From: Rhizobium sp. TH2
GTDB lineage: Bacteria > Pseudomonadota > Alphaproteobacteria > Rhizobiales > Rhizobiaceae
Length of the DNA: 64,000 nt
Reading direction: 5' to 3'
NCBI RefSeq assembly: GCF_024707525.1
Contig: NZ_CP062233.1
Span: forward strand, 62,001 to 126,000
Shown here: piece after piece, positions 1 through 64,000 of the stretch
Numbering within the stretch: the first letter of the stretch is position 1
Layout: every line of letters begins with the position of its first letter
The notes under the pieces: model-generated
Told to the model about the DNA's origin: nothing
What the model saw: only the letters and a program-made list of their open reading frames with translations
Database searches by the model: none
Translations under genes and position numbers: made by a program

Positions 1-221
1 TTATAGCCGCGCGATCAGTGAATCTCGATCCTTCTGATTGGTTTCAGGGATACGGATGGCGTCTGACACCAAATAGCGTGTCTGAGCGTGGGACCATCCG
101 CGCTTTTTACTTCATCGGCATATTACAACATCTTGGGAGGAGTGGAGCCCAGCCGCCGAAGCAGCCGGGCAAGTCTGAGGTTTGGACGGCGCATGAACGC
201 GCTACGATATTGACAGTTCCT

Positions 222-428
222 TCAGGTCCTAAATGTCTCGCGAGCCATCCGCTCGCATGCTTCGAAGAGACGATCGGGATCGGTCTCACCCGCTTGATAG
301 GTATGTAAACAGTAGCTGGCAAACTGCTGCTGTCTCACAATGTCTCGGCTGAACCAAGGTTCGCCCGCAAGCCGCTTGAACACGCCATGAACAATATCGA
401 ACTGCTCTGGCTGCAACGGTGTATTCAT
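222..428 (-). CDS. small conserved hypothetical protein (68 aa)
   Basis: Short soluble protein of unknown function with the pattern F-x-R-L-A-x-E-P-W-F followed by a helical C-terminal half. A diverged relative lies at 33944-34165 (…CQDWFDR…) and a broken third copy at 4869-5085 (…HKEWFDS…), so this is a small paralogous family in the window. I start at the ATG at 428 because the homologous region begins about there and a GGGAAG stretch abuts it; an in-frame ATG at 458 is the alternative. No catalytic motif is visible. Confidence 0.6.
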   Translation of the reverse strand: MNTPLQPEQFDIVHGVFKRLAGEPWFSRDIVRQQQFASYCLHTYQAGETDPDRLFEACERMARETFRT

Positions 429-787
429 CTTCCCGCCCCCGCTTGAGATGACGTACATTATCTACTTACTTCAGAAATCGGCAATCAGAATGGCAGCGTT
501 CGATCCTGAGAGTATATCGTTCCAATAGCGGTGAATCAGGCCCAGCACAAAACCGAGCCATGGCGTTTTACGGTCCCGTCCCTGAAACACGGCAGACCGA
601 AATCTGCAAAACCGCCTGCCAAGATGTCGCACCGAGAGGCTCCAGAACAGCAACTGACCTGTGAGACCGACGCGTGTCAGCGCACCGAATGCCGGCTCTT
701 GTACGGTTCCGGACTGAGACGAAACCTACTCACGTGTCCTCTGTTATTGGCGCGGGGAATCATCCCCTTTCCATGAGGAGTAAGAAA
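429..787. other. intergenic stretch without a recognised gene
   Basis: Reading frames here are short, overlap one another and show no family resemblance. It should contain the promoter of the KGG stress protein gene, but I see no GGAAC-type site in it. Confidence 0.5.
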
Positions 788-1018
788 ATGGCAAATCAAG
801 GTGGAAACCAAGCTGGTAACCAAGGTGGTAACAATCAAGGTGGCAGCCAGGGCGGCGATACGTCCAAGCGCGGCTTTGCTTCGATGGATGATGACAAGCA
901 GAAAGAGATCGCCAGCAAGGGTGGTCAGGCTTCCGGTGGAAACTTCAAGAATGATCCTGAACGCGCTTCGGAGGCTGGTAAAGAGGGTGGCGAGAATTCC
1001 AACGGCGGCAATCGCTGA
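788..1018 (+). CDS. KGG-motif stress-induced protein
   Basis: Small, very hydrophilic, Gly/Asn/Gln-rich protein (76 aa). It opens with NQGG-type repeats (residues 3-25) and continues with the family signature R-G-F-A-S-M-D, K-Q-K-E-I-A-S-K-G-G and a second A-G-K-E-G-G block. This matches bacterial KGG/conidiation-10-like general stress proteins, which accumulate under desiccation and osmotic stress; the biochemical role is unknown. The ATG follows GAGGAG at 775-780. The longer frame from 674 lacks family resemblance. The next gene, a DUF4142 protein, fits a stress theme. Confidence 0.85.
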   Translation: MANQGGNQAGNQGGNNQGGSQGGDTSKRGFASMDDDKQKEIASKGGQASGGNFKNDPERASEAGKEGGENSNGGNR

Positions 1019-1032
1019 CCGTCAGCAATCGT

Positions 1033-1052
1033 GACCACGGATGTACTCGCAC
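1033..1052 (+). repeat. 20-bp repeat, copy 1 (3' of KGG gene)
   Basis: GACCACGGATGTACT followed by one variable base and GCAC. A copy with 19 of 20 identical bases lies at 61691-61710, just downstream of the cold-shock gene. Both begin 14-22 nt after a stress-gene stop codon in the same orientation. Confidence 0.5.
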
Positions 1053-1123
1053 GATTGCGCGCAGGGCCGAGACCCCGTGACAACTAACATGGCAAAGCGA
1101 CCGAGCTGGTCCGCTACCGTACA

Positions 1124-1148
1124 GGAACCTTCGTGCGATGAGGAGGTT
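1124..1148 (+). promoter_or_regulatory. EcfG-type promoter, GGAAC-N17-GTT
   Basis: GGAAC at 1124-1128 and GTT at 1146-1148 (-10 reads GGTT rather than CGTT). It lies about 30 bp before the DUF4142 start, a normal promoter distance. Confidence 0.55.
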
Positions 1149-1177
1149 ATCGATCCCGCCACAACAGGAGAACATCG

Positions 1178-1726
1178 ATGAACCGCAGACATATGCTCAA
1201 GACTACCGTCGCGCTGGCCGCCCTCCCCGCCATGCTCGCCTCCGTCGCCCGTGCGCAGGGCACCGCTATGACGCCCGAAAAGAAGCATGCCGAGGACACC
1301 AAGAAGGCCGGATCGCTGTCGCTTGCGACCAGCCGTGTCGCCCAAGAGAAGGCCACCGACCCGATGGTGAAGGCTTTCGCGGGATGGGAAGTCGCTGAAC
1401 AGGAGACAATCGCCGACATCCTGAAATCGATGGAGTCTGAGGGCAAAGCTGAAGGCGCGTTGAAGCCTCCGTCCGATTCCGAAGTGGAGGCCATGCTGGA
1501 TGCAGAGGGCAAGGCAACGCTCGACAAACTCAAGGCAGCTTCAGGCGCCGAGTTCGACCACGCCTATGTTGCCGCGCAGCTTGATGGGCATAGGAAGCTT
1601 CTCGCGATCCAGGAAGAATACCTGAAGGTCGGGCAGAACCGCGAGCGCCTGAGCGTGACCAAGCTGGCTCGTGGCCAAATCAAGGAACATATCGATCACC
1701 TGCAGATGATGACGGATGCGAAGTGA
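1178..1726 (+). CDS. DUF4142 secreted ferritin-like protein
   Basis: A 182-aa exported protein with an N-terminal signal of N-R-R-H-M-L-K followed by a hydrophobic Ala/Leu stretch ending A-R-A-Q. The twin arginine suggests Tat export, though Sec is possible. The mature part is almost all helix (residues 35-180) with the DUF4142 layout, including a central F-A-x-W-E-V-A-E-Q segment and a C-terminal K-E-H-I-D-H-L. Members are periplasmic four-helix proteins often induced by general stress; the ligand is unknown. AGGAG lies just before the ATG, and an EcfG-like promoter upstream supports stress control. Confidence 0.8.
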   Translation: MNRRHMLKTTVALAALPAMLASVARAQGTAMTPEKKHAEDTKKAGSLSLATSRVAQEKATDPMVKAFAGWEVAEQETIADILKSMESEGKAEGALKPPSDSEVEAMLDAEGKATLDKLKAASGAEFDHAYVAAQLDGHRKLLAIQEEYLKVGQNRERLSVTKLARGQIKEHIDHLQMMTDAK

Positions 1727-1824
1727 GCCCACGGCAAGAGCCGGACGGCCGTCATAGCTGCGCCATGCTCATGCATATCCGATCTCGCGCTCAGCGCCGG
1801 GTCGGACCCACGGCACCTTCTCTA

Positions 1825-2406
1825 TCATAGGCGCGACAGGAAACCGTCGGTGGGCAACAATTCCAACTGAACGGAGAACCTGTCCCCGAGCAGTTTGAGC
1901 GACGCGTCATGGGTTTCGTCGGCGCTGCCGCAGACCGCGTCCGTTAGAACAATCGCGCGGTAACCGAGGTCGATCGCTCCCAGGACCGCGGCGAGGACGC
2001 AAACATCGGTTTCGCCGCCGGTAAAGACGATAGTTTCAATGCTCTCCGCTTGCAGCCGCCTGTCCAACTCTCCATTGACCCATGGAGAGTATGTCATCTT
2101 GTCGAATACGCGGCCTGGCGGTACGAAACGCGCCAACTCCGGCATCAGGCCGATCATCTCGGGGGAAAGGCGCTCTCGGGTCATTTCCTGCCATTTCCGA
2201 TAGTAGGCGCGCCAAGCGCCGACTGCCTGTTCCGGGTTTTCAGGCGGGACGAACCGCGTGAAGATCGTTCGTTCTGGGTGACGGCCGGCCACCTCTATGA
2301 CTTCGGGCGAAACCTTCTCCATCCATGCAACCCGCCACGGCGTGTCCTCGGCGAACATGCGTTGCATGTCTACGCACAGATGAATCCAATTGCCCGGGTG
2401 TCGCAT
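1825..2406 (-). CDS. isochorismatase-family cysteine hydrolase
   Basis: A 193-aa protein of the isochorismatase/nicotinamidase fold. The probable triad is visible: Asp in L-C-V-D-M-Q near residue 13, Lys in V-F-D-K-M around 101, and Cys in G-G-E-T-D-V-C-V-L near 137. Family members hydrolyse amides or enol ethers such as isochorismate, nicotinamide or carbamates; the substrate cannot be told from sequence. GAGGAAA precedes the ATG. A diverged, inactivated copy lies at 24985-25505. No biosynthetic cluster surrounds it. Confidence 0.85.
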   Translation of the reverse strand: MRHPGNWIHLCVDMQRMFAEDTPWRVAWMEKVSPEVIEVAGRHPERTIFTRFVPPENPEQAVGAWRAYYRKWQEMTRERLSPEMIGLMPELARFVPPGRVFDKMTYSPWVNGELDRRLQAESIETIVFTGGETDVCVLAAVLGAIDLGYRAIVLTDAVCGSADETHDASLKLLGDRFSVQLELLPTDGFLSRL

Positions 2407-2475
2407 GGTTATTTCCTCGGCATGTCGCGGCGACGGTTAGCTCGCGGATCCCTGACGGTTTGATTAGTTGGGGTA

Positions 2476-2672
2476 TCAATCGCGTTTATTGGTCTGCGTG
2501 CGGACATCAAAGCCCGGATTCGGCGACTGCTTCTTCTCCGACTTGTACAACGTAGCATCGTCATAGCCAGTCACGTCAGGGGTATCGCATTCGCCACGCC
2601 GTCGCTTTTCGGGTCGGCCCGTGACTTGGCGTACTGCCCGCGTGCGTTAGCCTCGATTTCCTTCTTCGACAT
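2476..2672 (-). pseudogene. small hydrophilic protein gene with a one-base frameshift
   Basis: From an ATG at 2672 behind a good GGAG ribosome site the frame reads M-S-K-K-E-I-E-A-N-A-R-G-Q-Y-A-K-S and stops at 2571 after 33 codons. The next frame continues with protein-like sequence (T-P-D-V-T-G-Y-D-D-A-T-L-Y-K) to a stop at 2476. Adding one base near 2585 would give one continuous protein of about 65 aa. I read this as a recent frameshift or an assembly error. Function is unknown. Confidence 0.5.
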
Positions 2673-2855
2673 TTCGTTCTCCTCGGTACCTGAGCTTTCG
2701 ACGTGAGGTCAAACGGCTCGTTCGACCCTTCATCGCCACTAAAAAGCGACAACGCCACCTCGGTTCCGGTCGACCTGTAACTTGAACCGAATTGTGCGCT
2801 ATGGAACACTCCGGAGCCTTCAGGAACTCTCGCGCCATTTCGAAGTTGTGGCGAA

Positions 2856-3092
2856 ATGGGTAGCAACAACGGAAACATCGAACATCTCCGTCAGGAGGAA
2901 CTGCGCGAACTGGTCGATCTCGAGGTCGCCGACATCCTCGCGACGGCGACAAAAAGGCTTGTCAGCGCAAGAACTCTCGCGGCCTTGGCCTCGTCCGTCG
3001 CCATGGCGGCGAGCAAGCAAGGCTCCGGCCCCGAGGGGACATCCGATGAACTCCCGGCCGGAGCGGTCGAGGTTGATTCGGGTGTCGGCTGA
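2856..3092 (+). CDS. hypothetical protein (78 aa)
   Basis: Unrecognised. The N-terminal half is an acidic helix (R-Q-E-E-L-R-E-L-V-D-L-E-V-A-D-I), then an Ala-rich stretch and a Gly/Pro/Glu-rich tail. It is first in a same-strand run with 3114-3257 and 3269-3838, with gaps of 21 and 11 bp. A weak GGAAC-N17-GTT site at 2823-2847 is too close to this ATG to be its obvious promoter. An overlapping minus-strand frame looks less protein-like. Confidence 0.45.
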   Translation: MGSNNGNIEHLRQEELRELVDLEVADILATATKRLVSARTLAALASSVAMAASKQGSGPEGTSDELPAGAVEVDSGVG

Positions 3093-3113
3093 TCGAAGAA
3101 GGAGCGCCGAACT

Positions 3114-3257
3114 ATGAAGATCGATACGGGGTCTAAAAACACGAGGATGAGAATTCTGGCACTCGCCGCCGTAGCCGCATGCGTAGCCCTGGTTTGCTAC
3201 ATGGTGCTTGGCTTGCCCGGATTGGAAACGCCAGCCGGCTATATGGCAGAGCGCTGA
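3114..3257 (+). CDS. small single-pass membrane protein (47 aa)
   Basis: Begins at an ATG behind GAAGGAGCG. A basic N-terminus (residues 1-13) is followed by one hydrophobic helix (I-L-A-L-A-A-V-A-A-C…Y-M-V-L, about 14-34) and a short polar tail. No family recognised. It resembles in size and design the small protein at 8750-8896. Tight spacing to the ClpP-like gene suggests co-transcription. Confidence 0.55.
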   Translation: MKIDTGSKNTRMRILALAAVAACVALVCYMVLGLPGLETPAGYMAER

Positions 3258-3268
3258 AAGGACGAAAG

Positions 3269-3838
3269 ATGCCGCGGCCAACCGACCAAGAACTGCTGTT
3301 TCAGCCCAATCTTTCGATCAACGGATCGATCACGCCTGACACCGTTGGATTCGTGCTGGGTCGTCTGGAAGACATCCGCAGCAACCAGGCGCCCCTGATC
3401 GCCGAAATCAATACCGACGGCGGCGATGCCGATGCCGCGCGCCGGATCGCGCTTGAGGTGCGGCTGTTCCAAAGGCATTCGGGCCAGGAAGCCTACTGCG
3501 TCGGAAAGTCGAACGTTTATTCGGCGGGCGTAACAATACTCGCGGCGTTCACCCGCACGAACCGCTTCCTGACCGACGACGCCATTCTCCTGATTCACGA
3601 GCGCAGGCTGGACACCACACTCCAGCTCGACGGCCCGATCCGGTCATGCATGCAGATCGTTCGCGAAGAGCTCGCGCTGCTCGAGACCGCTCAGAAACTC
3701 GAACTCGCGGGTTTTGAGGAACTTGTCGAAGGCAGCGACCTGACCGTCGAACGGCTCTACAAGATGGCCACCACCAACTGCTACATGGTCGCCAAAGACG
3801 CGTTCAAACATGGGTTGATTGGGGGAGTCCTGGCCTGA
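3269..3838 (+). CDS. ClpP-like serine protease (Clp protease superfamily)
   Basis: A 189-aa protein with the ClpP/crotonase-fold protease layout: I-N-T-D-G-G-D (residues 47-53) as the oxyanion loop, probable nucleophile Ser85 in V-Y-S-A-G, and His110 in L-L-I-H-E-R. It is shorter and more diverged than housekeeping ClpP and no ClpX/ClpA partner is adjacent, so it is an accessory homologue whose substrate and partner ATPase are unknown. Start chosen at the ATG after GACGAAAG, 11 bp from the upstream gene. Active-site residues look intact. Confidence 0.75.
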   Translation: MPRPTDQELLFQPNLSINGSITPDTVGFVLGRLEDIRSNQAPLIAEINTDGGDADAARRIALEVRLFQRHSGQEAYCVGKSNVYSAGVTILAAFTRTNRFLTDDAILLIHERRLDTTLQLDGPIRSCMQIVREELALLETAQKLELAGFEELVEGSDLTVERLYKMATTNCYMVAKDAFKHGLIGGVLA

Positions 3839-3993
3839 CGGCCAGAACGAAACACACTCACCTGCGTTTAGCCGTCCTCGGGAGGCTCCCGGTCCGCGCT
3901 CAGTGTGCTCACCTAAGTATTCGGTCTCGGCACAGGCCCATCGCACAAGCGTCCTACTCCTCGGCAGCAGCGAATACATTGCAGACGCTAGCA

Positions 3994-4018
3994 GGAACCG
4001 GTCATTCGACTATGAGTT
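3994..4018 (+). promoter_or_regulatory. EcfG-like promoter, GGAAC-N17-GTT
   Basis: GGAAC at 3994-3998 and GTT at 4016-4018 (-10 reads AGTT). It ends 26 bp before the start of the DUF982 gene at 4045. One base off the best consensus. Confidence 0.4.
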
Positions 4019-4044
4019 GAACTTGCCTTGGGATGGAGAAGAGA

Positions 4045-4395
4045 ATGTCGCGCATTTCAGATGATGCTGCCCCGTGTCACGGCCACCTGGACCAGGTCTG
4101 GTCATGCGGAATCGAATTGGAGCTCAAGCGGTGGGAAGTCATCGCCTCGACCGGCCAAGCCCTGCGGGCGCTGACTGAGCTCTGGCCTCCTAAACGTAAG
4201 ACAGGTGTCCAGGAAGCCATTGAAATATGTAAGGCCAATCTGGCCGGTACCAGGACGACGCATGAATGCAAACGGGCCCTGTTGTGGGCTGCGTTGCAAT
4301 CAAACGTAGAGGTTAATCGGCTGTGGGTGCGCGAGACACTCCCTGCTCGCAAACGCGCTTTGACCCGTCAGGAACAACTTCAAGATCACACATGA
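4045..4395 (+). CDS. DUF982 family protein
   Basis: A 116-aa protein with the DUF982 pattern: a Trp-containing strand region, A-L-R-A-L-T-E-L-W-P (about residues 41-50), an A-I-E-I-C-K-A-N-L-A-G helix and a final A-L-L-W-A-A-L-Q helix. Function is unknown; the family is expanded in rhizobia. GGAGAA sits just before the ATG at 4045, which I prefer to the ATG at 4033. Two relatives lie at 9330-9626 and 18350-18649. The 3' end overlaps an antisense sdhD-like remnant, suggesting rearrangement behind it. Confidence 0.7.
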   Translation: MSRISDDAAPCHGHLDQVWSCGIELELKRWEVIASTGQALRALTELWPPKRKTGVQEAIEICKANLAGTRTTHECKRALLWAALQSNVEVNRLWVRETLPARKRALTRQEQLQDHT

Positions 4396-4533
4396 GCAGA
4401 GAACCCAGCCGAAAAGATCCAATTGACAGCCATCGACACGTTTGAGCCCTTCAGCGTGGGCATAGTCCTCGATCACCGCACGCATGCTGATGTGCAGTGG
4501 TAGGCTCTCCAAAATGAAGGACAGCAGCGGCGG
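4363..4533 (-). pseudogene. remnant of succinate dehydrogenase membrane anchor (sdhD-like tail)
   Basis: On the minus strand the frame contains M-R-A-V-I-E-D-Y-A-H-A-E-G-L-K and ends in C-V-I-L-K-L-F. This closely recalls the C-terminal part of alphaproteobacterial SdhD (…MQVVIEDYVH-EG…, ending AILKLSF). There is no start or first half, and no other sdh gene nearby. It is a gene tail, not a working subunit. Confidence 0.45.
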
Positions 4534-4628
4534 AGCGACCCACATACTCCTCATGGCGGCTACGACTTCCAAGGGTGGACTACCTCTCAATCGCGGCCCT
4601 GATCGAACTCTGCGTCCACTATTGTCCA

Positions 4629-4845
4629 TTAGAACCATACACCGAGGTCCGGTCGGCTGATCATTTGCCAAAAAATTGCAAGCACAGCTGCGAATGCCGG
4701 AAATCCGAAGGCGAACCAGCGCCAGAACAGATGGTGGTATTCAGGGGGCAAGGGGTCGTTGGCTTCCACCGACGCCTCGGCCAGCCGGCGCATTTTCATT
4801 TGCATGCGGACGACCGGCAGCCAGAACACGCCGGTAAAAACAGAA
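4629..4845 (-). pseudogene. remnant of DUF2269 integral membrane protein (C-terminal part)
   Basis: The frame contains F-W-L-P-V-V-R-M-Q-M-K-M-R-R-L-A, L-P-P-E-Y-H-H-L-F and F-G-F-P-A-F-A-A-V-L-A-I-F-W, the ending typical of DUF2269 membrane proteins. The N-terminal membrane helices are absent; similarity stops near 4845, just before a plus-strand fragment of another gene begins. I interpret it as a truncated tail at a recombination junction. Confidence 0.6.
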
Positions 4846-4868
4846 TTGATCGTGAAAGTTTTCGAACG

Positions 4869-5085
4869 TTGCTGCCTGAACAACTGCGGTTAGTCAGGAA
4901 TGTTTTCGTCGAAATTGCCCACAAGGAATGGTTCGACTCTCAGCGGAAAAATGAGCTAGCTCACTACGTGATTTCCATGTACCCAGCGGGGCGTGACCGA
5001 TCCGATGAAGCTCAAAAGCCTCGGTACTGCTTACGCGACAGATAGATTTTCACGCGCGCTGAATGAAAGAAGGCAGTTTCAGACC
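4869..5085 (+). pseudogene. broken third copy of the 68-aa protein family
   Basis: The frame L-P-E-Q-L-R-L-V-R-N-V-F…H-K-E-W-F-D-S…H-Y-V-I-S-M-Y-P-A-G resembles the proteins at 222-428 and 33944-34165. After P-A-G the similarity moves to another frame (V-T-D-P-M-K-L-K-S-L…R-F-S-R-A), so a frameshift near 4995 disrupts it. No start codon with a ribosome site is visible; the 5' end abuts the DUF2269 tail. Confidence 0.5.
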
Positions 5086-5179
5086 GAGCTTGAAAGCGCA
5101 CTGTGAGACACTCCAAACTTTTGATGCGTTCTGCCCGTTAGCCCTAACCTTCGGTGCAATTGCGTACCTCTCCGCGCCC

Positions 5180-5533
5180 TCACACATGGACAAAAACATT
5201 ATCGCCTTCGACTGACACTGCAAATGTCCGCGCCCGGATTTTCTTGTCGACCAGGAACTCCCCGGTGCGAATGTCAAACTCCCATCCGTGCCACGCGCAG
5301 CGAACGATTTCACCGGCTCGTTCATAGACGAACTCCCGATCGTCGGTTTGACGTGTTGTGCCACAAACCGGTCCTTCGCACACGGCCGCGCCCTTGTGGG
5401 GACAGACATTGAGCATGGCATAGTATCCGTCCGGAAGCTTGAACACACCCACGGTAAGGCTCTTGACCCTGGCGATCTTTGCCGCACCGAGTGGCACCTC
5501 GAACGTTTTACAGGCAAAATGCTTCTCACGCAT
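5180..5533 (-). CDS. Rieske [2Fe-2S] ferredoxin
   Basis: A 117-aa soluble Rieske domain. Cluster ligands are Cys44/His46 in C-P-H-K-G and Cys79/His82 in C-A-W-H-G-W-E-F. It resembles electron-transfer ferredoxins of ring-hydroxylating or related oxygenase systems, with an insertion between the two ligand boxes. It follows the amidohydrolase by 9 bp on the same strand, so they form one transcript; it probably supplies electrons or is part of the same catabolic step. No oxygenase or reductase subunit is next to it, which leaves its partner unidentified. Confidence 0.85.
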   Translation of the reverse strand: MREKHFACKTFEVPLGAAKIARVKSLTVGVFKLPDGYYAMLNVCPHKGAAVCEGPVCGTTRQTDDREFVYERAGEIVRCAWHGWEFDIRTGEFLVDKKIRARTFAVSVEGDNVFVHV

Positions 5534-5542
5534 GCCGTCTCC

Positions 5543-6625
5543 TTATTCTGCCGCCATGGCGGCTGGACGAGGGATACGTGTGTAGACATCGAGCGCATTG
5601 AGACCCAGCACCTTCTCGCGCCATGCCGGAGGAATGTGGAGCTTGGTCACGTCATCGTAATCCCAATGCGGATAATCTGAAGCGAAGAGCAAGGTGTTTT
5701 CACCATCCATCGCCTCCAGCGTTGCCCAGAGATGCTGCATGTTGGCCGGCTGCTCGAGCGGCTGTGTCGACATGCGGATGTTGGAGCGGAAATATTCAGA
5801 TGGCAGGCGCTTGAGCCAGGGCGTCTCCTTGCGCAGCGCGCGATAATTGGAATCCATGCGCCAGAGCACCGAAGGCACCCAGGCGACGCCGCACTCGATA
5901 ATTACCACTTTGAGATCAGGCCACTTTTCGAAAACACCCTGAGCGATCAACGAAGCCAGGTGGGTCATCGCCGACTGAGGCAGAATCGCGTGCGTTTCCC
6001 AGAAGAAGGTTGATGGGCCGGCAGCGATCGCATTGGAATTTACACCGCCCTGCCCGCCCAAATGCATGGCAAATGGCAAGCCCATGTCGGCGCAGGCTTC
6101 AAAGATCGGATGATAGAAAGGATCGCCATAGGGGCGCTGAGCACCATGGCTCACGAGAACCTGGGCGATACGCGGGTGAGCGCCAAGGCGACGGATTTCC
6201 TCTGCGGCGAGCTTTGGATCCTGCGGTGCCACCACCAGCGATCCGAAGAAGCGTTCGTCCTTCGGCAGCCAGTAGTCGATCATGTAATCGTTATAAGCCT
6301 TGCAGAGTGCGTTGGCATAATAGGGATTGGCGAGGGTGGAGGCTTCGATCGGCTCGTCCCCAGTGAGGATTGCAACGTCAATCGCGTATTTATCGAGGTG
6401 CTTCTCTCTCATGATCCGATAGTTGTCGTCTTCCTCGATCGGATTGACGTCATGCCGGGAGAAGCCCTCTGGATGAAACCATGCGCGATGACCATGCGGA
6501 AATGCGCCCCGCGGCCCGGTCTTCTCACCGCGGATGAACATGTCCTTGAATACCCCTTCCATGTAGGGCTCAAGGACGGTGGCGCTGCACCAGTAGTTAT
6601 GACAATCAGTGTCGACAATGAACAT
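5543..6625 (-). CDS. amidohydrolase (amidohydrolase-2 / ACMSD-like family)
   Basis: A 360-aa TIM-barrel metal-dependent hydrolase or decarboxylase. The N-terminus reads D-T-D-C-H-N, so the usual H-x-H metal pair is D/C-x-H-like, a variant seen in some amidohydrolase-2 subgroups. Later motifs are M-H-L-G-G (metal His, around 207) and F-A-S-D-Y-P-H-W-D (catalytic Asp, around 313). The family includes ACMSD and gamma-resorcylate decarboxylases of aromatic degradation. The ATG at 6625 is preceded by GGGGAAA; the long upstream open frame runs antisense to the LysR gene and is not coding. Operon with the Rieske ferredoxin; the divergent LysR gene is the likely regulator. Confidence 0.8.
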   Translation of the reverse strand: MFIVDTDCHNYWCSATVLEPYMEGVFKDMFIRGEKTGPRGAFPHGHRAWFHPEGFSRHDVNPIEEDDNYRIMREKHLDKYAIDVAILTGDEPIEASTLANPYYANALCKAYNDYMIDYWLPKDERFFGSLVVAPQDPKLAAEEIRRLGAHPRIAQVLVSHGAQRPYGDPFYHPIFEACADMGLPFAMHLGGQGGVNSNAIAAGPSTFFWETHAILPQSAMTHLASLIAQGVFEKWPDLKVVIIECGVAWVPSVLWRMDSNYRALRKETPWLKRLPSEYFRSNIRMSTQPLEQPANMQHLWATLEAMDGENTLLFASDYPHWDYDDVTKLHIPPAWREKVLGLNALDVYTRIPRPAAMAAE

Positions 6626-6713
6626 TTCGATTTCCCCATGCAATTGCGGACCTTTGACGAACCCCGCGTGACTCCAGTCTATTGACCCACGTCCCATCGG
6701 CAAATATCGTCCC

Positions 6714-6735
6714 AATTCGATTATCGATCGGAATT
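6714..6735. promoter_or_regulatory. candidate LysR operator between divergent genes
   Basis: An interrupted inverted repeat AATTC-N12-GAATT lies in the 123-bp divergent region between the amidohydrolase and LysR genes. LysR-type regulators bind such T-N11-A-like dyads and often autoregulate. The site also contains an ATCGAT palindrome, so this is inference from position and symmetry. Confidence 0.4.
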
Positions 6736-6748
6736 TGCGATTGAACCG

Positions 6749-7606
6749 ATGAACATTCCCCTGCTGCTCACCTTCCTCGATGTCATGGAGACTGGCAATT
6801 TCAAGCGCACGGCCGAGCGCATGAACATCATGCAGTCGACGGTGAGCGCCCGGATCCGGCAACTCGAGGAGACCGTCGGCGCGCGGCTGTTCGAACGCGG
6901 CCGTGGCGGCGCGGAGCCGACGCCGGCCGGACGGCGCTTTGAAGGCCATAGCCGGGCATTCCTTACGCTTTGGGGTCATGCGAAACGGGATCTGGCAAGT
7001 GGTGCGGCGACCCGAAGACGGCGTCTCCACGTCTCTTGCCAGTACAGCCTGGTCCGGGCCTATCTGCTGGATTGGATCGACAGGATCAGGAGCAATGACC
7101 CCGATCTCGACCTGCATGTCGAAATCAACTTTTCCTCGCAAATCCAACGCGACATTCTTTCAGGCGAAACAGATATAGGCATCATGTTTGCACCGCAAAT
7201 GACGCCCGATGTACAGATTGAGGATGTCGGAGCGGCGGAATTCGTCATGGTCTCGACCGATCACGATACGCTCGCCGAGGTGGATATCAGCCGCTACGTC
7301 AAAGTCGCCTACACGAGCGCGTTTGAGCGGGCGCTCGATGAGGCGCTTCCAGACTTTGCCTTTCCAGGCATGGTGATCGGCAGCGATGATCTGGCTATAG
7401 AGCTGCTGGCGCGCCATGGCGGCACGCTCTATCTCCCCCGCTTTGCCATCGCCGGTGCGCAAGCCAAGATTCTCGGCCTCGCGATGGTGCAGGACGCTCC
7501 GGCCTTGCTGCAGCCAGTTTTTTCGGCAGTGCATATCCGTCGACGACGGGATCCACTGGTCGTCTGGGCGCTGAAGCTGCTCAAGGATGTGAGCACGGAG
7601 AGATGA
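6749..7606 (+). CDS. LysR-type transcriptional regulator
   Basis: A 285-aa regulator: N-terminal winged helix-turn-helix (residues 1-60; F-L-D-V-M-E-T-G-N-F-K-R-T-A, S-T-V-S-A-R-I-R-Q-L-E, L-F-E-R-G) and a C-terminal ligand-binding domain. It diverges from the amidohydrolase/Rieske operon, the classical arrangement for a LysR regulator controlling a catabolic operon, with the substrate or a pathway intermediate as likely inducer. Length is normal and no lesion is seen. Confidence 0.85.
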   Translation: MNIPLLLTFLDVMETGNFKRTAERMNIMQSTVSARIRQLEETVGARLFERGRGGAEPTPAGRRFEGHSRAFLTLWGHAKRDLASGAATRRRRLHVSCQYSLVRAYLLDWIDRIRSNDPDLDLHVEINFSSQIQRDILSGETDIGIMFAPQMTPDVQIEDVGAAEFVMVSTDHDTLAEVDISRYVKVAYTSAFERALDEALPDFAFPGMVIGSDDLAIELLARHGGTLYLPRFAIAGAQAKILGLAMVQDAPALLQPVFSAVHIRRRRDPLVVWALKLLKDVSTER

Positions 7607-7844
7607 AAGCGGCAGGCCGAGACACTGGTCTGCTTAACGGTCCGCGAGAGCGCTGGGCAGTTGGAAATTCTAAAAACAGTCGAAAATGCCAGTCTGGTTT
7701 GAGAAGGATTGACCGAGGTTCCTTGATACCGACGGGTGTTCCGATACCGCCAGTGCCCGGGGGGGGAGCGCGCAGAAGGCAAGCTTCACTCCGTGCGTAA
7801 CAAGTTAAGATCGTTACGGGAAATAACCCGCCATCGAGTACTGA

Positions 7845-8258
7845 TCAGTCGGACGGATCGGATTTCCCTCCGTTGATAGGGCCGCCGCCGGGGATAGTGG
7901 TGGTCACTGTCGATACCGGATCGCTGGCCGGAAACGTCTCTTCCAATCCTTCGTCGAGTTGATCCCGATCCGTGGCCTCCGGTCTTTGAGCACGTTCGCG
8001 TTCCAGCGAGGCTACCGCGGGAGAGACGTTCGTATTCGACACTGCCGGATCAGCGGATTCGCATGGGTAATCAGGAAGATCGGCCGCGGCCACATGAAGC
8101 AACATCACTTTGGCGCGGTCCTCAGCATTGGACTTCGTCAGGTTGTCGTCTTCGGTATGCTTGATGTGAACCGAGACGACATCGCCACCTTCTCCGACGA
8201 ATTCCACGGTCATGTCGCCTGAGGGCTCTTTGTGTACCTGTTTGCCGACAACTTCCAT
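7845..8258 (-). CDS. hypothetical stress-type protein with DEGLEETFPASDP tail
   Basis: A 137-aa acidic protein of unknown function. The first 60 residues look like a small beta domain (M-T-V-E-F-V-G-E-G-G-D, V-S-V-H-I-K-H-T). The tail carries the motif L-D-E-G-L-E-E-T-F-P-A-S-D-P-V-S, which recurs at the C-terminus of many small rhizobial proteins. AAGGAGAAA precedes the ATG at 8258. A near-consensus EcfG promoter (one mismatch) lies about 50 bp upstream. Confidence 0.65.
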   Translation of the reverse strand: MEVVGKQVHKEPSGDMTVEFVGEGGDVVSVHIKHTEDDNLTKSNAEDRAKVMLLHVAAADLPDYPCESADPAVSNTNVSPAVASLERERAQRPEATDRDQLDEGLEETFPASDPVSTVTTTIPGGGPINGGKSDPSD

Positions 8259-8306
8259 CTTAGTTTCTCCTTGCGCGTCACTGGAGCGCCTCCGCATGGA
8301 CGAGTA

Positions 8307-8331
8307 AACGCACGGGGCTGAATTTCGTTCT
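8307..8331 (-). promoter_or_regulatory. near-consensus EcfG promoter (one mismatch)
   Basis: On the minus strand the site reads AGAAC-N16-CGTT, one base from consensus, and points at the gene starting at 8258. Confidence 0.35.
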
Positions 8332-8549
8332 GGTGTTAAATACGCTCTCGATCAGATTCTTTTAGAGGGCGTCCTTGGCAATTCTCGCTACAGTTGGCGG
8401 CGGCAGTCGTGTAAAGTTGTCCAAGCTCGGATCACAGCCTACCTGGACGGTTTCAAACTCTGACAGTTCGGAAACGACCTCATGCAGGACCAGGCCGGGC
8501 GATTGATTTGTTGGCCAGTCGTTCCGCTAATACACGCGCGACTTATCAA

Positions 8550-8648
8550 TCAAATAGCTTCCTCGCCGTAATGCTTCCTGAGAGCCGCACCTATAGCGCG
8601 GCCCTGCGCCGCTTCCTCGGCCCCCTCATTTACGCGACAGTCGCGCAT
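8550..8648 (-). CDS. possible short ORF (32 aa)
   Basis: An ATG-started frame encoding a helical peptide (E-E-A-A-Q-G-R-A-I-G-A-A-L-R-K-H-Y-G). It has protein-like composition but no convincing ribosome site and no recognised family; it could be a remnant. The adjoining stretch 8332-8549 holds no other gene that I can see. Confidence 0.2.
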   Translation of the reverse strand: MRDCRVNEGAEEAAQGRAIGAALRKHYGEEAI

Positions 8649-8697
8649 TGAAATCTCAAACTAGATTGTGCGTTCCCGTACAGTTTGGGCGGGCAAG

Positions 8698-8722
8698 GGA
8701 ACGGGGTGGGGCTGGTCTTGTT
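8698..8722 (+). promoter_or_regulatory. EcfG-like promoter, GGAAC-N17-GTT
   Basis: GGAAC at 8698-8702 and GTT at 8720-8722 (-10 reads TGTT), 28 bp before the ATG at 8750. Confidence 0.4.
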
Positions 8723-8749
8723 GCAGTACGCTCAACAAGGATACCGTCA

Positions 8750-8896
8750 ATGCTCTACAACGAAAACCTCATAATGTTTTGCCTTTGCGTTGGGACCATG
8801 ACGGTCTTCGGTGTGCTGATCTCAGTCGCCCTTGGCCTCTCGCTCGAAGGTCAGGAATCCATCGCATCAGATTTCGCGTCGGTCTCCGAAATCTAA
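8750..8896 (+). CDS. small single-pass membrane protein (48 aa)
   Basis: ATG behind AAGG, then a hydrophobic helix (residues about 8-32, I-M-F-C-L-C-V-G-T-M-T-V-F-G-V-L-I) and a short acidic tail. No family recognised. The promoter-like site just upstream supports a real gene. Longer frames starting at 8648 or 8668 have no ribosome site. Confidence 0.5.
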   Translation: MLYNENLIMFCLCVGTMTVFGVLISVALGLSLEGQESIASDFASVSEI

Positions 8897-9329
8897 CGCG
8901 GGGCCGTCTTCCGACCGTGCTCGATGCGTTTGCGACAGCGATCGGCATCGTCACAAAAGAATAGTGATAGTCTTTGGACGACCAGTCGCCATCAACTAAG
9001 GTGCTTGGACAATCGCAATGCGAGCGCGGTCAGCGTGCGCACCGGGTTGGCTGCAAGGCGAACAGGTTGACCCATGGGACCCGGAAGACAACTGTCGCGA
9101 CTTTCGCGGCCAGGCCGATCATTACGCGACCGCTCTCGAGCTTATATCAAATTGCGTCCAGCTGCCCACCGCTGATCAGAAAGTTCGCTGCACCAACAAG
9201 GTGCTTTCCGAAGTGGAGTACTGACCCAGTCAACGCAGCCCGAATGTTCAGCCGAATTGCGCTACGAACTGCGGCGATCATTCAGGTGGCCTCAGCCGAT
9301 GTTGGTGCCCCGTCTGAAGAGCGTGGTCA
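8897..9329. other. intergenic stretch without a recognised gene
   Basis: One plus frame at 9018-9224 ends in moderately protein-like sequence (D-H-Y-A-T-A-L-E-L-I-S-N-C-V-Q-L) and could be a relic or a small gene, but no family, ribosome site or promoter supports it. Confidence 0.35.
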
Positions 9330-9626
9330 TTAGCCCAACAACTGGATGGCGGCCGACCGTCGCTGTGGATTGCTCGTCAACACCAAGGGCATACACCCCT
9401 CTAGACATGCGGAAATGAACGCTTCACGCGCCGCCTCCGACGTCACGTATCGCTTCTGGGCTGCTCGGCAAAGATCCAATGCGCGACGATGATGATTCCC
9501 GAACCGAGTTGGCCACTCATTCTCGAGAAAGTCGATGGTATCTTCGAGGGAATGAAAGGTATGCAAAAGGCCGTTCTGCAGGCGCACGGTGACCGGCTTA
9601 CTCCACAACGTATCAATCGCAAGCAT
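9330..9626 (-). CDS. DUF982 family protein
   Basis: A 98-aa member of the same small family as 4045-4395: P-V-T-V-R-L near residue 11, a helix D-T-I-D-F-L-E-N-E-W-P, A-L-D-L-C-R-A-A-Q, and A-A-R-E-A-F-I-S-A-C. Function is unknown. It stands alone on the minus strand. A GTAAC-N16-CGTT sequence upstream (9659-9683) is one base off the EcfG consensus and is only suggestive. Confidence 0.7.
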   Translation of the reverse strand: MLAIDTLWSKPVTVRLQNGLLHTFHSLEDTIDFLENEWPTRFGNHHRRALDLCRAAQKRYVTSEAAREAFISACLEGCMPLVLTSNPQRRSAAIQLLG

Positions 9627-10066
9627 CTTATCCTCCTTCCATTTCTTAGTAGTCCAACAACGAAGACGGTCAAGGAAGGTTACACCGCGTGCCAGCTTGG
9701 TCAGCTAGCGTACAGTGAGCGAGAAAATCTTTCAGGTAACAACATGGACACATTCCCAGCCACCCAGACTTCCAGGGGATACCGGCTTGTCCCTTTGTCG
9801 CATTCATGGCTGAAAGACGTTCGACGCTGTCGAGGGTCTTCCGGGGAAAGTAAAAGGGCCAGAAGGTACAGACATCGCGGCCCGGCTTTATCCATCCTGC
9901 TTATCGGTCCATCGACCTTAACAAAGCCCGACCGGCGCCTCCCAACGCCGATCGGGATTGAGCAGAGCAGCATGGCAGTGCGCTCAGGCTGGCCACAGGT
10001 GCCGTGAGGCACTTCTTGTGGCCTAACCTGGATAGAGCTCGGAATACGACCGACTGATAGGCCCGC
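9627..10066. other. intergenic stretch without a recognised gene
   Basis: No convincing coding frame. Its visible structure is the minus-strand hairpin at 9927-9956. Confidence 0.4.
9927..9956 (-). terminator. probable Rho-independent terminator
   Basis: 11-bp arms (9927-9937 and 9946-9956, one mismatch) with an 8-nt loop. Read on the minus strand it is followed by CTTTGTT. It lies 110 bp downstream of the DUF6894 gene. Confidence 0.45.
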
Positions 10067-10300
10067 TCATTCGTGCGTGACGGTCGCCTCGGTAAACGCC
10101 ACTCTAAGAAGAACTTCGCCCGCCTCGTCACAAATTTCGATCGATCGCCCGGAAATATCCCAACCGTCAAGCATCGCGGCACTCATCAGAGCACGGGCGT
10201 CCTGCAACGCCTCGTCCCTTGCCGCGTCGAGGTCCATCAGTTCCGTGCCTTCATAGTCTTCAATGATTGTTCCGGCCTGGGCGGCTGCGGCGATCGGCAC
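10067..10300 (-). CDS. DUF6894 family protein, N-terminus replaced
   Basis: From I-I-E-D-Y-E-G-T-E-L-M-D-L-D-A-A-R onward this 77-aa frame matches the small rhizobial DUF6894 family (about 75-90 aa, normally starting with a Phe/Tyr-rich strand). The usual start is missing; instead the first residues (M-P-I-A-A-A-A-Q-A-G) read into sequence adjoining the recombinase pseudogene. The gene probably lost its 5' end when that element arrived, and its expression is doubtful. Confidence 0.55.
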   Translation of the reverse strand: MPIAAAAQAGTIIEDYEGTELMDLDAARDEALQDARALMSAAMLDGWDISGRSIEICDEAGEVLLRVAFTEATVTHE

Positions 10301-11214
10301 CCCCCTGCCCTGGCCGGCGCCGGAAAGCCTGCTCCTGAAATTCGTCGCCCATCATCTCTGGGACCCCATTCGCCGCCAGACCGACCCGCGGGGCTGGCCG
10401 AGCATCTCAAGACCCGTGGCTGGCTCAGGACCGACGGGCCGCACGCGCCGGCGACCGTCCGGCGCCGGCTGACCAGCTGGTCGATCCTCACCCGCTGGAG
10501 AGGGCTGACCGGTAATTTTGGTGCCCCCTCGCTGAAGAGCGCACTCCGGTTCGCGGTTCGCGCCACCGGCCGGCCACGGCAACGCAAGAGAAGAAGGCGG
10601 TGACCGGCGATGTGCTGGCCAAACTACTCGCGACCTGTGCCACTGACCGCCCTGTCGATATCAGGGATCGCGCCCTGCTGCTGCTCGCCTTTGCCTCTGG
10701 CGGAAGGCGACGCTCCGAAGTGGCCGGTCTGCGCGTCGAGGTTCTCGTCGATGAAGATCCAGTGCCCACCGATCCGAAGGTGTTGGATTCTCCCATGTTG
10801 GCCTGCCTGAGCATCCATCTCGGCCGCACCAAGACCACGGATATCGAGGACGACGCCACCGTGCTGCTGATCGGCCGGCCGGTGGTCGCACTGAAGGCGT
10901 GGCTGGCAACGGCCGGGATCGAAGCCGGACCGGTCTTCCGAAAGGTCGATCAATGGGGCAATCTCAGTCGCCGGGCGCTGACACCGCAGTCCGTCAATCT
11001 CGTGTTGAAAACCCGGGCCGTCCTGGCAGGGCTCGATGCCACCGCCTATTCCGCCCATGGCCTGCGCGCCGGCTATCTGACCGAGGCCCCCAATCGCGGC
11101 ATTCCGCTGCCCGAGGCGATGCAACAGTCGCAGCACAAATCGCTCACCCAAGCAGCAAGCTATTACAACAACAGCGAACGCAAGCTCGGCCGGGCGGCGC
11201 GGCTGGTCGTCTGA
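10300..11214 (+). pseudogene. tyrosine recombinase (integrase), frameshifted
   Basis: The family pattern is spread over three frames: S-L-L-L-K-F-V-A-H-H-L-W-D-P near 10330, then P-A-T-V-R-R-R-L-T-S-W-S-I-L-T and F-G-A-P-S-L-K-S-A-L-R to about 10600, then the catalytic domain at 10600-11214. The last part retains Arg (G-G-R-R-R-S-E), H-G-L-R (HxxR), a later His (Q-S-Q-H-K-S) and the nucleophile Tyr (A-S-Y-Y-N-N). Two shifts and a missing N-terminus make it a pseudogene, although the C-terminal 204-aa frame is intact. It likely marks an old integration beside the DUF6894 gene. Confidence 0.75.
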
Positions 11215-11343
11215 TGGCCGATATTCCTCCCAGTCCGTTGACGACGGCAGATTGCGCACTGTGTGTGATCCTTTCCAAATTCTCCGGCTGCATGGAACTC
11301 ATTGGAGCCTCGTGACTTTTCCTGCCAACTGAGGATCATAGGT

Positions 11344-11435
11344 GAGAGCGAGTCCCGCTCTCCGGGGATGTAGAGGCTGGCGCCTCCGTCCACACTGCGA
11401 ACCGACGGCCCAATGGCCCATGCCTGGCATGGGCC
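11344..11435. repeat. run of three hairpin/palindrome sequences
   Basis: GAGAGCG/CGCTCTC (11344-11362), GAGGC/GCCTC (11373-11386) and a 21-bp near-perfect palindrome GGCCCATGCC-T-GGCATGGGCC (11415-11435). They lie in the 385-bp gene-free stretch 11215-11599 between the recombinase and the DUF1236 gene. Role unknown: structured leader, small RNA or element end. Confidence 0.45.
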
Positions 11436-11599
11436 TCGGGAACGGTCGTCTCCGTAGCCATCTCCACGCATGATCCTGTTCATCCTGAGGACGGGTCCGC
11501 TCGCCCTCCGGACGGCAGCGCGACGGAGGCGTCGTCGGCCCAACCGCGAATGGACCCAGGGCCATTCGCTTACCCAACCATGCGTAAAGGAGAAATCCC

Positions 11600-12466
11600 A
11601 TGGCAAAACTTCCCAAACATCTCGCGCTGATGGCGCTACTGGCTGGCACCGCACTGGCGACGGCGCCAGCTCTTGTCCACGCTCAGTCCGGCTCTGACAC
11701 GATGGATCAGTCCCAGCAAATGGATCAATCGAACGACGGCGGCAAGTCTGAGGAAATGCTGCTCAAGAACCAGGATGACGCCAGTTCGGGCGAGCAGACG
11801 ATGCCGGACGAAGAACAGCAGGACCAGGCGGTAACCGATGACGCGCAGGACCCCGCCACGCAGAACCAGGATCATGCTACCGACGAGGAACTCCTCAAGA
11901 AGAAGAACCAGTCAGAGGATCAGGCCCAGTCGCCGAGCCAGGAAGAACAGTCGGAAGATCAGGCATCCGACGAGAACCTGAGGAAACCGAAGAACCAGAC
12001 CGAAGACCAGGCACAGTCGCCGTCGGAGGAAACCGAAAAGACAAAGACTGCCGATCGCGACCGCCGCAAGGACAAGAACGCCAACGAAGACACCGCGACC
12101 GACACCAATGCTAAGAAGACTGACGAAACAGCGTCCGACAGCAAGGCGAAAGCCGACAAGAACAGCGACCAGGCCGCGTCCGAAAAGCCCTCGGACGAAA
12201 CCACTGGCAGCATAAACATCTCGAGCGAGCAGAAAACGGTGATCAAGAATACGATCGTCGAAACGCACGTGGAGCCTGTCAAGGTCAACTTCAAGGTATC
12301 GATTGGCGTCAACGTACCCAAGACCATCGAACTGCATCCATTGCCGCCCAAGGTCGTCGAGATCGTGCCGGCTTACCGCGAGTACGTCTACTTCATCATC
12401 GCGGACGGCAGCATCGTTATCGTCGATCCGGGAAGCTACGAAGTGGTCTACGTCATCTCGGTCTGA
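11600..12466 (+). CDS. secreted DUF1236 protein with long acidic repeat region
   Basis: A 288-aa exported protein. Signal peptide at residues 1-28 (ends V-H-A-Q); a long Gln/Glu/Asp/Lys-rich disordered part (30-200) with imperfect repeats such as N-Q-x-E-D-Q-A-Q-S-P-S; and a C-terminal DUF1236 domain (about 205-288: S-S-E-Q-K-T-V-I, P-L-P-P-K-V-V-E-I-V-P, Y-V-Y-F-I-I-A-D, I-V-I-V-D-P). DUF1236 proteins are periplasmic, common in rhizobia and of unknown activity. AAGGAGAAA precedes the ATG. Related domain at 55824-56108; the adjacent gene 12548-12775 may be a shortened relative. Confidence 0.8.
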   Translation: MAKLPKHLALMALLAGTALATAPALVHAQSGSDTMDQSQQMDQSNDGGKSEEMLLKNQDDASSGEQTMPDEEQQDQAVTDDAQDPATQNQDHATDEELLKKKNQSEDQAQSPSQEEQSEDQASDENLRKPKNQTEDQAQSPSEETEKTKTADRDRRKDKNANEDTATDTNAKKTDETASDSKAKADKNSDQAASEKPSDETTGSINISSEQKTVIKNTIVETHVEPVKVNFKVSIGVNVPKTIELHPLPPKVVEIVPAYREYVYFIIADGSIVIVDPGSYEVVYVISV

Positions 12467-12491
12467 CCGCAGTTCTCGCCTCCAACCTGCG

Positions 12492-12516
12492 GGAACCTTC
12501 CTTCGCTGGAGGCATT
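12492..12516 (+). promoter_or_regulatory. weak EcfG-like site, GGAAC-N16-CATT
   Basis: One mismatch to the -10 consensus; 31 bp before the start of 12548. Confidence 0.25.
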
Positions 12517-12547
12517 AGCCGTCCATCAACCGGAAAGGAGATATCCA

Positions 12548-12775
12548 ATGAGGAAGATACTGTCACTGGCCCTTGCGGCAACATTCGCCAGCGCTTCGTT
12601 AGCCTACGCCGACAGCGTGACGATCCGGCAAACCGATCCCGAGCCCACCAGCAGCATCGTGGTCAAGGAAAAGCAGGATCCCGATCTCATCATCAAACAG
12701 AAGAAGAAGAAGGTGGTAATCAAGGAACACGACGATCCGGATGTTACGATCAAAGGATCGATCAACGTCGATTAA
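12548..12775 (+). CDS. small secreted charged protein (75 aa)
   Basis: Signal peptide of about 22 residues (ends A-Y-A-D), then a highly charged mature part with two D-P-D-L/V repeats flanking a K-Q-K-K-K-K-K stretch. The pattern (acidic D-P-D and V-I-K) recalls the central part of DUF1236-type proteins such as 55824-56108. Good AAGGAG site. Likely periplasmic; function unknown. A strong terminator follows 8 bp after the stop. Confidence 0.65.
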   Translation: MRKILSLALAATFASASLAYADSVTIRQTDPEPTSSIVVKEKQDPDLIIKQKKKKVVIKEHDDPDVTIKGSINVD

Positions 12776-12782
12776 AGTCACC

Positions 12783-12818
12783 GCCCGCTCGCAGAACGAA
12801 TCTGCGAGCGGGCATTTT
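12783..12818 (+). terminator. Rho-independent terminator
   Basis: Perfect 13-bp stem (12783-12795 with 12801-12813), 5-nt loop ACGAA, followed by ATTTTAT. Confidence 0.9.
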
Positions 12819-12901
12819 ATTTGGATGAGATCGGCAATTCATACAGCCGCCTGATCAAAGCGCCGCCCTTGGTGCCTAGCAGCCGGCTGAAATACCTTTT
12901 G

Positions 12902-12926
12902 GGAACAACTGGTGCTGTCGTGAGTT
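12902..12926 (+). promoter_or_regulatory. EcfG-like promoter, GGAAC-N17-GTT
   Basis: GGAAC at 12902-12906, GTT at 12924-12926 (AGTT), 21 bp before the ATG at 12948, which itself has a good AAGGAGA ribosome site. Confidence 0.4.
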
Positions 12927-12947
12927 TTGTTCGCCAAGGAGACTTGG

Positions 12948-13299
12948 ATGTCGTCTCGGACGGTATGTTGCCCGCTTGATCCTCTGCGCTGTTATAGTGC
13001 TTGCCTCGACATACGTCCAAGCGACGGCGCACGTCGATGAATTTCGGGCCGTTCCAACGGTCGAAATTGCCAAATCTAAGCTCCCGCCTTGTCATCACGC
13101 AATGAATGACGGCCAATCGGACAAAAATGACCGCCATAACAGTGGATGCTGCTCCAACTTTGCATGCGCTGTCGGCTTGGTCGTGGACTATGTTCCTTCA
13201 ATCCAGCGACGCGGCATTATCATCCACGACATCGACTACGGCCATACCTCGCGTTCGACTTCGCGTCGGCCTCTCAATCCTCCACCCAAAACAATCTGA
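12948..13299 (+). pseudogene. secreted Cys/His-rich protein gene, probable frameshift
   Basis: Promoter-like site, AAGGAGA and ATG (12948) are followed after nine codons by a protein-like sequence in another frame: hydrophobic L-I-L-C-A-V-I-V-L-A-S-T-Y-V-Q-A-T-A-H (signal-like), then P-P-C-H-H-A-M-N-D and S-G-C-C-S-N-F-A-C-A-V. One extra base near 12974 would explain it. The Cys/His clusters suggest metal binding, perhaps copper given the CusF-like remnant at 14078. The alternative is a TTG start at 12976 with no ribosome site. Confidence 0.4.
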
Positions 13300-13366
13300 C
13301 CCTCGGACAACATCGACCATCAGGTGCGCCGTCGAAACCGGCCCCCTCAACGATTCGAGGTACAGA

Positions 13367-13561
13367 ATGAAAAAGCTGTCATTTTTGCTTGCCCTGGTGG
13401 CGAGCGTATTGGCCATGGCATCCCTGCAGGCTGTGGGTTCTAACCCCTCAACCGTCATCTGCCCCGCCCGTGACCTCCGTACTTGCAGAGCGCTGGTGCA
13501 AAAAATGGAACGGTCCGCCTCGATGAACACTTGGCGGAACCGCGTACTCAGTTGGAAATGA
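13367..13561 (+). CDS. small secreted protein (64 aa)
   Basis: Classical signal peptide (M-K-K-L-S-F-L-L-A-L-V-A-S-V-L-A, about 22 residues), then a short basic mature part with two cysteines (V-I-C-P-A-R-D-L-R-T-C). No family recognised. Its stop overlaps the next start (ATGA at 13558), suggesting translational coupling. Confidence 0.5.
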   Translation: MKKLSFLLALVASVLAMASLQAVGSNPSTVICPARDLRTCRALVQKMERSASMNTWRNRVLSWK

Positions 13562-14081
13562 GCTCCTCCGACATCTGTCCAATACTTCGAGGAAAGCGCC
13601 TCCTTGTTGTCGGAACCGAGAATCTGCTCCCCTCACCGAATACCAGGCGTTGGAGCGGCTCGGCGCGAAGATCGTCGGTCCGGTCAGTTTCATGGACGAC
13701 GTATTGATCTTGGTCGACGGTTGTAGCTTTGACGGAGCCATCCTTGAGTACAGCATGCACGCCGATCTCCGCTGTGCAGTCCATTCGCTCATGGAGCGCA
13801 AAAACATCGCCATCGTCGAAGCTTGCCGCTCTGCGGTTTGCAGCGGGAAGGCGGGCTGCGGCCGGCTATTAGAGACTGAGGGCGACCTTGCAATTCTCGC
13901 ACGCACATTGTTCGCCGAACCGCCAAGGGGTCCCAAACGCGGTCGACTTCTTTTCGCGCCGGCGTGGCGACGCCATCAGCCAGCCGTTCGAGCGCGGGTG
14001 GATCTTTCCGCCGGTTGGAGCGGCATAGACCAAATGCGCGGTATCAACCCAACTGAGCCGAACCAGAGGAGCGAGTCATGA
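13558..14081 (+). pseudogene. degenerate response-regulator receiver domain
   Basis: Frame one gives G-K-R-L-L-V-V-G-T-E-N-L-L; a shift near 13635 leads to L-T-E-Y-Q-A-L-E-R-L-G-A-K-I-V-G-P-V and F-D-G-A-I-L-E-Y-S. This matches the single-domain receiver family. The acidic pocket is lost (G-T-E instead of E-D-E) and the phospho-acceptor Asp is Glu in A-I-L-E. After about 13850 the sequence no longer looks like a receiver. Start and end overlap neighbouring ORFs by ATGA, a relic of a coupled operon. It is unlikely to be phosphorylated. Confidence 0.55.
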
Positions 14082-14239
14082 GACATCGAGTAAGGATCTT
14101 GATGGCCGCCGCGCTGTCGTTGCCTTCATTTAGCGCAATCGCCTCTGATTTCACAAAGGGTGAGGTAATCGCCGTTGATCAGGCGCAGCGAACCGTCACA
14201 CTCGAGCATGAGGATACCCAACCGGAAATGCAGTTTTGA
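14078..14239 (+). CDS. short periplasmic CusF-like protein (53 aa)
   Basis: Signal peptide (residues 1-23, ends A-I-A-S), then F-T-K-G-E-V-I-A-V-D…R-T-V-T-L-E-H-E-D, the first strands of the CusF/copper-binding OB fold, and an early stop after M-Q-F. CusF proteins are normally longer and carry Met/Trp copper ligands, which are absent here, so it is probably truncated. AGAGGAG precedes the ATG, which overlaps the previous stop. Confidence 0.5.
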   Translation: MRHRVRILMAAALSLPSFSAIASDFTKGEVIAVDQAQRTVTLEHEDTQPEMQF

Positions 14240-14283
14240 GACTGGATCAAAAACGCGCATGCAAGCGTTTATGAGCAGTTTCA

Positions 14284-15330
14284 ATGAGGTACTCCGTGTC
14301 TGAATCCATTCATTCCTCAGCCCGTTTCCATGGTGATCTCCCCTCGGCGACGTCAGACAAGGCTTTTCTTGATCATAAGGAACTGGCAGCTACGGCGTTC
14401 GAGCGGACCCGGATGCCGATTACTATCGCCGATGCGCGGGCGCCGGACGTTCCCATCGTTCTCGCCAACGAGGCTTTCTTGCAACTGACCGGATATGGCG
14501 CCGACGAGGTCATTGGCCGCAACTGCCGATTTCTGCAAGGTGCAGGCACCTCACCGGTGGCTGTTGCAGAAGTCCGGGCGGGGATAAAGGAACAGCGTGA
14601 GGTCAGCGTCGAAATCCTGAACTACCGCAAAGATGGCTCAGCCTTCTGGAACAAGCTACACCTGAGCCCTATACACGACGACGACGGGCAGCTTATTTAT
14701 TGGTTCGCCTCCCAGATTGACGATACCCAGTTTCGCAAAGTCCAATCGCTCGAAGCGTCTGAGCATCGCCTGCTCATGGAAGTCGATCACCGGGCAAAAA
14801 ACGTGTTGGCGATCGTAGACAGCATTGTGCGCCTCAGCAATGCAAGTGACCCACATCTGTATGCCGCCTCGATCCAGCATCGCGTGCAGGCGCTTTCTCG
14901 CGTCCACGGCCTGTTTTCAGAACGTGGATGGAGTGACATCCCGCTTGAGGACGTGGCGCGGCTGCAGGTTCAGCCATTTGTAGGAAGCCGGGCGACCTTC
15001 AAGGGTCCGCCCGTTATGCTGTCCCCAATCATGCTGCAGCCGTTAGGGCTTATTTTTCATGAGCTTGCTACCAATGCGGCAAGCCACGGAGCGCTGGAGG
15101 ATGGCAAGGGAACGGTTAGCGTGGAATGGACCACAAATGACGGCCAGCTCATCATCTCCTGGAGCGAGGCGCCTATTGCTTCGACGGCTGGTGCCCGAGC
15201 GAAGGGGTTTGGCACAGTCATGATCGATGCGATGGCAGAGCGGCAGCTGAATGGACAGATTGAACGCGAATGGGGACCAGACAGTCTAACGGCTGTAGTC
15301 ACCCTGCCGCTTGGGGTTTTGGGCGCATAA
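14284..15330 (+). CDS. LOV-domain HWE histidine kinase (blue-light sensor)
   Basis: A 348-aa protein. The LOV/PAS domain (about residues 35-150) carries G-R-N-C-R-F-L-Q with the flavin-adduct Cys81, diagnostic of photoactive LOV domains. The HWE/HisKA_2-type kinase follows: phospho-acceptor His169 in E-V-D-H-R-A-K-N, then an ATPase domain with H-E-L-A-T-N-A-A-S-H-G-A-L and G-F-G-T near the end. Such kinases sense blue light and often feed the PhyR-NepR-EcfG stress pathway. No response regulator is fused; candidates at 17379, 28525 and 58093. All key residues are present. Confidence 0.9.
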   Translation: MRYSVSESIHSSARFHGDLPSATSDKAFLDHKELAATAFERTRMPITIADARAPDVPIVLANEAFLQLTGYGADEVIGRNCRFLQGAGTSPVAVAEVRAGIKEQREVSVEILNYRKDGSAFWNKLHLSPIHDDDGQLIYWFASQIDDTQFRKVQSLEASEHRLLMEVDHRAKNVLAIVDSIVRLSNASDPHLYAASIQHRVQALSRVHGLFSERGWSDIPLEDVARLQVQPFVGSRATFKGPPVMLSPIMLQPLGLIFHELATNAASHGALEDGKGTVSVEWTTNDGQLIISWSEAPIASTAGARAKGFGTVMIDAMAERQLNGQIEREWGPDSLTAVVTLPLGVLGA

Positions 15331-15412
15331 GCTGTACATGATCAGCCAAAGCCGATAATCGATGCTTACACCGGTCTCCTCCGATCACTTGGCCGTTCCC
15401 AATGGAGAGCTT

Positions 15413-16201
15413 ATGTCAGTGCAACACCGCAACAATGTTAAAGTCCAAGGTCATGGAAGACGTTTCATGATGTTCGCGCATGGATTCGGCTGTGACCAAA
15501 ATATGTGGCGCTTCGTGGCGCCGGCATTCGAGCAGGATTTTAAGACAGTGCTTTTCGACCATGTCGGCGCGGGAGCCTCCGATCTTTCAGCCTATGATCC
15601 GGATAAATATAGCACGTTGGACGGCTATGCCGAAGACGTCGTCGAGATCGGGAAAAGCCTTGATTTCCAGGATGCTGTTTTCGTCGGTCATTCCGTAAGT
15701 GCGATGATCGGTGTCTTGGCATCACTTAGCGCCCCCAGCATATTTTCACACCTGGTCCTGGTCGGACCCTCGCCGCGCTACATTGACGACGAGAATTATG
15801 TTGGCGGGTTCAAGGCCAATGACATCGAGGAAATGCTTGAATTCCTGGCCGACAACCACATGGGATGGTCCGCGGCCATGGCGCCGATGATCATGGGAAA
15901 TCCGGACCGTCCGGAGCTAAGCCAGGAACTCGAAAACAGTTTCTGTCGCACTGATCCTGATATCGCCAAGGCCTTCGCCAGAGTCACCTTCACGTCGGAT
16001 AATCGTGCCGATCTTCCGAAGGTCACAGCCAGAAGCCTCGTTCTCCAATGTAGCGACGACGTTATCGCATCGGACGTGGTCGGAGAATATGTTCAGCAAC
16101 ATATCCCGGGTAGCCAGTTGGTCAAATTGGATGCGGTTGGGCACTGCCCTAACCTGAGTGCGCCGGACCAGGTGATCGCTGCGGTCCGCAGCTTTGTCTA
16201 G
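15413..16201 (+). CDS. RsbQ-like alpha/beta hydrolase
   Basis: A 262-aa hydrolase of the RsbQ/KAI2/D14 group. Ser in V-G-H-S-V-S, Asp in C-S-D-D-V-I and His in V-G-H-C-P-N-L-S-A-P form the triad; F-A-H-G-F-G-C-D-Q lines the oxyanion hole. In Bacillus RsbQ activates the PAS-domain phosphatase RsbP in energy stress. Here the next gene also starts with a PAS domain and overlaps by 8 nt, so the pair looks like an RsbQ-type sensor module. I prefer the ATG at 15413 with GGAGAG just upstream to the ATG at 15362. The ligand is unknown. Confidence 0.8.
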   Translation: MSVQHRNNVKVQGHGRRFMMFAHGFGCDQNMWRFVAPAFEQDFKTVLFDHVGAGASDLSAYDPDKYSTLDGYAEDVVEIGKSLDFQDAVFVGHSVSAMIGVLASLSAPSIFSHLVLVGPSPRYIDDENYVGGFKANDIEEMLEFLADNHMGWSAAMAPMIMGNPDRPELSQELENSFCRTDPDIAKAFARVTFTSDNRADLPKVTARSLVLQCSDDVIASDVVGEYVQQHIPGSQLVKLDAVGHCPNLSAPDQVIAAVRSFV

Positions 16202-17229
16202 GATAGACGCTGAAGCACTCGGGAACGCGCCAAGCGAGGACCTGCTGGATCTCTACGAGAACGCGCCCTGTGGCTACCTCTCCCTGTTACCAGATGGGCG
16301 CATCTTCAAGGTCAACGTAACTTTCCTGAATTGGACAGGTTTTCAGCGAGAGGAACTGGTCGGCAAGCTGTTGCGTGATCTGCTGAGTGTGGCAGCACGC
16401 ATCTTTTATGAAACCCATTTTGCCCCCTTGCTCAGAATGCAGGGCTTTTTCCATGAAGTTGCCCTCGATATAGCCGCTGCCGACGGGTCGAGGCTAGCGG
16501 TGCTAGCCAACGCCGTCGAGCGCAAGAACCCCGAAGGCGAGCTGGTTTTTATCCGCGTGACAATGTTCCAGGCGACAGAGCGCCGGCGCTACGAACGGGA
16601 ACTGGTCGGTTGGCCTCGATTAAATCCGGTCTCCGCATGCTGTCACGCGAGCCAGCAAATGAGAAGGCCAGATCTATTCTCGCTCTCATGAGGGCAGCGC
16701 CGACCGGATGTCAGGGCTTATCAATGATGTCATGGACTTGGCACGTGGCCGTCTCGGCGGCGGCATTGGCCTGATGCGACAGAAAAACCAGGAACTGGAG
16801 CCGATTTTACGACAGGTAGTTTCGGAACTCCAGGCGAGCCGGCCCGATCGCGTGATGATCACTTCCTTCAGTCTGGCAATACCGGTCACCTGTGATCCAG
16901 CGCGTATCGGACAAATGGCATCCAATCTTTTGGGCAATGCGCTCACCCATGGTTCCGCTGAAAAGCCGGTCCGCGTCGAGGCATCGAGCACCAACGAGAT
17001 CCTTGAGATCGAGGTCGCGAATGCTGGCAAGCCCATTTCGCCATTCACCATGCAGAAGCTGTTCCAGCCGTTCTTCCGGGGCGAAGGCTCAACGGCCGAG
17101 CAGCAAGGTCTTGGATTGGGACTATACATTTCTTCGGAGATTGCCAAAGCTCATGGAGGGAGTCTCACGGTCTCTAGTAGCGACGTTGAGACGAGATTCT
17201 GCTTCCAAATTCCGAACCGTTCCAACTGA
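16194..17229 (+). pseudogene. PAS sensor histidine kinase lacking its H-box (frameshifted)
   Basis: Begins with a PAS domain (residues about 10-130: Y-E-N-A-P-C-G-Y-L-S, F-L-N-W-T-G-F). After R-R-Y-E-R-E-L the frame breaks; another frame holds S-I-K-S-G-L-R-M-L-S-R-E-P-A-N-E-K-A, and a third, from about 16708, L-I-N-D-V-M-D-L-A-R-G-R and a complete ATPase domain (N-box near L-L-G-N-A-L-T-H-G, G-L-G-L-G-L-Y-I). The expected H-D-L-R-N-P phospho-acceptor segment between the first two pieces is absent, consistent with a deletion. It cannot autophosphorylate. It overlaps the RsbQ-like gene. Confidence 0.7.
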
Positions 17230-17378
17230 TCGCGCCGCCGACCTAGGAAAGTCAGCAACAGCGATAATTCGAACGTCGGGTCAAAGATCGTTCGGCATAC
17301 ATAGCCATTGTGCGACATGCATAGAAGGTACTAACTCCTCTGCTTATTTTGATCTGAGACCCACTAAGGGCCGCTTTG

Positions 17379-17747
17379 CTAGTCGTGACTAAGCAGCTCG
17401 CGCATGGATTCCACAAGTTTCGAAGGCAAGTAGGGTTGTGAAAAAAACATACTTCCGTCGGGAAGGTCCGTGACTTCAATCGTATGGTGCCCTGAAACAA
17501 CGATGATTTTAACCGGAGGCCATCTGTCTCGAACAGCTGCCGCCAATTTAAGGCCGTCCATCGATCCCGGCATGTCGATGTCGGTTACGATCAGGCGAAT
17601 ATTTTTATGATTTTCCAGGATGACGATAGCCTCATCGGCATTGCCAGCTTCGTAAACAACGTAACCTCGATCAGCAAGATGATCAGCAATATCCATGCGG
17701 ACCAGAAGTTCATCTTCCACCACCAGGATCTCGATCGTTTGGGGCAT
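17379..17747 (-). CDS. single-domain response regulator
   Basis: A 122-aa receiver-only protein. Acidic pocket V-V-E-D-E, phospho-acceptor Asp in V-T-D-I-D-M-P, and V-S-G-H for the conserved Ser/Thr. The usual Lys of K-P is replaced (S-Q-P-Y), which may alter phosphotransfer. G-S-M-D-G-L-K-L-A is typical of rhizobial receivers paired with HWE kinases. Closest relative in the window is 58093-58431. No output domain; it probably acts by protein contact or as a phosphate sink. Confidence 0.85.
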   Translation of the reverse strand: MPQTIEILVVEDELLVRMDIADHLADRGYVVYEAGNADEAIVILENHKNIRLIVTDIDMPGSMDGLKLAAAVRDRWPPVKIIVVSGHHTIEVTDLPDGSMFFSQPYLPSKLVESMRELLSHD

Positions 17748-17877
17748 GTCAGCGCTCTCTGAAAGTGCAGCTCCCTACAATGCTGTTCGAGCGGCAAAGG
17801 TCCCTCGCATTACGATCTTTCTATCTTGTTGAACTTTTCTTGCGCTAATGTTGCTGAGCGCCTCCGCGGAATGAGAG

Positions 17878-18507
17878 ATGGATTCGATGCCCTTTAGCGA
17901 CCCTCTTCATCCACTTTGGAAAATCGAAAACCTGCGTCGCGCCATTCATGCAGCTGGTGTGGCACTATGGTCCTGGAACGTCACTGATGATCGCTTCGCT
18001 ATGGACGAACAAGCCTTTCAACTCTGGGGCTTGCAGAAGAGTGGCGAAGTCAGATTTGAAGACCTTTCTGCCCATATCCATCCGGTGGATCGGGACCGCG
18101 TGCGGGCAGCATTCACGGCGACACGAGGGATCGTCGGCTCGTATGAAATCGACTTCCGCATCATCGTTGGCGAAGATATTCGCTGGATATCGGCTCGCGG
18201 AATCGGCGAGCGGTCTCACCAGTCCCAAGGGACGAGGCGTCGGTGGCATCCCTCAGGCCGCGTTGGACGCCCTGCCGGCGCGGTCAGGCCTGTTCGCCCT
18301 GACCTCACGAAGTCTGGGCGGCCTGCTGGATATCAACCCCGCCTAACGCTCAGCGGATATGGGGGTCGTTTGGTCGGCGTGCGCCAGCGGCGACGAGATA
18401 ATCCACGTCCGGCGCGAGCAAATCCTGTTTGCGGGCAAAAGCCTCGAATGCGCCACGGGCGGTCGCGGCTTCGATCTCACCTAACACGGCGGCCTTGCAG
18501 GCTTTGA
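17878..18507 (+). pseudogene. PAS-domain sensor protein, truncated
   Basis: The first 112 residues form a PAS_3-type domain (A-G-V-A-L-W-S-W-N, F-Q-L-W-G-L, H-I-H-P-V-D-R-D-R-V, I-R-W-I-S-A-R-G) like those preceding HWE kinases. From about 18215 the frame turns into Arg-rich, non-homologous sequence to a stop at 18507, and no kinase domain follows. It is a 5' gene fragment joined to unrelated DNA, and its 3' part runs antisense into the DUF982 gene. Confidence 0.6.
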
Positions 18508-18649
18508 GGGCCATCAGCTGCGCCGGGTTGCGCATATAGTCGGGCGCATCATTTAAAAAGATGTAGGCTTCCAACGCGTTGCGGATTTCTCGCACGACGC
18601 CGAGTCCAACTAGAACGCGGACAGGCTTGTCGAATGTATCGGGTTTCAT
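18350..18649 (-). CDS. DUF982 family protein
   Basis: A 99-aa protein: K-P-V-R-V-L-V-G-L-G near residue 8, E-I-R-N-A-L-E-A-Y-I-F-L, A-L-K-A-C-K-A-A, and T-A-R-G-A-F-E-A-F-A-R, the DUF982 pattern. ATG at 18649 behind AGAGGAG. It follows the Hsp20 gene on the same strand with an 84-bp gap and may be co-transcribed with it. Function unknown. Confidence 0.75.
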   Translation of the reverse strand: MKPDTFDKPVRVLVGLGVVREIRNALEAYIFLNDAPDYMRNPAQLMALKACKAAVLGEIEAATARGAFEAFARKQDLLAPDVDYLVAAGARRPNDPHIR

Positions 18650-18733
18650 GACTCCTCTCCCTTCTTCCCGATGATCCAACACCGGGCAGGTAAGCCCGGT
18701 GCTCAACAGTCCTTGCCGATAGACGGCGCGATA

Positions 18734-19210
18734 TCAGGCGGCCCGCTGGCCTTCGATCTGCTGGGGGTTTGCCGAGGTCAGCGAGGGAGCCACGGTCTGG
18801 ATCTCAATCTTGTGCGGCTTCATTTCGTCGGGAATCTCGCGGATAAGATCCACAGACAGCAGGCCGTTGACCAGGTTGGCGCCGGTCACCCGCACGTGGT
18901 CGGCAAGCTCGAATTTGTGCTCGAACGGCCGGCCGGCAATGCCACGATGGAGATAACCTTCAGCCTTGTCTCCTTCCTTGTGGCCAGTGACGATCAGCAG
19001 GTTGGACTTGAAGGTAAGTTCGAGTTCCTCTTCGCTGAATCCCGCCACCGCCAGGCTGATGCGGTAGGTATCATCTCCAGTTTTCACGATATCATAGGGC
19101 GGCCAGTCACTGATGGGACGGACGCGCTGGGCATTTTCCAGGAGATTGAAGACCCGGTCAAAACCAACGCTGGACCGGAACAGTGGGCTGTAATCGTAAG
19201 ATGTTGCCAT
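18734..19210 (-). CDS. small heat-shock protein (Hsp20/IbpA type)
   Basis: A 158-aa alpha-crystallin chaperone holding unfolding proteins in the cytoplasm. N-terminal Y-D-Y-S-P-L-F-R-S-S-V-G-F-D-R, typical of rhizobial IbpA/HspH; alpha-crystallin domain from about 35 to 130 (P-P-Y-D-I, A-G-F-S-E-E-E-L, G-L-L-S-V-D-L); the C-terminal I-x-I anchor is K-I-E-I. AAGGAGG lies 8 nt before the ATG at 19210 and only 2 nt before an in-frame ATG at 19216. Expression is likely heat-controlled by the ROSE-like leader. It follows the gene at 19296 on the same strand. Confidence 0.9.
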   Translation of the reverse strand: MATSYDYSPLFRSSVGFDRVFNLLENAQRVRPISDWPPYDIVKTGDDTYRISLAVAGFSEEELELTFKSNLLIVTGHKEGDKAEGYLHRGIAGRPFEHKFELADHVRVTGANLVNGLLSVDLIREIPDEMKPHKIEIQTVAPSLTSANPQQIEGQRAA

Positions 19211-19213
19211 AGC

Positions 19214-19300
19214 CATATCCTCCTTGAAGCAACATGGGTATTAAGGCAGTCAAGCCTTGTTAAACCGGCCCTCTTCGGCGCCGGCAAGGATCGATTTAGT
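19214..19300 (-). promoter_or_regulatory. ROSE-like RNA thermometer in the Hsp20 leader
   Basis: The leader ends in a hairpin CATGTTGCTTCAAGGAGG with TTGCT facing AAGGAGG, the U(U/C)GCU versus AGGA pairing that defines ROSE elements. Upstream are AAGGC-N6-GCCTT and a CCGGC/GCCGG stem. ROSE leaders block the ribosome site at low temperature and melt on heat shock, and are common ahead of rhizobial Hsp20 genes. Confidence 0.7.
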
Positions 19301-19700
19301 TGGGCGAATTTTGCAGTTCAAGATCCACCGCAAGATTTTTTTGCGGGGCCGCTTTTGACCCATGCTGGCCAGCTCTGTTCATTCTCCTGGGCCACTTCAA
19401 AGACCATGAGCCCCGGATCTCAACTTGGGGTGCATCGAGCTGCTTCAGCGCGGCAAGAATATCCTGGACGCTCACCAGTGCATGGGACCCTGGGAGCTCG
19501 CGGAGGGCCGGAACGGATTCCACGGCATACTGATCAGACGCCCAGGACGCTAGAATAGCGCGCTTTTCCTGTGGCGAGAGCGTCGGCGCCTCCAGGACTT
19601 GCCTGGGGCTGGAAAAGTATTCTGCCGGGTTGAGTAATGCCACGAGGTCGATGCCGGCGTGGGTTTCATGCTTGGGGTTAAAGCTTTCTACCTTTCTCAT
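19296..19700 (-). CDS. conserved hypothetical protein upstream of Hsp20
   Basis: A 134-aa protein with M-R-K-V-E-S-F-N-P-K at the start and a conserved block around L-L-N-P-A-E-Y-F-S-S-P-R-Q-V-L and K-R-A-I-L-A-S-W-A-S-D. Proteins of this type occur beside Hsp20 genes in rhizobia, suggesting a heat-stress role; no activity is known. AGGAGGC precedes the ATG at 19700. Its stop lies within the 5' part of the Hsp20 leader. The tail (after residue 100) is basic and less conserved. Confidence 0.65.
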   Translation of the reverse strand: MRKVESFNPKHETHAGIDLVALLNPAEYFSSPRQVLEAPTLSPQEKRAILASWASDQYAVESVPALRELPGSHALVSVQDILAALKQLDAPQVEIRGSWSLKWPRRMNRAGQHGSKAAPQKNLAVDLELQNSPN

Positions 19701-20277
19701 AAAAGCCTCCTGACTGATGTTAGGATGGGAAAAATCTAAAAATGTCTGGAATTTTTTCAAGGCCTGCGCGCTGCTGCGAATTCAAAAAAGACACACCATT
19801 GAGGTGAAGGTTCGTGGATTATGGTGGACATGCACCGAGCGATACCGACCTGGGCGTGATCGGAAGACGGTATTCATATCTGGAAACGATCCGCTACTGC
19901 TCGTGTGCGGAGGCCCCGTGATTTTAGTAAAACGCGTCAGGCAAACTGGCGGCGGGCCAATCCCCCGAAATACGGTGCACATCTCGCTGTTCGAGGTGCT
20001 CTTAAAAGCTGGAGCGCTGGAGAAAAAGAACTGCGAAGTCGTGGACACCACGATGTGACGGCCCACTACGACCAATATGAGTACCCGCTTCCGGTCCTTG
20101 GTTATGTCGGCGCCTCCATCATTACGGCGAGGACATCTTTCCCCTTCGCACGACAACGAGCTGTACGAGACCCAACTTTAAATTTGGCGGGCCGCCTTGA
20201 GAATTCGCCTTCTTGACCCCTCCCGGCGCTTGATTATATCGACTGTCGATAACGACTGCACCTACAGGGAGGTTTGA
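19701..20277. other. intergenic stretch without a recognised gene
   Basis: No frame shows family resemblance. It contains the promoters of the divergent neighbours, and GGAGG lies just before the phospholipase D start. Confidence 0.4.
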
Positions 20278-21756
20278 ATGTCTGGCGGGTCCATGTTCCG
20301 GCCCGGAGTGAACTGTTGGCGGGTCGAACGGGCCGACGATTTTTCGATCATCGTCGATGCGGACGATTATTTCAGTACAATCCGTACTGCGATGATAGCC
20401 GCGCGCCGCATGATTTTCCTGGTGGGTTGGGATTTCGACGCCGGCACAACGCTGGGCCGACCAGATGTCGATGACGGGGCGCCTCGAAAAGTCGGCGACT
20501 TCATCATCTGGCTTGCTCGGCAAAACCCGGACCTCGAGATTAGAATCCTTCTTTGGAGCCCTGCCCTATTTGCAAGCTGGATGCGCCCGGCGAACCTTCC
20601 CTATTTGCTTCGGTGGAAATTGCATCCGCGGATTTCCGTTAGACTGGACGGTAGACATCCGATCGGAAGTTCACATCACCAGAAGATGCTGGTCGTGGAT
20701 GACGCGATCGCTTTCTGCGGCGGGATCGATGTGACCCTTGATCGCTGGGATACGCGAGACCACCTCGACGACAATCCGATGCGACGACGGCCAAATGGCA
20801 CGCCATACGGGCCGTGGCACGACGCATCTAGCAGGTTCACAGGCAAGGCAGCGAGCGCGCTCGCGGAACTTTGCCGCATGCGCTGGCATCGTGCTGGAGG
20901 AACCGACGTCCCTCTTATGGTAGAGGAGGAACTGCCTGAGTCACCGCCCGCTCTTGGCACTTCGTTTGGTCCCGTCGACGTTGCCATTGTCCGGACAGAG
21001 CCCTCCCATCTCGACGAGCCCCGCGTGACTGAGATTGAGAAGCTCTATGTCGACATGATCGGCGCCGCCCGGACGTTGATTTACGCCGAGAGTCAATATT
21101 TCGCGTCGAGGAGCATCGCTCAAGCGATTGCGCGTCGGCTTGACGAACCTGACGGTCCGGAGGTCGTGCTGATCAATCCCCTCGCTTCTGACAACTGGCT
21201 CGGAGCGCTGGCGATGGACACGGCCTGAGCTCGACTGAGGGAGTCGCTGAGGCGGCACGATCCTCATGGTCGGTTCCGTATCTATCACCCGGTAACCGCA
21301 AAGAGCCAACCGATCTATGTGCATTCCAAATTGATGATCGTGGATGACAAGATCGTCCGCGTTGGCTCTTCCAATATCAATAATCGCTCAATGCGCTTTG
21401 ATCGGGAGTGCGACGTCGCATTCGAGGCAAGTGGTTCAAAAGAGATGCACCGTCGTATCGCCGCGCTGAGAAACAGCTTGATTGCCGAGCACTTGGGTGT
21501 TTCCACCGAAATCGTTTCGCGCGAGGCCGAAAAGGGGTCAATGATCGCGGCTATCGAAACTCTTCGGAAACTGCGGCAGGGGCGCACCCTCGTATCCTAT
21601 GAAACGCCCGAGGTCTCCGACCTTGAGCGATGGCTTGCCGACAACGAGATCCTCGATCCCGAGGGACCTGAAGGACTGTTGGAACCAATCGAGCGCCGGG
21701 GCCTGTTTCGAGGCCGTTTGCATTTGCCCCATGGAAGGCACAAACGCGAAAATTAA
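20278..21756 (+). pseudogene. phospholipase D family protein, interrupted by one TGA
   Basis: One frame of 493 codons with a single in-frame TGA at 21226-21228 (codon 317). Before it lies HKD motif 1 (H134-x-K136…D141 in H-H-Q-K-M-L-V-V-D-D) and G-G-I-D; after it A-R-L-R-E-S-L-R-R-H-D-P-H-G-R and HKD motif 2 (V-H-S-K-L-M-I-V-D-D, then G-S-S-N-I-N-N-R-S). Both HKD halves are needed for the active site, so the short 316-aa product should be inactive. CGA-to-TGA is the simplest origin. The enzyme would hydrolyse phospholipid or phosphodiester bonds. Confidence 0.85.
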
Positions 21757-21818
21757 GCACACGCGCCGACGCTCGTGCCAAGTCGTTGTCGCCTCTGCGG
21801 CGCCCCAGCGCCAAGGTC

Positions 21819-21843
21819 GGAACTCCGTTCAGGCCTAAACGTT
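21819..21843 (+). promoter_or_regulatory. EcfG promoter, perfect GGAAC-N16-CGTT
   Basis: GGAAC 21819-21823, CGTT 21840-21843; 36 bp before the DUF1206 start. Confidence 0.75.
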
Positions 21844-21879
21844 GCTGGGGGCTGGTGAAGTCCACAACGAAGAAATGCA

Positions 21880-22725
21880 ATGGCTGTTCGACCAAATATT
21901 CAGTGGATCGCTCGGACAGGATACACCGCCCGAGCGGTCGTGTTCTTCCTCGTTGGTGGCCTAGCTCTGTTCGCCGGGATTGGTGGAGGAAAGTCCGATA
22001 CCAAGTTAGCTCTCGACAGTCTCCTTGAGCAGCCGTTCGGCCGTGTGTGGGTTGGCCTTATCGCCGTCGGCCTGCTCGGCTTCGTGGTCTGGCGGCTCGC
22101 ACAATCGGTCGGCAATGCCGATCACTTGCCTCACGACGTTAAAGGAACAGCGACCAGGACTGCCCTCTTTGGTAGTGGCGTAGTCTACGTCGGTCTAGCC
22201 TATTACGCTTTGGAACATGCGTTCACGTCGGGTTCGAACGGCGGCGGAGGCACCGAGAAAGGGTTGGCTGAATGGGCAATGTCGCAACCCTTTGGCAAAT
22301 ATCTGGCAGGAGCGATCGGCATTGGCTTCATCATTGGCGGTTGCGTCACCATTGCCAAAGGTGTTCTACGAAAATATGAGCAGTATCAAAGCGCAGAGGC
22401 GAGGCACAATCGTGCCATCACAGCCGTGTGCATTTACGGCTTGAGCGCCCGCGGCGTCCTCTTTGCCATTGTCGGCTGCTTTTTTGTTTATGCCGCATTC
22501 ACTGTCAATCCTGACCAGGCGGGCAGCGTTCCAGACGCGTTGAATTGGATACGAGGCCTACCCTTTGGAGGAGTCCTCTATTCGATAGTAGCTGTCGGGC
22601 TGGCGTCTTTCGGGGCGTATAACTTGATCCAGGCTCGCTACCGCGTCGTCCGTGAGCCCGAGTTCCCGAACGAGTTTGAGACAGCTAATCACAGTCTTCA
22701 CCGCGCTGGAATTATCCCGGAATAG
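21880..22725 (+). CDS. DUF1206 integral membrane protein
   Basis: A 281-aa protein with about six membrane helices in three pairs, each repeat beginning with a G-Y/L-x-A-R-x-V/G-x-F motif (A-R-T-G-Y-T-A-R-A-V-V-F-F, T-R-T-A-L-F-G-S-G-V-V-Y, Y-G-L-S-A-R-G-V-L-F) and containing Q-P-F-G or L-P-F-G loops. This is the DUF1206 architecture. Function is unknown; it is often in stress regulons. A perfect EcfG promoter precedes it, so stress induction is likely. Confidence 0.85.
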   Translation: MAVRPNIQWIARTGYTARAVVFFLVGGLALFAGIGGGKSDTKLALDSLLEQPFGRVWVGLIAVGLLGFVVWRLAQSVGNADHLPHDVKGTATRTALFGSGVVYVGLAYYALEHAFTSGSNGGGGTEKGLAEWAMSQPFGKYLAGAIGIGFIIGGCVTIAKGVLRKYEQYQSAEARHNRAITAVCIYGLSARGVLFAIVGCFFVYAAFTVNPDQAGSVPDALNWIRGLPFGGVLYSIVAVGLASFGAYNLIQARYRVVREPEFPNEFETANHSLHRAGIIPE

Positions 22726-22783
22726 AAAATATGGGATGAGGTTCTGCCCAGAATGATCGAGTAGCGCAAGCCGTGATGACCGC

Positions 22784-23863
22784 TTAGTCTGAACTCGACG
22801 AGGCCCCATTGAGCTTTCCAGTCGTCGGACCAGTGAGCGACGATCGTTCGACAACCGAACAGACCATTTTGTAAGGGGTGTGGCGGGAGCCGATCGTCGC
22901 CGAATGTTTTCCAAGTTGCTGAACAGCCCAGGCGCCCATAGGACGATGAGGAAGCTCTAACGTAGTTAGCTGGGGTCTAAGATGACGTGCGAGCTCGTCG
23001 TCATCATAGCCGACAACCGACATGTCTCGCGGGATGACGAGGCCTGCTTCTGCGAGAGCGATGAAGCACCCCATTGCCATCTTATCGTTTTGACAAAATA
23101 TTGCCGTGGGTCGTTCTTCGAGCGAAAGCAGTCTCTGCGCTGCCTCAAATCCGGAAGTGGGAGACCAATTACCTTCAACAACAAGACTGTCTTCGTAGGT
23201 GATACCAGCCTCAGCAAGGGCTTCCCGATAACCTATAAGCCGATCCTGTGCTGCTTCCATAAAGAGCTCGCCGGTGATGGTCGCGATGCGGCGGTGCCCC
23301 AATTTGATAAGAGATCTTGTTGCGGTTCTACCGCCGATGACCTCGTCGGGCACGACAGATGGATAGCGATTTTCTCGGGTGTAGCAATTGAGCAAAACAA
23401 GAGGGATGGGAAGGTCTTCGAACACTCGTGCAAGCGACACACGTCGGGTGAATATCGACATGTAGACGATACCCTGAGCGCCGGCGCGCAACAGCCGCTC
23501 CACTGCTCGTACCTCATGCTCTTCCCTGGCTTGGGTTTGCGCCACAAGGATCGTGATATCATTTTCCCAAGATTCGTGCCGCGCGCCCTCGATGGCATTA
23601 ACGGCTTCTGGCGTCGTGGCGAGCTGGTCGACGATAAAGCCTATGCAGTCTCCCTTGAGCTCATCCAATGCCGCATGCCGGATGACGCTACCGACGCCGT
23701 AGCCGAGCCCTCGTGCGGCCTTTATCACCCGTGTCCGCAATTCCGGGGAAATCTTAACGTCAGACACTCCATTCAGAACGACCGAGACCGTTGCCTGCGA
23801 GCAGCCTGCGGCTTTGGCCACGTCCATCATCGTTACGCGTTTGCTTGGCTTGCGTGTGCTCAT
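22784..23863 (-). CDS. LacI-family transcriptional regulator
   Basis: A 359-aa repressor-type protein. N-terminal helix-turn-helix (T-M-M-D-V-A-K-A-A-G-C-S-Q-A-T-V-S-V-V-L-N, residues 11-31) with the hinge helix following, then a periplasmic-binding-like effector domain (about 70-340: G-F-I-V-D-Q-L, I-F-C-Q-N-D-K-M-A-M-G, V-V-G-Y-D-D). It diverges from the phytanoyl-CoA dioxygenase gene with a 102-bp gap, so it probably controls that gene and itself. The effector is unknown. Confidence 0.9.
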   Translation of the reverse strand: MSTRKPSKRVTMMDVAKAAGCSQATVSVVLNGVSDVKISPELRTRVIKAARGLGYGVGSVIRHAALDELKGDCIGFIVDQLATTPEAVNAIEGARHESWENDITILVAQTQAREEHEVRAVERLLRAGAQGIVYMSIFTRRVSLARVFEDLPIPLVLLNCYTRENRYPSVVPDEVIGGRTATRSLIKLGHRRIATITGELFMEAAQDRLIGYREALAEAGITYEDSLVVEGNWSPTSGFEAAQRLLSLEERPTAIFCQNDKMAMGCFIALAEAGLVIPRDMSVVGYDDDELARHLRPQLTTLELPHRPMGAWAVQQLGKHSATIGSRHTPYKMVCSVVERSSLTGPTTGKLNGASSSSD

Positions 23864-23913
23864 GCTGGGCTCCTACCCACTCCATACGCCAACTGATAAA
23901 ATTCTTCCATTGA

Positions 23914-23927
23914 CTAATATTTATTAG
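23914..23927. promoter_or_regulatory. candidate LacI-type operator
   Basis: Perfect inverted repeat CTAATA-TT-TATTAG in the divergent gap between the LacI regulator and the dioxygenase. Symmetry and position fit an operator; a central CG, common in LacI sites, is lacking. Confidence 0.45.
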
Positions 23928-23965
23928 CTGCCGTATTGTGCTCGCACCTGAGGAGGTATTTCCCC

Positions 23966-24799
23966 ATGACGGCGAGCACGATCGATTACAATATTTCTGC
24001 ACAGGTCAAACAGCTGGCCGATGACGGCATTATCGGCCTAAAGGGGGCATTTACGCCTCAATGGGCCGATGCAATGCGGGAAGATATGATGACTGCCTTC
24101 TGGTCGGCCATTCAACGACCCGGTGGCGCTGTGGGGCGCGGCCCGCGCCGCTGGTATGTCGAAATTCACCCCGAGAACTTCGGAGGGTTTGTAGATCTCG
24201 TGACCCATCCCTGGGTCGTGGACGTATGCAATAATGTGCTTGGCCCAGACTACCAGATCGTGGAAATCGGTTTTGACGTGCCGTTTCAGGGCGCGAAGTA
24301 TCAACCGTGGCATCGCGACTTCCCCTCCCCAGTCGATACGTATCGCGATCGAAAGATCACGTCGCTAGCATTCAATCTCACGGGGGTCGATGTAACGGAG
24401 GACATGGGGCCGTTCGAAGTCGCCCCCGGCACACAATACGATGACGGGCGCGATTGGAAGCATGAGATGTTTCCCAACAAGTGCCTCTGGGGTCGCTTCC
24501 AGGAGCGGGCAACGCGGAAGTATCCTCGCCGAGGGGACATCTCTTGTCGTTCGGCCCTGACAGTTCACCGCGGCACCGAACACCTGTCCCCTATTGCGAG
24601 GCCCGTCATGGTGCTTGGCGTCGATGCCCCTGGCGCCGGCCATGCTGCCCTGCATGACATGATGGTCACCCAGGAATGGCATGCAGCGCTACCGCAAAGC
24701 GTCAAGAAGCATTTGATTTGCCGTGTGGTCGACGAGCTCGTGCCGGTCACTCAGAAGCATGACATCGAGGGGCTTGTCATGGGTGCTGACCCAGTGTGA
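23966..24799 (+). CDS. phytanoyl-CoA dioxygenase (PhyH) family protein
   Basis: A 277-aa Fe(II)/2-oxoglutarate-dependent oxygenase. Iron ligands His116 and Asp118 in P-W-H-R-D-F; the distal His is probably in T-V-H-R-G-T-E-H and a 2-OG-binding Arg follows. Such enzymes hydroxylate CoA thioesters, amino acids or secondary metabolites. The ATG at 23966 follows AGGAGGT. Probably regulated by the divergent LacI protein. A fragment of a related gene (matching the last about 40 residues, L-V-P-V…D-I-E-G-L-V-M-G-A-D-P-V) lies at 29008-29139. Confidence 0.85.
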   Translation: MTASTIDYNISAQVKQLADDGIIGLKGAFTPQWADAMREDMMTAFWSAIQRPGGAVGRGPRRWYVEIHPENFGGFVDLVTHPWVVDVCNNVLGPDYQIVEIGFDVPFQGAKYQPWHRDFPSPVDTYRDRKITSLAFNLTGVDVTEDMGPFEVAPGTQYDDGRDWKHEMFPNKCLWGRFQERATRKYPRRGDISCRSALTVHRGTEHLSPIARPVMVLGVDAPGAGHAALHDMMVTQEWHAALPQSVKKHLICRVVDELVPVTQKHDIEGLVMGADPV

Positions 24800-24984
24800 T
24801 TAGTTTGGACTCTGGTGGACTACCTAGGCTTCAGGTAGCAATTCGTCGGACACTTGCCACGACGCGTTTCCGATGCCTGGCCGTCCCTGCAATCTTCAGA
24901 GATGGCAGACACATTGGGCGATGCTGCGGCTCAGCAAGCACACGACAGGGATTCCTCCGTCGTCATAAGTTCAAGCTGATCCGC

Positions 24985-25505
24985 CTATCGCCGAGCACGG
25001 TAAGCGATGCGTCGTGCGTTTCGTCGGCGCCATTACAAACCGCGTCCTTCAGGACGACAACCCGATACCTCAGGTGATACCGCCGAGCGCCGTGGCCAAC
25101 ACGCATACATTAGTCTCTCCCCCCGCCACGACGATCATGTCGATGGCGACTTTGGAGGTATGCGTGCAGCCGCCCGTCCACCCACTGAGAGTAGGCGACT
25201 TTGTCGAAGACGGCTGCGGGTGGACAGAAGCCTATCAGCTCCGGCACTAGGTCCAGCATCTCCGTTCTGAGTTGCTCGCGCGTCATCATCCACCATTTCT
25301 CGTAATATGGGCGCCACATACCTCGGGCTTCGGCGGGGTTTGCCGGAGTGATGAACCTGGTGAAAATCGTTCGCTCGCTGTACCGTCAAGCCACTTGCAG
25401 CACCTGAGTGGACATGGCTTCCATCCCCGGCACGCGCCACGGCGTGTCCTCGGCGAACAATGGCGGACGCTGGACCGGCGGAACCCACTTAACGAGCATG
25501 ACATG
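24985..25505 (-). pseudogene. isochorismatase-family hydrolase, decayed copy
   Basis: Diverged relative of 1825-2406. Recognisable pieces: F-A-E-D-T-P-W-R-V near the start, an in-frame TGA just before R-Y-S-E-R-T-I-F-T-R-F, then Y-Y-E-K-W-W-M-M-T-R-E-Q and V-F-D-K-V-A-Y-S-Q-W-V. A frameshift follows, then A-G-G-E-T-N-V-C-V-L (catalytic Cys still present), another shift, and D-E-T-H-D-A-S-L-T-V-L-G-D. At least one stop and two shifts make it inactive. The stretch 24800-24984 after the dioxygenase holds no other gene that I recognise. Confidence 0.75.
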
Positions 25506-25629
25506 GACGAAGAGCCCACGCGCATAGCCGCGGAACCCCCGTATTTGCACCCGATCGCGAGATAGAATTTCGCGTCGCTTTTCCAGGCAGAATTACTCCT
25601 GGCTCGCTCGAACTTGCTCGACCATTGCC

Positions 25630-25655
25630 GGAACCCCGAGGCGTGCATGGCCGTT
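25630..25655 (+). promoter_or_regulatory. EcfG promoter, perfect GGAAC-N17-CGTT
   Basis: GGAAC 25630-25634, CGTT 25652-25655; 30 bp before the PNPOx-like gene. Confidence 0.75.
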
Positions 25656-25685
25656 CATAGTCCAATGTCCAACAAGGAGTTCGCC

Positions 25686-26123
25686 ATGGCCGCCCTGACG
25701 CTCGAAGACCTTTCCGAAAAAATGCGGAAGATCGATTTCTGCATGCTCTCTACGCGGGAGGGTGACGGAGCGATTTCGACGCGCCCGATGAGTAACAACG
25801 GAGACGTCGAGTACGACGGCGACTCCTGGTTCTTTTCCTTCGAAAATACCCGCAAGGTGGCTGCAATCTCGCGCGATTCGAGAGTGTCCCTTTCCCTCTC
25901 CGGGGCTCCGAGCCTACTCGGCAAACCCGGCATCTTCGTCGCCATTGATGGTGAGGCTTCTATCATCAAGAGCAAAGCGGAGTTTGAGAAGCACTGGGTA
26001 ACGGACCTCGAAAGGTGGTTCGCCGACGGCATCGACACGCCGGGATTGGTTCTCATCAAGGTGCATGCCGGCCGGATCGAATACTGGGACGGCGAAGAAA
26101 ACGAAGTCATCGCTGTAGATTGA
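25686..26123 (+). CDS. pyridoxamine 5'-phosphate oxidase-like general stress protein
   Basis: A 145-aa FMN-binding split-barrel protein like general stress protein 26/YdaG: M-R-K-I-D-F-C-M-L-S-T near residue 12, I-S-T-R-P-M-S, W-F-F-S, and a closing G-R-I-E-Y-W-D. It binds flavin or a related cofactor; enzymatic activity is usually unproven. Start chosen at the ATG with AAGGAG upstream. Perfect EcfG promoter before it. The next gene begins 11 bp after its stop, forming an operon. Confidence 0.85.
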   Translation: MAALTLEDLSEKMRKIDFCMLSTREGDGAISTRPMSNNGDVEYDGDSWFFSFENTRKVAAISRDSRVSLSLSGAPSLLGKPGIFVAIDGEASIIKSKAEFEKHWVTDLERWFADGIDTPGLVLIKVHAGRIEYWDGEENEVIAVD

Positions 26124-26134
26124 GGGAGACGATC

Positions 26135-26614
26135 TTGGATATTAGGGATTTCGAGGACAAGGGACTGAGGCTTCGTCTCGAGGAGTTCTTCGCTGGCACG
26201 CTCAAGGGCTGGGGCTTCACAGTCAGCCGTTTCGGCAATTTCCAGAACTCGTTCCGCATCGACGCGCAATCGCATTGGGAGGGGGCTACCAACACGCTAA
26301 AGATGACTGAGTTCTACAAATTCGATGATGGACATCACGATCCGCTTAGCTGGTCCATCGTCAAAAAATCTGAGGAGGAATACGAAGGGTTCGAGAAGTC
26401 AATCGAAGGAAGCGCCACCGGACAACAGCGGGGCAACGCCTTCCACTGGCGGTACTCGAGAAACGTCCCCGATAAGGACGGAAGCATCTCTGGTTTTGGC
26501 TTCGATGATTGGTTCTGGCTCATTGAGCCCAAAATCCTATGCGTTTCGGCGTCGATCACAAAGCTTGGAATCGAAGTGGCCCGACTTTCGGGTTTTTATC
26601 AGAAGCTAAGTTGA
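26135..26614 (+). CDS. DUF3833-like protein
   Basis: A 159-aa soluble beta-rich protein with the DUF3833 pattern: a strand F-x-N-F-Q-N-S-F-R-I-D, W-E-G-A-T-N-T-L, F-Y-K-F-D-D-G, a G-S-A-T-G-Q-Q-R-G-N-A-F-H-W-R-Y segment, and D-D-W-F-W-L-I near the end. The family is lipocalin-like and of unknown function; usual members are lipoproteins, but no lipobox is seen here. TTG start at 26135 behind GGGAG; co-transcribed with the PNPOx-like gene, so probably also stress-induced. Confidence 0.65.
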   Translation: MDIRDFEDKGLRLRLEEFFAGTLKGWGFTVSRFGNFQNSFRIDAQSHWEGATNTLKMTEFYKFDDGHHDPLSWSIVKKSEEEYEGFEKSIEGSATGQQRGNAFHWRYSRNVPDKDGSISGFGFDDWFWLIEPKILCVSASITKLGIEVARLSGFYQKLS

Positions 26615-27132
26615 ATATTGCCAACCGGATTAGGAACGGCCGCCCGATCGTATCCAAGCGGCCGCTACCTAATATCCTGATTTCGGGATCAAGGCGAGAT
26701 GCAGGGTACGAGATGCAGGGTAAGGGGTGCCTTGTTAACGCGAAGTTGCCATGGGCCACCTGCTAAGAAATTCGCGGAATGAAAGGCGAACATCTTTGGC
26801 GATGCGGGCGTTGCCAGCTTGTCCAGCGAATGTGCCCGGCCTGGGCATCGTCGCTCATCAGCTGGCCTCCTTAGGCATGCGCCTAACTGCGTACCGCGAG
26901 CGTTCGTATTTCCAATATTGATCACTCCCCTCTGCCAAATCGCTTCGAGCAGTCCGGACCGGGGCAGTTGTCAACATCGCGAAGGATGGTGGTTGGTCGC
27001 CGTCGCCTTCCGTCAGAGTCCGGCAATTACCTTCATCGAATGATCTGCCAGCGTGAAGCGATGCTTGCCCTTAGGTTATTTCGTTCCCGTGAATTCGAAG
27101 AACGCGGCGCTCGATGTGTCTTTTTGGAAGGC
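26615..27132. other. intergenic stretch without a recognised gene
   Basis: No convincing coding frame. An imperfect inverted repeat (ATTAGG…GGCCGC with GCGGCC…CCTAAT, about 26629-26674) just after the DUF3833 gene could act as a terminator, but no T-run follows. Confidence 0.35.
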
Positions 27133-27157
27133 GGAACCGGAAGCTCGCTTGGCCGTT
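27133..27157 (+). promoter_or_regulatory. EcfG promoter, perfect GGAAC-N16-CGTT
   Basis: GGAAC 27133-27137, CGTT 27154-27157; 33 bp before the flavoprotein gene. Confidence 0.75.
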
Positions 27158-27190
27158 CGAATGGATTGCTCGTCGGGAATTGGAGATCTC

Positions 27191-27802
27191 ATGCCTCTAA
27201 AAGCTGTCGCATTCAACGCTACTCTTAAAGCCGCCAGCTCGGAAGAGCCTTCTTCCACTGACCGGGTGTTGACGCTCATTCAAGAAGAGCTGAAGAAGTT
27301 CGACGTGGAGACTGAGTTGGTGCGGCTTGCCGAGTACAACATCAAACCCGGCGTGACATCTGATGAGGGCGAAGGCGACGACTGGCCGCCACTTCGGGAA
27401 AAACTTCTCAAATCCGACATCCTCATTCTGGGCACTCCTATCTGGCTTGGCCAGCCATCAAGCGTTTGCAAACGCGTGCTCGAGCGAATGGATGCTTTCC
27501 TTGAGGAAACCGACAAGCAGGGGCGCATGGTGTCCTACGGAATCGTCGCGTGCGTCGCCGTCGTCGGAAACGAGGATGGCGCTCACCATGTTTCGGCTGA
27601 GCTTTATCAAGCGCTCAACGATGTTGGCTTTACGATTCCTGCCAATGCAGTCGCCTACTGGGTTGGCGAAGCGATGAGCTCTGTGAATTTTGTAGACTTG
27701 CCCGAGGTGCCGGACGTTGTCACGAAATCCATTAGCATGTTGGCAAGGAATACGGCGCATCTGGCTCAACTCCTGAAGGACCAGGAATACCCGGGCGAAT
27801 AA
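27191..27802 (+). CDS. flavodoxin-fold NAD(P)H-dependent oxidoreductase
   Basis: A 203-aa FMN-reductase/flavodoxin-like protein. The first strand K-A-V-A-F-N-A-T-L-K and phosphate loop, then I-L-I-L-G-T-P-I-W-L-G-Q-P-S-S near 80-92 and a C-V-A-V-V-G-N-E-D-G-A strand typical of NADPH-dependent FMN reductases. It may reduce quinones or flavins under stress. ATG at 27191 behind GGAGATC; the longer frame upstream has no such site and would swallow the EcfG promoter. Confidence 0.8.
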   Translation: MPLKAVAFNATLKAASSEEPSSTDRVLTLIQEELKKFDVETELVRLAEYNIKPGVTSDEGEGDDWPPLREKLLKSDILILGTPIWLGQPSSVCKRVLERMDAFLEETDKQGRMVSYGIVACVAVVGNEDGAHHVSAELYQALNDVGFTIPANAVAYWVGEAMSSVNFVDLPEVPDVVTKSISMLARNTAHLAQLLKDQEYPGE

Positions 27803-27878
27803 ACGTTCATGGCGAGGAACAAGAGGCAAGTAGCCGCTGCTTTCACGGAAACCTGGACGCTCTCACCCTGCCTCCACG

Positions 27879-28442
27879 TTGGGATCGTCGGTGCGCGCGA
27901 AGGGCATCTTACTGGAACTGCGCGCTCACCTGTCCTTGGCAACGCGGAAGTCGCTAGATGTCAGTGGTAATATTTTAACTCTCGCAATGCCCGATGGATC
28001 CGACGATGAGTTTCGCTCGACCGCGCTCATCATTGCGCACTCCCTTGAGAATATAGAAAGCCTGCCGGTCATCCCTCGCGAGATTGAGGACATCTTGACG
28101 ATCTCGACAACCGAGCGGCGGCGCTGGTTGGAAGACGGCCGCCTGCCCAGTGCCGGCACTCGAACAGTCAGATGGCGAGGTCGCGCAAGGCAGATCACGT
28201 TGCACGTTTTCGAGCCGAGGGTTGTAGAAGATCTGCTCAACAGCGGCACCGTCGATGAATGGCGTGAGGAAGACGTCGCTACCAGGTTGGAGAATAGGCG
28301 TCGGGCCGCATATCACGCGAAGCTCTCGCATGCGTCCAAGAAGGCAGGCAAAGCTAAGCTCAAGTCGGAACGGGGCCCTGAGGATGCTTCCTCGAAACTG
28401 GCCGGATGGGACGATTTCGGGCGGGACGGGCTCCTCCGCTAG
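27879..28442 (+). CDS. conserved rhizobial hypothetical protein
   Basis: A 187-aa protein of unknown function. The central part I-L-T-I-S-T-T-E-R-R-R-W-L-E-D-G-R-L-P-S, T-V-R-W-R-G-R-A-R-Q-I-T, and V-D-E-W-R-E-E-D-V-A-T-R is reminiscent of conserved rhizobial proteins of this size; the basic R-R-R-W-L-x-D-G-R-L-P segment looks like a possible nucleic-acid-binding helix. The start is uncertain (TTG 27879 or GTG 27891; no clear ribosome site), so the N-terminus may be truncated. Confidence 0.55.
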   Translation: MGSSVRAKGILLELRAHLSLATRKSLDVSGNILTLAMPDGSDDEFRSTALIIAHSLENIESLPVIPREIEDILTISTTERRRWLEDGRLPSAGTRTVRWRGRARQITLHVFEPRVVEDLLNSGTVDEWREEDVATRLENRRRAAYHAKLSHASKKAGKAKLKSERGPEDASSKLAGWDDFGRDGLLR

Positions 28443-28524
28443 CTTGCGGCCAGTGCTCATCGGGCGAAGTGCAGGTCGCCCGGCCGCTGAGATCACGTGC
28501 AATCCCTTCTTTCGGCGATATCTA

Positions 28525-28908
28525 TCACCGAGCCATGGCGGCGGGGCGCGTGCGAAGTTGGCTTGCAAGTTCGGCTACGACGGTCTCCAACGCGTAGGGC
28601 TTGGAAAGGAAAATGACGCCTGCAGGTAAGGCATTTTCAGGAGGTATCGCCCGACCGGACGTGACTATGATTCCCATCGTTCGGGAAAATCCTGCGACCA
28701 TGTCCACCAAGTCTAGACCGGAAAGTCCTCCGGGCATGTCGACATCGGTTACCACAGCATGGACATCGTACTTGGCTAGCATGGCAATCGCTTGAAGGAC
28801 TGTTCGGGCCTCGACTACGGCGTAGTCTTCGTCCTCGAGGGCGGACACAAGCGCGAGCCGGATCAGGGGCTCGTCCTCGACGACGAGTACTGTGAGTTTA
28901 GATGACAT
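28525..28908 (-). CDS. single-domain response regulator
   Basis: A 127-aa receiver-only protein starting M-S-S-K-L-T-V-L-V-V-E-D-E. Phospho-acceptor Asp in V-T-D-V-D-M-P; T-S-G-R for the switch Thr/Ser; conserved Lys in L-S-K-P-Y. Intact, unlike the receiver at 13558. No adjacent kinase. It belongs to the class that works with HWE kinases. Confidence 0.85.
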   Translation of the reverse strand: MSSKLTVLVVEDEPLIRLALVSALEDEDYAVVEARTVLQAIAMLAKYDVHAVVTDVDMPGGLSGLDLVDMVAGFSRTMGIIVTSGRAIPPENALPAGVIFLSKPYALETVVAELASQLRTRPAAMAR

Positions 28909-29007
28909 CGTGATCGCCTGTCGCTCGATAGAGGGGCAACTCACCTCGACCGTTTCCAACCGATGCGTGGCCGACAGTCTTTGCTAACAATGTTAATAAA
29001 ATGCAAA

Positions 29008-29139
29008 GCACCCGATTGGCTATGGCGGTTGAGCTGGCCCCGGAGAGAATTAATCGCCAGGTTCGAAGCCGCAGAGGAACTCTTACCTGTCGACCAGAAG
29101 CTCGACATTAACGGACTTATCATGAGTGCCGATCCAGTC
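29008..29139 (+). pseudogene. fragment of a PhyH-family gene (3' part)
   Basis: The frame L-I-A-R…E-L-L-P-V-D-Q-K-L-D-I-N-G-L-I-M-S-A-D-P-V matches the last about 40 residues of the dioxygenase at 23966-24799 (L-V-P-V-T-Q-K-H-D-I-E-G-L). Nothing upstream continues the similarity. It is a diverged remnant of a second copy. Confidence 0.6.
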
Positions 29140-29263
29140 TTAAGCAAAAGCGACATGGCTGTAAGCTTGTCATTGCGTCCAACGGACACTGCGAGGCGGG
29201 TGCCAACCAGTTGCACTTGACGAGCCGAAGGGAACAACTTGAGCTGCACAAACTTCTACGGTG

Positions 29264-30244
29264 ATGAGAAACACGATCCGCCACCTAGCCCTTTCGACAG
29301 CTCTGACTCTCTGCAGTCCGGCTTTCGCAGCTTCGTTCGACGCGCAAGCTGTCAACGGTGCCGATATTGCCGCCTTGCCAGGTGAAGCGCCAAATGCAAC
29401 ACCCTCCGAGCCTGATCCCGCCATTGTCCATCTTCAGGTCCTGCTCGATCGAGCTGGTGCTTCGCCAGGAGTTATCGACGGATACTTCGGCGAAAACCTC
29501 AACAAGGCTGTCGCCGGGTTCGAGGCAATGCAGCATATGCCGGTCGATGGGAAGCTGGACAAGCAGGTGCTGGATAGGCTCGAGGACCAAATGCCTGTCA
29601 TTCAACCGTATACAATCACGGCAGATGACGCCAAAGATTTGGTTGAGCGCATTCCAAAAGATTACGCGGAGCAGGCCAAAATGGAGCACCTGGCCTATAC
29701 CAGCGTCGAGGAAAAACTCGCTGAACGGTTTCACATGGATGTGGGCCTGCTTAAGGCGCTCAATCCCTCCGCTGCCTTTACCCCAGGCGAAAAGATCGAA
29801 GTGGCTATGCCCGGCGCGGCAAAGTCCGGTACGGTCAAACGGATCGAAATTCGCAGAAGATCTGGAGAAGCGTTCGCGTTGGCGGAGGATGGATCGCTGC
29901 TCAGCGTGTATCCCGCCACCATCGGCAGTGAAGACTCCCCTTCCCCCAAAGGTACCCACAAGGTGAAGGGTGTCTCACGCATGCCAGTTTATTCCTACAA
30001 TCCTAAGGTCAATTTCCAACAGGGCGACAATAAGAAAACATTAGAATTGCCAGGTGGCCCTAATGGTCCGGTTGGCACGGTTTGGATCGATTTGACGGAA
30101 CCCACCTACGGTATCCATGGAACACCCGAGCCGGAACTCATCGACAAAGTCGGGTCGCATGGATGTGTTCGTTTGACCAATTGGGATGTCGAGGAGCTGG
30201 CAGACATGGTTAAGCCGGGGGTTGTCGTCAAATTCATCGACTAG
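29264..30244 (+). CDS. L,D-transpeptidase (YkuD) with peptidoglycan-binding domain
   Basis: A 326-aa exported protein. Signal peptide about 1-23 (ends A-F-A-A), PG_binding_1 domain (about 50-105: L-Q-V-L-L-D-R-A-G-A-S-P-G-V-I-D-G-Y-F-G), a LysM-like middle part, and the YkuD catalytic domain (about 190-326) with H-G-T-P and the active-site S-H-G-C-V-R-L. It cross-links peptidoglycan or attaches proteins to it in the periplasm. I use the ATG at 29264; a GTG just upstream is the alternative. Stands alone on the plus strand. Confidence 0.9.
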   Translation: MRNTIRHLALSTALTLCSPAFAASFDAQAVNGADIAALPGEAPNATPSEPDPAIVHLQVLLDRAGASPGVIDGYFGENLNKAVAGFEAMQHMPVDGKLDKQVLDRLEDQMPVIQPYTITADDAKDLVERIPKDYAEQAKMEHLAYTSVEEKLAERFHMDVGLLKALNPSAAFTPGEKIEVAMPGAAKSGTVKRIEIRRRSGEAFALAEDGSLLSVYPATIGSEDSPSPKGTHKVKGVSRMPVYSYNPKVNFQQGDNKKTLELPGGPNGPVGTVWIDLTEPTYGIHGTPEPELIDKVGSHGCVRLTNWDVEELADMVKPGVVVKFID

Positions 30245-30307
30245 CGGCTGATCTTGCTATCCAAAATCGACGGGCAGCAAGGGCGGGTTGTCTAGAGTCG
30301 GACGATA

Positions 30308-30329
30308 GGAAGCGCCCGGGAGCGCTTCC
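30308..30329 (+). terminator. hairpin downstream of the L,D-transpeptidase
   Basis: 8-bp perfect stem GGAAGCGC/GCGCTTCC with a 6-nt loop; only a weak T-run follows. Confidence 0.45.
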
Positions 30330-30413
30330 TTCGAACATTATAGAGATGCCCCGTCATGCTCTTCGGACGCACCGTGCATTCGTTCTTGCCAACCGTAAAA
30401 CTCTGTGAAGAAT

Positions 30414-31112
30414 TCAAGGCGGGAGGGAACTTCCATGAGAGGATCGGCATCGGGCAAATATCGGAGCCAAATCTGACACATCCATCGACGCCACCTTGGT
30501 GCCGATCAACTCCGTTAAGGGACCAAATGAGCGATGATAGGGAGTGACCTTCATTGTCACTGCGACCGAGCCATCTGTGTAGGTGAGTATATTTCCAAAA
30601 GTTGTCACTCCGAATACGAACGTAGCGATCAAAAAACGGAAGAAGAGCTGGCGGCACAGCACAAGCATGAGGGTGTCGAAGTTGCCCAGCCCTACGGGGG
30701 CGCCACGATCGAAGTGCCGGTGTTTTTTCGTCAGGAAAGCGATGCTATAGGGGGTCAAGTCCGCGTCTTCGAGATGTTCTTCCTGCAAACCCCAAGGTAG
30801 GTTTCCATCCTCCTGGCACATCTTTATGTCAGTCATCACTTTGTCGATTGCCAGATCGAAGGCATTCATCACCCCCGCGAACTTGATGCCGCGGACTTGA
30901 TCTTCACCACCGATATCGTCCTAGAAGGCAGGCTCGTTGAGATCGAATTCGAACGCTAAAAGAAACAGGTGCGTTTCGTGATAGGCCTCCATTCGGTCTT
31001 CGTCGAAAGGACCAATGTCAAAATAGGTCTTGTTATACAGGTTCGTTAGGGCGGCAGAGGAGTAAGCATCGTGACCGATGTTCTTTAATGGGTTTCTCGG
31101 GTGGCTGTTCGG
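30414..31112 (-). pseudogene. unrecognised gene with an in-frame TAG
   Basis: One minus frame is protein-like on both sides of a TAG at 30921-30923: before it Y-N-K-T-Y-F-D-I-G-P-F-D-E-D-R-M and L-L-A-F-E-F-D-L-N-E-P; after it D-D-I-G-G-E-D-Q-V-R-G-I-K-F, N-A-F-D-L-A-I-D-K-V-M and further text. The two parts may be one decayed gene, or two separate unknown ones (the second could start at 30872). No family recognised; coordinates approximate. Confidence 0.3.
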
Positions 31113-31334
31113 TCGGTAAGCTGCCGATCGTGTTTCCGATAGCGCTTGCCTGTGGATCGACCAAAAACACCAAGCGTCACACCCCCGCCGGTGGCGATCC
31201 CTTTGCCACACACGACGATTGCCGAAAGGATCTCTGACCCAAAGGTGACGCTGGACAACGGACGATCAATTAATTGGAGGTTCCGAAGGCGGTCTAGGAG
31301 TCAAAATGCCGCACGTGGCGGAGTTGCGCATGTG

Positions 31335-31427
31335 TATAATAACTTACATCGCATACACCCCACCACATTGGTGGTTTCCCGAATGGGAATAGCCGGACCC
31401 GCCCTTGCGAAAGCTTGGGCGGGTTTT
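31335..31427 (+). ncRNA. candidate small RNA (promoter -10 box plus terminator, no ORF)
   Basis: A TATAAT box at 31335-31340, about 50 nt without an ORF that includes a CCACC/GGTGG hairpin, then a strong terminator ACCCGCCC/GGGCGGGT (31397-31404 with 31417-31424) followed by TTTT. No plus-strand gene lies upstream that would need this terminator. No good -35 box is visible, so this is tentative. Confidence 0.35.
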
Positions 31428-31448
31428 GCATTTGAGTCCGACTGACCC

Positions 31449-32693
31449 TCAAATTCCGGTGAAGAAATCATCGAATGAAAGATCGGACTTTTCCATGTTT
31501 TTGATCAGTAGGGTATCTTTGCCGTATGTGATCAACAGATCATCGCCTTGCACCTTCAGGTGATGATCGAATAGGTTTCCGAATTCCGTTTCGTTGGTGA
31601 CGAAATCGGAGAAGATCACGTCCAAGCCGTCTTCAAAGTCCTTGATCGTGTCGTGTTGGGTGTGGGCATTGAATTCGAAGATGTCGGCATTTGCACCCCC
31701 GATCATCAGATCATCTCCCTTGCCGCCCGCCAAATAGTCATCTCCATCTTTGCCTTTCAGGACATTGTCACCCTTGTTGCCGGTGATGGAGTTATTGCCT
31801 TCATTTCCGCTTCCATTCGTATCACCCTTGCCAAGTAGCCGAAGGTTTTCCAAATTTTCAGCGAGCGTGTAGCTGACTGTGGATTTGACCAAGTCCATGC
31901 CGTTGTCTTGCTGTTCGGCGATATCGATATTCGCACTCGAAATCAGGTAGGTATCAGCGGCCGATCCACCATCGACTTTGCCCTTCAGAGTCCCGTGACG
32001 GGTATCAAAAATATCTTGTCCAGCTCCAAGCTGTACGAAGCCATCGATGATTCCACGATTATAGACGGTGACATTGCCGCCCATGTCAGAGATTGCGGTG
32101 TCACCTTTGATCAGGCCACGATTTGATATCGTGCCGTTACCATCGTCCGTCAATTCGATGCCGAAATCGCCACCGCTGATCTTAGAGTTGTCGGCGTTCA
32201 CAACGAGTGCATCGGTCGCCATAACTACTACGCCGGAATCCTGTCCTTGTATCTTGCCGTAATTCAGAACCGTCACGCTGTCGCCGGGTGAATAGACCGC
32301 ATCCCCGCCCTTGATCGTCCCGGTGTTATGAACAAGTGCGCCATCATCGACATAAACCCCTGACAGTTTTCCGCTGATTTCACCGCCATTGTGAAACTTG
32401 AAATTGGCACCGGTTGCATAGAGTCCAGCGTTGGACGCCATCGACTCTACGACAGACCCCTTGGCGATCTTCAGAACAGTATCGTCAGCGAGAACCTCGA
32501 TGATCTTCAGAGGATTTGAAACTTCTATGTCACCCTTAACGACAATGGTGTTGCCGGTGAAAGCATGATCAACAAAGATGGCGGAGTTGGCTCCGCTTGT
32601 GATATCAGCGCCTTCTGCCAAAACCCATTTTTCATCACTGGTATTGATGACCCACGTGTTTTCAAGATCGGTAGACTGTGTGTGCGTTGCCAT
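31449..32693 (-). CDS. RTX-type calcium-binding protein with beta-helix-like repeats
   Basis: A 414-aa secreted protein. The N-terminal two thirds is built of short strands of the G-x-I-x-N/G-x-G type (N-Y-G-K-I-Q-G, S-N-R-G-L-I-K-G, Y-N-R-G-I-I-D-G), suggesting a parallel beta helix. The C-terminal part (about 290-345) has RTX nonapeptides (G-N-K-G-D-N-V-L-K-G-K-D-G-D-D-Y-L-A-G-G-K-G-D-D-L) that bind calcium. No signal peptide, as expected for type I secretion. Low-GC codon use relative to neighbours hints at transfer. A second RTX protein is at 33045. Confidence 0.85.
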   Translation of the reverse strand: MATHTQSTDLENTWVINTSDEKWVLAEGADITSGANSAIFVDHAFTGNTIVVKGDIEVSNPLKIIEVLADDTVLKIAKGSVVESMASNAGLYATGANFKFHNGGEISGKLSGVYVDDGALVHNTGTIKGGDAVYSPGDSVTVLNYGKIQGQDSGVVVMATDALVVNADNSKISGGDFGIELTDDGNGTISNRGLIKGDTAISDMGGNVTVYNRGIIDGFVQLGAGQDIFDTRHGTLKGKVDGGSAADTYLISSANIDIAEQQDNGMDLVKSTVSYTLAENLENLRLLGKGDTNGSGNEGNNSITGNKGDNVLKGKDGDDYLAGGKGDDLMIGGANADIFEFNAHTQHDTIKDFEDGLDVIFSDFVTNETEFGNLFDHHLKVQGDDLLITYGKDTLLIKNMEKSDLSFDDFFTGI

Positions 32694-33044
32694 TGGATGT
32701 TCCCACTTTTTGAGTTTTTTGTTTCGGTCCTTGGCGGAAGTGACGCCAAACTGAAACGGACATTACCCAATCAGAAAGACATGGATGTTCCTTGGGGAAC
32801 TAAAGCGACACTTGCCGCCCGAAAAGGATATCTGAGCGGTCTCTTTCGCCGTTCGTACGGCGTCGAGGCGCCGTCTAAGGCCGTGTATTAGTCGCCAGTT
32901 GATGCAAACGTCCGTTTTACAGCGGTTACAACGGTCAAGACGTTGCACTGAAACATAAATTTGCAAATACTTTCTAGCTCGATTGCCCATGCGAGGCACC
33001 GAAGCCATGGATAAGGGAACAGATGACACTGAGGGAGTAAAACG
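32694..33044. other. divergent intergenic region between the two RTX genes
   Basis: 351 bp, relatively AT-rich, presumably carrying both promoters. No gene recognised and no EcfG site. Confidence 0.4.
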
Positions 33045-33722
33045 ATGGCACGCGTCACGGTTAGACTTTTTGAATCCATGTACACCGGCGATATGGATAC
33101 GGATGACGTATATCTTGCTACCGGGAGGAAAACCAAAGCGGTTTTTATCGATAAGACCAGCGGCGACAAGGTAATTTTTGAAGGAGAGAAGCTCGATTAT
33201 TCGCACGGCATTTTTGAAAGCGGGATTTTGGAAAAGATTACCGTGGTGGATGCGAACGGCGACACATTTAATATTATTGAAGACTTTAAGGTTGATGCGA
33301 GGTTCCTGTCTGGAACGACATTTGCAGAGCAACTATTTGATATGAACCCAAGACTCCTTTCGGGCAACTTGAAGGGCATTGGCACGAACGTTGAGGACGC
33401 AATACAAACCAGCGTAGGAAACGATATAATTTTAGGACGTGGCGGTGACGATTCCTTAGATGGCAAAGCCGGGAGCGATATACTAAGCGGCGGCCAAGGG
33501 AACGACACGTTCATATTCGCAGCCGGGTACGGAAAAGATACGATCAGGGATTTCGATGCCGATGGCGGTGTCGGATTTCAAGACTTGATTTCCGCGACGT
33601 TCGGCGACGTGGATGAAATCGTCAAATCCGGAAAAAACACGATCATCGACTTTGGTGGCGGCGACACCCTCACTCTCTTGAACATCAATCCCACGAAAAT
33701 CGATGTGACCGACTTCGTATAA
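33045..33722 (+). CDS. RTX-type calcium-binding protein
   Basis: A 225-aa protein with an unassigned N-terminal domain (about 1-120) and RTX repeats from about 125 (V-G-N-D-I-I-L-G-R-G-G-D-D-S-L-D-G-K-A-G-S-D-I-L) followed by F-I-F…Y-G-K-D-T-I-R-D-F, the usual last repeat block. Likely secreted by type I secretion and folded on binding calcium outside the cell; no ABC exporter is nearby. GGGAG precedes the ATG. Many AT-rich codons, as in its divergent neighbour. Confidence 0.8.
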   Translation: MARVTVRLFESMYTGDMDTDDVYLATGRKTKAVFIDKTSGDKVIFEGEKLDYSHGIFESGILEKITVVDANGDTFNIIEDFKVDARFLSGTTFAEQLFDMNPRLLSGNLKGIGTNVEDAIQTSVGNDIILGRGGDDSLDGKAGSDILSGGQGNDTFIFAAGYGKDTIRDFDADGGVGFQDLISATFGDVDEIVKSGKNTIIDFGGGDTLTLLNINPTKIDVTDFV

Positions 33723-33943
33723 GGACGTTCTGGTCCAATGGCAGATACAACAAGCGGCCGCAAAGAACGAAGGTCCCGGTCATGAAAAATCGGGAGCGTT
33801 ATCGCTCGCTTCGAAGGACCTTTGCCATTCCGGCAGTGCGCCAGAAACCAATTAGAATTCCGAAAATCAAACGCTTGTATTTTCGAAATCGATAATATTG
33901 AATTGCTCTAGCCAACCACGATCTTTGAGAGAAATGGTAAGCT

Positions 33944-34165
33944 ATGACGATACAAAATCACGTCTTGACGGCAGACGAATTGGCCATGGTGCAGAGGGTC
34001 TATAATAACATCGTTTGCCAAGATTGGTTTGATCGAACGGATGAAAACGAAGAAGCGTGTGCAATTGATGTTCTCCATTTTTTTCATCAAGGCATGATCG
34101 TGGAAAGCATTCTCGCCCGCATATGCCAAAGTGCGGCAAAGGAAAAATTCACCAAGCCCGTTTGA
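33944..34165 (+). CDS. small conserved hypothetical protein (73 aa)
   Basis: Relative of the protein at 222-428: T-A-D-E-L-A-M-V-Q-R-V-Y-N-N-I-V-C-Q-D-W-F-D-R, then a helical half ending K-E-K-F. Unknown function. The ATG has a weak upstream purine stretch. The 220-bp gap before it contains no gene. Confidence 0.55.
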   Translation: MTIQNHVLTADELAMVQRVYNNIVCQDWFDRTDENEEACAIDVLHFFHQGMIVESILARICQSAAKEKFTKPV

Positions 34166-34212
34166 ATCCGTGTTAGATGGTATCTGAGGGGACCAGCACC
34201 GGGGAGGAAGTC

Positions 34213-34647
34213 ATGACAGCGAATGGCAGCCATATCGGAAAGTGCTTCTGCGGGTCAGTTGAGATTGAGGTAAGTGGGGACCCGGCTGCCATGGGCTTTT
34301 GTCATTGCAGTTCGTGTCGAACATGGTCGGCGGGACCAGTAAACGCCTTCACGCTTTGGCCACCTGAGAAGGTTCCGATCGTCAAGGGCTTGAACACTCT
34401 CGTGGACTATCAAAAGACCGCCAACAGCAAGCGCATATGGTGTAAGATATGTGGCGGGCATCTTATGACCGAGCATCCGCTCTGGAATGTCACAGACGTT
34501 TATGCAGCAATCATTCCGACACTGCCGTTCCAAGCCGCGCTCCATGTAAACTATCAGGAGACGGTGCTGCCGATGGCGGACGGTTTGCCCAAATATCGGG
34601 ACGTGCCAACGACCTTGGGCGGCACGGGAGAACTGATCGCAGTGTAA
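34213..34647 (+). CDS. GFA/CENP-V family zinc protein
   Basis: A 144-aa protein with the GFA (glutathione-dependent formaldehyde-activating-like) zinc pattern: C-F-C-G (residues about 10-13), C-H-C-S-S-C (about 30-35) and C-K-I-C-G-G (about 81-86). Most members are not proven formaldehyde enzymes; they bind zinc and possibly thiols. ATG at 34213 behind GGGGAGGAAG. Stands alone before the ligase pseudogene. Confidence 0.85.
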   Translation: MTANGSHIGKCFCGSVEIEVSGDPAAMGFCHCSSCRTWSAGPVNAFTLWPPEKVPIVKGLNTLVDYQKTANSKRIWCKICGGHLMTEHPLWNVTDVYAAIIPTLPFQAALHVNYQETVLPMADGLPKYRDVPTTLGGTGELIAV

Positions 34648-34707
34648 GTTCAAGTGCGCTGTCCTCCCGCTGACGGCATTTTAAGAAATCTCTGGCGCAA
34701 TGGCGCC

Positions 34708-35773
34708 ATGGCAAAGCGATCCAAACCTCCGAAGTCCGCACCGCTCAAACGCGATATCGACCTTCCGTTGGTCTCGCGACCGATCCTCCCACCCGATACG
34801 CGTCAGGCCCGTCTTCCATTCGATCCCATGCCAACGAGGATCGAGCCTTGCCTCGCGCGTCTGGCAGACAAGGTTCCTACCGGCGAGGAATGGCAATACG
34901 AGATCAAATTCGATGGCTATCGGCTCGCCATTCATGTCGAGCTCAATGGCATCCGTATTATCACGCGTGGCGGGCACAACTGGACTGATCGCTTTGCGGG
35001 GATTGCGGCCGCCGCGCGGGAATTCAGTCCGCGGACGCTCATTCTCGATGGCGAGGCGGTCGTGCTGGACGAGCGGGGCCGGTCAAGTTTCTCCGCGCTG
35101 CAAGAAGGCGCTCGGCGGCCGAGGCGGCAAGCGCAATGCCGGTGAGGCGATCTTGTATGCCTTCGATCTGCTTTATCTCGATGGCTATGACCTGACGAAG
35201 CTCGGCCAACACGAGCGCCGGGAGATGCTGCAGGATCTTCTCGAGGGCCACGATGGTGCAATCAGGCTGTCGGAAACAATCGAGGCCGACGGCGATGAGC
35301 TTCTGAAGCACGCCTGCGAGTTGGGTTTGGAAGGCATCATCGCCAAGCACGAGGATCGCCCCTACCGATCCGGCCGTACCGGTGACTGGCTCAAGATCAA
35401 ATGCGTCCAGAGCGACAGCTTCGTTATCGTCGGCTATGACCCGTCGACCGCAGTCCCGGGTGCGATTGCCAGTCTCCTCCTCGCCGCCAAGCGAAAGGGT
35501 GGTTTGATCTATGTCGGTGGGGTCGGCACCGGCTTCAAGCGGACGCAAGCGATCGCACTTCGGCGGCAGCTCGACGCCATTCGCACGCCAAAACCTGTCG
35601 TCTCGACGAAGGGCAAGAACATGGTCTGGGTCGAGCCGAAGCTCGTGGCGGAGATCGAATATCGCGGTTGGACCGATGATCTCAGTTTGCGCCATGCCTC
35701 CTTCAAAGGCCTGCGAGATATCGAAGACACTGGGGAAATCTTCTCGATCAATTCGCTGCCCCTTGATCGCTGA
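34708..35773 (+). pseudogene. ATP-dependent DNA ligase (LigD-type ligase domain), one-base frameshift
   Basis: The 5' frame holds the nucleotidyl-transferase motif E-I-K-F-D-G-Y-R (Lys67) and L-D-G-E-A-V-V. At S-A-L-Q (about 35101) one base too many moves the reading to the next frame, which continues with A-L-G-G-R-G-G-K, A-F-D-L-L-Y-L-D-G, L-E-G-I-I-A-K, W-L-K-I-K-C and an OB-fold part to 35773. Removing one base restores a protein of about 354 aa. As written the product stops at 35145 and lacks motifs IV-V. Such ligases join breaks in Ku-dependent or accessory repair; no ku gene is here. A terminator follows. Confidence 0.85.
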
Positions 35774-35854
35774 GCTCAGCCGGCTATATGAGGCCCATCA
35801 CCCGTATTGACGGCTTCCTTTCCGAACTTTCGGATGTTCGAAGCTGTCCGGGTC

Positions 35855-35889
35855 AAGGGCGCTCCCCCTAAAGGGTCGAGCGCCCTTTT
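35855..35889 (+). terminator. Rho-independent terminator
   Basis: Perfect 10-bp stem AAGGGCGCTC/GAGCGCCCTT (35855-35864, 35878-35887), 13-nt loop, T-run. Lies 80 bp after the ligase pseudogene. Confidence 0.8.
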
Positions 35890-35950
35890 CATTTGGCGTG
35901 AATCTTGGTCAGAGACATGTCGGTCACCCCGGTCTTTACCAGACCGTCAT

Positions 35951-36178
35951 TTAGGCTCCAGAGACGAGCTCAGTCGGAATGCCATGGCTCACAAGTCTCG
36001 TGATCTCGATTTGCGAGGCTTCCTCGGTATAGAGGACACGGACAGTCGAGCCGGCGTCTGCCAATGCCTGCGCTTTGGCAAAGGCATCCTCGAATTCGAG
36101 CGGGTCAGCATCCGCAGCAGGAGTGCTTTCGTTCACGAGGTAGAAGCGCGCATCGCGTATGTCGCCGGTCATCACCAA
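35951..36178 (-). CDS. small hypothetical protein (75 aa)
   Basis: Soluble mixed alpha/beta protein: I-R-D-A-R-F-Y-L-V-N, a helix F-E-D-A-F-A-K-A-Q-A-L-A-D-A, a strand T-V-R-V-L-Y-T and I-E-I-T-R-L-V. It resembles small rhizobial hypothetical proteins of about 70 aa. No function or ribosome site is clear. Confidence 0.45.
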   Translation of the reverse strand: MVMTGDIRDARFYLVNESTPAADADPLEFEDAFAKAQALADAGSTVRVLYTEEASQIEITRLVSHGIPTELVSGA

Positions 36179-36397
36179 TCCTCCCTTGCCTGAATCTCGG
36201 CCTCAAAGCTAATCGACCGACTCAACGCGTCGGGTGGCCAAAGGATGCATGCGAGGCATGCTTTTATTTATTTCGGGTTGGATCACGATCAGCTCCTTCA
36301 TCGTTCCGCTTGCCGGCTGTGCACATGGACATCTGGATATGAGGATGTTTGAATAGTCCGGTGTACGACGAGACCGGTGACGTCAGGGTACGGCTGA

Positions 36398-37369
36398 ATG
36401 GCATTACAGTTCGATATGTTTTTGGATGAAGACGGCCAGCAGCCGCCAAAGCGCCGTCTTGGCACGACTTCAATCCGACATGCCCCTGTGGTGACCGAGG
36501 CCGGTATGGTCCAGCATCTCACAGAGACAGGCCGATACCGCATTCTGAGAAAGCTCGAGCCGAAAGCCGTTGCCGAATTTATCCGTCCGGAGTTCCCGTT
36601 GCGCGGCGTGATCCTGGACACCGAGACCACAGGACTTGATCATCGCAAGGATGAAGTCATCGAGATTGGTGCGATTGCCTTCACCTTCGATGCCGCCGGC
36701 AACATTGGCGATGTCACTGGCCTCTATGGTGGACTGCAGCAGCCCGGCATTCCGATACCGGCCGAGATCACAAAGCTCACGGGAATCACCGACGAGATGG
36801 TGGCGGGGCAGATCATCGACACCGCCGCGCTGCGAAACCTCATCGACCCGGCCGATCTAATCATTGCCCATAATGCCGGCTTCGATCGGCCATTTTGCGA
36901 GGCCTTCTCGCCGATCTTCGCCGACAAAGCCTGGGCGTGCTCGAACTCCGAAATCCAATGGCCGTCCCGCGGCTTTGAAGGCACGAAACTCGGATATCTC
37001 ATCGGCCAGGCGGGCTATTTCCACGATGGTCATCGCGCGGTGGACGACTGTTTTGCACTGCTCGAGGTGCTGGCGCGTGAGGCGGAAGGCATTCCCGAGA
37101 CAGCATTTGCCGAACTCTACCAGGCGAGCCAGCGGTCCCGCGTTCGCATCTTCGCCGAAAACAGTCCCTTCGACATGAAGGACCACCTCAAGGCGCGGGG
37201 CTACCGGTGGTCGGATGGCAGCGACGGCCGGCCCAAATCCTGGTGGGTCGAACTGGCCGAGGAGCTGCTGGACGACGAACTGCTCTATCTCCGCGCCGAG
37301 ATCTACCGTTGGCCGGATGCCGATCCACCGATCCGCAGGCTGACGGCATTCGACCGGTTCAAGGCCTGA
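36398..37369 (+). CDS. DEDDh 3'-5' exonuclease (DnaQ-like)
   Basis: A 323-aa nuclease. Exo I motif L-D-T-E-T-T-G with Asp74/Glu76, Exo II A-H-N-A-G-F-D (about 166-172), and Exo III H-R-A-V-D-D (about 213-218). The C-terminal 90 residues, with R-G-Y-R-W-S-D-G…K-S-W-W, form an extra domain found in rhizobial homologues. Probably acts in DNA repair or RNA/DNA end trimming. Stands alone; no lesion seen. The gap upstream, 36179-36397, has nothing recognised. Confidence 0.85.
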   Translation: MALQFDMFLDEDGQQPPKRRLGTTSIRHAPVVTEAGMVQHLTETGRYRILRKLEPKAVAEFIRPEFPLRGVILDTETTGLDHRKDEVIEIGAIAFTFDAAGNIGDVTGLYGGLQQPGIPIPAEITKLTGITDEMVAGQIIDTAALRNLIDPADLIIAHNAGFDRPFCEAFSPIFADKAWACSNSEIQWPSRGFEGTKLGYLIGQAGYFHDGHRAVDDCFALLEVLAREAEGIPETAFAELYQASQRSRVRIFAENSPFDMKDHLKARGYRWSDGSDGRPKSWWVELAEELLDDELLYLRAEIYRWPDADPPIRRLTAFDRFKA

Positions 37370-37537
37370 GCAGACCACATTCAGAAGATTTCGGCACGGC
37401 ATGCAATTTCTGCATGCCTGAGGTGCCATCTTATCCATTATTTGGGAGGCTTGCCCGACCTATATCAACGTCATCGAAACGACGCCGGGACTGAACAAGC
37501 GGTAGCAAGCGTCACATCCTCTCGAAAGGGGACTATC

Positions 37538-37681
37538 ATGAACGTTGCACGCACCTGCACCAACTGGGTCAAGTTTCGCCAGACCGTGAGCGAACTCGGC
37601 CGCATGTCGAGCCGCGAACTCCAGGATCTTGGCATCGACCGCGCCGATATCCGTCGCATCGCTCGAGGCTCGGCCTTCTGA
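37538..37681 (+). CDS. DUF1127 small protein
   Basis: A 47-aa basic protein with the family motif E-L-G-R-M-S-S-R-E-L-Q-D-L-G-I-D-R-A-D-I. DUF1127 proteins in Agrobacterium and Rhodobacter bind RNA and affect phosphate and carbon metabolism and sRNA pathways. AAAGGGG precedes the ATG. An alpha-r14-like sRNA follows immediately and may be processed from the same transcript. Confidence 0.9.
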   Translation: MNVARTCTNWVKFRQTVSELGRMSSRELQDLGIDRADIRRIARGSAF

Positions 37682-37689
37682 TTGAATTC

Positions 37690-37811
37690 AAAGTTCGAGC
37701 GGCTCACTCCTCCTCCCAAAGGGGCCGTTCGTCGGAATAGCGATACTCCTCCCCTGATCGCTATTCCACTTTATGAAGCCTGCCGCACCTCCTCCCGCGG
37801 CAGGCTTTTTC
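37690..37811 (+). ncRNA. alpha-r14 / NfeR1-like small RNA
   Basis: Three consecutive hairpins each expose an anti-Shine-Dalgarno motif (CTCCTCCC type) in the loop: 37700-37727 (loop with CTCCTCCTCCC), 37734-37767 (11-bp stem GGAATAGCGAT/ATCGCTATTCC), and the terminator 37778-37805 (GCCTGCCGC/GCGGCAGGC, loop ACCTCCTCCC) followed by five T. This is the architecture of the alpha-r14 family (Smr14C/NfeR1 of Sinorhizobium meliloti), trans-acting RNAs that block translation starts and respond to osmotic and symbiotic conditions. The 5' end is not visible from sequence. Confidence 0.8.
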
Positions 37812-37969
37812 GTTTGAGCGATTTCCAGCCGCTTGCGCCGTGTTGAGATCGGTTCAGCAAGACTCCTGCACCGTTTTGTTGCATAGGTTACTCGACGCGC
37901 GATTCCTTGGGCAAGGCGAAATCGGTCAGCGATGACACACGGAAAAACCGGCTCCGCGAAAATCCCCCA

Positions 37970-38674
37970 TCAAACGTGGACGTCTCCGATGGCAAGCTCG
38001 CCTTCCTCGTCCTTTGTAACCACGGCGACGCCAATTAGAACCGCGTAGAGCGCAATCACAATTCCAAAAACGACATACCCCGGCAACGGGCCAAGCGCAG
38101 CGTTGTTGACTGCCTCCAGGACCGAGGCGGTGAATTCTCGATTAGAGCCCTCGTCTTGCAGCTTGGGCGTCGAGATTTTCAGTATCCAGGCGAGCAGAAG
38201 TATCAGCAAGATATGGATGTAGTTTCTTTGCAAGCGACGGGCAAAAGCGATCCGCCTGGTGATCAAGAACTTAGGTGACCGGAGGGTCTCGCCGAGAATG
38301 AGCAGCCAGTTGGACGCAAAATCCGGCTGTGGTGAGAAGATTTGCGCGAAGTAGTGTCGCTCGAATTGCCGCACGCGGCTTCGATAAACGTCGAAAAATC
38401 GATAGCGGCGTGCCTCAATCCACAGCAGCACAAGAATAATCAGCATGGCGAATATGAGCACCCCATGATGCGAGCTTGGCGTTGACAGCGAAACCGAAAG
38501 CATGGCGGCCGCGACCGTAAGCGCCCAGTTGGTCGTTCGGTCGAGACGATCGCGCCACCCCGCCATACGGGCGATCTCAGCGCGATGGAAATGTGACATC
38601 GTCGTTATGAATTCGGATGAGGTCAGGGTTGCGTCCGGGAGGCTGGGGCCGGGTAATGGGGTGGGTTCCGACAT
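37970..38674 (-). CDS. DUF2270 integral membrane protein
   Basis: A 234-aa protein with four predicted membrane helices (about 50-90 as a pair, about 147-170 and 200-222) and the conserved H-F-H-R-A-E-I-A-R-M-A-G-W-R-D-R-L-D and E-A-R-R-Y-R-F-F-D-V-Y of DUF2270. Function unknown. It follows the SLC13-type transporter by 12 bp on the same strand and is probably co-transcribed. Confidence 0.85.
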   Translation of the reverse strand: MSEPTPLPGPSLPDATLTSSEFITTMSHFHRAEIARMAGWRDRLDRTTNWALTVAAAMLSVSLSTPSSHHGVLIFAMLIILVLLWIEARRYRFFDVYRSRVRQFERHYFAQIFSPQPDFASNWLLILGETLRSPKFLITRRIAFARRLQRNYIHILLILLLAWILKISTPKLQDEGSNREFTASVLEAVNNAALGPLPGYVVFGIVIALYAVLIGVAVVTKDEEGELAIGDVHV

Positions 38675-38686
38675 GGCTCTTCTCCT

Positions 38687-40438
38687 TCACACTGACCAAA
38701 CCAACAAAAGCATAGGGACCGCCACGGCAATCACAAGCAAAGAGAGGGGGAGGCCCAGGCGCCAGTAATCCCCGAAGCGATAGCCACCGGGGCCCATAAC
38801 CAGTGTATTGCACTGGTGCCCAATCGGCGTGAGGAAATCACATCCTGCGCCGATTGCGACCGCCATCAGGAAGGCATCCGGCGCGAAACCAAGTTTGTCA
38901 GCGAAAGTAGCAGCAATCGGCGCCATGACGAGCACAGTCGCCGCGTTGTTGAGGAAAGGCGTGACGGCCATCGCCGCAATCAGGATCAGGGCCAGAGCAC
39001 CGTAGGGCGGCAGAACAGCGGCGGTGGTTGATAGCAGTCCAGCAATGACATCGGTTGTTCCAGTCGTGCGCAACGCATCACTGACCGGGATGAGGGCCGC
39101 GAGCATAATCAAGATGGGAGCATCCAGGTAGCTATAGACGTCACGCAGTGGCATCGCACCCGTTACGACGATCAGGAATGCCGCAGCAAAGAATGCTGCT
39201 GCCACCGGCACTCCCCCAAAGGCTGTGCCAGCCATTGCCAGAGCCAGAATGGCGATCGGCACTATTCCGTTTCGCACGCTCCCAAGGCGCACGTCACGTT
39301 GGACAAGTGGCAAGCAATCCCACTCCCGCAATAGGTCCGGAAGCGTTTTCAGATGGCCTTGAAGGACCAGCACATCGCCGTTCCGGATCTTGATGTCGCC
39401 GAGCCGCTCCACGAAACGTTGACCGCGCCGGCTCAGAGCCAGAACGCTGAGGCCAGCATTGTGAAGCAAATATAGGTCTTTTGCACTATTTCCGATCAGA
39501 CGTGAATTCTCGCCGACAATCGCTTCCACAGCGCCGGTCTCCGCCGTACTGGCGGGCTTGGCATCGCCCTGGGCTTTGAGCTTTAGCTTCCCCTGGCTCA
39601 CTATTTTGTCGAGGGCTTCTTGCTCACCTTCGAGCAGAAGAGCATCCCCTAGCTTCAGTGTATTGTCTGGAAGGGGCGCGCGCTTGTTGCCGCCTTCACC
39701 GATGATGGCAATGATCATAGCATTTCCACTGCCGAATTTTTGCAGTGCGCCGACCGAACCTGCTGCGGCGAGCGTTTGCTCGGTAACCGCCGCCTCCGTC
39801 GTGTAGTTCTTGATCGCCACTGCTTCGTGGAGCGCTCGGTCAGCACTGCTCCTCGCAGGAAGAAGCTTATAGCAGAATACGAGGAACAGGAGGCCGACGA
39901 TGGCCGGAGTGTAGTCGAACATGGTGAAGGGCGCGCCGGTGATCTCCTCGCGAACTCGTGAGACGATGATATTTGGCGAGGTGCCGATCTGCGTCATCAG
40001 CCCACCCAGCAAGGAAGCAAATGACATCGGCATCAGGAACATCGACGGAGACACGTTCGATGCTCGGGCCATCTGCATGGCGACAGGAATCATAATTGCA
40101 AGGGCGCCGATATTCTTGACGAAGGCCGATAGAAGGGCAACGACCGCTACGAGGATGAGAAGCTGGGTCCGGGGGCCTCGCCGTTCTGGCTTCAAACCAC
40201 GGAGTGCGACATCCGTGATTCCCGAGCGCGAAATCGCACCACTGATGACCAGGGCGCTGCCCACGATGATAACAATGTCATCCGCCAAGGGACCGGCGTC
40301 GGCACGAGAATCGTGACCGCCATGGCGAAGAGCATGGGTGCGACCATTGACTACATCTCCAAGTCCCCCGGAACGGCTGCGCGCCTTTCGTTTCCGCTTG
40401 CCCCTGCGTGACACTTTAAGACTGGTCGCAACCCGCAA
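38687..40438 (-). CDS. SLC13/DASS-type transporter with TrkA-C domains, 5' end damaged
   Basis: A divalent-anion/Na+ symporter-type permease with two membrane halves and a central pair of RCK_C/TrkA-C domains (about 215-390). Motifs S-P-N-I-I-V-S and N-N-A-A-T-V-L-V-M-A-P mark the re-entrant loops. The first about 50 residues are Arg/Ser-rich and not membrane-like; the overlapping frame encodes M-V-A-P-M-L-F-A-M-A-V-T-I-L, which fits the missing first helix. A deletion plus shift at the 5' end (about 40290-40390) probably cost two or three helices. Start uncertain. Substrate unknown (sulfate, dicarboxylate or similar). Confidence 0.7.
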   Translation of the reverse strand: MRVATSLKVSRRGKRKRKARSRSGGLGDVVNGRTHALRHGGHDSRADAGPLADDIVIIVGSALVISGAISRSGITDVALRGLKPERRGPRTQLLILVAVVALLSAFVKNIGALAIMIPVAMQMARASNVSPSMFLMPMSFASLLGGLMTQIGTSPNIIVSRVREEITGAPFTMFDYTPAIVGLLFLVFCYKLLPARSSADRALHEAVAIKNYTTEAAVTEQTLAAAGSVGALQKFGSGNAMIIAIIGEGGNKRAPLPDNTLKLGDALLLEGEQEALDKIVSQGKLKLKAQGDAKPASTAETGAVEAIVGENSRLIGNSAKDLYLLHNAGLSVLALSRRGQRFVERLGDIKIRNGDVLVLQGHLKTLPDLLREWDCLPLVQRDVRLGSVRNGIVPIAILALAMAGTAFGGVPVAAAFFAAAFLIVVTGAMPLRDVYSYLDAPILIMLAALIPVSDALRTTGTTDVIAGLLSTTAAVLPPYGALALILIAAMAVTPFLNNAATVLVMAPIAATFADKLGFAPDAFLMAVAIGAGCDFLTPIGHQCNTLVMGPGGYRFGDYWRLGLPLSLLVIAVAVPMLLLVWSV

Positions 40439-40468
40439 ATTGATTCATAGATCCATCGTGGAGGCACG

Positions 40469-41611
40469 ATGAAAACCATATTCAATAATTCCATAATCGC
40501 TTTGTTGCCGTTTGCCGTCCTTCAGCTCGGTGTGGATGTAGCGTTCGCGCAAACAAAGATCGCGACTGGCATCACCGAGCCGGTCAATCTGCCAGCATTC
40601 GATCCCTCGGCCCCAACCTGCGCGAGACCTGCCGGGTTGTCGCGGAAGTTGATCTTCTTCCAGGACAATAGTAGGGAGTTCATGCAAGGCGTGCGCTTCG
40701 GGCTGGAACAGGCGGCCAAGGCGCGCGCTCTGAGCTTCACTGTTGATCTGGCAAACGATGATGCGTCGAAAATGGCTGAGGGAGTCGATAAAGCGGTAAA
40801 ATCGAAGACAGGCGCCCTCGTGGCGGCCCCGGTGGATGCAATCGGGCTGGCACCTCATCTTCAAGCCGCGATCACTTCCGGAACGTATGTCGGCACCGTG
40901 GTGCCACCGCCGGCCGTCACCATTCTTAACGCACCGCAATACCTGACAGGCGAGCGGTTGGCATTGGCAGCCTCCGACTACATCGTCCACGAACTGGGAG
41001 GACAGGCCAACGTCGTTCTGTTGACGCATGACAGCCTCCAATTCTTGTCCCCTCGCTTTAAGGCAATGCGAGACGTGCTCGGAAAGCTTCCCGGCGTGAC
41101 CATCGTTGCTGACATCTCCCCCGCCACCGTTAATATGGAGGGCGGCTATGAGACAATGAAGCTAATCCTACTCGCTCACCCTAAAATCGATGTCGTACTC
41201 GGCGCAGACACAGTCGTTCTCGGCGCGCTGAAGGCGCTAAAAGAGGCAGGGCTTGCGTCGACGCGTCAGTTCCTAGGTGGCATCGATGGCGAGCCCGCCG
41301 CAGTTTCGGAATTAAAGGATAGCCAAAGCCCGTATAAGGTAAGCGTTAGCCTAGCCTCGCCCGTCTTTGGTTACGCTCTGGGCCACTACGCAGCAGACTG
41401 GCTGGAAGGCAAGAGTGTTCCCCAGGCAATGGACGTCCTTCCTAAGGTGCTCACGCCAGACATTTTGGCGGACTACGAAGCGGACTTGAAAGATCCTGCT
41501 TCGGTCTTCTCAGACCCGGAAAAACATAAGGAATATTTGAGGGAATATGGGAACATCTGTTTTGACTCCCGGGATCGATTCTTGAATTTTCCTTGGTCAT
41601 CGGATCGTTGA
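40469..41611 (+). CDS. sugar ABC transporter substrate-binding protein (periplasmic)
   Basis: A 380-aa exported type-1 periplasmic binding protein. Signal peptide about 1-27 (ends A-F-A-Q); sugar-binding Peripla_BP_4 fold (about 58-330: K-L-I-F-F-Q-D-N, A-L-V-A-A-P-V-D-A, G-G-I-D-G). Ligands are likely a pentose, hexose or inositol-like compound. No permease or ATPase gene is adjacent, so it is an orphan receptor or uses a remote transporter. It diverges from the SLC13-type gene by 30 bp. Confidence 0.8.
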   Translation: MKTIFNNSIIALLPFAVLQLGVDVAFAQTKIATGITEPVNLPAFDPSAPTCARPAGLSRKLIFFQDNSREFMQGVRFGLEQAAKARALSFTVDLANDDASKMAEGVDKAVKSKTGALVAAPVDAIGLAPHLQAAITSGTYVGTVVPPPAVTILNAPQYLTGERLALAASDYIVHELGGQANVVLLTHDSLQFLSPRFKAMRDVLGKLPGVTIVADISPATVNMEGGYETMKLILLAHPKIDVVLGADTVVLGALKALKEAGLASTRQFLGGIDGEPAAVSELKDSQSPYKVSVSLASPVFGYALGHYAADWLEGKSVPQAMDVLPKVLTPDILADYEADLKDPASVFSDPEKHKEYLREYGNICFDSRDRFLNFPWSSDR

Positions 41612-41965
41612 CTGTGTGCGATGAGCCTCGGCGGATAACTTGATCAGTCGCTCGCTCCTCCCTATTGGAACCTCTCCCTCTCGGACAAATAGCAAAAGCC
41701 CTGGGTCAGGCGTCCCTCGGGCACCCACATCAGGCAAACAGATGTCAATCGGTGCGTCGTATGTCTACCGAGGTGGCGAGCGTGCCAATGAGCTATTTCT
41801 CGGACTCGAGCCCTATTCCAGAAAACCGGGGAATTCGCATGGGAATCGGACGGGTCGATCCGACGCCTGAAGAGATAGATTGGTTGTGGATATTCCTGAA
41901 AATACCGATGGCCCATGAAAATAGGAAACCACCCAGCGGCCTCCTCACGCAGTTGTAGCTGGGAC
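41612..41965. other. intergenic stretch without a recognised gene
   Basis: A plus-strand frame ending at 41958 has a somewhat protein-like end (M-G-I-G-R-V-D-P-T-P-E-E-I-D-W-L-W) but no ribosome site and no family. Confidence 0.35.
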
Positions 41966-43660
41966 TTACGACTTCCGATGTGCGCGAGTCTCATGCTGCT
42001 CTAGAAACTTCTGAAAATCATTTCCAGACATCGGTCTGCCAAAGCGGTAGCCCTGAGCTGCAGGGCACCCAAACTTCCGCAAGGCTGTCTCTTGCTCCGC
42101 GGTTTCGATCCCCTCGGCGATGGTCAGTAGCCCGAGCTCGCCGCTCATTGTAATCAGCGCCTTCGTGATCGCGGCATCTTGCGGACGCGTTTGGATGTCA
42201 TGAACAAAACCCCGGTCGATCTTGAGCGTCGTCAGCGGGTATCGTTGGAGCGAACTCAGCGACGCATATCCAGTTCCAAAGTCGTCGAACGCAATTCCGA
42301 CGCCCATGGCGCGCAAGGCGGTCATGGCTTCCAGAGATTTGTCGTCGTCGTGAAGGGCTACGCTTTCTGTGACCTCAAGTTCGAGATCCCCCGGATCGAT
42401 ACCATACTTTTCGATGACCTCCGCGACCTTGCGGCATAGGTTCGGGGACCGCATTTGCGCTGGAAACAGGTTAACCCCCATCTTTATCGGATGCCCCGCC
42501 GAGGTCAGGGATGCCACCTGCCGGCATGCCTCGTCGAGAGTCCACCAACCGATCTCCAGGGCGAGCGCGCTTTGGTTTAACGCCGGCAGAAAAGCGCCGG
42601 GAAGCAGCAAACCTCGTTGTGGGTGGTTCCATCTGATCAGCGCCTCACAGCCGAAGACCTCGCCAGTATCGAGGTAGACCTGGGGCTGGTAGTGCATCAC
42701 CAGTTCTTGGTCCCGAAGCGCTCTGTTCAGTTCATCTCTCAGAGACCGCCGGGCGACATCGTCACTGCGCATTGAGGGTTCGAATATCCGGATACTTCGC
42801 TTTCCAGCGGCCTTCGCACGATAAAGCGCGAAGTCCGCGCTCGCGATCAACTCCTCCTCGTCAGCGCCGTGGGCGGGAGACATCGCGTAGCCAATGCTTG
42901 TGCTGAGGTCCAGCACGTGACCGCCAATGTCGAATGGAGCCGAAAACCCTTCCATGATCGCGGACACTTCACGAGACGCCACGATCGGATCGCCCAGATC
43001 GGGGATCAGGATAGCGAAGTCGTCGCCGCCGAAGCGCGCTACCTCGCAACCAGGTTTGAGCATATAGGGCAACCTGACACCAACCGCCTGAAGCAGCGAG
43101 TCGCCGACGCCGTGGCCATGGGTGTCGTTTACGTCCTTCAGACCGTCAAGATCCATCAGGATCACCGTGGCCGGCCGGCCGGCGGCAAACTCGGCTTTCA
43201 GCAGATCGGTAAACCGGTGGCGATTGTGCAGACCAGTCAGCGTATCCTGGCTAGCCAGACGAAGCAGCCGGCTATCGCGATCCCGGCGTTCGGAAATGTC
43301 CTTGATGATAGCGCCTGCGAAAATTCTGTCTTTGTCATGCCAAATGGAAAGCGTGATTTCGATTGGAAACTCGGTCCCATCTTTACGGATTGCTGAGACT
43401 TCGACCGTCTTGCCGCCCAGGTTTGGCTTTTCACCTGCCGCCACCCTTGCAAGTCCACTGGTATGAGCGCCGCGCATCCGTTCCGGAATGATGATGGTTA
43501 TTGGCTGGCCGAGCATCTCATTGTCGGAATACCCAAATAGCTTCAACGCTGACGCGTTCACGAATTCAATGCGGCCTTCGCCGCTAATTGAAATCAGAGA
43601 GAGATGCGTAGCGCGGGCAAAGTTCGATGCGATCTCGTTGTCCGCAGGGATAGAGGACAT
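41966..43660 (-). CDS. PAS-GGDEF-EAL protein (c-di-GMP synthesis/hydrolysis)
   Basis: A 564-aa protein: PAS domain (about 10-130), GGDEF domain (about 140-300) with R-F-G-G-D-D-F, and EAL domain (about 310-555) with C-E-A-L-I-R-W, N-x-x-x-x-Q-M and D-D-F-G-T-G-Y-A-S-L. GGDDF departs from the usual signature by one residue and no RxxD inhibition site precedes it; the EAL part looks catalytically complete, so net phosphodiesterase activity is plausible. The start at 43660 overlaps the end of the upstream gene by 67 nt in another frame. Confidence 0.85.
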   Translation of the reverse strand: MSSIPADNEIASNFARATHLSLISISGEGRIEFVNASALKLFGYSDNEMLGQPITIIIPERMRGAHTSGLARVAAGEKPNLGGKTVEVSAIRKDGTEFPIEITLSIWHDKDRIFAGAIIKDISERRDRDSRLLRLASQDTLTGLHNRHRFTDLLKAEFAAGRPATVILMDLDGLKDVNDTHGHGVGDSLLQAVGVRLPYMLKPGCEVARFGGDDFAILIPDLGDPIVASREVSAIMEGFSAPFDIGGHVLDLSTSIGYAMSPAHGADEEELIASADFALYRAKAAGKRSIRIFEPSMRSDDVARRSLRDELNRALRDQELVMHYQPQVYLDTGEVFGCEALIRWNHPQRGLLLPGAFLPALNQSALALEIGWWTLDEACRQVASLTSAGHPIKMGVNLFPAQMRSPNLCRKVAEVIEKYGIDPGDLELEVTESVALHDDDKSLEAMTALRAMGVGIAFDDFGTGYASLSSLQRYPLTTLKIDRGFVHDIQTRPQDAAITKALITMSGELGLLTIAEGIETAEQETALRKFGCPAAQGYRFGRPMSGNDFQKFLEQHETRAHRKS

Positions 43661-45018
43661 GACCTCATACGGTTGAATTGGACCCGAGGTTGTCTGATCG
43701 GCCGATGCCCATCGTCCCTTCCAGCAGCTTTGGCCCGGTAACACGCCTCGTCGGCGAGCGACATGAGCTTGGAAGCGCTGGTCTCGTCACCCGTGATGAA
43801 CTTTGTACCGACGCTAACGCCAACGCGAAATACTGAGTGCCCAAATTGGAAGGCGTGTTCACCAATTGACTTCGTAATGATGTCGCAAAAGTCGTAAGCT
43901 GCGCGACCGTCGGTATCGGCAAGCAAAAGCCCGAATTCATCTCCCCCAAGGCGCGCCACAATGTTGCCTGTGCCGCAGCACTCGACGAGACTTTGCGAAA
44001 TTCCCTGGAGAACCTTGTCGCCCGCCGCATGCCCCGCGCCATCATTGACCATTTTGAAATGGTCGAGGTCTAACATGCAAAGCGTATGCCCCCGGCCCTC
44101 AAGGCGCGCAGCGGTTACCGCTTGGTCGATCGCGGCCTCGAAAAAGATCCTGTTTGGCAGCCCTGTCAGAGGATCGTGCGTTGCTGCATGGTGCAGGCGC
44201 GCCTTGTACTCATGTTCATCCGTAGTGTCGCGGATAACCGCTACAAAACCTGTCAGCAGACCTCTGATCATTACCGGGGATATTGAACAGTGTGCCCGCC
44301 TGCGCGACCCATCGCGCTGGACGACCTCGGCTTCCTTCCAAAATGTCGAACCGTTCTCCAGCGCCCTGGCGTGGGTCACCACCGAGTGAGCGATTGGAAT
44401 GTCCGCCGCCGAGCGGAGATCAAGAACCTCGGAAAGATTTCGGCCGACCGCATCGTCCGCTGACCAGCCGGTTAGTTCGGCCGCCGACTGGTTGAAACTG
44501 GTGATCAATCCGCCAGAATCCAGGCAGACAAGGCCCTCGCCGATTGATCTGAGCGTCACGAGCAGCCGCTCCTTCTCTTCGGCCAGAGCGAGTTCAGTTT
44601 CTTTCAAGGATGAGATGTCGGTGTCGGTGCCGAGTATTCTCGCAACCCGTCCGTCGGGCAGCCACGCAATCGGTCGGCCTCGGCTCAGTATCCAGATCCA
44701 GTGCCCATCACGGTGCCGCTCGCGGTATTCAAAGGAGTTGACCTGGAGTTCGCCCGTGTTCTGCCGCATGGTAGTTTCGTCTATGCGCTTCCTGTCATCT
44801 GGATGAACGCGGTCGATCCACGGACCGGCAACAATGTCCACGTCATCGTCTGGCATATAGCCGCGAAGCGTTTTCCATGTGGCCGAGTAGCGAACCGTTC
44901 CGGAGGCGAGATCGTGATCCCACACGCCTTGCTCCGCTCCCTGCAAGGCCGTTTCCAGCCGTTCCACCTCTTCGCGTAGCGCGTCAAAGTCCAGATGGGC
45001 TGCCTTCTTGGCAATCAT
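43594..45018 (-). CDS. PAS-PAS-GGDEF diguanylate cyclase
   Basis: A 474-aa protein with two PAS domains (about 25-140 with H-P-D-D-R, and about 150-275) and a C-terminal GGDEF domain (about 280-440) with an intact R-L-G-G-D-E-F; no RxxD site just before it. It should make c-di-GMP in response to an unknown signal. ATG at 45018 behind GGGGAGAAA. The last about 40 residues are Arg/Ser-rich and overlap the next gene, suggesting that the original stop codon was lost. With 41966 it forms a c-di-GMP operon. Confidence 0.85.
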   Translation of the reverse strand: MIAKKAAHLDFDALREEVERLETALQGAEQGVWDHDLASGTVRYSATWKTLRGYMPDDDVDIVAGPWIDRVHPDDRKRIDETTMRQNTGELQVNSFEYRERHRDGHWIWILSRGRPIAWLPDGRVARILGTDTDISSLKETELALAEEKERLLVTLRSIGEGLVCLDSGGLITSFNQSAAELTGWSADDAVGRNLSEVLDLRSAADIPIAHSVVTHARALENGSTFWKEAEVVQRDGSRRRAHCSISPVMIRGLLTGFVAVIRDTTDEHEYKARLHHAATHDPLTGLPNRIFFEAAIDQAVTAARLEGRGHTLCMLDLDHFKMVNDGAGHAAGDKVLQGISQSLVECCGTGNIVARLGGDEFGLLLADTDGRAAYDFCDIITKSIGEHAFQFGHSVFRVGVSVGTKFITGDETSASKLMSLADEACYRAKAAGRDDGHRPIRQPRVQFNRMRSCPLSLRTTRSHRTLPALRISL

Positions 45019-45046
45019 TTTGGTTTCTCCCCAGCGCAATATTCAC

Positions 45047-45062
45047 GCATGCTAAAGCATGC
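45047..45062. repeat. inverted repeat in a divergent promoter region
   Basis: GCATGC-TAAA-GCATGC, between the diguanylate cyclase and the hybrid kinase genes; could be an operator. Confidence 0.3.
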
Positions 45063-45259
45063 CTGAAAGGGGTGAACTGAACGTTACTTGTAGAAGCTCG
45101 AAGCTCACGCGGGAGGTGCGAAATGTACCTGACCCCTCTCCAATACCGTTGATATACTGGCGGCTGGTCATTGATCGGGCACTGTCAGAACCGCTAGCTG
45201 TAGGGAACCGGCCGCGTCCCAATGCATTTATATATCTGATGGGCGCAAGGAAAAATGAA

Positions 45260-47185
45260 ATGATTGAAGAAACCGGCTCAATGCGGAGTGCGGAAGAGCG
45301 TTATCGGCTATTGATCGACTCTATAACCGACTATGCCATCTACATGCTGGACGTCGACGGTATTGTGTCAAGTTGGAACCCGGGCGCCGAGCGGTTCAAG
45401 CTCTATACAGAGAGCGAGATTATCGGAAAGCACTTCTCAGAATTCTATCTCCCTGAAGACCGCGCCAACGATCGGCCAGCAATAGCGCTACGCACCGCCG
45501 CTGAAGAAGGCCGGTTTGAAGGCGAAGGGTGGCGCGTGAAGAAGGATGGCACGCGTTTTTGGGCCCATGTCATCATAGATCCGATCCGCACCACGAGTGG
45601 CAAGCTAATTGGATTTGCTAAAATAACGCGGGATCTCTCCGAGCGGAAAGCCACACAGGAACTACTGAGAAAAAGCGAGCAGCAGTTCCGACTCCTGGTT
45701 CAGGGGGTAACCGATTACGCGATTTACATGATGGATGTCGAAGGCCATGTCTCAAGCTGGAATGGTGGTGCCGAGCGGATCAAGATGTATTCGGCCGAAG
45801 AGATAATTGGAGAACATTTTTCCCGCTTTTTCCAGTCCGAAGATCGAGAATCTGGCTTCCCGCAAAGGGCGCTGGACACGGCGGCAAAAGATGGCAGGTT
45901 CGAGTCCGAGGGTTGGCGCATCCGAAAGGACGGATCGAAATTCTGGGCTAACGCCGTCATAGACGCCATCCGTGATGAAAGCGGTACTCTCATAGGGTTC
46001 GCAAAGATTACGCGAGACATTTCGCAAAAGCGTGAAACCGAGCGGCAGTTGGAGACCGCGCGGGAAGAGCTATTTCAGGCCCAGAAGATGGAGGCGGTCG
46101 GTCAACTCACCGGCGGGGTAGCTCATGACTTCAACAATCTATTGATGGCCATTCAGGGAAGCCTTGAGCTACTCAGGAAGACACTTCCCTACAGTTCCCG
46201 AACCGCGCCTCTCCTCGCAAATGCCCTCCAGGCGACACAGCGAGGCGCGTCGTTGACACAACGAATGCTGGCATTTTCCCGTAAGCAGGAACTGACAGTG
46301 CACGCAGTCGATATACCGAGCATCGTAACCGGCATGACCGACCTTCTCCAGCGGACACTTGGGCCCTCGGTCATTTTGGAAAACAAAATTCCGTCCCACC
46401 TTCCTCTGGTCCATACAGATGCCAACCAGCTTGAAAGCGCGCTGCTCAATCTGGCCCTGAATGCCAAGGATGCAATGCTCAGAGGCGGTTTTCTGACGAT
46501 TGGCGCCGATGTTCACGTCAAAGGCCGCGAGAATGACGCTGAACTGCAAGGCTGCCAATATGTTTGTCTTTGGATCCGCGATGAAGGGGAGGGTATGGAA
46601 GAAGAGACACTCACCAAGGCGACGACTCCCTTCTTCACGACGAAGGGTGTCGGAAAGGGCACGGGCCTCGGATTACCCATGGTGCATGGCCTGATGGCGC
46701 AGTCAGGCGGGAAACTTGTCCTCAAGTCTGTCAAAGACGTTGGGACAACGGCGGAGCTTTGGCTCCCCATTGCTGACGCTGCTACCCAAACCGTCGAGGA
46801 TCAGAAACCCGCCACCAGTTCATCAGCGGATGACCGTGTCGTCATCCTTGCAGTAGATGACGATCCCTTGGTGCTGATGAACACGGTGTTGATGCTTCAG
46901 GATCTAGGCCATTATGTAGTTGAAGCAAATTCCGGAATCGAAGCGATGCGAATACTGGCTGAATCGGAGGTGCAATTGGTCGTCACTGATCACGCGATGC
47001 CAAAAATGACAGGGTCTGAGCTGGCGGCACAAATCCGCGTTAAGTGGCCGAAAACGCAGTTAATCCTGGCAACGGGGTACGCCGACTTGCCCCCGGGCGC
47101 CGATGCTCAACTCCCCCGTCTGGCCAAGCCCTTCACCGAGCAACAGTTGGCCGAAGCGGTGTCGAAAGCCATAAAAAGCATTTAG
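45260..47185 (+). CDS. PAS-PAS hybrid histidine kinase with receiver
   Basis: About 641 aa. Two near-identical PAS domains (about 10-130 and 135-255; both with D-Y-A-I-Y-M, W-N-x-G-A-E-R, G-E-G/E-S-E-G-W-R), HisKA with phospho-acceptor His in G-V-A-H-D-F-N-N-L (about 293), HATPase (about 400-510; G-T-G-L-G-L-P-M) and a C-terminal receiver (about 525-640; D-D-D-P, Asp in V-T-D-H-A-M-P, Lys in A-K-P-F). Soluble, so it senses a cytoplasmic cue such as redox or light through a cofactor. Start chosen at the ATG with AAGGA 8 nt before; an ATG at 45239 is the alternative. Confidence 0.9.
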   Translation: MIEETGSMRSAEERYRLLIDSITDYAIYMLDVDGIVSSWNPGAERFKLYTESEIIGKHFSEFYLPEDRANDRPAIALRTAAEEGRFEGEGWRVKKDGTRFWAHVIIDPIRTTSGKLIGFAKITRDLSERKATQELLRKSEQQFRLLVQGVTDYAIYMMDVEGHVSSWNGGAERIKMYSAEEIIGEHFSRFFQSEDRESGFPQRALDTAAKDGRFESEGWRIRKDGSKFWANAVIDAIRDESGTLIGFAKITRDISQKRETERQLETAREELFQAQKMEAVGQLTGGVAHDFNNLLMAIQGSLELLRKTLPYSSRTAPLLANALQATQRGASLTQRMLAFSRKQELTVHAVDIPSIVTGMTDLLQRTLGPSVILENKIPSHLPLVHTDANQLESALLNLALNAKDAMLRGGFLTIGADVHVKGRENDAELQGCQYVCLWIRDEGEGMEEETLTKATTPFFTTKGVGKGTGLGLPMVHGLMAQSGGKLVLKSVKDVGTTAELWLPIADAATQTVEDQKPATSSSADDRVVILAVDDDPLVLMNTVLMLQDLGHYVVEANSGIEAMRILAESEVQLVVTDHAMPKMTGSELAAQIRVKWPKTQLILATGYADLPPGADAQLPRLAKPFTEQQLAEAVSKAIKSI

Positions 47186-47316
47186 AGATGCCTGAGGCAT
47201 GTTAATCCATGCTACGGCCAAGCATTCGTTGTCGTGGGCAATGCCCGGCAAACCCAACAAGTAACTCAATGAGTTACCAATGCGCTCGCTATGCGAGCCG
47301 TTATCAAAGGATATCA

Positions 47317-47592
47317 ATGACTGTGAATTCTAACGAACTTCAGGCAATTAATACTGCCTGGCAGATAGCCATTCAGGAAATATTGCGGGTGGTGGTACGG
47401 GATCTTTACAAATCTGGAGACGAGGCTTCGTTCCATTCGCATATCAAGCGTATTGAAGAAGCTGCCGTAGACAGCATTTATTCCGGGCTGATGCTCCGAG
47501 GAACGAATGAGTGGACGGAAGTTCTCGTCAAGGAAAAGGCGAGCAATTTCGTCACCACCCTTCTCACCTCTTTTACTTACAACAAGGTATGA
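47317..47592 (+). CDS. hypothetical protein (91 aa)
   Basis: A helical soluble protein (N-E-L-Q-A-I-N-T-A-W-Q-I-A-I-Q-E-I-L, then I-K-R-I-E-E-A-A-V-D-S-I). No family recognised. AAAGGA precedes the ATG. It follows the hybrid kinase by 131 bp and could share its transcript. Confidence 0.5.
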   Translation: MTVNSNELQAINTAWQIAIQEILRVVVRDLYKSGDEASFHSHIKRIEEAAVDSIYSGLMLRGTNEWTEVLVKEKASNFVTTLLTSFTYNKV

Positions 47593-47700
47593 TGTCTTGG
47601 GGTTCAGATATCCGAGGCATTGACGAGCACGCAGCTGTTCACCCGCAAAATCTCGCGGGTTGCCCCGCGAGATCGCATTGGCTAAAACACTGTCGAGCCT

Positions 47701-48564
47701 TCAACCCTTGTATTCTGGCTGCGCCTTGAGGTTGGCTTGGTTGGCGTCGATGTAAACCCGGAATTCGCTGCCATCATTGGTGCGAACGATGTTGAGCTCA
47801 TCGAGTGATACGGCGATCTGGTGTTCGCCCATGCCTAGGAAGCCTCCGACATCGAGGACGACCTGCTCGATCTGTCCGCTATCGCTCAAGATGAGGCGGT
47901 TGATTTCCCCAACGTCTTCATCGTTGGGGCCGTACACTCGCGCTCCCTTCAGTTTGTCGGCCGTGAGTTCAGCAACCTCTGCCGCCTTGTAACCTTCACG
48001 TGTTACTTCCGGACGAACCAGCCGGGTACGGTTGTCATTGGCCATCGTTGTTGTGGCGTTGTCAGTGGTGGTCGAAGACGTCTTGGTCTCGGTATCAGCC
48101 GGTGCGGTCGTGCTTGCGTCAGTCGTGGTCTGCTGCGCGGCCTTGTCCTCACGCGCAACATAAGCCGGGGCGGCGGTCAGCGCGTCCTTATCGGCGTTCA
48201 CCACAAGAAAGAAATCATCGGCGTCCTCGCCGTTCTTGATGAACTTGATATCCTGCATCGGCACGGCAACATCTTTCTCGCCGATACCGAGAAAACCGCC
48301 AACGCCGAGTACGACCGCTTTGATCTGGCCATCGCGGCCCAGAATGACGTCATTCACTTCGCCGACATTGTCCCAGTCCTTTTCGGCGCCGGCGGCAATG
48401 CTGGCGTCGTTGGCCGGCATTTTATCGGTTGCATATATGGTGAGACCGATAAAATCTGATGCCTCGATGTCCTGCGACTGCGCCTGATAGCTACCCATCT
48501 GGGCAGCCGAAGCGCCAGCAGCCATAATCATGACGAGTGCAGTCGTTGCAAAAATCCGTTTCAT
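47701..48564 (-). CDS. exported protein with two PRC-barrel domains
   Basis: A 287-aa protein with a signal peptide (1-20, ends A-S-A-A) and two PRC-barrel-like domains (about 33-125 and 200-285), each with D-V-G/N-V-G-E-V/I-N and V-V-L-x-V-G-G-F-L-G-x-G-E. A Thr/Ala-rich linker separates them. PRC-barrel proteins of this type are periplasmic and frequently stress-induced in rhizobia; the molecular role is unknown. A perfect EcfG promoter lies 52 bp upstream. Confidence 0.85.
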   Translation of the reverse strand: MKRIFATTALVMIMAAGASAAQMGSYQAQSQDIEASDFIGLTIYATDKMPANDASIAAGAEKDWDNVGEVNDVILGRDGQIKAVVLGVGGFLGIGEKDVAVPMQDIKFIKNGEDADDFFLVVNADKDALTAAPAYVAREDKAAQQTTTDASTTAPADTETKTSSTTTDNATTTMANDNRTRLVRPEVTREGYKAAEVAELTADKLKGARVYGPNDEDVGEINRLILSDSGQIEQVVLDVGGFLGMGEHQIAVSLDELNIVRTNDGSEFRVYIDANQANLKAQPEYKG

Positions 48565-48615
48565 GGTTGTTTCCTCGATTGAATTGCTCCGAACGCATGT
48601 CCGGATTGCCGCTTC

Positions 48616-48640
48616 AACGAGTCACCTCAGCATCAGTTCC
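48616..48640 (-). promoter_or_regulatory. EcfG promoter, perfect GGAAC-N16-CGTT
   Basis: Seen on the plus strand as AACG (48616-48619), 16 nt, GTTCC (48636-48640). It points towards the PRC-barrel gene. Confidence 0.8.
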
Positions 48641-48752
48641 GTTCTGCCCGCCCCCAGTTTGGGATGGCGAAGCAGAAGCATCGAAAGATTTGGGAAGCCC
48701 CTCCACTGACTCCAGGTAGGCGCGATTTTCCCTGCAAGTTGACGGTGCTTGG

Positions 48753-49127
48753 TTATGCTGTGACGGTTTTTGGGACGTTGAACGGTAGCAAGTCGCCGAT
48801 GTCGGCATCTTCGTCGCGCTGTGGCAACTCTGCAAGCACGTGGCGCAGCCAGGTGAGTGGGTCGACGCCACAGGCACTGCAAGTCAGCAGCAGACTGTAA
48901 ATCACAGCGCTGGCCCTGGCTCCCTGGGCCGTGTCGCTGCACAGCTACGATTTTCTTCCGGTGGCAAAAACTCTGATGTCGTGTTCCACAATGTTGTTAT
49001 CGATCGGCATCCGCCGGGTCTCTAGACGGCGCTCTTTGAGCAACTGGCGAAGATCCATGGCCCCCCAGCGGCACCTAACCAAAGCCATCCACGGCTTGGA
49101 CCGTGAATGCAGTGGTGATGCACTCAT
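48753..49127 (-). pseudogene. IS66-family transposase remnant (C-terminal part)
   Basis: Minus frame: M-P-I-D-N-N-I-V-E-H-D-I-R-V-F-A-T-G-R-K-S, then TAG where the family has Trp, then S-A-V-I-Y-S-L-L-L-T-C, G-V-D-P-L-T-W-L-R-H-V-L and a closing D-L-L-P-F-N. This is the end of an IS66 TnpC transposase. The first three quarters, the accessory ORFs and the terminal repeats are missing, so it is immobile. Confidence 0.75.
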
Positions 49128-49173
49128 ATATATTTCTGATTGAATTCTGGAGATTAATACCTACATATCATGG

Positions 49174-49494
49174 ATGGACAAATTGCGGACCACAGACATC
49201 AATGAACAGATCTTAAAACTTGGTGCCGCGCCTCCAATGTGGGGCTTGGAAGCGAACGATCTGGTGGAACTCTCGCGGAATGTGGAACGCGTTGCCGCGA
49301 ACGTTAATGCTTGGTTTCGGAGGGGCGTTCCAGGGCTTCTTGAAACCACCACGGTCTGCCACGATACGGTGCTCTATTGGGAGGAACAGGACGCGGCGCC
49401 GGCACTAAGTGCAGACATTCGTGTTTTACGAGCCACCTTTGATTCGAAGCGCGCTGAAGTGCACGCGGCGGCTGCGCATTTTAAGTTTAACTAA
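49174..49494 (+). CDS. hypothetical helical protein (106 aa), paralogue of 57552-57878
   Basis: Pattern W-x-L-E-A-N-D-L-V-E-L-S-R-N-V-E-R-V-A-A-N-V-N, a middle helix and a conserved end D-I-R-V-L-R-A-T-F-D…A-A-A-A-H-F-K-F. The protein at 57552-57878 has the same layout (E-L-V-E-L-A-E-N-A-E-R, E-L-R-I-L-K-A-T-L-D, A-A-A-G-Q-L-K-L-F). Unknown function; all-helical and probably soluble. ATG 49174 chosen for frame. Confidence 0.6.
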   Translation: MDKLRTTDINEQILKLGAAPPMWGLEANDLVELSRNVERVAANVNAWFRRGVPGLLETTTVCHDTVLYWEEQDAAPALSADIRVLRATFDSKRAEVHAAAAHFKFN

Positions 49495-49497
49495 CCC

Positions 49498-49806
49498 ATG
49501 GCAGATTCCAGCGACGACGATTGGCACGAATTCGGTAGGCAAGCAGGCCAGGCTGCAGTTGCTGGAAGCGTTGCTGAACTGAGCCAGGCGGGCACCAGTG
49601 CTTCCAGTTGGGACTGGCTGGACGGAGTCATCGATGGAGCAGAGGGCAGCGGTAAGCAAATTCGCCTTATAAGGATCGGCGGTGCTCATAGAGAGCAAAT
49701 GGAACGCGTGTCTGAGAGGACATCCGGACAAACCTATAGGCAATACCCCATCGCTCACGATGAGCTTCTTGAGCCCGGAAACGGCATCCAGGTGGACTTC
49801 GACTAG
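49498..49806 (+). CDS. hypothetical protein (102 aa)
   Basis: Starts 3 bp after the previous stop without a clear ribosome site. Acidic N-terminus (D-S-S-D-D-D-W-H-E-F-G-R), then W-D-W-L-D-G-V-I-D and a basic middle. An overlapping minus frame (49426-49872) is an equally long alternative, so coding status is uncertain. Confidence 0.35.
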   Translation: MADSSDDDWHEFGRQAGQAAVAGSVAELSQAGTSASSWDWLDGVIDGAEGSGKQIRLIRIGGAHREQMERVSERTSGQTYRQYPIAHDELLEPGNGIQVDFD

Positions 49807-49977
49807 ATCTGGCTCGTTAGGGTCCAATCCGCCAGCGAAAGTGGCAGAGAGTAGCTCAACATGTGGCCGCACATGCCGTGTGGAAACATCTCCGGATCGG
49901 CTGGATTATCGCAGCCTCCGAAGCAGACCTACCCATCAAACTGGTGGAATGCGCAATAGAATCCATGGAGATCGAAT

Positions 49978-50382
49978 ATGGAACTTCCTTCGAATACGAT
50001 TATAGCCGTCGCGGATGGCGAGAAGCTTAGCCTGTTTCAGAACAAAGGCGATGCAGCCAACGTGAAACTCACCGCGATGGCGAGCGCCGAGGTGGATAGC
50101 TCAAAAATCTCATCCGGAGCACGGCATGCCAGTAGTTCCGCGAACCCCGATGACAGTCAGCAGAACGAAGACGGCTTCAGCATCGGCGTGGCAGACATGT
50201 TGAACAAGCAGGTGCTTGACGGGAAGATCAAGAGTCTCGTTATCATCGCGGCACCCCGCACATTGGGTGAAATGCGCAAAAGCTACCACAAATCCTTAAC
50301 CGCCATTCTCATTGGCGAGCTGGATAAGGATCTGACTGGCCATTCGGTGCAGGATATCGAAAAGGCGCTTGCTGCAGCCTGA
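49978..50382 (+). CDS. host attachment family protein (baeRF12-like)
   Basis: A 134-aa protein with the host-attachment/baeRF family pattern: I-I-A-V-A-D-G-E-K-L-S-L-F near residue 8, F-S-I-G-V-A-D-M-L-N-K in the middle, L-V-I-I-A-A-P-R-T-L-G-E-M-R, and L-D-K-D-L-T-G-H-S-V-Q-D-I-E-K. It belongs to the release-factor-1-like fold group. Named after an Agrobacterium attachment locus; the actual role is unclear. Confidence 0.8.
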   Translation: MELPSNTIIAVADGEKLSLFQNKGDAANVKLTAMASAEVDSSKISSGARHASSSANPDDSQQNEDGFSIGVADMLNKQVLDGKIKSLVIIAAPRTLGEMRKSYHKSLTAILIGELDKDLTGHSVQDIEKALAAA

Positions 50383-50467
50383 TCTCTACGGCACGCAGCG
50401 CACGTCCGGCCGGATCGATGCACCCGTTGTATGGGTCCGGCGACGGGGATTCAAGCGCGCGTGTGCT

Positions 50468-50743
50468 TCATGGCGTACGAGTCCATCCACTGCTGTCCAT
50501 GCAGTGGTTGTAAGACTTTTCCGTGCGAACGGCATTCCGGAGCCTCGCGTCCGCGACGAAGTCAGGCGTGCCGCGGGCGTACAGGCCTCGCTGCTGGGCC
50601 AGTGCCGCCATTCTACACTGACTATCCGCTATCTCGAACGCATCACCAGGGTATGACTGAACCCATTCCGTCTTGGATGGGCTACTGTTTTGACACGATG
50701 CGGCGATCCAGGCGACCACGGTGACTGAGATTATCCTGAGCAT
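50468..50743 (-). CDS. small lipoprotein (91 aa)
   Basis: M-L-R-I-I-S-V-T-V-V-A-W-I-A-A-S-C: a hydrophobic signal ending in a lipobox-like I-A-A-S-C, then a short mature part with two further cysteines (D-S-Q-C-R-M-A, Y-N-H-C-M-D). Start chosen at the ATG behind AGAGGAA. Likely anchored in the inner or outer membrane; unknown function. Confidence 0.6.
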   Translation of the reverse strand: MLRIISVTVVAWIAASCQNSSPSKTEWVQSYPGDAFEIADSQCRMAALAQQRGLYARGTPDFVADARLRNAVRTEKSYNHCMDSSGWTRTP

Positions 50744-50806
50744 CGCGTTCCTCTCGGCGGTTGGCCACTGAGTGATCAAGCCGCTCAGCTATAGGGAATG
50801 CAAATG

Positions 50807-51010
50807 CTAAAGCACAAAATTCAGAATAGCATTAACAGAAGATGCGCCCGGCCGCGTCGGCTGACTCAATGAGACATTCTGGCTCCAGCGGAATAAGGAT
50901 ACCAGCTTAGTCACGGAAATTTCCTCCGGTAGGGCCTCGACCGCACAAACAACAAGGCCGCCGTCGAGATTGCTTACTTTGACAGTGGCCACAGTTTTTG
51001 CTTTCGACAT
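50807..51010 (-). CDS. possible small protein (67 aa)
   Basis: M-S-K-A-K-T-V-A-T-V-K-V-S-N-L-D-G-G-L-V-V-C-A-V-E-A-L-P looks protein-like in its first half; the second half does not. No ribosome site or family. Confidence 0.25.
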   Translation of the reverse strand: MSKAKTVATVKVSNLDGGLVVCAVEALPEEISVTKLVSLFRWSQNVSLSQPTRPGASSVNAILNFVL

Positions 51011-51154
51011 TGTTTGACTTGGCGTAGCCGTCTGGCGATTGAGCGAAAGTGCTTTTGTTCGCCTGGGTTGCCTGCGAACCTATCAAGTCGGCGCAACTCT
51101 GTTCGCCAGCGAACGGCGTGTGGCCACTCATACTGAGCAGTCATAGGTATGATA

Positions 51155-51179
51155 GGAACTTACCCGAACGCCGAGCGTT
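51155..51179 (+). promoter_or_regulatory. EcfG promoter, perfect GGAAC-N16-CGTT
   Basis: GGAAC 51155-51159, CGTT 51176-51179. The next plus-strand gene starts at 51313, implying a leader of about 125 nt. The surrounding stretch 51011-51312 holds no other gene that I recognise. Confidence 0.65.
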
Positions 51180-51312
51180 CTGGCGCCGCCACGCTTGTGC
51201 TGGTGAATCGTTTTTTGGACCGGGCTTTTTACCTTCATGGACTGACATGGCGCTGCGCCTCGGAATTTGACTTGGGCCATGCATTTTTCAAATACCGCTA
51301 AGGAGGCACCCC

Positions 51313-51552
51313 ATGTCCATCAACCCGCCGCGAAATCCAGGGGCTTACCCAGAGAGGAATGAAGATTGCCAATCCGCGATCGAGCGCCACTTTTTGTATG
51401 CGACGGTGAACTCGTCGAACCCTTACGTTGATCTTGCCAGAGTGCTCACAGAAATCACCGACGAAGGTACCCAAGCGGGATGGTCTGAAGAGGAGCTGAC
51501 CGACGCAGTCTTGAATTTAGCGAAGCGGCACGACATGAAACCATCGATTTAA
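51313..51552 (+). CDS. conserved hypothetical protein (79 aa)
   Basis: Strong ribosome site AAGGAGG. Soluble, helical protein: D-C-Q-S-A-I-E-R-H-F, Y-V-D-L-A-R-V-L-T-E-I-T-D-E-G, G-W-S-E-E-E-L-T-D-A-V-L-N-L-A. No function known. A perfect EcfG site upstream suggests stress induction. Confidence 0.65.
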   Translation: MSINPPRNPGAYPERNEDCQSAIERHFLYATVNSSNPYVDLARVLTEITDEGTQAGWSEEELTDAVLNLAKRHDMKPSI

Positions 51553-52118
<566 letters not shown>

Positions 52119-52143
52119 GGAACCATTCCAAATCTCGGCCGTT
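52119..52143 (+). promoter_or_regulatory. EcfG promoter, perfect GGAAC-N16-CGTT
   Basis: GGAAC 52119-52123, CGTT 52140-52143. No ORF starts within 300 bp; a terminator lies 78 bp downstream (see the candidate sRNA). Confidence 0.75.
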
Positions 52144-52149
52144 CTTTGA

Positions 52150-52251
52150 GCAACTGTGGTCACATCCGTCCCCCCGAATGATCACAGCGGCATCCTTACC
52201 CTGGATGCCCTAGTCAGCGACCCGATGCCTCGCCCCGAGGCATCGGGTTTT
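52150..52251 (+). ncRNA. candidate EcfG-dependent small RNA
   Basis: About 100 nt between a perfect EcfG promoter and a strong terminator. Hairpin 1: 9-bp stem 52154-52162 with 52179-52187 (one G-U), loop containing CCGTCCCCCC. Hairpin 2: GGCATCC/GGATGCC (52189-52195, 52203-52209). Hairpin 3 is the terminator CCCGATGCCTC/GAGGCATCGGG (52221-52231, 52237-52247) followed by TTTT. No ORF. A C-rich exposed loop can pair with G-rich ribosome sites, as for GsrN, the sigma-T-dependent sRNA of Caulobacter. Transcript ends are inferred. Confidence 0.65.
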
Positions 52252-52503
52252 CATTTGCGGATCGGAACAACCCCGGGCCAATCAGTTAAGGCGCGAAGGA
52301 CCGCGCCATGCTCAAGCCCTAGTCGGCGTCGTAGAGACCGGATCTTTATTTTGTTGGCACGTCGGTTGGGATGTCGCCTTCAGTTTTTCGCCGCAGGCAT
52401 CGATATCTTGTCGCGGAAGATTGCCGAGCCTGTGCGTGGGCCACCCGGTAAATGTATGAAGTTCTTTCGCTTGGGCGCGGGCGAGCGTGACGGAGGAGCT
52501 TGA

Positions 52504-53766
52504 ATGGACATATACATCGTCACCTTGACGATCCTCGGCTTCGTCGTTCTTCTGACGGCTTGGTTGCCGATGCTATTGCGGCGATTGCCTCTGTCTCTTC
52601 CCATCTTCTGCATTTTCTTGGGCGCGGTCCTGGCCTGGTCGCCCCTCCCTCTACTGCCTGCCTTCAATCCGTTGGAAAACAGGGCGTTCACCGAGCATAT
52701 GACGGAGATCGTTGTGATCGTGGCCCTCATGGGCGCGGGCCTGAAACTGGATCGGAAGATCGGGTGGCGGCGATGGAGCACGACGTGGCGGCTCCTTGGC
52801 ATCGCCATGCCCCTGACGATCGCAGCCATCGCATTTCTGGGCCATTGGCTTCTGGGGTTGGGTGTCGCCTCTGCGCTTTTGCTCGGAGCGTCGCTGGCTC
52901 CAACCGATCCCGTGCTTGCCAGCGACATCCAGGTCGGGCCGCCACAGTCTGGAGAGGAGGATGATGTTCGGTTCGCATTGACATCAGAAGCTGGGCTGAA
53001 CGACGGCCTGAGCTTTCCATTTGTTCACCTCGCCATTGCAATTGCGCTGGCCGCCAAGCACGGCGCGGACCTCTGGCAGGACTGGCTGTTGATCGACGTC
53101 TTGTGGCGGATAGCCTCGGGCGTAGGCATGGGATGGGCAGCGGGATCGCTATTTGGCCATCTTGCGTTTCGGCTGAGGGGTATCAGTCTCGCCCGATCAC
53201 AGGACGGACTCGTCGCCATCGGCATGGCCTTTGCGGCGTATGGCATGACTGAACTGATCCTTGGCTATGGATTTGTAGCCGTTTTCATCGCCGCGGTTGC
53301 TTTCAGGGACTCTGAACGGGCGCACGATTTCCACGAGCAACTTCACGACTTTGCCGAACAGATCGAACGCCTGCTAATGATGGTATTGTTGGTCTGCCTA
53401 GGCTCCATCGCCGTGAGCGGCCCGCTGCTCAAGAACATCGATTGGCGGGTTGGTGTCGTGGCGTTCTTAACATTGGTCTTAGTCCGTCCGCTCCTGGGCT
53501 GGTTGAGCCTCTTGGGATCGCCGCGATCGACCGGGGAAAACCTTGTGATCGCGGTCTTCGGAATCCGAGGCCTGGGCTCTATCTACTACCTTGCCTATGC
53601 GACCGGTCACGCTGAGTTTGATAAGGTCGAGGTAATTTGGGCAACCGTAGTTCTGATCATTTTGACTTCCATCGTTGTCCACGGTGTCGCGGTAACGCCC
53701 ACAATGCGTTGGATCGACGGAACGAGGAAAAGCAAGCAGCCCAGATCAGACACGAATTCCGCGTAA
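52504..53766 (+). CDS. Na+/H+ antiporter-type cation:proton exchanger (CPA1 family)
   Basis: A 420-aa membrane protein with about 12 helices. Motifs A-P-T-D-P-V-L-A-S-D (about 136-145) and T-S-E-A-G-L-N-D-G (about 162-170) carry the conserved acidic residues of CPA1 exchangers; G-I-R-G-L-G-S lies near 360. It would exchange Na+ or K+ for protons under salt or pH stress. GAGGAGC precedes the ATG. The next gene follows after 19 bp. Confidence 0.85.
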   Translation: MDIYIVTLTILGFVVLLTAWLPMLLRRLPLSLPIFCIFLGAVLAWSPLPLLPAFNPLENRAFTEHMTEIVVIVALMGAGLKLDRKIGWRRWSTTWRLLGIAMPLTIAAIAFLGHWLLGLGVASALLLGASLAPTDPVLASDIQVGPPQSGEEDDVRFALTSEAGLNDGLSFPFVHLAIAIALAAKHGADLWQDWLLIDVLWRIASGVGMGWAAGSLFGHLAFRLRGISLARSQDGLVAIGMAFAAYGMTELILGYGFVAVFIAAVAFRDSERAHDFHEQLHDFAEQIERLLMMVLLVCLGSIAVSGPLLKNIDWRVGVVAFLTLVLVRPLLGWLSLLGSPRSTGENLVIAVFGIRGLGSIYYLAYATGHAEFDKVEVIWATVVLIILTSIVVHGVAVTPTMRWIDGTRKSKQPRSDTNSA

Positions 53767-53785
53767 CGACCCTGGAGATCGACAA

Positions 53786-54664
53786 TTGACGAAACTTAGC
53801 ATTCACCACCGGACGACCTATCGATACCGAGAGGCCGTTTCACTATCGCCGCACAGAATGATGCTGCGGCCTCGAGAAAGCCATGAGCTGAAACTCCTCA
53901 GTCATGATCTTTCGATCTCTCCCGAGGCGCAGATCAACTGGTCACATGATGTGTTCGGCAACGCCGTAGCGACCGCCTCCTTCAAGACTCCAGCCGACAC
54001 CCTCGTGGTGGAAAGCGTCGCAGAGGTGGACCTCACGGCGGCGCAGTGGCCGATCTTCGATATCGACGTTTCAGCGATCAGTTACCCGTTCCTCTATTCG
54101 GACCGGGACCGGATCGATCTTGGCGCTTTGGCGGCGCCGCAGTATGTCGATGCGGACAACAAGCTCGGCATATGGGTCAATGGGTTTGTCGCTGGAAATC
54201 CGACTGACACACTTTCGCTGCTCAAGGACATCAGTCTGGGCATCGCATCTACGATTTCCTACCAAAGCCGGGAAGCGGAAGGCACACAGGGACCATTGGA
54301 TACGCTTGCGCGCGGATGGGGTTCCTGCAGGGATTTCGCGGTCCTGTTTGCGGAGGCGGTGAGAAGCCTCGGCTTCGGTGCCCGCATCGTCTCCGGCTAC
54401 CTGTTCAAGCCGGACGGGTCGCTTGCGGGATCGACAGACAGCGGCTCGACGCATGCCTGGGCCGAAGTATTCATCCCCGGTGCGGGCTGGATTACATTCG
54501 ACCCAACCAACCGCAGCATGGGCGGCGCCAATCTCATACCGGTCGCGATGACGCGCGACATCGCACAGGCCATTCCCGTGTCCGGCAGCTTCACGGGCCG
54601 GGCGGATGCATTCCTTACTATGGATGTCGCGGTCGAAGTTCAGGAAATCAAAGCAGCGACATGA
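53786..54664 (+). CDS. transglutaminase-like cysteine protease family protein
   Basis: A 292-aa protein with an N-terminal beta domain (bacterial transglutaminase N, about 1-90) and the papain-like core: Cys in G-W-G-S-C-R-D-F-A (about 180), His in S-T-H-A-W-A-E-V (about 219) and Asp in F-D-P-T-N (about 236). Probable peptidase or amidase; substrate unknown. TTG start at 53786 behind GGAGA, which is supported by the domain start. Operon with the antiporter. Confidence 0.85.
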   Translation: MTKLSIHHRTTYRYREAVSLSPHRMMLRPRESHELKLLSHDLSISPEAQINWSHDVFGNAVATASFKTPADTLVVESVAEVDLTAAQWPIFDIDVSAISYPFLYSDRDRIDLGALAAPQYVDADNKLGIWVNGFVAGNPTDTLSLLKDISLGIASTISYQSREAEGTQGPLDTLARGWGSCRDFAVLFAEAVRSLGFGARIVSGYLFKPDGSLAGSTDSGSTHAWAEVFIPGAGWITFDPTNRSMGGANLIPVAMTRDIAQAIPVSGSFTGRADAFLTMDVAVEVQEIKAAT

Positions 54665-54785
54665 CCGACGGCGGATCCCTTCCCTCATTTGTCCGCGCGA
54701 GCAATAGCTTAAGAAGATCGTTTTTGTGCCTAAACCTTGGACTGGCAACGCAATCGATGGGAATCTTATCGGTTGTCGTCGAGCA

Positions 54786-54992
54786 TCAATTCTTGCCGTT
54801 TCTGGGAGCCGGCAGGCAGACGAGCATAAAAACTGCACCAATCGCGAGATAGGCGGCTAGCAGAGGCCAGGCTGTCGCAAGAACCAAAAGCCAAGCAGCT
54901 TGCCGAGGGTTTTCGTGATCGAAAGTTTTGGAAAAATAGATAAATATTAGCGATGAAACGAGTAGCCAGATGACGACAAAGCTGCTTTGCAT
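54786..54992 (-). CDS. small membrane protein (68 aa)
   Basis: Two hydrophobic helices (about 5-21 and 33-60: V-I-W-L-L-V-S-S-L-I-F-I-Y-F, A-W-L-L-V-L-A-T-A-W-P-L-L-A-A-Y). GGAG precedes the ATG. No family recognised. Confidence 0.55.
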   Translation of the reverse strand: MQSSFVVIWLLVSSLIFIYFSKTFDHENPRQAAWLLVLATAWPLLAAYLAIGAVFMLVCLPAPRNGKN

Positions 54993-55074
54993 GGTTGTCT
55001 ACTCCATTATCGCATGCACGTACGGCCAAAAGAAGAATTTACCGCCGCCGCGGGGCATCGGTGGGCCCACACGG

Positions 55075-55407
55075 CTAACGAACACTCGTCACTTTCCACA
55101 CAGACGTTGGAACACCGGGTGCCGAACGTTCGCCATGTGCTGGATGGCCGGCGGGCAGTTCGAGAAAGAGCGTTGGACCTTTCATCATATTGACCGCCAA
55201 CATTTCGCCGCTCGCAGTCACAATCACGGCCTGAAATTTCTCGCCGCTTACCTCTATGCAAAGCTTGTCGTTTTCTGTCGGAACGGATTCGGTTTCGGCG
55301 CGGTCTTCCGGCGAAATCAGGAGGACGGTGCCCATCTCGAGCGACCGGCTCTTGGTTTGTCCAATCCAGCTACGCATTGCTTTTCTTCGATTTACCTGGA
55401 GCTTCAT
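55075..55407 (-). CDS. hypothetical protein (110 aa)
   Basis: Starts 2 bp after the stop of 55410-55583, a tight operon. Basic N-terminus (K-L-Q-V-N-R-R-K-A-M-R-S), then M-G-T-V-L-L-I-S-P-E-D-R-A and F-Q-A-V-I-V-T-A-S-G-E-M-L-A. No family recognised and no strong ribosome site; coupling to the upstream gene would explain that. Confidence 0.45.
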   Translation of the reverse strand: MKLQVNRRKAMRSWIGQTKSRSLEMGTVLLISPEDRAETESVPTENDKLCIEVSGEKFQAVIVTASGEMLAVNMMKGPTLFLELPAGHPAHGERSAPGVPTSVWKVTSVR

Positions 55408-55409
55408 GA

Positions 55410-55583
55410 CTATCGGTGGGCCAGTTGTGTTGGGGCGATGTGAGCAATATCGACTCCATATCCGGACACGGGGGGGCGGCCAAGGCTGGCGGCTGACACC
55501 AGTAGAGAGCTCGCAATAACGACCAGCGAGCTCACGGCGAGAGCAAGGGGGCGGAGTGGGTTTCGGGGCGAAGGCAAGCTCAT
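55410..55583 (-). CDS. small exported or membrane protein (57 aa)
   Basis: Basic start then a hydrophobic stretch (L-A-L-A-V-S-S-L-V-V-I-A-S-S-L-L-V, about 13-32), a signal peptide or anchor, and a short polar tail. GGAGAT precedes the ATG. First gene of a two-gene unit. Unknown function. Confidence 0.5.
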   Translation of the reverse strand: MSLPSPRNPLRPLALAVSSLVVIASSLLVSAASLGRPPVSGYGVDIAHIAPTQLAHR

Positions 55584-55743
55584 TCTGATCTCCAACGGTT
55601 TGAAGCCGAATCCGCGAGCGTTCCAAATGTTCCGCCTGTTCTCCCGATATCGTAAAATGACCGTAAGATGAACACGGGTATCCACTTCTGAGTGCACGGC
55701 ACGCGAGAAATCGAAGGGCAGCTCGTCGATTTTCCGGATGGTG

Positions 55744-55768
55744 GGAACAATCGAGCTCGCCGCCCGTT
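55744..55768 (+). promoter_or_regulatory. EcfG promoter, perfect GGAAC-N16-CGTT
   Basis: GGAAC 55744-55748, CGTT 55765-55768; 55 bp before the DUF1236 gene. Confidence 0.8.
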
Positions 55769-55823
55769 TGTCGCCGCACCACGCAATTCGGGCGATATGT
55801 CGCCCCTCTCCAGGAGAGAAAAT

Positions 55824-56108
55824 ATGAAGAACGTTCTAGCCGGCTCAATTCTAGCCCTGTCCATTTCCTTCCCGGTATTCGCTCAGGACGTCGTGGTCGT
55901 TCCTGATCCGGTGACGACTTGGGTAACCGAGCAGCCGATGGACGGCGATGTCGTGGTGGAAGAGAAGTTCGTTGTCGGCGACGCCCTGCCTGACAAAGTC
56001 GTGATCAAGACTGTCAAGGACCACGACGACTACGGCTTTGCCGTCGTCAACAAGAAGCGTGTGATCGTCGAGCCCAAGACCCGCAAGGTCGTGAAGATCA
56101 TCGACTAA
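55824..56108 (+). CDS. secreted DUF1236-like protein (94 aa)
   Basis: Signal peptide about 1-20 (ends V-F-A-Q), then V-T-T-W-V-T-E-Q-P and a C-terminal D-Y-G-F-A-V-V-N-K-K-R-V-I-V-E-P-K-T-R-K-V-V, a short DUF1236-type domain. Periplasmic, unknown function. AGGAGAG precedes the ATG. Related to the C-terminus of 11600-12466. A perfect EcfG promoter upstream marks it as stress-induced. Confidence 0.8.
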   Translation: MKNVLAGSILALSISFPVFAQDVVVVPDPVTTWVTEQPMDGDVVVEEKFVVGDALPDKVVIKTVKDHDDYGFAVVNKKRVIVEPKTRKVVKIID

Positions 56109-56190
56109 CGCATAATCGTCCAACCGGGACGTCAGGGCGGGGCTGAGGGTATCAGTGCCGCCCCTCCTCAATTTCGAAAAGGAGAAAGCA

Positions 56191-56265
56191 ATGAACCGAA
56201 TTATTTGGATCATCGGCGCAATTGTGATTGTTGTTGCTATTTTGAGTTTTTTTGGGCTTCGCTAA
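56191..56265 (+). CDS. very small membrane protein (24 aa)
   Basis: One hydrophobic helix (I-I-W-I-I-G-A-I-V-I-V-V-A-I-L-S-F-F-G) after a strong AAAGGAG. Similar 24-aa peptides are common in rhizobia. Probably co-transcribed with the DUF1236 gene 82 bp upstream. Confidence 0.7.
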   Translation: MNRIIWIIGAIVIVVAILSFFGLR

Positions 56266-56400
56266 AGGCGCCCGGTCAGCGCGGTCGGCATGAGCGAAGC
56301 CTCAGGATGCGATTGTTTGCGGCTACCTTTTAGCAGTTGCTTAAGTCGAATGGCCAACAACTTCCCGCTTACGCGAGCAACCGAACGAGTAGGACCTGCC

Positions 56401-56577
56401 ATGCAAGATAAAGATTGGGACGCCACTCCTAACGCCGACCCGGAATCACGTCGTGAAGAAATCAACAGCGCGTATGCAAAAATAACAAACGAGGAGCGCC
56501 AGGCTAATCAAGCCAAGACTTTGCGCGAGCACAATATGAAACTACTTGGCTGGCCACCGCCGCCCAACCGAGGCTGA
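56401..56577 (+). CDS. small hydrophilic hypothetical protein (58 aa)
   Basis: D-K-D-W-D-A-T-P-N-A-D-P-E-S-R-R-E-E-I-N, a charged helix, and an end L-G-W-P-P-P-P-N. TAGGA before the ATG. No function known. Confidence 0.5.
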   Translation: MQDKDWDATPNADPESRREEINSAYAKITNEERQANQAKTLREHNMKLLGWPPPPNRG

Positions 56578-56888
56578 TCAAATAACTGCCGCGGATGGAA
56601 CATCACCGGCTTGTCGAAGGCTTAGCGTTCCGCTGGACGCCGAGCGCACCACGTTGCCGCCACGGAGGGCGTGGATTTAAGCACACACGTTCCATATCGA
56701 ATTTCGTGATAGGCACGGATCGATTTTCATAACCCTGCGTTGTCTGCTGAAGACCTACCCTTGAGGTATTCGAGAGGGGCAACATTGATGATCCGGCGGC
56801 GTCCTAAACCTTGCGGCTTTATCCTTACCAGCAACGTCAGCTATCAAACTTTAATGATCGCACAACCCAGCAGGGCTGGTTAAGACCC
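56578..56888. other. intergenic stretch without a recognised gene
   Basis: Only short, non-conserved frames. Confidence 0.4.
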
Positions 56889-57182
56889 TCATCCGTAATG
56901 CCAGCGGGGCTTCGGAGCCGTTCCGTGCAGTTTCACGCCTGCTCGCTCCCCGGACCGCCACCGGAGTTCACAGGCGTAGGCTACGCCGTCAACGGGCACG
57001 TAAAGTAAAAACCGTTCCGGTACCAACGCGCTGCTGCTTACTTTGAGTTCCGCGCCGTCCTTGTTCATATTACGAATGCTGCAAGGTATTTCGGAATTCG
57101 AAACGCCCGTGATGATGGTTGCGCCTTTTAGGACGCGATTCCGATGAGACCTGGGCGAAACGCTTGATTTCGTATCTTCCAT
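56889..57182 (-). CDS. PilZ-domain protein
   Basis: A 97-aa single PilZ domain: basic N-terminus with R-S-H-R-N-R-V-L-K, C-S-I-R-N-M-N-K-D-G-A-E-L and a closing W-R-S-G-E-R-A-G-V-K. The c-di-GMP motifs are R-x-x-x-R and N-x-S-x-x-G; here the second reads N-x-N-x-x-G, so binding may be weak or lost. It could link to the c-di-GMP enzymes at 42-45 kb. Confidence 0.75.
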   Translation of the reverse strand: MEDTKSSVSPRSHRNRVLKGATIITGVSNSEIPCSIRNMNKDGAELKVSSSALVPERFLLYVPVDGVAYACELRWRSGERAGVKLHGTAPKPRWHYG

Positions 57183-57551
57183 TTTTCTAAATTACCGGAT
57201 TAGGCGGTACGGAGCAAGCGTGCCGGAAGTGGGCCACTTCCTCACCAAACTGCCCCACGGGCGCTCCGAGGCTTGCCACCAAGCACCTGGTTTCGTGATG
57301 CGTTGAGCGCCACGCTTGGCTATTTCGACAATACATTCGTTTGTGATCTTGAGGACCCCGCCGAACAGGGCTTTGTTGCCAAGAAAGTGGAGCAATTGAT
57401 GCGCGCCTTCCAGTCCAAAATGGACTTTAAAGGTGCGATCAGCGCGCCCGAGAGCGGATGATCAGCGCCAAATCTAAGAGACGTTACTCCGTCTCCGGAA
57501 CAGCCATGTTGGCACTTCTTCAAGGATAACCTTGATCACAAGATCTGTACC
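57183..57551. other. intergenic stretch; possible gene tail at 57273-57461
   Basis: A plus-strand frame ends with protein-like sequence (L-E-D-P-A-E-Q-G-F-V-A-K-K-V-E-Q-L-M-R-A-F) but has no start codon with ribosome site and no recognised family. Confidence 0.35.
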
Positions 57552-57878
57552 TCAATCGAATAGTTTAAGCTGACCTGCCGCCGCATTGGCCTCATCCATA
57601 GAAGCGTCCAAAGTTGCCTTGAGGATGCGAAGCTCAGCCAGCAGGCGTGGGCTGAGAGGCTGCTTTTGCCAGTCGCTCAATTTTTGCTGCCACTCGGCAA
57701 CTTCGACAATGAGCCTGCGCGAGCGGTCGGCTGTTTCAGGATTGATGTCCCTCGCGGCACGCTCGGCGTTTTCGGCCAATTCGACGAGTTCGACGGTGCT
57801 TATGACCCAGGTGGGTAGAGCGATACGCAATGTTTCGACCTGCGAGAGGACTGCTTGATCAGCGGAATAGTCGGGCAT
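57552..57878 (-). CDS. hypothetical helical protein (108 aa), paralogue of 49174-49494
   Basis: All-helical: V-E-L-V-E-L-A-E-N-A-E-R-A-A-R-D-I-N, a middle W-Q-Q-K-L-S-D-W-Q, and A-E-L-R-I-L-K-A-T-L-D…A-A-A-G-Q-L-K-L-F. Same layout as 49174-49494. Function unknown. Confidence 0.65.
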   Translation of the reverse strand: MPDYSADQAVLSQVETLRIALPTWVISTVELVELAENAERAARDINPETADRSRRLIVEVAEWQQKLSDWQKQPLSPRLLAELRILKATLDASMDEANAAAGQLKLFD

Positions 57879-58092
57879 GTTTGGATTCCTAGAGTTTGAG
57901 GATTCGAGAATGCACGAAACATGGAGTCGATAGGAGTTTCCGCCGGTGAGGCCATTGCAATCCGGAGCGCACTTGCCGTTTTTTCAGCCGAACTTGGCAA
58001 ATAGGCTTGCTTTTAGACCGCCGTCGGTTCCCGCGTGCACATCACCGGCCTACGAAGTCGTCAACCTGGAGCCAACATATTCCTCATTGTGT

Positions 58093-58431
58093 CTATGCGA
58101 TGGACGTATCGTAGGGTTTGGCAAAAAACCTGCCTTCGACGGGAAGCAGCTCGTCGCTCAGGTGTCGATGTCCTGACGTGACGATTATCCTGATCGGCGG
58201 CCATCTGTCTCGCACTGCGGCGGCGAGCTTTAAGCCGTCCATACTTCCAGGCATGTCGATGTCGGTGAACATCAAACGAATTTCGATGTGCGTGTTTAAG
58301 ACTTCGATCGCTTCATCCGCGTCGGCCGCTTGGTGAACGGTAAATCCCTGGTCTTCGAGAGCGAACACCATGTCCAAGCGGACAAGAGTTTCGTCCTCGA
58401 CGACCAGAACCGTGATGCCGTTGTCGCCCAC
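58093..58431 (-). CDS. single-domain response regulator, shortened C-terminus
   Basis: A 112-aa receiver: V-V-E-D-E, Asp in F-T-D-I-D-M-P, G-S-M-D-G-L-K-L-A-A-A-V-R-D-R-W-P-P, T-S-G-H and Lys in A-K-P-Y. It stops right after K-P-Y-D, about ten residues short of relatives such as 17379-17747, so helix 5 is missing. It lies 131 bp downstream of the HWE kinase on the same strand and is the likely partner of the KaiC/HWE module. Confidence 0.8.
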   Translation of the reverse strand: MGDNGITVLVVEDETLVRLDMVFALEDQGFTVHQAADADEAIEVLNTHIEIRLMFTDIDMPGSMDGLKLAAAVRDRWPPIRIIVTSGHRHLSDELLPVEGRFFAKPYDTSIA

Positions 58432-58562
58432 TCCCGAAACTCCGTCATGATGTAGCTACAAGACTCGATGGGTTAACGCGCGGATCATAGGAACGATCCA
58501 CCGCAAAAAATAAACAGATTTCATAGAGTTAGTTGCGACCTTCGGAAGGCCGTCGCTTGATC

Positions 58563-59603
58563 CTATTTGGTCGACAATCGGCTCAAAGGACCAGCGACGC
58601 TGCATCGAAACCCACTTGGCGCAAAGGCGATCTCCGGAACTGATCCAAACACGGATGCCAGCGCTGAGCGGATGTAGCGCGTGCCGTAGCCTTGCCGTGT
58701 CGGCTCGACGACATCAGGGCCGCCGGCCTCCGTCCACTGTAGTGAGACAACCGGCTCGTTCTCTTCCGAAACCGCCCAGACGATGTCGACAACGCCGTCA
58801 TCCTGCGAAAGCGCGCCATACTTGATGGCGTTGGTAATAAGCTCATGGAGACAAAGGGCGATCGTGGTCGCAGCATCACGGCTGATGGAAATATTCGGTC
58901 CGCGGGCACGGATACGATTCAAGCCCTTGCTGTTGTACGGCGACACCGTCAGTTCAACCATGGACGACAGCGAGACGTCCTCGCCATTGGCCTCAAAAAC
59001 TGCCGTGTGGACACTGGAAAGTGCCTGCAGCCGACCGGTGAAATCACCAGCCAATTCGTCAACGGTCGTCGCTCCGCGTCGCGTCATCCGGAAGATCGAG
59101 CTAACGCTTGCCAGAATATTCTTGATCCGGTGGTTGAGCTCGAGGCGCAATTCCCTCTCGCGCTCTATGGCGTTGCGCACCTGGCGTTGCCGTAGCCGAA
59201 CCAGCAGATTCGATTGAATGCTGTTCATCAATTCCAATCGCGCAATCGGGCGGATATGAAACAGAAGGCGCGCGCCCGGCCAGGAGCGTTCCAAACGACT
59301 GCGAATTCTGGAAATCGGCGCGGCGCGCTCCAGCAAGATGAGGATCGGTACTTCTGACCAATCGGGCTGCGAAGCGAGATGCTCGCCTATGCTGGCGAGT
59401 ACGCTCGGATTCAGGGCTTCATGTGCGATGATGATCACGCCAGGAGACAAGGAGAGAAGATGGGTTACGTCATCGTCGGTCCGTCCGGCCTTCACCTCCA
59501 CCTTCTGCTCGCCCAGCAGGGCCATGATATAATCGGCGTCCTTGCGGAACGGTGCAAGGATGAGCACCCAATCAAGCTCGCTCTCGATAAAAACTCCGTT
59601 CAT
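58563..59603 (-). CDS. HWE-family histidine kinase with N-terminal receiver-like domain
   Basis: A 346-aa protein. Residues 1-125 look like a pseudo-receiver (W-V-L-I-L-A-P-F-R-K-D-A, V-P-I-L-I-L-L-E-R); no phospho-acceptor Asp is evident. The kinase follows: His in E-L-N-H-R-I-K-N-I-L-A (about 156), an H-E-L-I-T-N-A-I-K-Y-G-A-L N-box and G-Y-G-T near the end. Its ATG overlaps the KaiC stop (ATGA), so the two are translationally coupled and probably interact. It should signal to the downstream receiver. Confidence 0.85.
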   Translation of the reverse strand: MNGVFIESELDWVLILAPFRKDADYIMALLGEQKVEVKAGRTDDDVTHLLSLSPGVIIIAHEALNPSVLASIGEHLASQPDWSEVPILILLERAAPISRIRSRLERSWPGARLLFHIRPIARLELMNSIQSNLLVRLRQRQVRNAIERERELRLELNHRIKNILASVSSIFRMTRRGATTVDELAGDFTGRLQALSSVHTAVFEANGEDVSLSSMVELTVSPYNSKGLNRIRARGPNISISRDAATTIALCLHELITNAIKYGALSQDDGVVDIVWAVSEENEPVVSLQWTEAGGPDVVEPTRQGYGTRYIRSALASVFGSVPEIAFAPSGFRCSVAGPLSRLSTK

Positions 59604-61042
59604 TTCGGATCAGGAAGTGGATTGTAGGCGACGACGCTGACGCTTCCACTTTCGATCAGAAGTTCCTGGACGTTGAGATCGTGTGGCCCGTGACGTTTTT
59701 TGACCACGGTGATATTCCGGCGCAACCGGCCTTCATGCTCCACGATCCGCAGGAGGAGAACTGTGTCACCGAGGAAGCTGACGTCGACATCGATGCCCAC
59801 GTTTTGCCCGAGCAGGCCATGCTGAGCAACAATCAGCATGGTCAGGACACCGGAGCGTGCGAGGAATTTGAGAAGAGACTGGATATCACGAACGGCTTTA
59901 TCCCGGTGCGGCAGCGAGCTCAGATATCCCGTCAGGCTGTCGATGACGACGACTCTCACCTTGTTTTCGGCGACTGCATCCTGAACGATCTGGCCGAACT
60001 CACCGGGCGAGATTTCGTTCGGGTTGAAATCGCGCAGGATCAGTTTGCCGTCCTTGTGGAATTGTCTCAGCTCCATCCCCAAGCCCTCGGAGCGACGAAA
60101 GAACGTCTCCAAGCGCTCTTCGAACAGAAACAGCGCGACACTCTCACCACGTTCAAGCGCCGCGGTTGCATAGAGCGACGACATTGTCGACTTGCCGGTG
60201 CCCGACTGACCGATGACAAGCGTCGTGGTTCCGGCCTCCTGACCGCCGCCGAACATATCATCGAGCGCTGCGACGCCAGATTTGATCAGGTCAGGTTTCG
60301 TCGTCTCCGACGCGGTGCTCGGCATGATCCGCGGAAACACGACCACGCCCTCACCTTCACGAATTGCCATATCATGATAACCGTCGGCCACCGGAACGCC
60401 GCGCATCTTGGAGACTTCGACGCGACGGCGGACTCCCCCATACTCCTCCAGTGCCTTGTCGAAGCGAATGACGCCGTGGCCCAGGCCTTCCACTTCCTCA
60501 CCGCTGCGGTCGCTGCCAGGGGTCTGCGTATCAAGCAGAAGGGCTACCACTTTCCGTTTGGAAAGGAAGGACTTAAAGCCGATAAGCTCCCGACGAAAAC
60601 GCGGCGAGTCACCTGTGATCAGGCGGATCTCCAACAGCGAATCATAGACGAGGCGGCGCGGTTTATGTTCATCGATGGCAGCTTCGAGAGCCTTCCGCGT
60701 CTCATCAAGCCGCAGGTCCGATGTGAGAAATATGCTTTGGTCATCCGCTTCATTCACGGTGCCGGAGGTGGTCAATTCTTCGACGCGAATGCCATCGAGC
60801 GTCCAGCCGTGCGAAACGGCAATAGCCTCCAGCTCAGCGGCCGTCTGTGACAACGTCACATAGAGACAGCTTTCGCCGGCCTCCACGCCGGCACGCAGGA
60901 ACTGCAGTGCTGCCGTCGTCTTGCCGGATCCCGGTGCTCCCTGAAGCAAATAGAGATTGGATGCCGGCAAGCCCCCACGCAGGATCTTGTCAAGTCCTGC
61001 AATTCCGGTGCTGACAACAGCGGGCATTTTTCGTTTTGGCAT
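59600..61042 (-). CDS. kaiC: KaiC-like double RecA ATPase
   Basis: A 480-aa protein with two RecA/KaiC domains. Walker A 1 G-A-P-G-S-G-K-T (residues 35-42) and Walker A 2 G-Q-S-G-T-G-K-S (around 265); the two halves begin T-G-I-A-G-L-D and S-G-V-A-A-L-D-D-M-F. KaiC is the timing ATPase of cyanobacteria; in alphaproteobacteria and Legionella, KaiC homologues occur with HWE/PAS kinases and affect stress or proto-circadian control. No kaiB or kaiA is nearby. Start chosen at the ATG with GGGACGAG upstream; a longer start is possible. Confidence 0.85.
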   Translation of the reverse strand: MPKRKMPAVVSTGIAGLDKILRGGLPASNLYLLQGAPGSGKTTAALQFLRAGVEAGESCLYVTLSQTAAELEAIAVSHGWTLDGIRVEELTTSGTVNEADDQSIFLTSDLRLDETRKALEAAIDEHKPRRLVYDSLLEIRLITGDSPRFRRELIGFKSFLSKRKVVALLLDTQTPGSDRSGEEVEGLGHGVIRFDKALEEYGGVRRRVEVSKMRGVPVADGYHDMAIREGEGVVVFPRIMPSTASETTKPDLIKSGVAALDDMFGGGQEAGTTTLVIGQSGTGKSTMSSLYATAALERGESVALFLFEERLETFFRRSEGLGMELRQFHKDGKLILRDFNPNEISPGEFGQIVQDAVAENKVRVVVIDSLTGYLSSLPHRDKAVRDIQSLLKFLARSGVLTMLIVAQHGLLGQNVGIDVDVSFLGDTVLLLRIVEHEGRLRRNITVVKKRHGPHDLNVQELLIESGSVSVVAYNPLPDPK

Positions 61043-61111
61043 GGCTCGTCCCGCATTGAGGTTTGGCGTATTCCCGAAATAGAAATCGCTTGCCATCCTA
61101 GGAAGATGCAT

Positions 61112-61459
61112 TGCGTTATATTTGTGTTTCTAAAAACATCAATGACGTCGGGGTTTTATCGTTGGCTGCTGGCCAACACGAGCTGCGGCTGGAAGTGGAG
61201 CAATGTTAGCAATCGAGCGAGTAAATCATCGCTCCCACCAAACAACATTTCCGGTGCAGTGGATTCGAGCTCAAAACTAGACGTTGACAAAACGGATCGT
61301 AGTCTCTATCTGAGGTTTATCGAGATTTGCTTGCTGAGCTTTGGTTACCGCGCGATTGGCACCGCGCCCTGAACGAACCTTTCCTTTCAAAAATCGCTAC
61401 CACCATCCGCAGCGCGTTTGCGCTTGCGGTCGTTCAATATTGCTATGAAAGGGTTCATC
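61112..61459. other. cold-shock gene leader and intergenic stretch
   Basis: No other gene recognised. The last about 80 nt form the cspA leader and include a hairpin CGCAGCGC-GTTT-GCGC-TTGCG, possibly cold-responsive. Confidence 0.4.
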
Positions 61460-61669
61460 ATGACCACTGGCACAGTTAAATGGTTCAATTCCACCAAGGG
61501 CTTCGGCTTCATTCAGCCTGACAATGGCGGCGCTGACGCGTTCGTTCACATCTCGGCCGTCGAACGCGCCGGAATGCGCGAAATCGTCGAAGGCCAGAAG
61601 ATTGGTTACGAGATGGAGCGCGACAACAAGTCGGGCAAGATGTCGGCCTGCAATCTCCAGGCTGCTTAA
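61460..61669 (+). CDS. cspA: cold-shock protein (CspA family)
   Basis: A 69-aa OB-fold RNA chaperone. RNP1 K-G-F-G-F-I-Q and RNP2 A-F-V-H-I-S are both present, with T-V-K-W-F-N at the start. It melts RNA structure at low temperature and in other stresses. ATG at 61460 follows AAAGGG with good spacing; the ATG at 61445 is too early for the domain. A terminator lies 64 bp downstream. Confidence 0.95.
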   Translation: MTTGTVKWFNSTKGFGFIQPDNGGADAFVHISAVERAGMREIVEGQKIGYEMERDNKSGKMSACNLQAA

Positions 61670-61690
61670 TATCGGCATCTGCTCTCCCTT

Positions 61691-61710
61691 GACCACGGAT
61701 GTACTGGCAC
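61691..61710 (+). repeat. 20-bp repeat, copy 2 (3' of cspA)
   Basis: 19 of 20 bases identical to 1033-1052, again just after a stress gene. Confidence 0.5.
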
Positions 61711-61732
61711 TGTTGAGAGCGTGATACCGACC

Positions 61733-61762
61733 AAGGTCAGGCAACTTGCCTGGCCTTTTTTG
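61733..61762 (+). terminator. Rho-independent terminator of cspA
   Basis: 10-bp stem AAGGTCAGGC/GCCTGGCCTT (one G-U) followed by a run of T. Confidence 0.85.
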
Positions 61763-61800
61763 TTGCTCGCCCGCCGAGCTTTCCATCCAGGAACACCATC

Positions 61801-62025
61801 ATGACACAGACACACAGCAGATCCCGCCAGCAGGCGGAGGTTGCCTTCGGCAAAACCCAGACCGAATTCTTCGCCCGGGGCCAGGCCATGGATGCACTGG
61901 ATTCCATCGCTCTCGCCCGCGACGAAAAGACCGTCCGCCTGCGGGAAGCCCGCAAGGCCAAGGAACTGGTGGATCGCCTATCAGCCACACCCCTGGTCAT
62001 CGGCAAGCGCAAAACGCGCGCCTGA
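61801..62025 (+). CDS. small conserved hypothetical protein next to cspA (74 aa)
   Basis: Basic helical protein: Q-A-E-V-A-F-G-K-T-Q-T-E-F-F-A-R-G-Q-A-M-D-A-L-D, then E-K-T-V-R-L-R-E-A-R-K-A-K-E. Similar small proteins stand beside cspA in many rhizobia. ATG 61801; weak ribosome site. Confidence 0.65.
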   Translation: MTQTHSRSRQQAEVAFGKTQTEFFARGQAMDALDSIALARDEKTVRLREARKAKELVDRLSATPLVIGKRKTRA

Positions 62026-62061
62026 TCGAACGACCAGGCTCATATCCAACAGGATCCAGAT

Positions 62062-62442
62062 TTGAAAAACTCCAAAGACACCGATCTAACCGATCGCCGC
62101 ACTGCGGCTGCAGAGGCCAAAGCGGCACTGCTTAACGCCTACCGCGCTGCCAAGGATGCCGCTGGGCCGGAACAGGCCGCCAGGCAGGCCGAGCGCCAAG
62201 CAGTCGCCGTTGCCAGAGACCAGCGTCGCGCCGAGCGCGAACAATTAAAGACCGAGGAACAGGAACGCGTTCAGGCCGAAGCCATCGAACGCCAGGCTGA
62301 ACTCGATGCTGCCGCGAAGGCCGAGGTCGAAGCGCGCGAAACGGCGGAGAAAAACCGCGTTGCCTGGTTGATCGAAGACGAGGCGTCGCGAAAGGCCGAA
62401 CGCGACCGGCGTTATGCCGCCCGCAAAGCCCGCCAATCGTAA
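62062..62442 (+). CDS. DUF6481 family protein
   Basis: A 126-aa, strongly charged Ala/Glu/Arg-rich helix, probably a coiled coil (A-E-A-K-A-A-L-L-N-A-Y-R-A-A, R-D-Q-R-R-A-E-R-E-Q). It matches DUF6481 proteins found downstream of cspA in rhizobia. TTG start. Probably RNA- or ribosome-related; function unproven. Co-transcribed with 61801. Confidence 0.7.
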   Translation: MKNSKDTDLTDRRTAAAEAKAALLNAYRAAKDAAGPEQAARQAERQAVAVARDQRRAEREQLKTEEQERVQAEAIERQAELDAAAKAEVEARETAEKNRVAWLIEDEASRKAERDRRYAARKARQS

Positions 62443-62557
62443 TCTGTTCGCAATGAAGTACCCTTATAGCCAGCTTCCGAGCACATCACTTCGCATGAAC
62501 ATGATGCTGTGAAGTCCGGGGTACCCGGATATAGAACTCGATTTCCAAATGTAGGGC

Positions 62558-63166
62558 ATGATGGTCGAATCGAAACTCTTCGTTGGACTCAGATCCACTC
62601 GAAAAAAGTCAGCGCCTCATCGCGAATCCACCGGCCCCAAATGTCAGTGGGATTGCTGCGAAAAGAGCGGGACGCACCGTGCGCCTGTCGGACAGGATGC
62701 CGAAGGACTGTACCTGCTCTTCTGTCCGGAGCACGTGAAGGAATACAATCGGGGCTATAATTACGCGACGGATCTCTCCAGCCCAAATACCGCCCGCTAC
62801 CAGCGCGAAGCCGCAGCCGGCGGGCGTCAGACTTGGGGAACCGCTGTCAAGCAATCTCCACACGTCCCGATGCCCTCCACGGCTCCCTCCGGATCGGCGA
62901 GAGCTTTGAACGCCCGCATGACCGCTGCGCAGCGCCTCGCCCACCGAGCTGACTCACCGGTTCGAAAACTAAAGACGTTAGAAGTACGCGCGTTGGAGAC
63001 GCTCGGCCTCCCAGCCAACTCGACACCGCAGGAGATTCAGAGCCGTTATAAGCAGAAGCTTAAAATGCACCATCCGGACGCGAATGGTGGAAGCCGTGCC
63101 TCTGAAGAGGCTCTTCGCCTTTCGATCGAGGCCCATAAGATCCTCAGATTGAACGGCTTTTGTTGA
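62558..63166 (+). CDS. J-domain (DnaJ-like) protein
   Basis: A 202-aa protein. The N-terminal part has a Cys-containing region (C-Q-W-D-C-C…H-R-A-P, F-C-P-E-H-V) that may bind zinc; the C-terminal J domain (about 140-202) carries the H-P-D motif in M-H-H-P-D-A-N-G-G. It would stimulate DnaK. Rhizobial homologues share the layout. ATG 62558. Confidence 0.8.
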   Translation: MMVESKLFVGLRSTRKKSAPHRESTGPKCQWDCCEKSGTHRAPVGQDAEGLYLLFCPEHVKEYNRGYNYATDLSSPNTARYQREAAAGGRQTWGTAVKQSPHVPMPSTAPSGSARALNARMTAAQRLAHRADSPVRKLKTLEVRALETLGLPANSTPQEIQSRYKQKLKMHHPDANGGSRASEEALRLSIEAHKILRLNGFC

Positions 63167-63416
63167 GACCGACATTCTCCGGCCATCAGGTTTTGTGCGG
63201 TCCGGTTTTTGATGACGACTTTTGTGCGACTGGAAATGACGAATATACGGCTTGGCTTGGCAATCGATAAGGAGACGCACCTCTTCAATCCTTGAAAGCT
63301 GGCGAACGCCTCCCACATAAAGGCCGCTCCCCTGGTCCGGGCCCCTCTGGCGAATCTTCGGCACTTTCGTGATGTCGGACCATTTCCGACATATTGCCGG
63401 ACCCAGAGAGAGTTTC

Positions 63417-63716
63417 ATGATCTCAGATATCGCAGCTTGGCTGTTTGCTCTTTTCGTGATTGATCCGCTTCAGGCGGAGATGCGCGAGCGCCTCGATGGC
63501 GCGAATGTTCCCGTTGCGGCCGTTCAGCAGTCGCGGCAGTGTGCGCCGGGGCTTCTGCAACGCGCTGGCGAGGAACCAGGGTGGGCTGTCACCACCGCTT
63601 TGGGTGTGGCGATCGGCTGGACGGCGCCCACCCAGCTCTTGGACGCGAACGATCCAAATTGCACCGTCCTCATCCGCAGTTTAAAAAGCGCCCATGATCA
63701 GGAAGGCGAAGCCTGA
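63417..63716 (+). CDS. hypothetical exported or membrane-linked protein (99 aa)
   Basis: Hydrophobic start (I-A-A-W-L-F-A-L-F-V-I-D-P-L), then P-G-L-L-Q-R-A and W-A-V-T-T-A-L-G-V-A-I-G-W. Unrecognised; followed after 15 bp by the exoD-like gene, suggesting an operon. Confidence 0.5.
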   Translation: MISDIAAWLFALFVIDPLQAEMRERLDGANVPVAAVQQSRQCAPGLLQRAGEEPGWAVTTALGVAIGWTAPTQLLDANDPNCTVLIRSLKSAHDQEGEA

Positions 63717-63731
63717 TAGTGGATTTGGAGC

Positions 63732-64000
63732 ATGGCAAAGCGAGTATCACTCGCGGTGGTATCCACAGCGCTTATGCAACTTGCAGAGCGCGCCCGGGAA
63801 CGGGGTGGCTTGACGATCGGCGATGCACTTGCCTCGACCGGAGAAGCAAGCTTCGGCTTCGATCGCGTTGTCGGCTCTCATACCAATCCCAGGTCCGTTT
63901 GGCATGGTGTTTGGATCGGCCATGGCAATCGTCGCCTTGCAGCATGCGGTTGGCGCTGGTTCACTTTGGCTTCCATCGTTCCTGAGAAACTGCAGAATCT
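63732..64000 (+). pseudogene. exoD: ExoD-like membrane protein gene, frameshifted, runs off the window
   Basis: The first frame reads L-A-E-R-A-R-E-R-G-G-L-T-I-G-D-A-L and G-E-A-S-F-G-F, the start of ExoD proteins. At about 63862 the similarity moves to another frame (S-I-A-L-S-A-L-I-P-I-P-G-P-F-G-M-V-F, then L-W-L-P-S-F-L-R), which encodes the membrane part. ExoD affects exopolysaccharide and alkaline tolerance. The window ends before the gene does. Confidence 0.6.

Follow-up and report, generated by a model that had tools for sequence, protein, structure and literature searches.

A predicted EcfG-dependent small RNA with a C-rich loop in Rhizobium sp. TH2, away from the general stress response locus

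Stress-response small RNAs with C-rich loops and the element in the window

Among the closest described systems is GsrN of Caulobacter crescentus. In the excerpts of the source at hand, this RNA of about 100 nt is activated by sigma-T and affected by Hfq, and its 5′ loop of six C pairs with the katG leader, an interaction tested by mutation and compensatory mutation (PMC5869019). The same excerpts give target stretches such as AAGUCGGGGGGCG and GUCGGGGGGCGUC, place all BLASTn matches to GsrN within the Caulobacteraceae, and mention GsrN-like RNAs with an exposed C-rich loop predicted at the stress loci of Rhizobiaceae (PMC5869019). In Rhizobium etli, the RNA ReC64, encoded downstream of phyR-tcrY, depends on EcfG by 5′ RACE and promoter fusions (available part of PMC3892343). 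Meanwhile, sigma-E2 motifs have been placed upstream of 23 sRNAs in Sinorhizobium meliloti (available part of PMC3616915).

We analysed a stretch of 64,000 nucleotides of Rhizobium sp. TH2, hereafter the window, which lies on a 223-kb contig (C3). The element of interest and its neighbour comprise the following features:

52119..52143, + strand: EcfG (general stress sigma factor) promoter GGAAC-N16-CGTT, an exact box by the consensus in the available part of PMC3892343
52150..52252, + strand: predicted small RNA of about 100 nt, its start placed by promoter spacing
52154..52187, + strand: hairpin 1 of the predicted fold, a 9-bp stem with a 16-nt C-rich loop, CATCCGTCCCCCCGAA, containing six C
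52166..52177, + strand: presumed seed CCGUCCCCCCGA, 12 nt in the loop of hairpin 1, the same in the congener homologue (G005) and in the RNA at the organism's own ecfG-nepR locus
52189..52209, + strand: hairpin 2, GGCAUCC/GGAUGCC, 7 bp, from fold and alignment
52210..52218, + strand: single-stranded linker CUAGUCAGC, of which AGUCA is invariant in all four copies
52219..52249, + strand: intrinsic terminator of 14 pairs, GGG then UUUUC, with the stem taking in the first two U
52504..53766, + strand: sodium/hydrogen exchanger gene (PF00999, E 2.3e-37), a neighbouring gene outside the RNA

The promoter consists of GGAAC at 52119-52123, a 16-nt spacer and CGTT at 52140-52143, and is identical to the sigma-EcfG1 motif given for R. 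etli in the part of the source at hand (PMC3892343). Boxes of this type are enriched in the window, where GGAAC-N15-17-CGTT occurs 8 times against a shuffle mean of 1.80, a count that none of 100 shuffles reached. The spacer is 16 in seven of these boxes and 17 in one, and each other spacer length from 8 to 27 gave 0-3 boxes in the 64 kb. Possibly, the 223-kb contig represents a stress-regulon island.

The region 52150-52252 has a predicted folding energy of -50.3 kcal/mol (z -7.3), equalled by none of 200 shuffles. In the predicted ensemble, the first five C of the six-C run are unpaired at 0.85-1.00 and the sixth at 0.42. Both a hairpin with at least five C in its loop and a terminator were found within 160 nt of only one of the 8 real boxes with spacer 16-17, namely that of the present element. 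Among the 330 boxes of 300 shuffled windows, three were followed by a terminator, three by a C-loop hairpin and none by both.

An earlier note on this DNA had described a perfect EcfG promoter, three stable hairpins with six C in the 16-nt first loop, and a strong terminator. At the level of sequence and predicted fold this observation is confirmed, with the sixth C only partly exposed. The antiporter was indeed placed correctly: from 52251 to its ATG at 52504 there are 253 bp. Two mechanical 115-codon frames (51866-52213 and 52156-52503) overlap the RNA. Neither has a Pfam match, and an 11-codon ATG frame starting at 52178 is, by eye, not kept in three aligned relatives. Most probably, the element is a genuine gene encoding a regulatory RNA of about 100 letters, switched on, as its promoter suggests, by the general stress sigma factor.

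Like GsrN, the window RNA displays an EcfG consensus promoter directly upstream, a predicted length of about 100 nt, a 5′ hairpin predicted to expose a six-C run, a 3′ intrinsic terminator and, in its loop, the core CCCCCCGA implied by the GsrN target stretches in the excerpts at hand (PMC5869019). It differs from GsrN in having three hairpins and paralogous copies; the likeness described here is one of class features. C-rich loops are also common in other rhizobial RNAs; thus, the loop alone is no proof of kinship with GsrN. The small size and EcfG box are shared with ReC64 and the Rhizobiaceae stress-locus RNAs, and the C-rich loop with the candidates predicted in the excerpts of PMC5869019. 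Unlike these, the window RNA lies apart from ecfG-nepR, on a 223-kb contig, and is detectable in few genomes (ReC64 was compared by description only).

The RpoE2-dependent sRNAs of S. meliloti, such as SmelB126/smB9, resemble the window RNA in standing under the general stress sigma factor, and two of them, SmelB126 and SmelA018, were compared by sequence. SmelB126, tabulated with a 4 that we read as copy number in the available part of PMC7143759, was rejected as a homologue: its sequence, read from pSymB, lacks a C-rich loop and a family-model match. SmelA018 has no C-rich loops. The Caulobacter sRNA CC1840 (RF01521) aligned over the whole element, with a loop CCGUCCC...CGAA; membership was rejected, as its 17.4 bits fall short of the gathering score of 50. 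Among the titles and abstract starts of open-licence PubMed Central articles, we found no report of the window RNA or of paralogous off-locus C-loop EcfG RNAs.

Several other observations were made in the window. Five head-to-tail copies of ATTGCCG (51865-51899) lie upstream of the RNA. One of the remaining EcfG boxes precedes a PRC-barrel gene by 76 bp, and another lies upstream of a DUF1236 frame at 55824. Rfam models scored above their gathering scores for a terC RNA (54.5 bits) at 63329-63387 (+) and a ROSE thermometer (49.4 bits) at 19204-19285 (-). The region around 48716-49016 is 84-89% identical to Rhizobium/Agrobacterium plasmids among the matches listed, several of which are annotated as IS66 transposase.

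Copies in the genome and in a congener

A BLAST search with 161 bases against the organism's own genome and 100 relatives matched one other genome (E 1.3e-7). This is the congener G005, the MAG Rhizobium sp. LANL01E, which carries the element on a contig of 159,529 bases. With a covariance model derived from copy A, that of the window, alone, this homologue scored 54.9 bits (E 7.7e-13 in 39 kb). Across 297 sampled family genomes, a set without G005, the same model matched the own genome only, at three places: copy A and two paralogues.

C1 (5.88-Mb contig) 856643-856796, minus strand: paralogue B, 41.6 bits, E 3.9e-7 per genome
C3 (the window's own 223-kb contig) 159590-159745: paralogue C, 31.7 bits, E 1.5e-4 per genome

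The four copies (A, B, C and that of G005) can be aligned from GGAACC to the U-tract, and all of them retain GGAACC, the three hairpins, the AGUCA linker and the terminator. Pairwise identities among the copies are 63-69%, with 93% between B and C. Judged by eye, the ORFs around B and C are partly near-identical between the two loci, so a segment duplicated between C1 and C3 is the probable origin of these two copies. The CCGUCCCCCCGA loop is identical in the G005 homologue and is replaced by UCGUCCCCCGCC in B and C. The -10 box is CGTT in the window copy, CATT in B and C and AGTT in G005, and the EcfG dependence of these three copies is therefore less sure.

Standard pairs fill 94.1% of the pair cells of the four-copy alignment, against 27-45% after sliding the pairing. 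Two pairs have changed on both sides, one in hairpin 1 and one in the terminator, both from U-A to C-G in G005. Of five covariation measures, four were reached by 18-30 of 500 shuffles and the fifth, on further pair types, by 292, so that covariation is supportive but modest; the sample is four sequences, and hairpin 2 of G005 is misaligned in it.

Of the 9 genus genomes, 2 gave strong matches (E 1e-30 or better) to a second covariance model (R2), built from all four copies; the next best match within the genus has E 9.5e-4. By BLAST and R2, a strong match is absent from 7 of the 8 other genus genomes, several of which are incomplete assemblies (81-86%). Over 394 family genomes, again sampled without G005, R2 matched 57 at E 0.1 or better, with a best value of 3.5e-8 outside the own genome, from a genome of another genus. 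BLASTn of the element against plasmid records gave no match, and all four copies stay below the gathering scores of Rfam. As far as these sequences reach, the family of the window copy is narrow in distribution (2/9 genus genomes).

The sequence test proposed in the earlier note supports its reading. Promoter, loop and terminator are found together in one congener, and again in the two paralogues, whose loop is altered and whose -10 box is less strong. The covariance search recovered G005 and the two paralogues, and among the 297 family genomes it found the own genome only.

We inspected 32 weaker R2 loci (8 in the genus, 24 in the family) and counted none as a family member. An EcfG-like box was present at four of them (L128, L129, L132 and L138), six are alpha-r14 RNAs by Rfam, and several others match mainly by the terminator, as judged by eye. 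L128 (genome G378, reverse strand) shows a short EcfG-box RNA with a CTCCAGTCAAAG linker and a family-like terminator, and without C-loop hairpins. At L135, L136, L137, L140, L141, L146 and L149, the stretches CCCCAGTC, CTCCAGTC or CTCCA recur by eye just before a C-rich-loop terminator, and these may represent a class of 3′-UTR RNAs.

The stress-locus RNA and the shared loop

The nepR gene of the organism lies at position 764727 of C1, beside a gene for an ECF sigma factor. At a distance of about 1 kb from nepR, an EcfG-like box, GGAAC-N16-TGTT, precedes three hairpins with C-rich loops. The locus and a further site discussed below are:

L036 5173-5325 (C1, near nepR): own stress-locus RNA, three C-loop hairpins after an EcfG-like box
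L072, G007:C46:221653-221664, reverse strand: site of CCGTCCCCCCGA in a 9-bp stem of the congener G007

The loops of the stress-locus RNA are UUCCCCU, UCCCCGCCC and AUUCCGUCCCCCCGA. The third, which sits on a 17-bp stem and was also delimited as ATTCCGTCCCCCCGA, carries the 12-nt loop sequence of the window RNA. The corresponding 12-mer, CCGTCCCCCCGA, has exactly two copies in the own genome, one in each RNA. In G005, the window-type RNA and the stress-locus RNA both carry it as well, so the 12-nt identity joins the two kinds of RNA in two genomes. The parallel with GsrN that the earlier note had drawn thereby gains substance, with an EcfG-box RNA of identical 12-nt loop at the organism's own stress locus. 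The last stem of this RNA contains AAGGAGAGAA / UUCUCUCC, kept in G005 and, in altered form, in other congeners.

In all, 27 nepR loci were scanned: all 9 of the genus and 18 picked from other genomes with a NepR match. For two of these 18, G025 and G055, an RNA of this kind had been seen beforehand. At 9 loci, and at none in the reversed control, an EcfG box is followed by a hairpin with at least four C in its loop; a looser rescan of the remaining 18 added G002 and G006, again with none in the control. This brings the EcfG-like box with C-rich-loop hairpins to 11 of 27 loci. Within the genus it is present at 8 of 9 (not G001), and outside at 3 of 18 (G010, G025 and G055), two of these three being the ones known beforehand. 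The region of the second hairpin includes CATCCCCCCGAA in G002-G004. In G025 (genus g18) and G055 (genus g48), the order is EcfG box, two successive C-loop hairpins and terminator, about 2.3 kb from nepR. On this sequence comparison, the window RNA would be a new off-locus sibling of a known kind, standing beside the stress-locus RNA.

The pattern GGAAC-N15-18-CGTT-N8-38-CCGTCCC matched 48 of 199 family genomes; by eye, the reversed control gave similar counts (not summed), so the pattern is mostly chance. It nevertheless led to the EcfG-box, C-loop RNAs of genera g18 and g48 (L005/L006 and L073/L074). The 12-mer CCGTCCCCCCGA occurs in 69 of 297 family genomes, again much like its reversed control by eye, and neither pattern was visibly enriched in the family over that control. 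Thirty of the 12-mer matches were examined with their loci (L041-L070), besides those of G007 and the own genome, and the longest stem enclosing any of the thirty has 7 bp. G007 has two sites, one in a 5-bp stem and one in the 9-bp stem listed above, which includes several G-U pairs; no EcfG-like box lies within 140 nt upstream of either.

A combined search for box and 12-mer over species genomes returned 25 stretches, one being the G005 contig. Another, L082 (Rhizobiales bacterium AFS048116), has on the reverse strand near 2948 a perfect EcfG box and a long predicted hairpin RNA carrying CCGTCCCCCCGA, among neighbours that by eye look like histidine kinases and receiver domains. The other 23 were rejected, having no enclosing stem longer than 6 bp.

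Proposed role, alternatives and meaning

Promoter, size, architecture and seed fit the class of stress sRNAs, and the position does not, as the RNA is on C3 and not at the ecfG-nepR-phyR locus on C1. We therefore propose that it is a trans-acting sRNA which EcfG transcribes as part of the general stress response of alphaproteobacteria, that its C loop serves as seed and that the stress-locus RNA is its sibling, and give this reading a probability of roughly 0.7. The sequence contributes the promoter, predicted structure, terminator, paralogues, homologue, shared seed and the presence of ecfG and nepR.

Under stress, PhyR would free sigma-EcfG from NepR, as established for this system. EcfG would then transcribe the RNA of about 100 nt, one of three paralogues in the genome, from 52119-52143, and transcription would end at the terminator at 52219-52249. 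Hairpin 1 would present CCGUCCCCCCGA as a seed to G-rich, UCGGGGGGA-like sites in mRNA leaders or start regions. Pairing would change the translation or stability of these mRNAs, as GsrN does in Caulobacter. Since the seed is common to the window RNA and the RNA at ecfG-nepR, the two probably reach overlapping targets. EcfG transcription, pairing, the direction of regulation and the sharing of targets are the steps we infer.

A scan of the own genome for TCGGGGGGA-N0-25-ATG returned 13 rows, against 3 in the control. These correspond to 10 separate sites, one being the sRNA's own antisense. Plausible starts follow three of the nine others, namely those of a cobalamin adenosyltransferase (PF01923), a 295-aa frame and a 251-aa frame, the last two without a Pfam match in their first 150 residues. 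A fourth site, before a 180-aa frame, was set aside, as that frame lies opposite one of 886 codons. The predicted duplexes of the three sites have energies of -21.3 to -26.3, beyond the 1% point of 2000 random window pieces (-20.4), and are a lead only, because the sites were chosen for complementarity. Meanwhile, the antiporter leader forms a duplex of -17.3 kcal/mol with the loop, a value near the 5% point (-17.9) for random window pieces, and so does not stand out as a partner. By these modelled energies, the antiporter seems to be just a neighbour, not a special target.

The shared seed also permits another reading, in which the window RNA acts as a sponge or titrator that competes with the stress-locus RNA for targets or Hfq and so damps it. 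The identical 12-nt loop of both RNAs in two species and the location of C-loop RNAs on two contigs would suit such a role. Shared sRNA seeds, however, usually mean redundant siblings, and we hold the sponge to be unlikely.

The sibling sRNA we favour must also be set against two readings that are each somewhat less probable than a sponge. The first is an RNA of the alpha-r14 (NfeR1) type, whose loops mask Shine-Dalgarno sites and which merely happens to stand under an EcfG box. Both kinds share a plan of three hairpins with C-rich loops, and six weak matches of the four-copy model are alpha-r14 by Rfam. In the available part of PMC7143759, however, alpha-r14 RNAs carry an anti-Shine-Dalgarno motif in all loops, and the NfeR1 promoter is of the sigma-70 type. 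The Rfam alpha-r14 model (RF02344) has no match at the window RNA or in any of the four copies, and it recognises an RNA elsewhere in the window, so the identity of the two was ruled out. That RNA, at 37690-37812 (+), scores 99.4 bits against a gathering score of 58.8, and the window thus holds a second C-loop sRNA of another kind.

The second is an EcfG-driven leader of the antiporter gene, controlled by read-through of the terminator (attenuation) and yielding no free RNA. The common strand and the position of the terminator, 253 bp before the antiporter ATG, are compatible with it. It is disfavoured by the unremarkable duplex energy of the antiporter leader and by the paralogues: no exchanger was recognised by eye among the listed ORFs around B and C. 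In G005, 70 bases separate the copy from the end of its contig. Finally, a chance or relic arrangement, with a promoter-like box beside an unrelated terminator and hairpin and no gene, would agree with the narrow distribution, and is the least credible reading given that shuffled boxes never combined C-loop hairpin and terminator and that the whole unit was found four times, with two both-sided stem changes.

Returning to the sibling sRNA, its setting leads us to a tentative picture, which we consider possible rather than probable. The stress response of this Rhizobium relative would employ dispersed sRNAs that share a seed, with a core at ecfG-nepR and relatives elsewhere, two of them on the 223-kb contig. 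By its size, this contig may be an accessory replicon. If this picture is true, a plasmid could use its accessory copies to feed stress RNAs of its own into the post-transcriptional network of its host, copy number and promoter strength (CGTT, CATT) would set the dose, and the loop variants CCGUCCCCCCGA and UCGUCCCCCGCC would split the target set.

EcfG controls stress survival across the alphaproteobacteria, and in the parts of the literature examined the RNA arm of this response is mechanistically worked out only for GsrN of Caulobacter. Siblings sharing one seed within a single genome would offer a direct test of whether the C loop is the functional unit. They would also bear on the redundancy of the copies and on the question of plasmid-borne stress-response RNAs. 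These findings suggest that searches for GsrN-like RNAs should start from promoter, hairpin and seed instead of BLAST similarity or a location at the stress locus.
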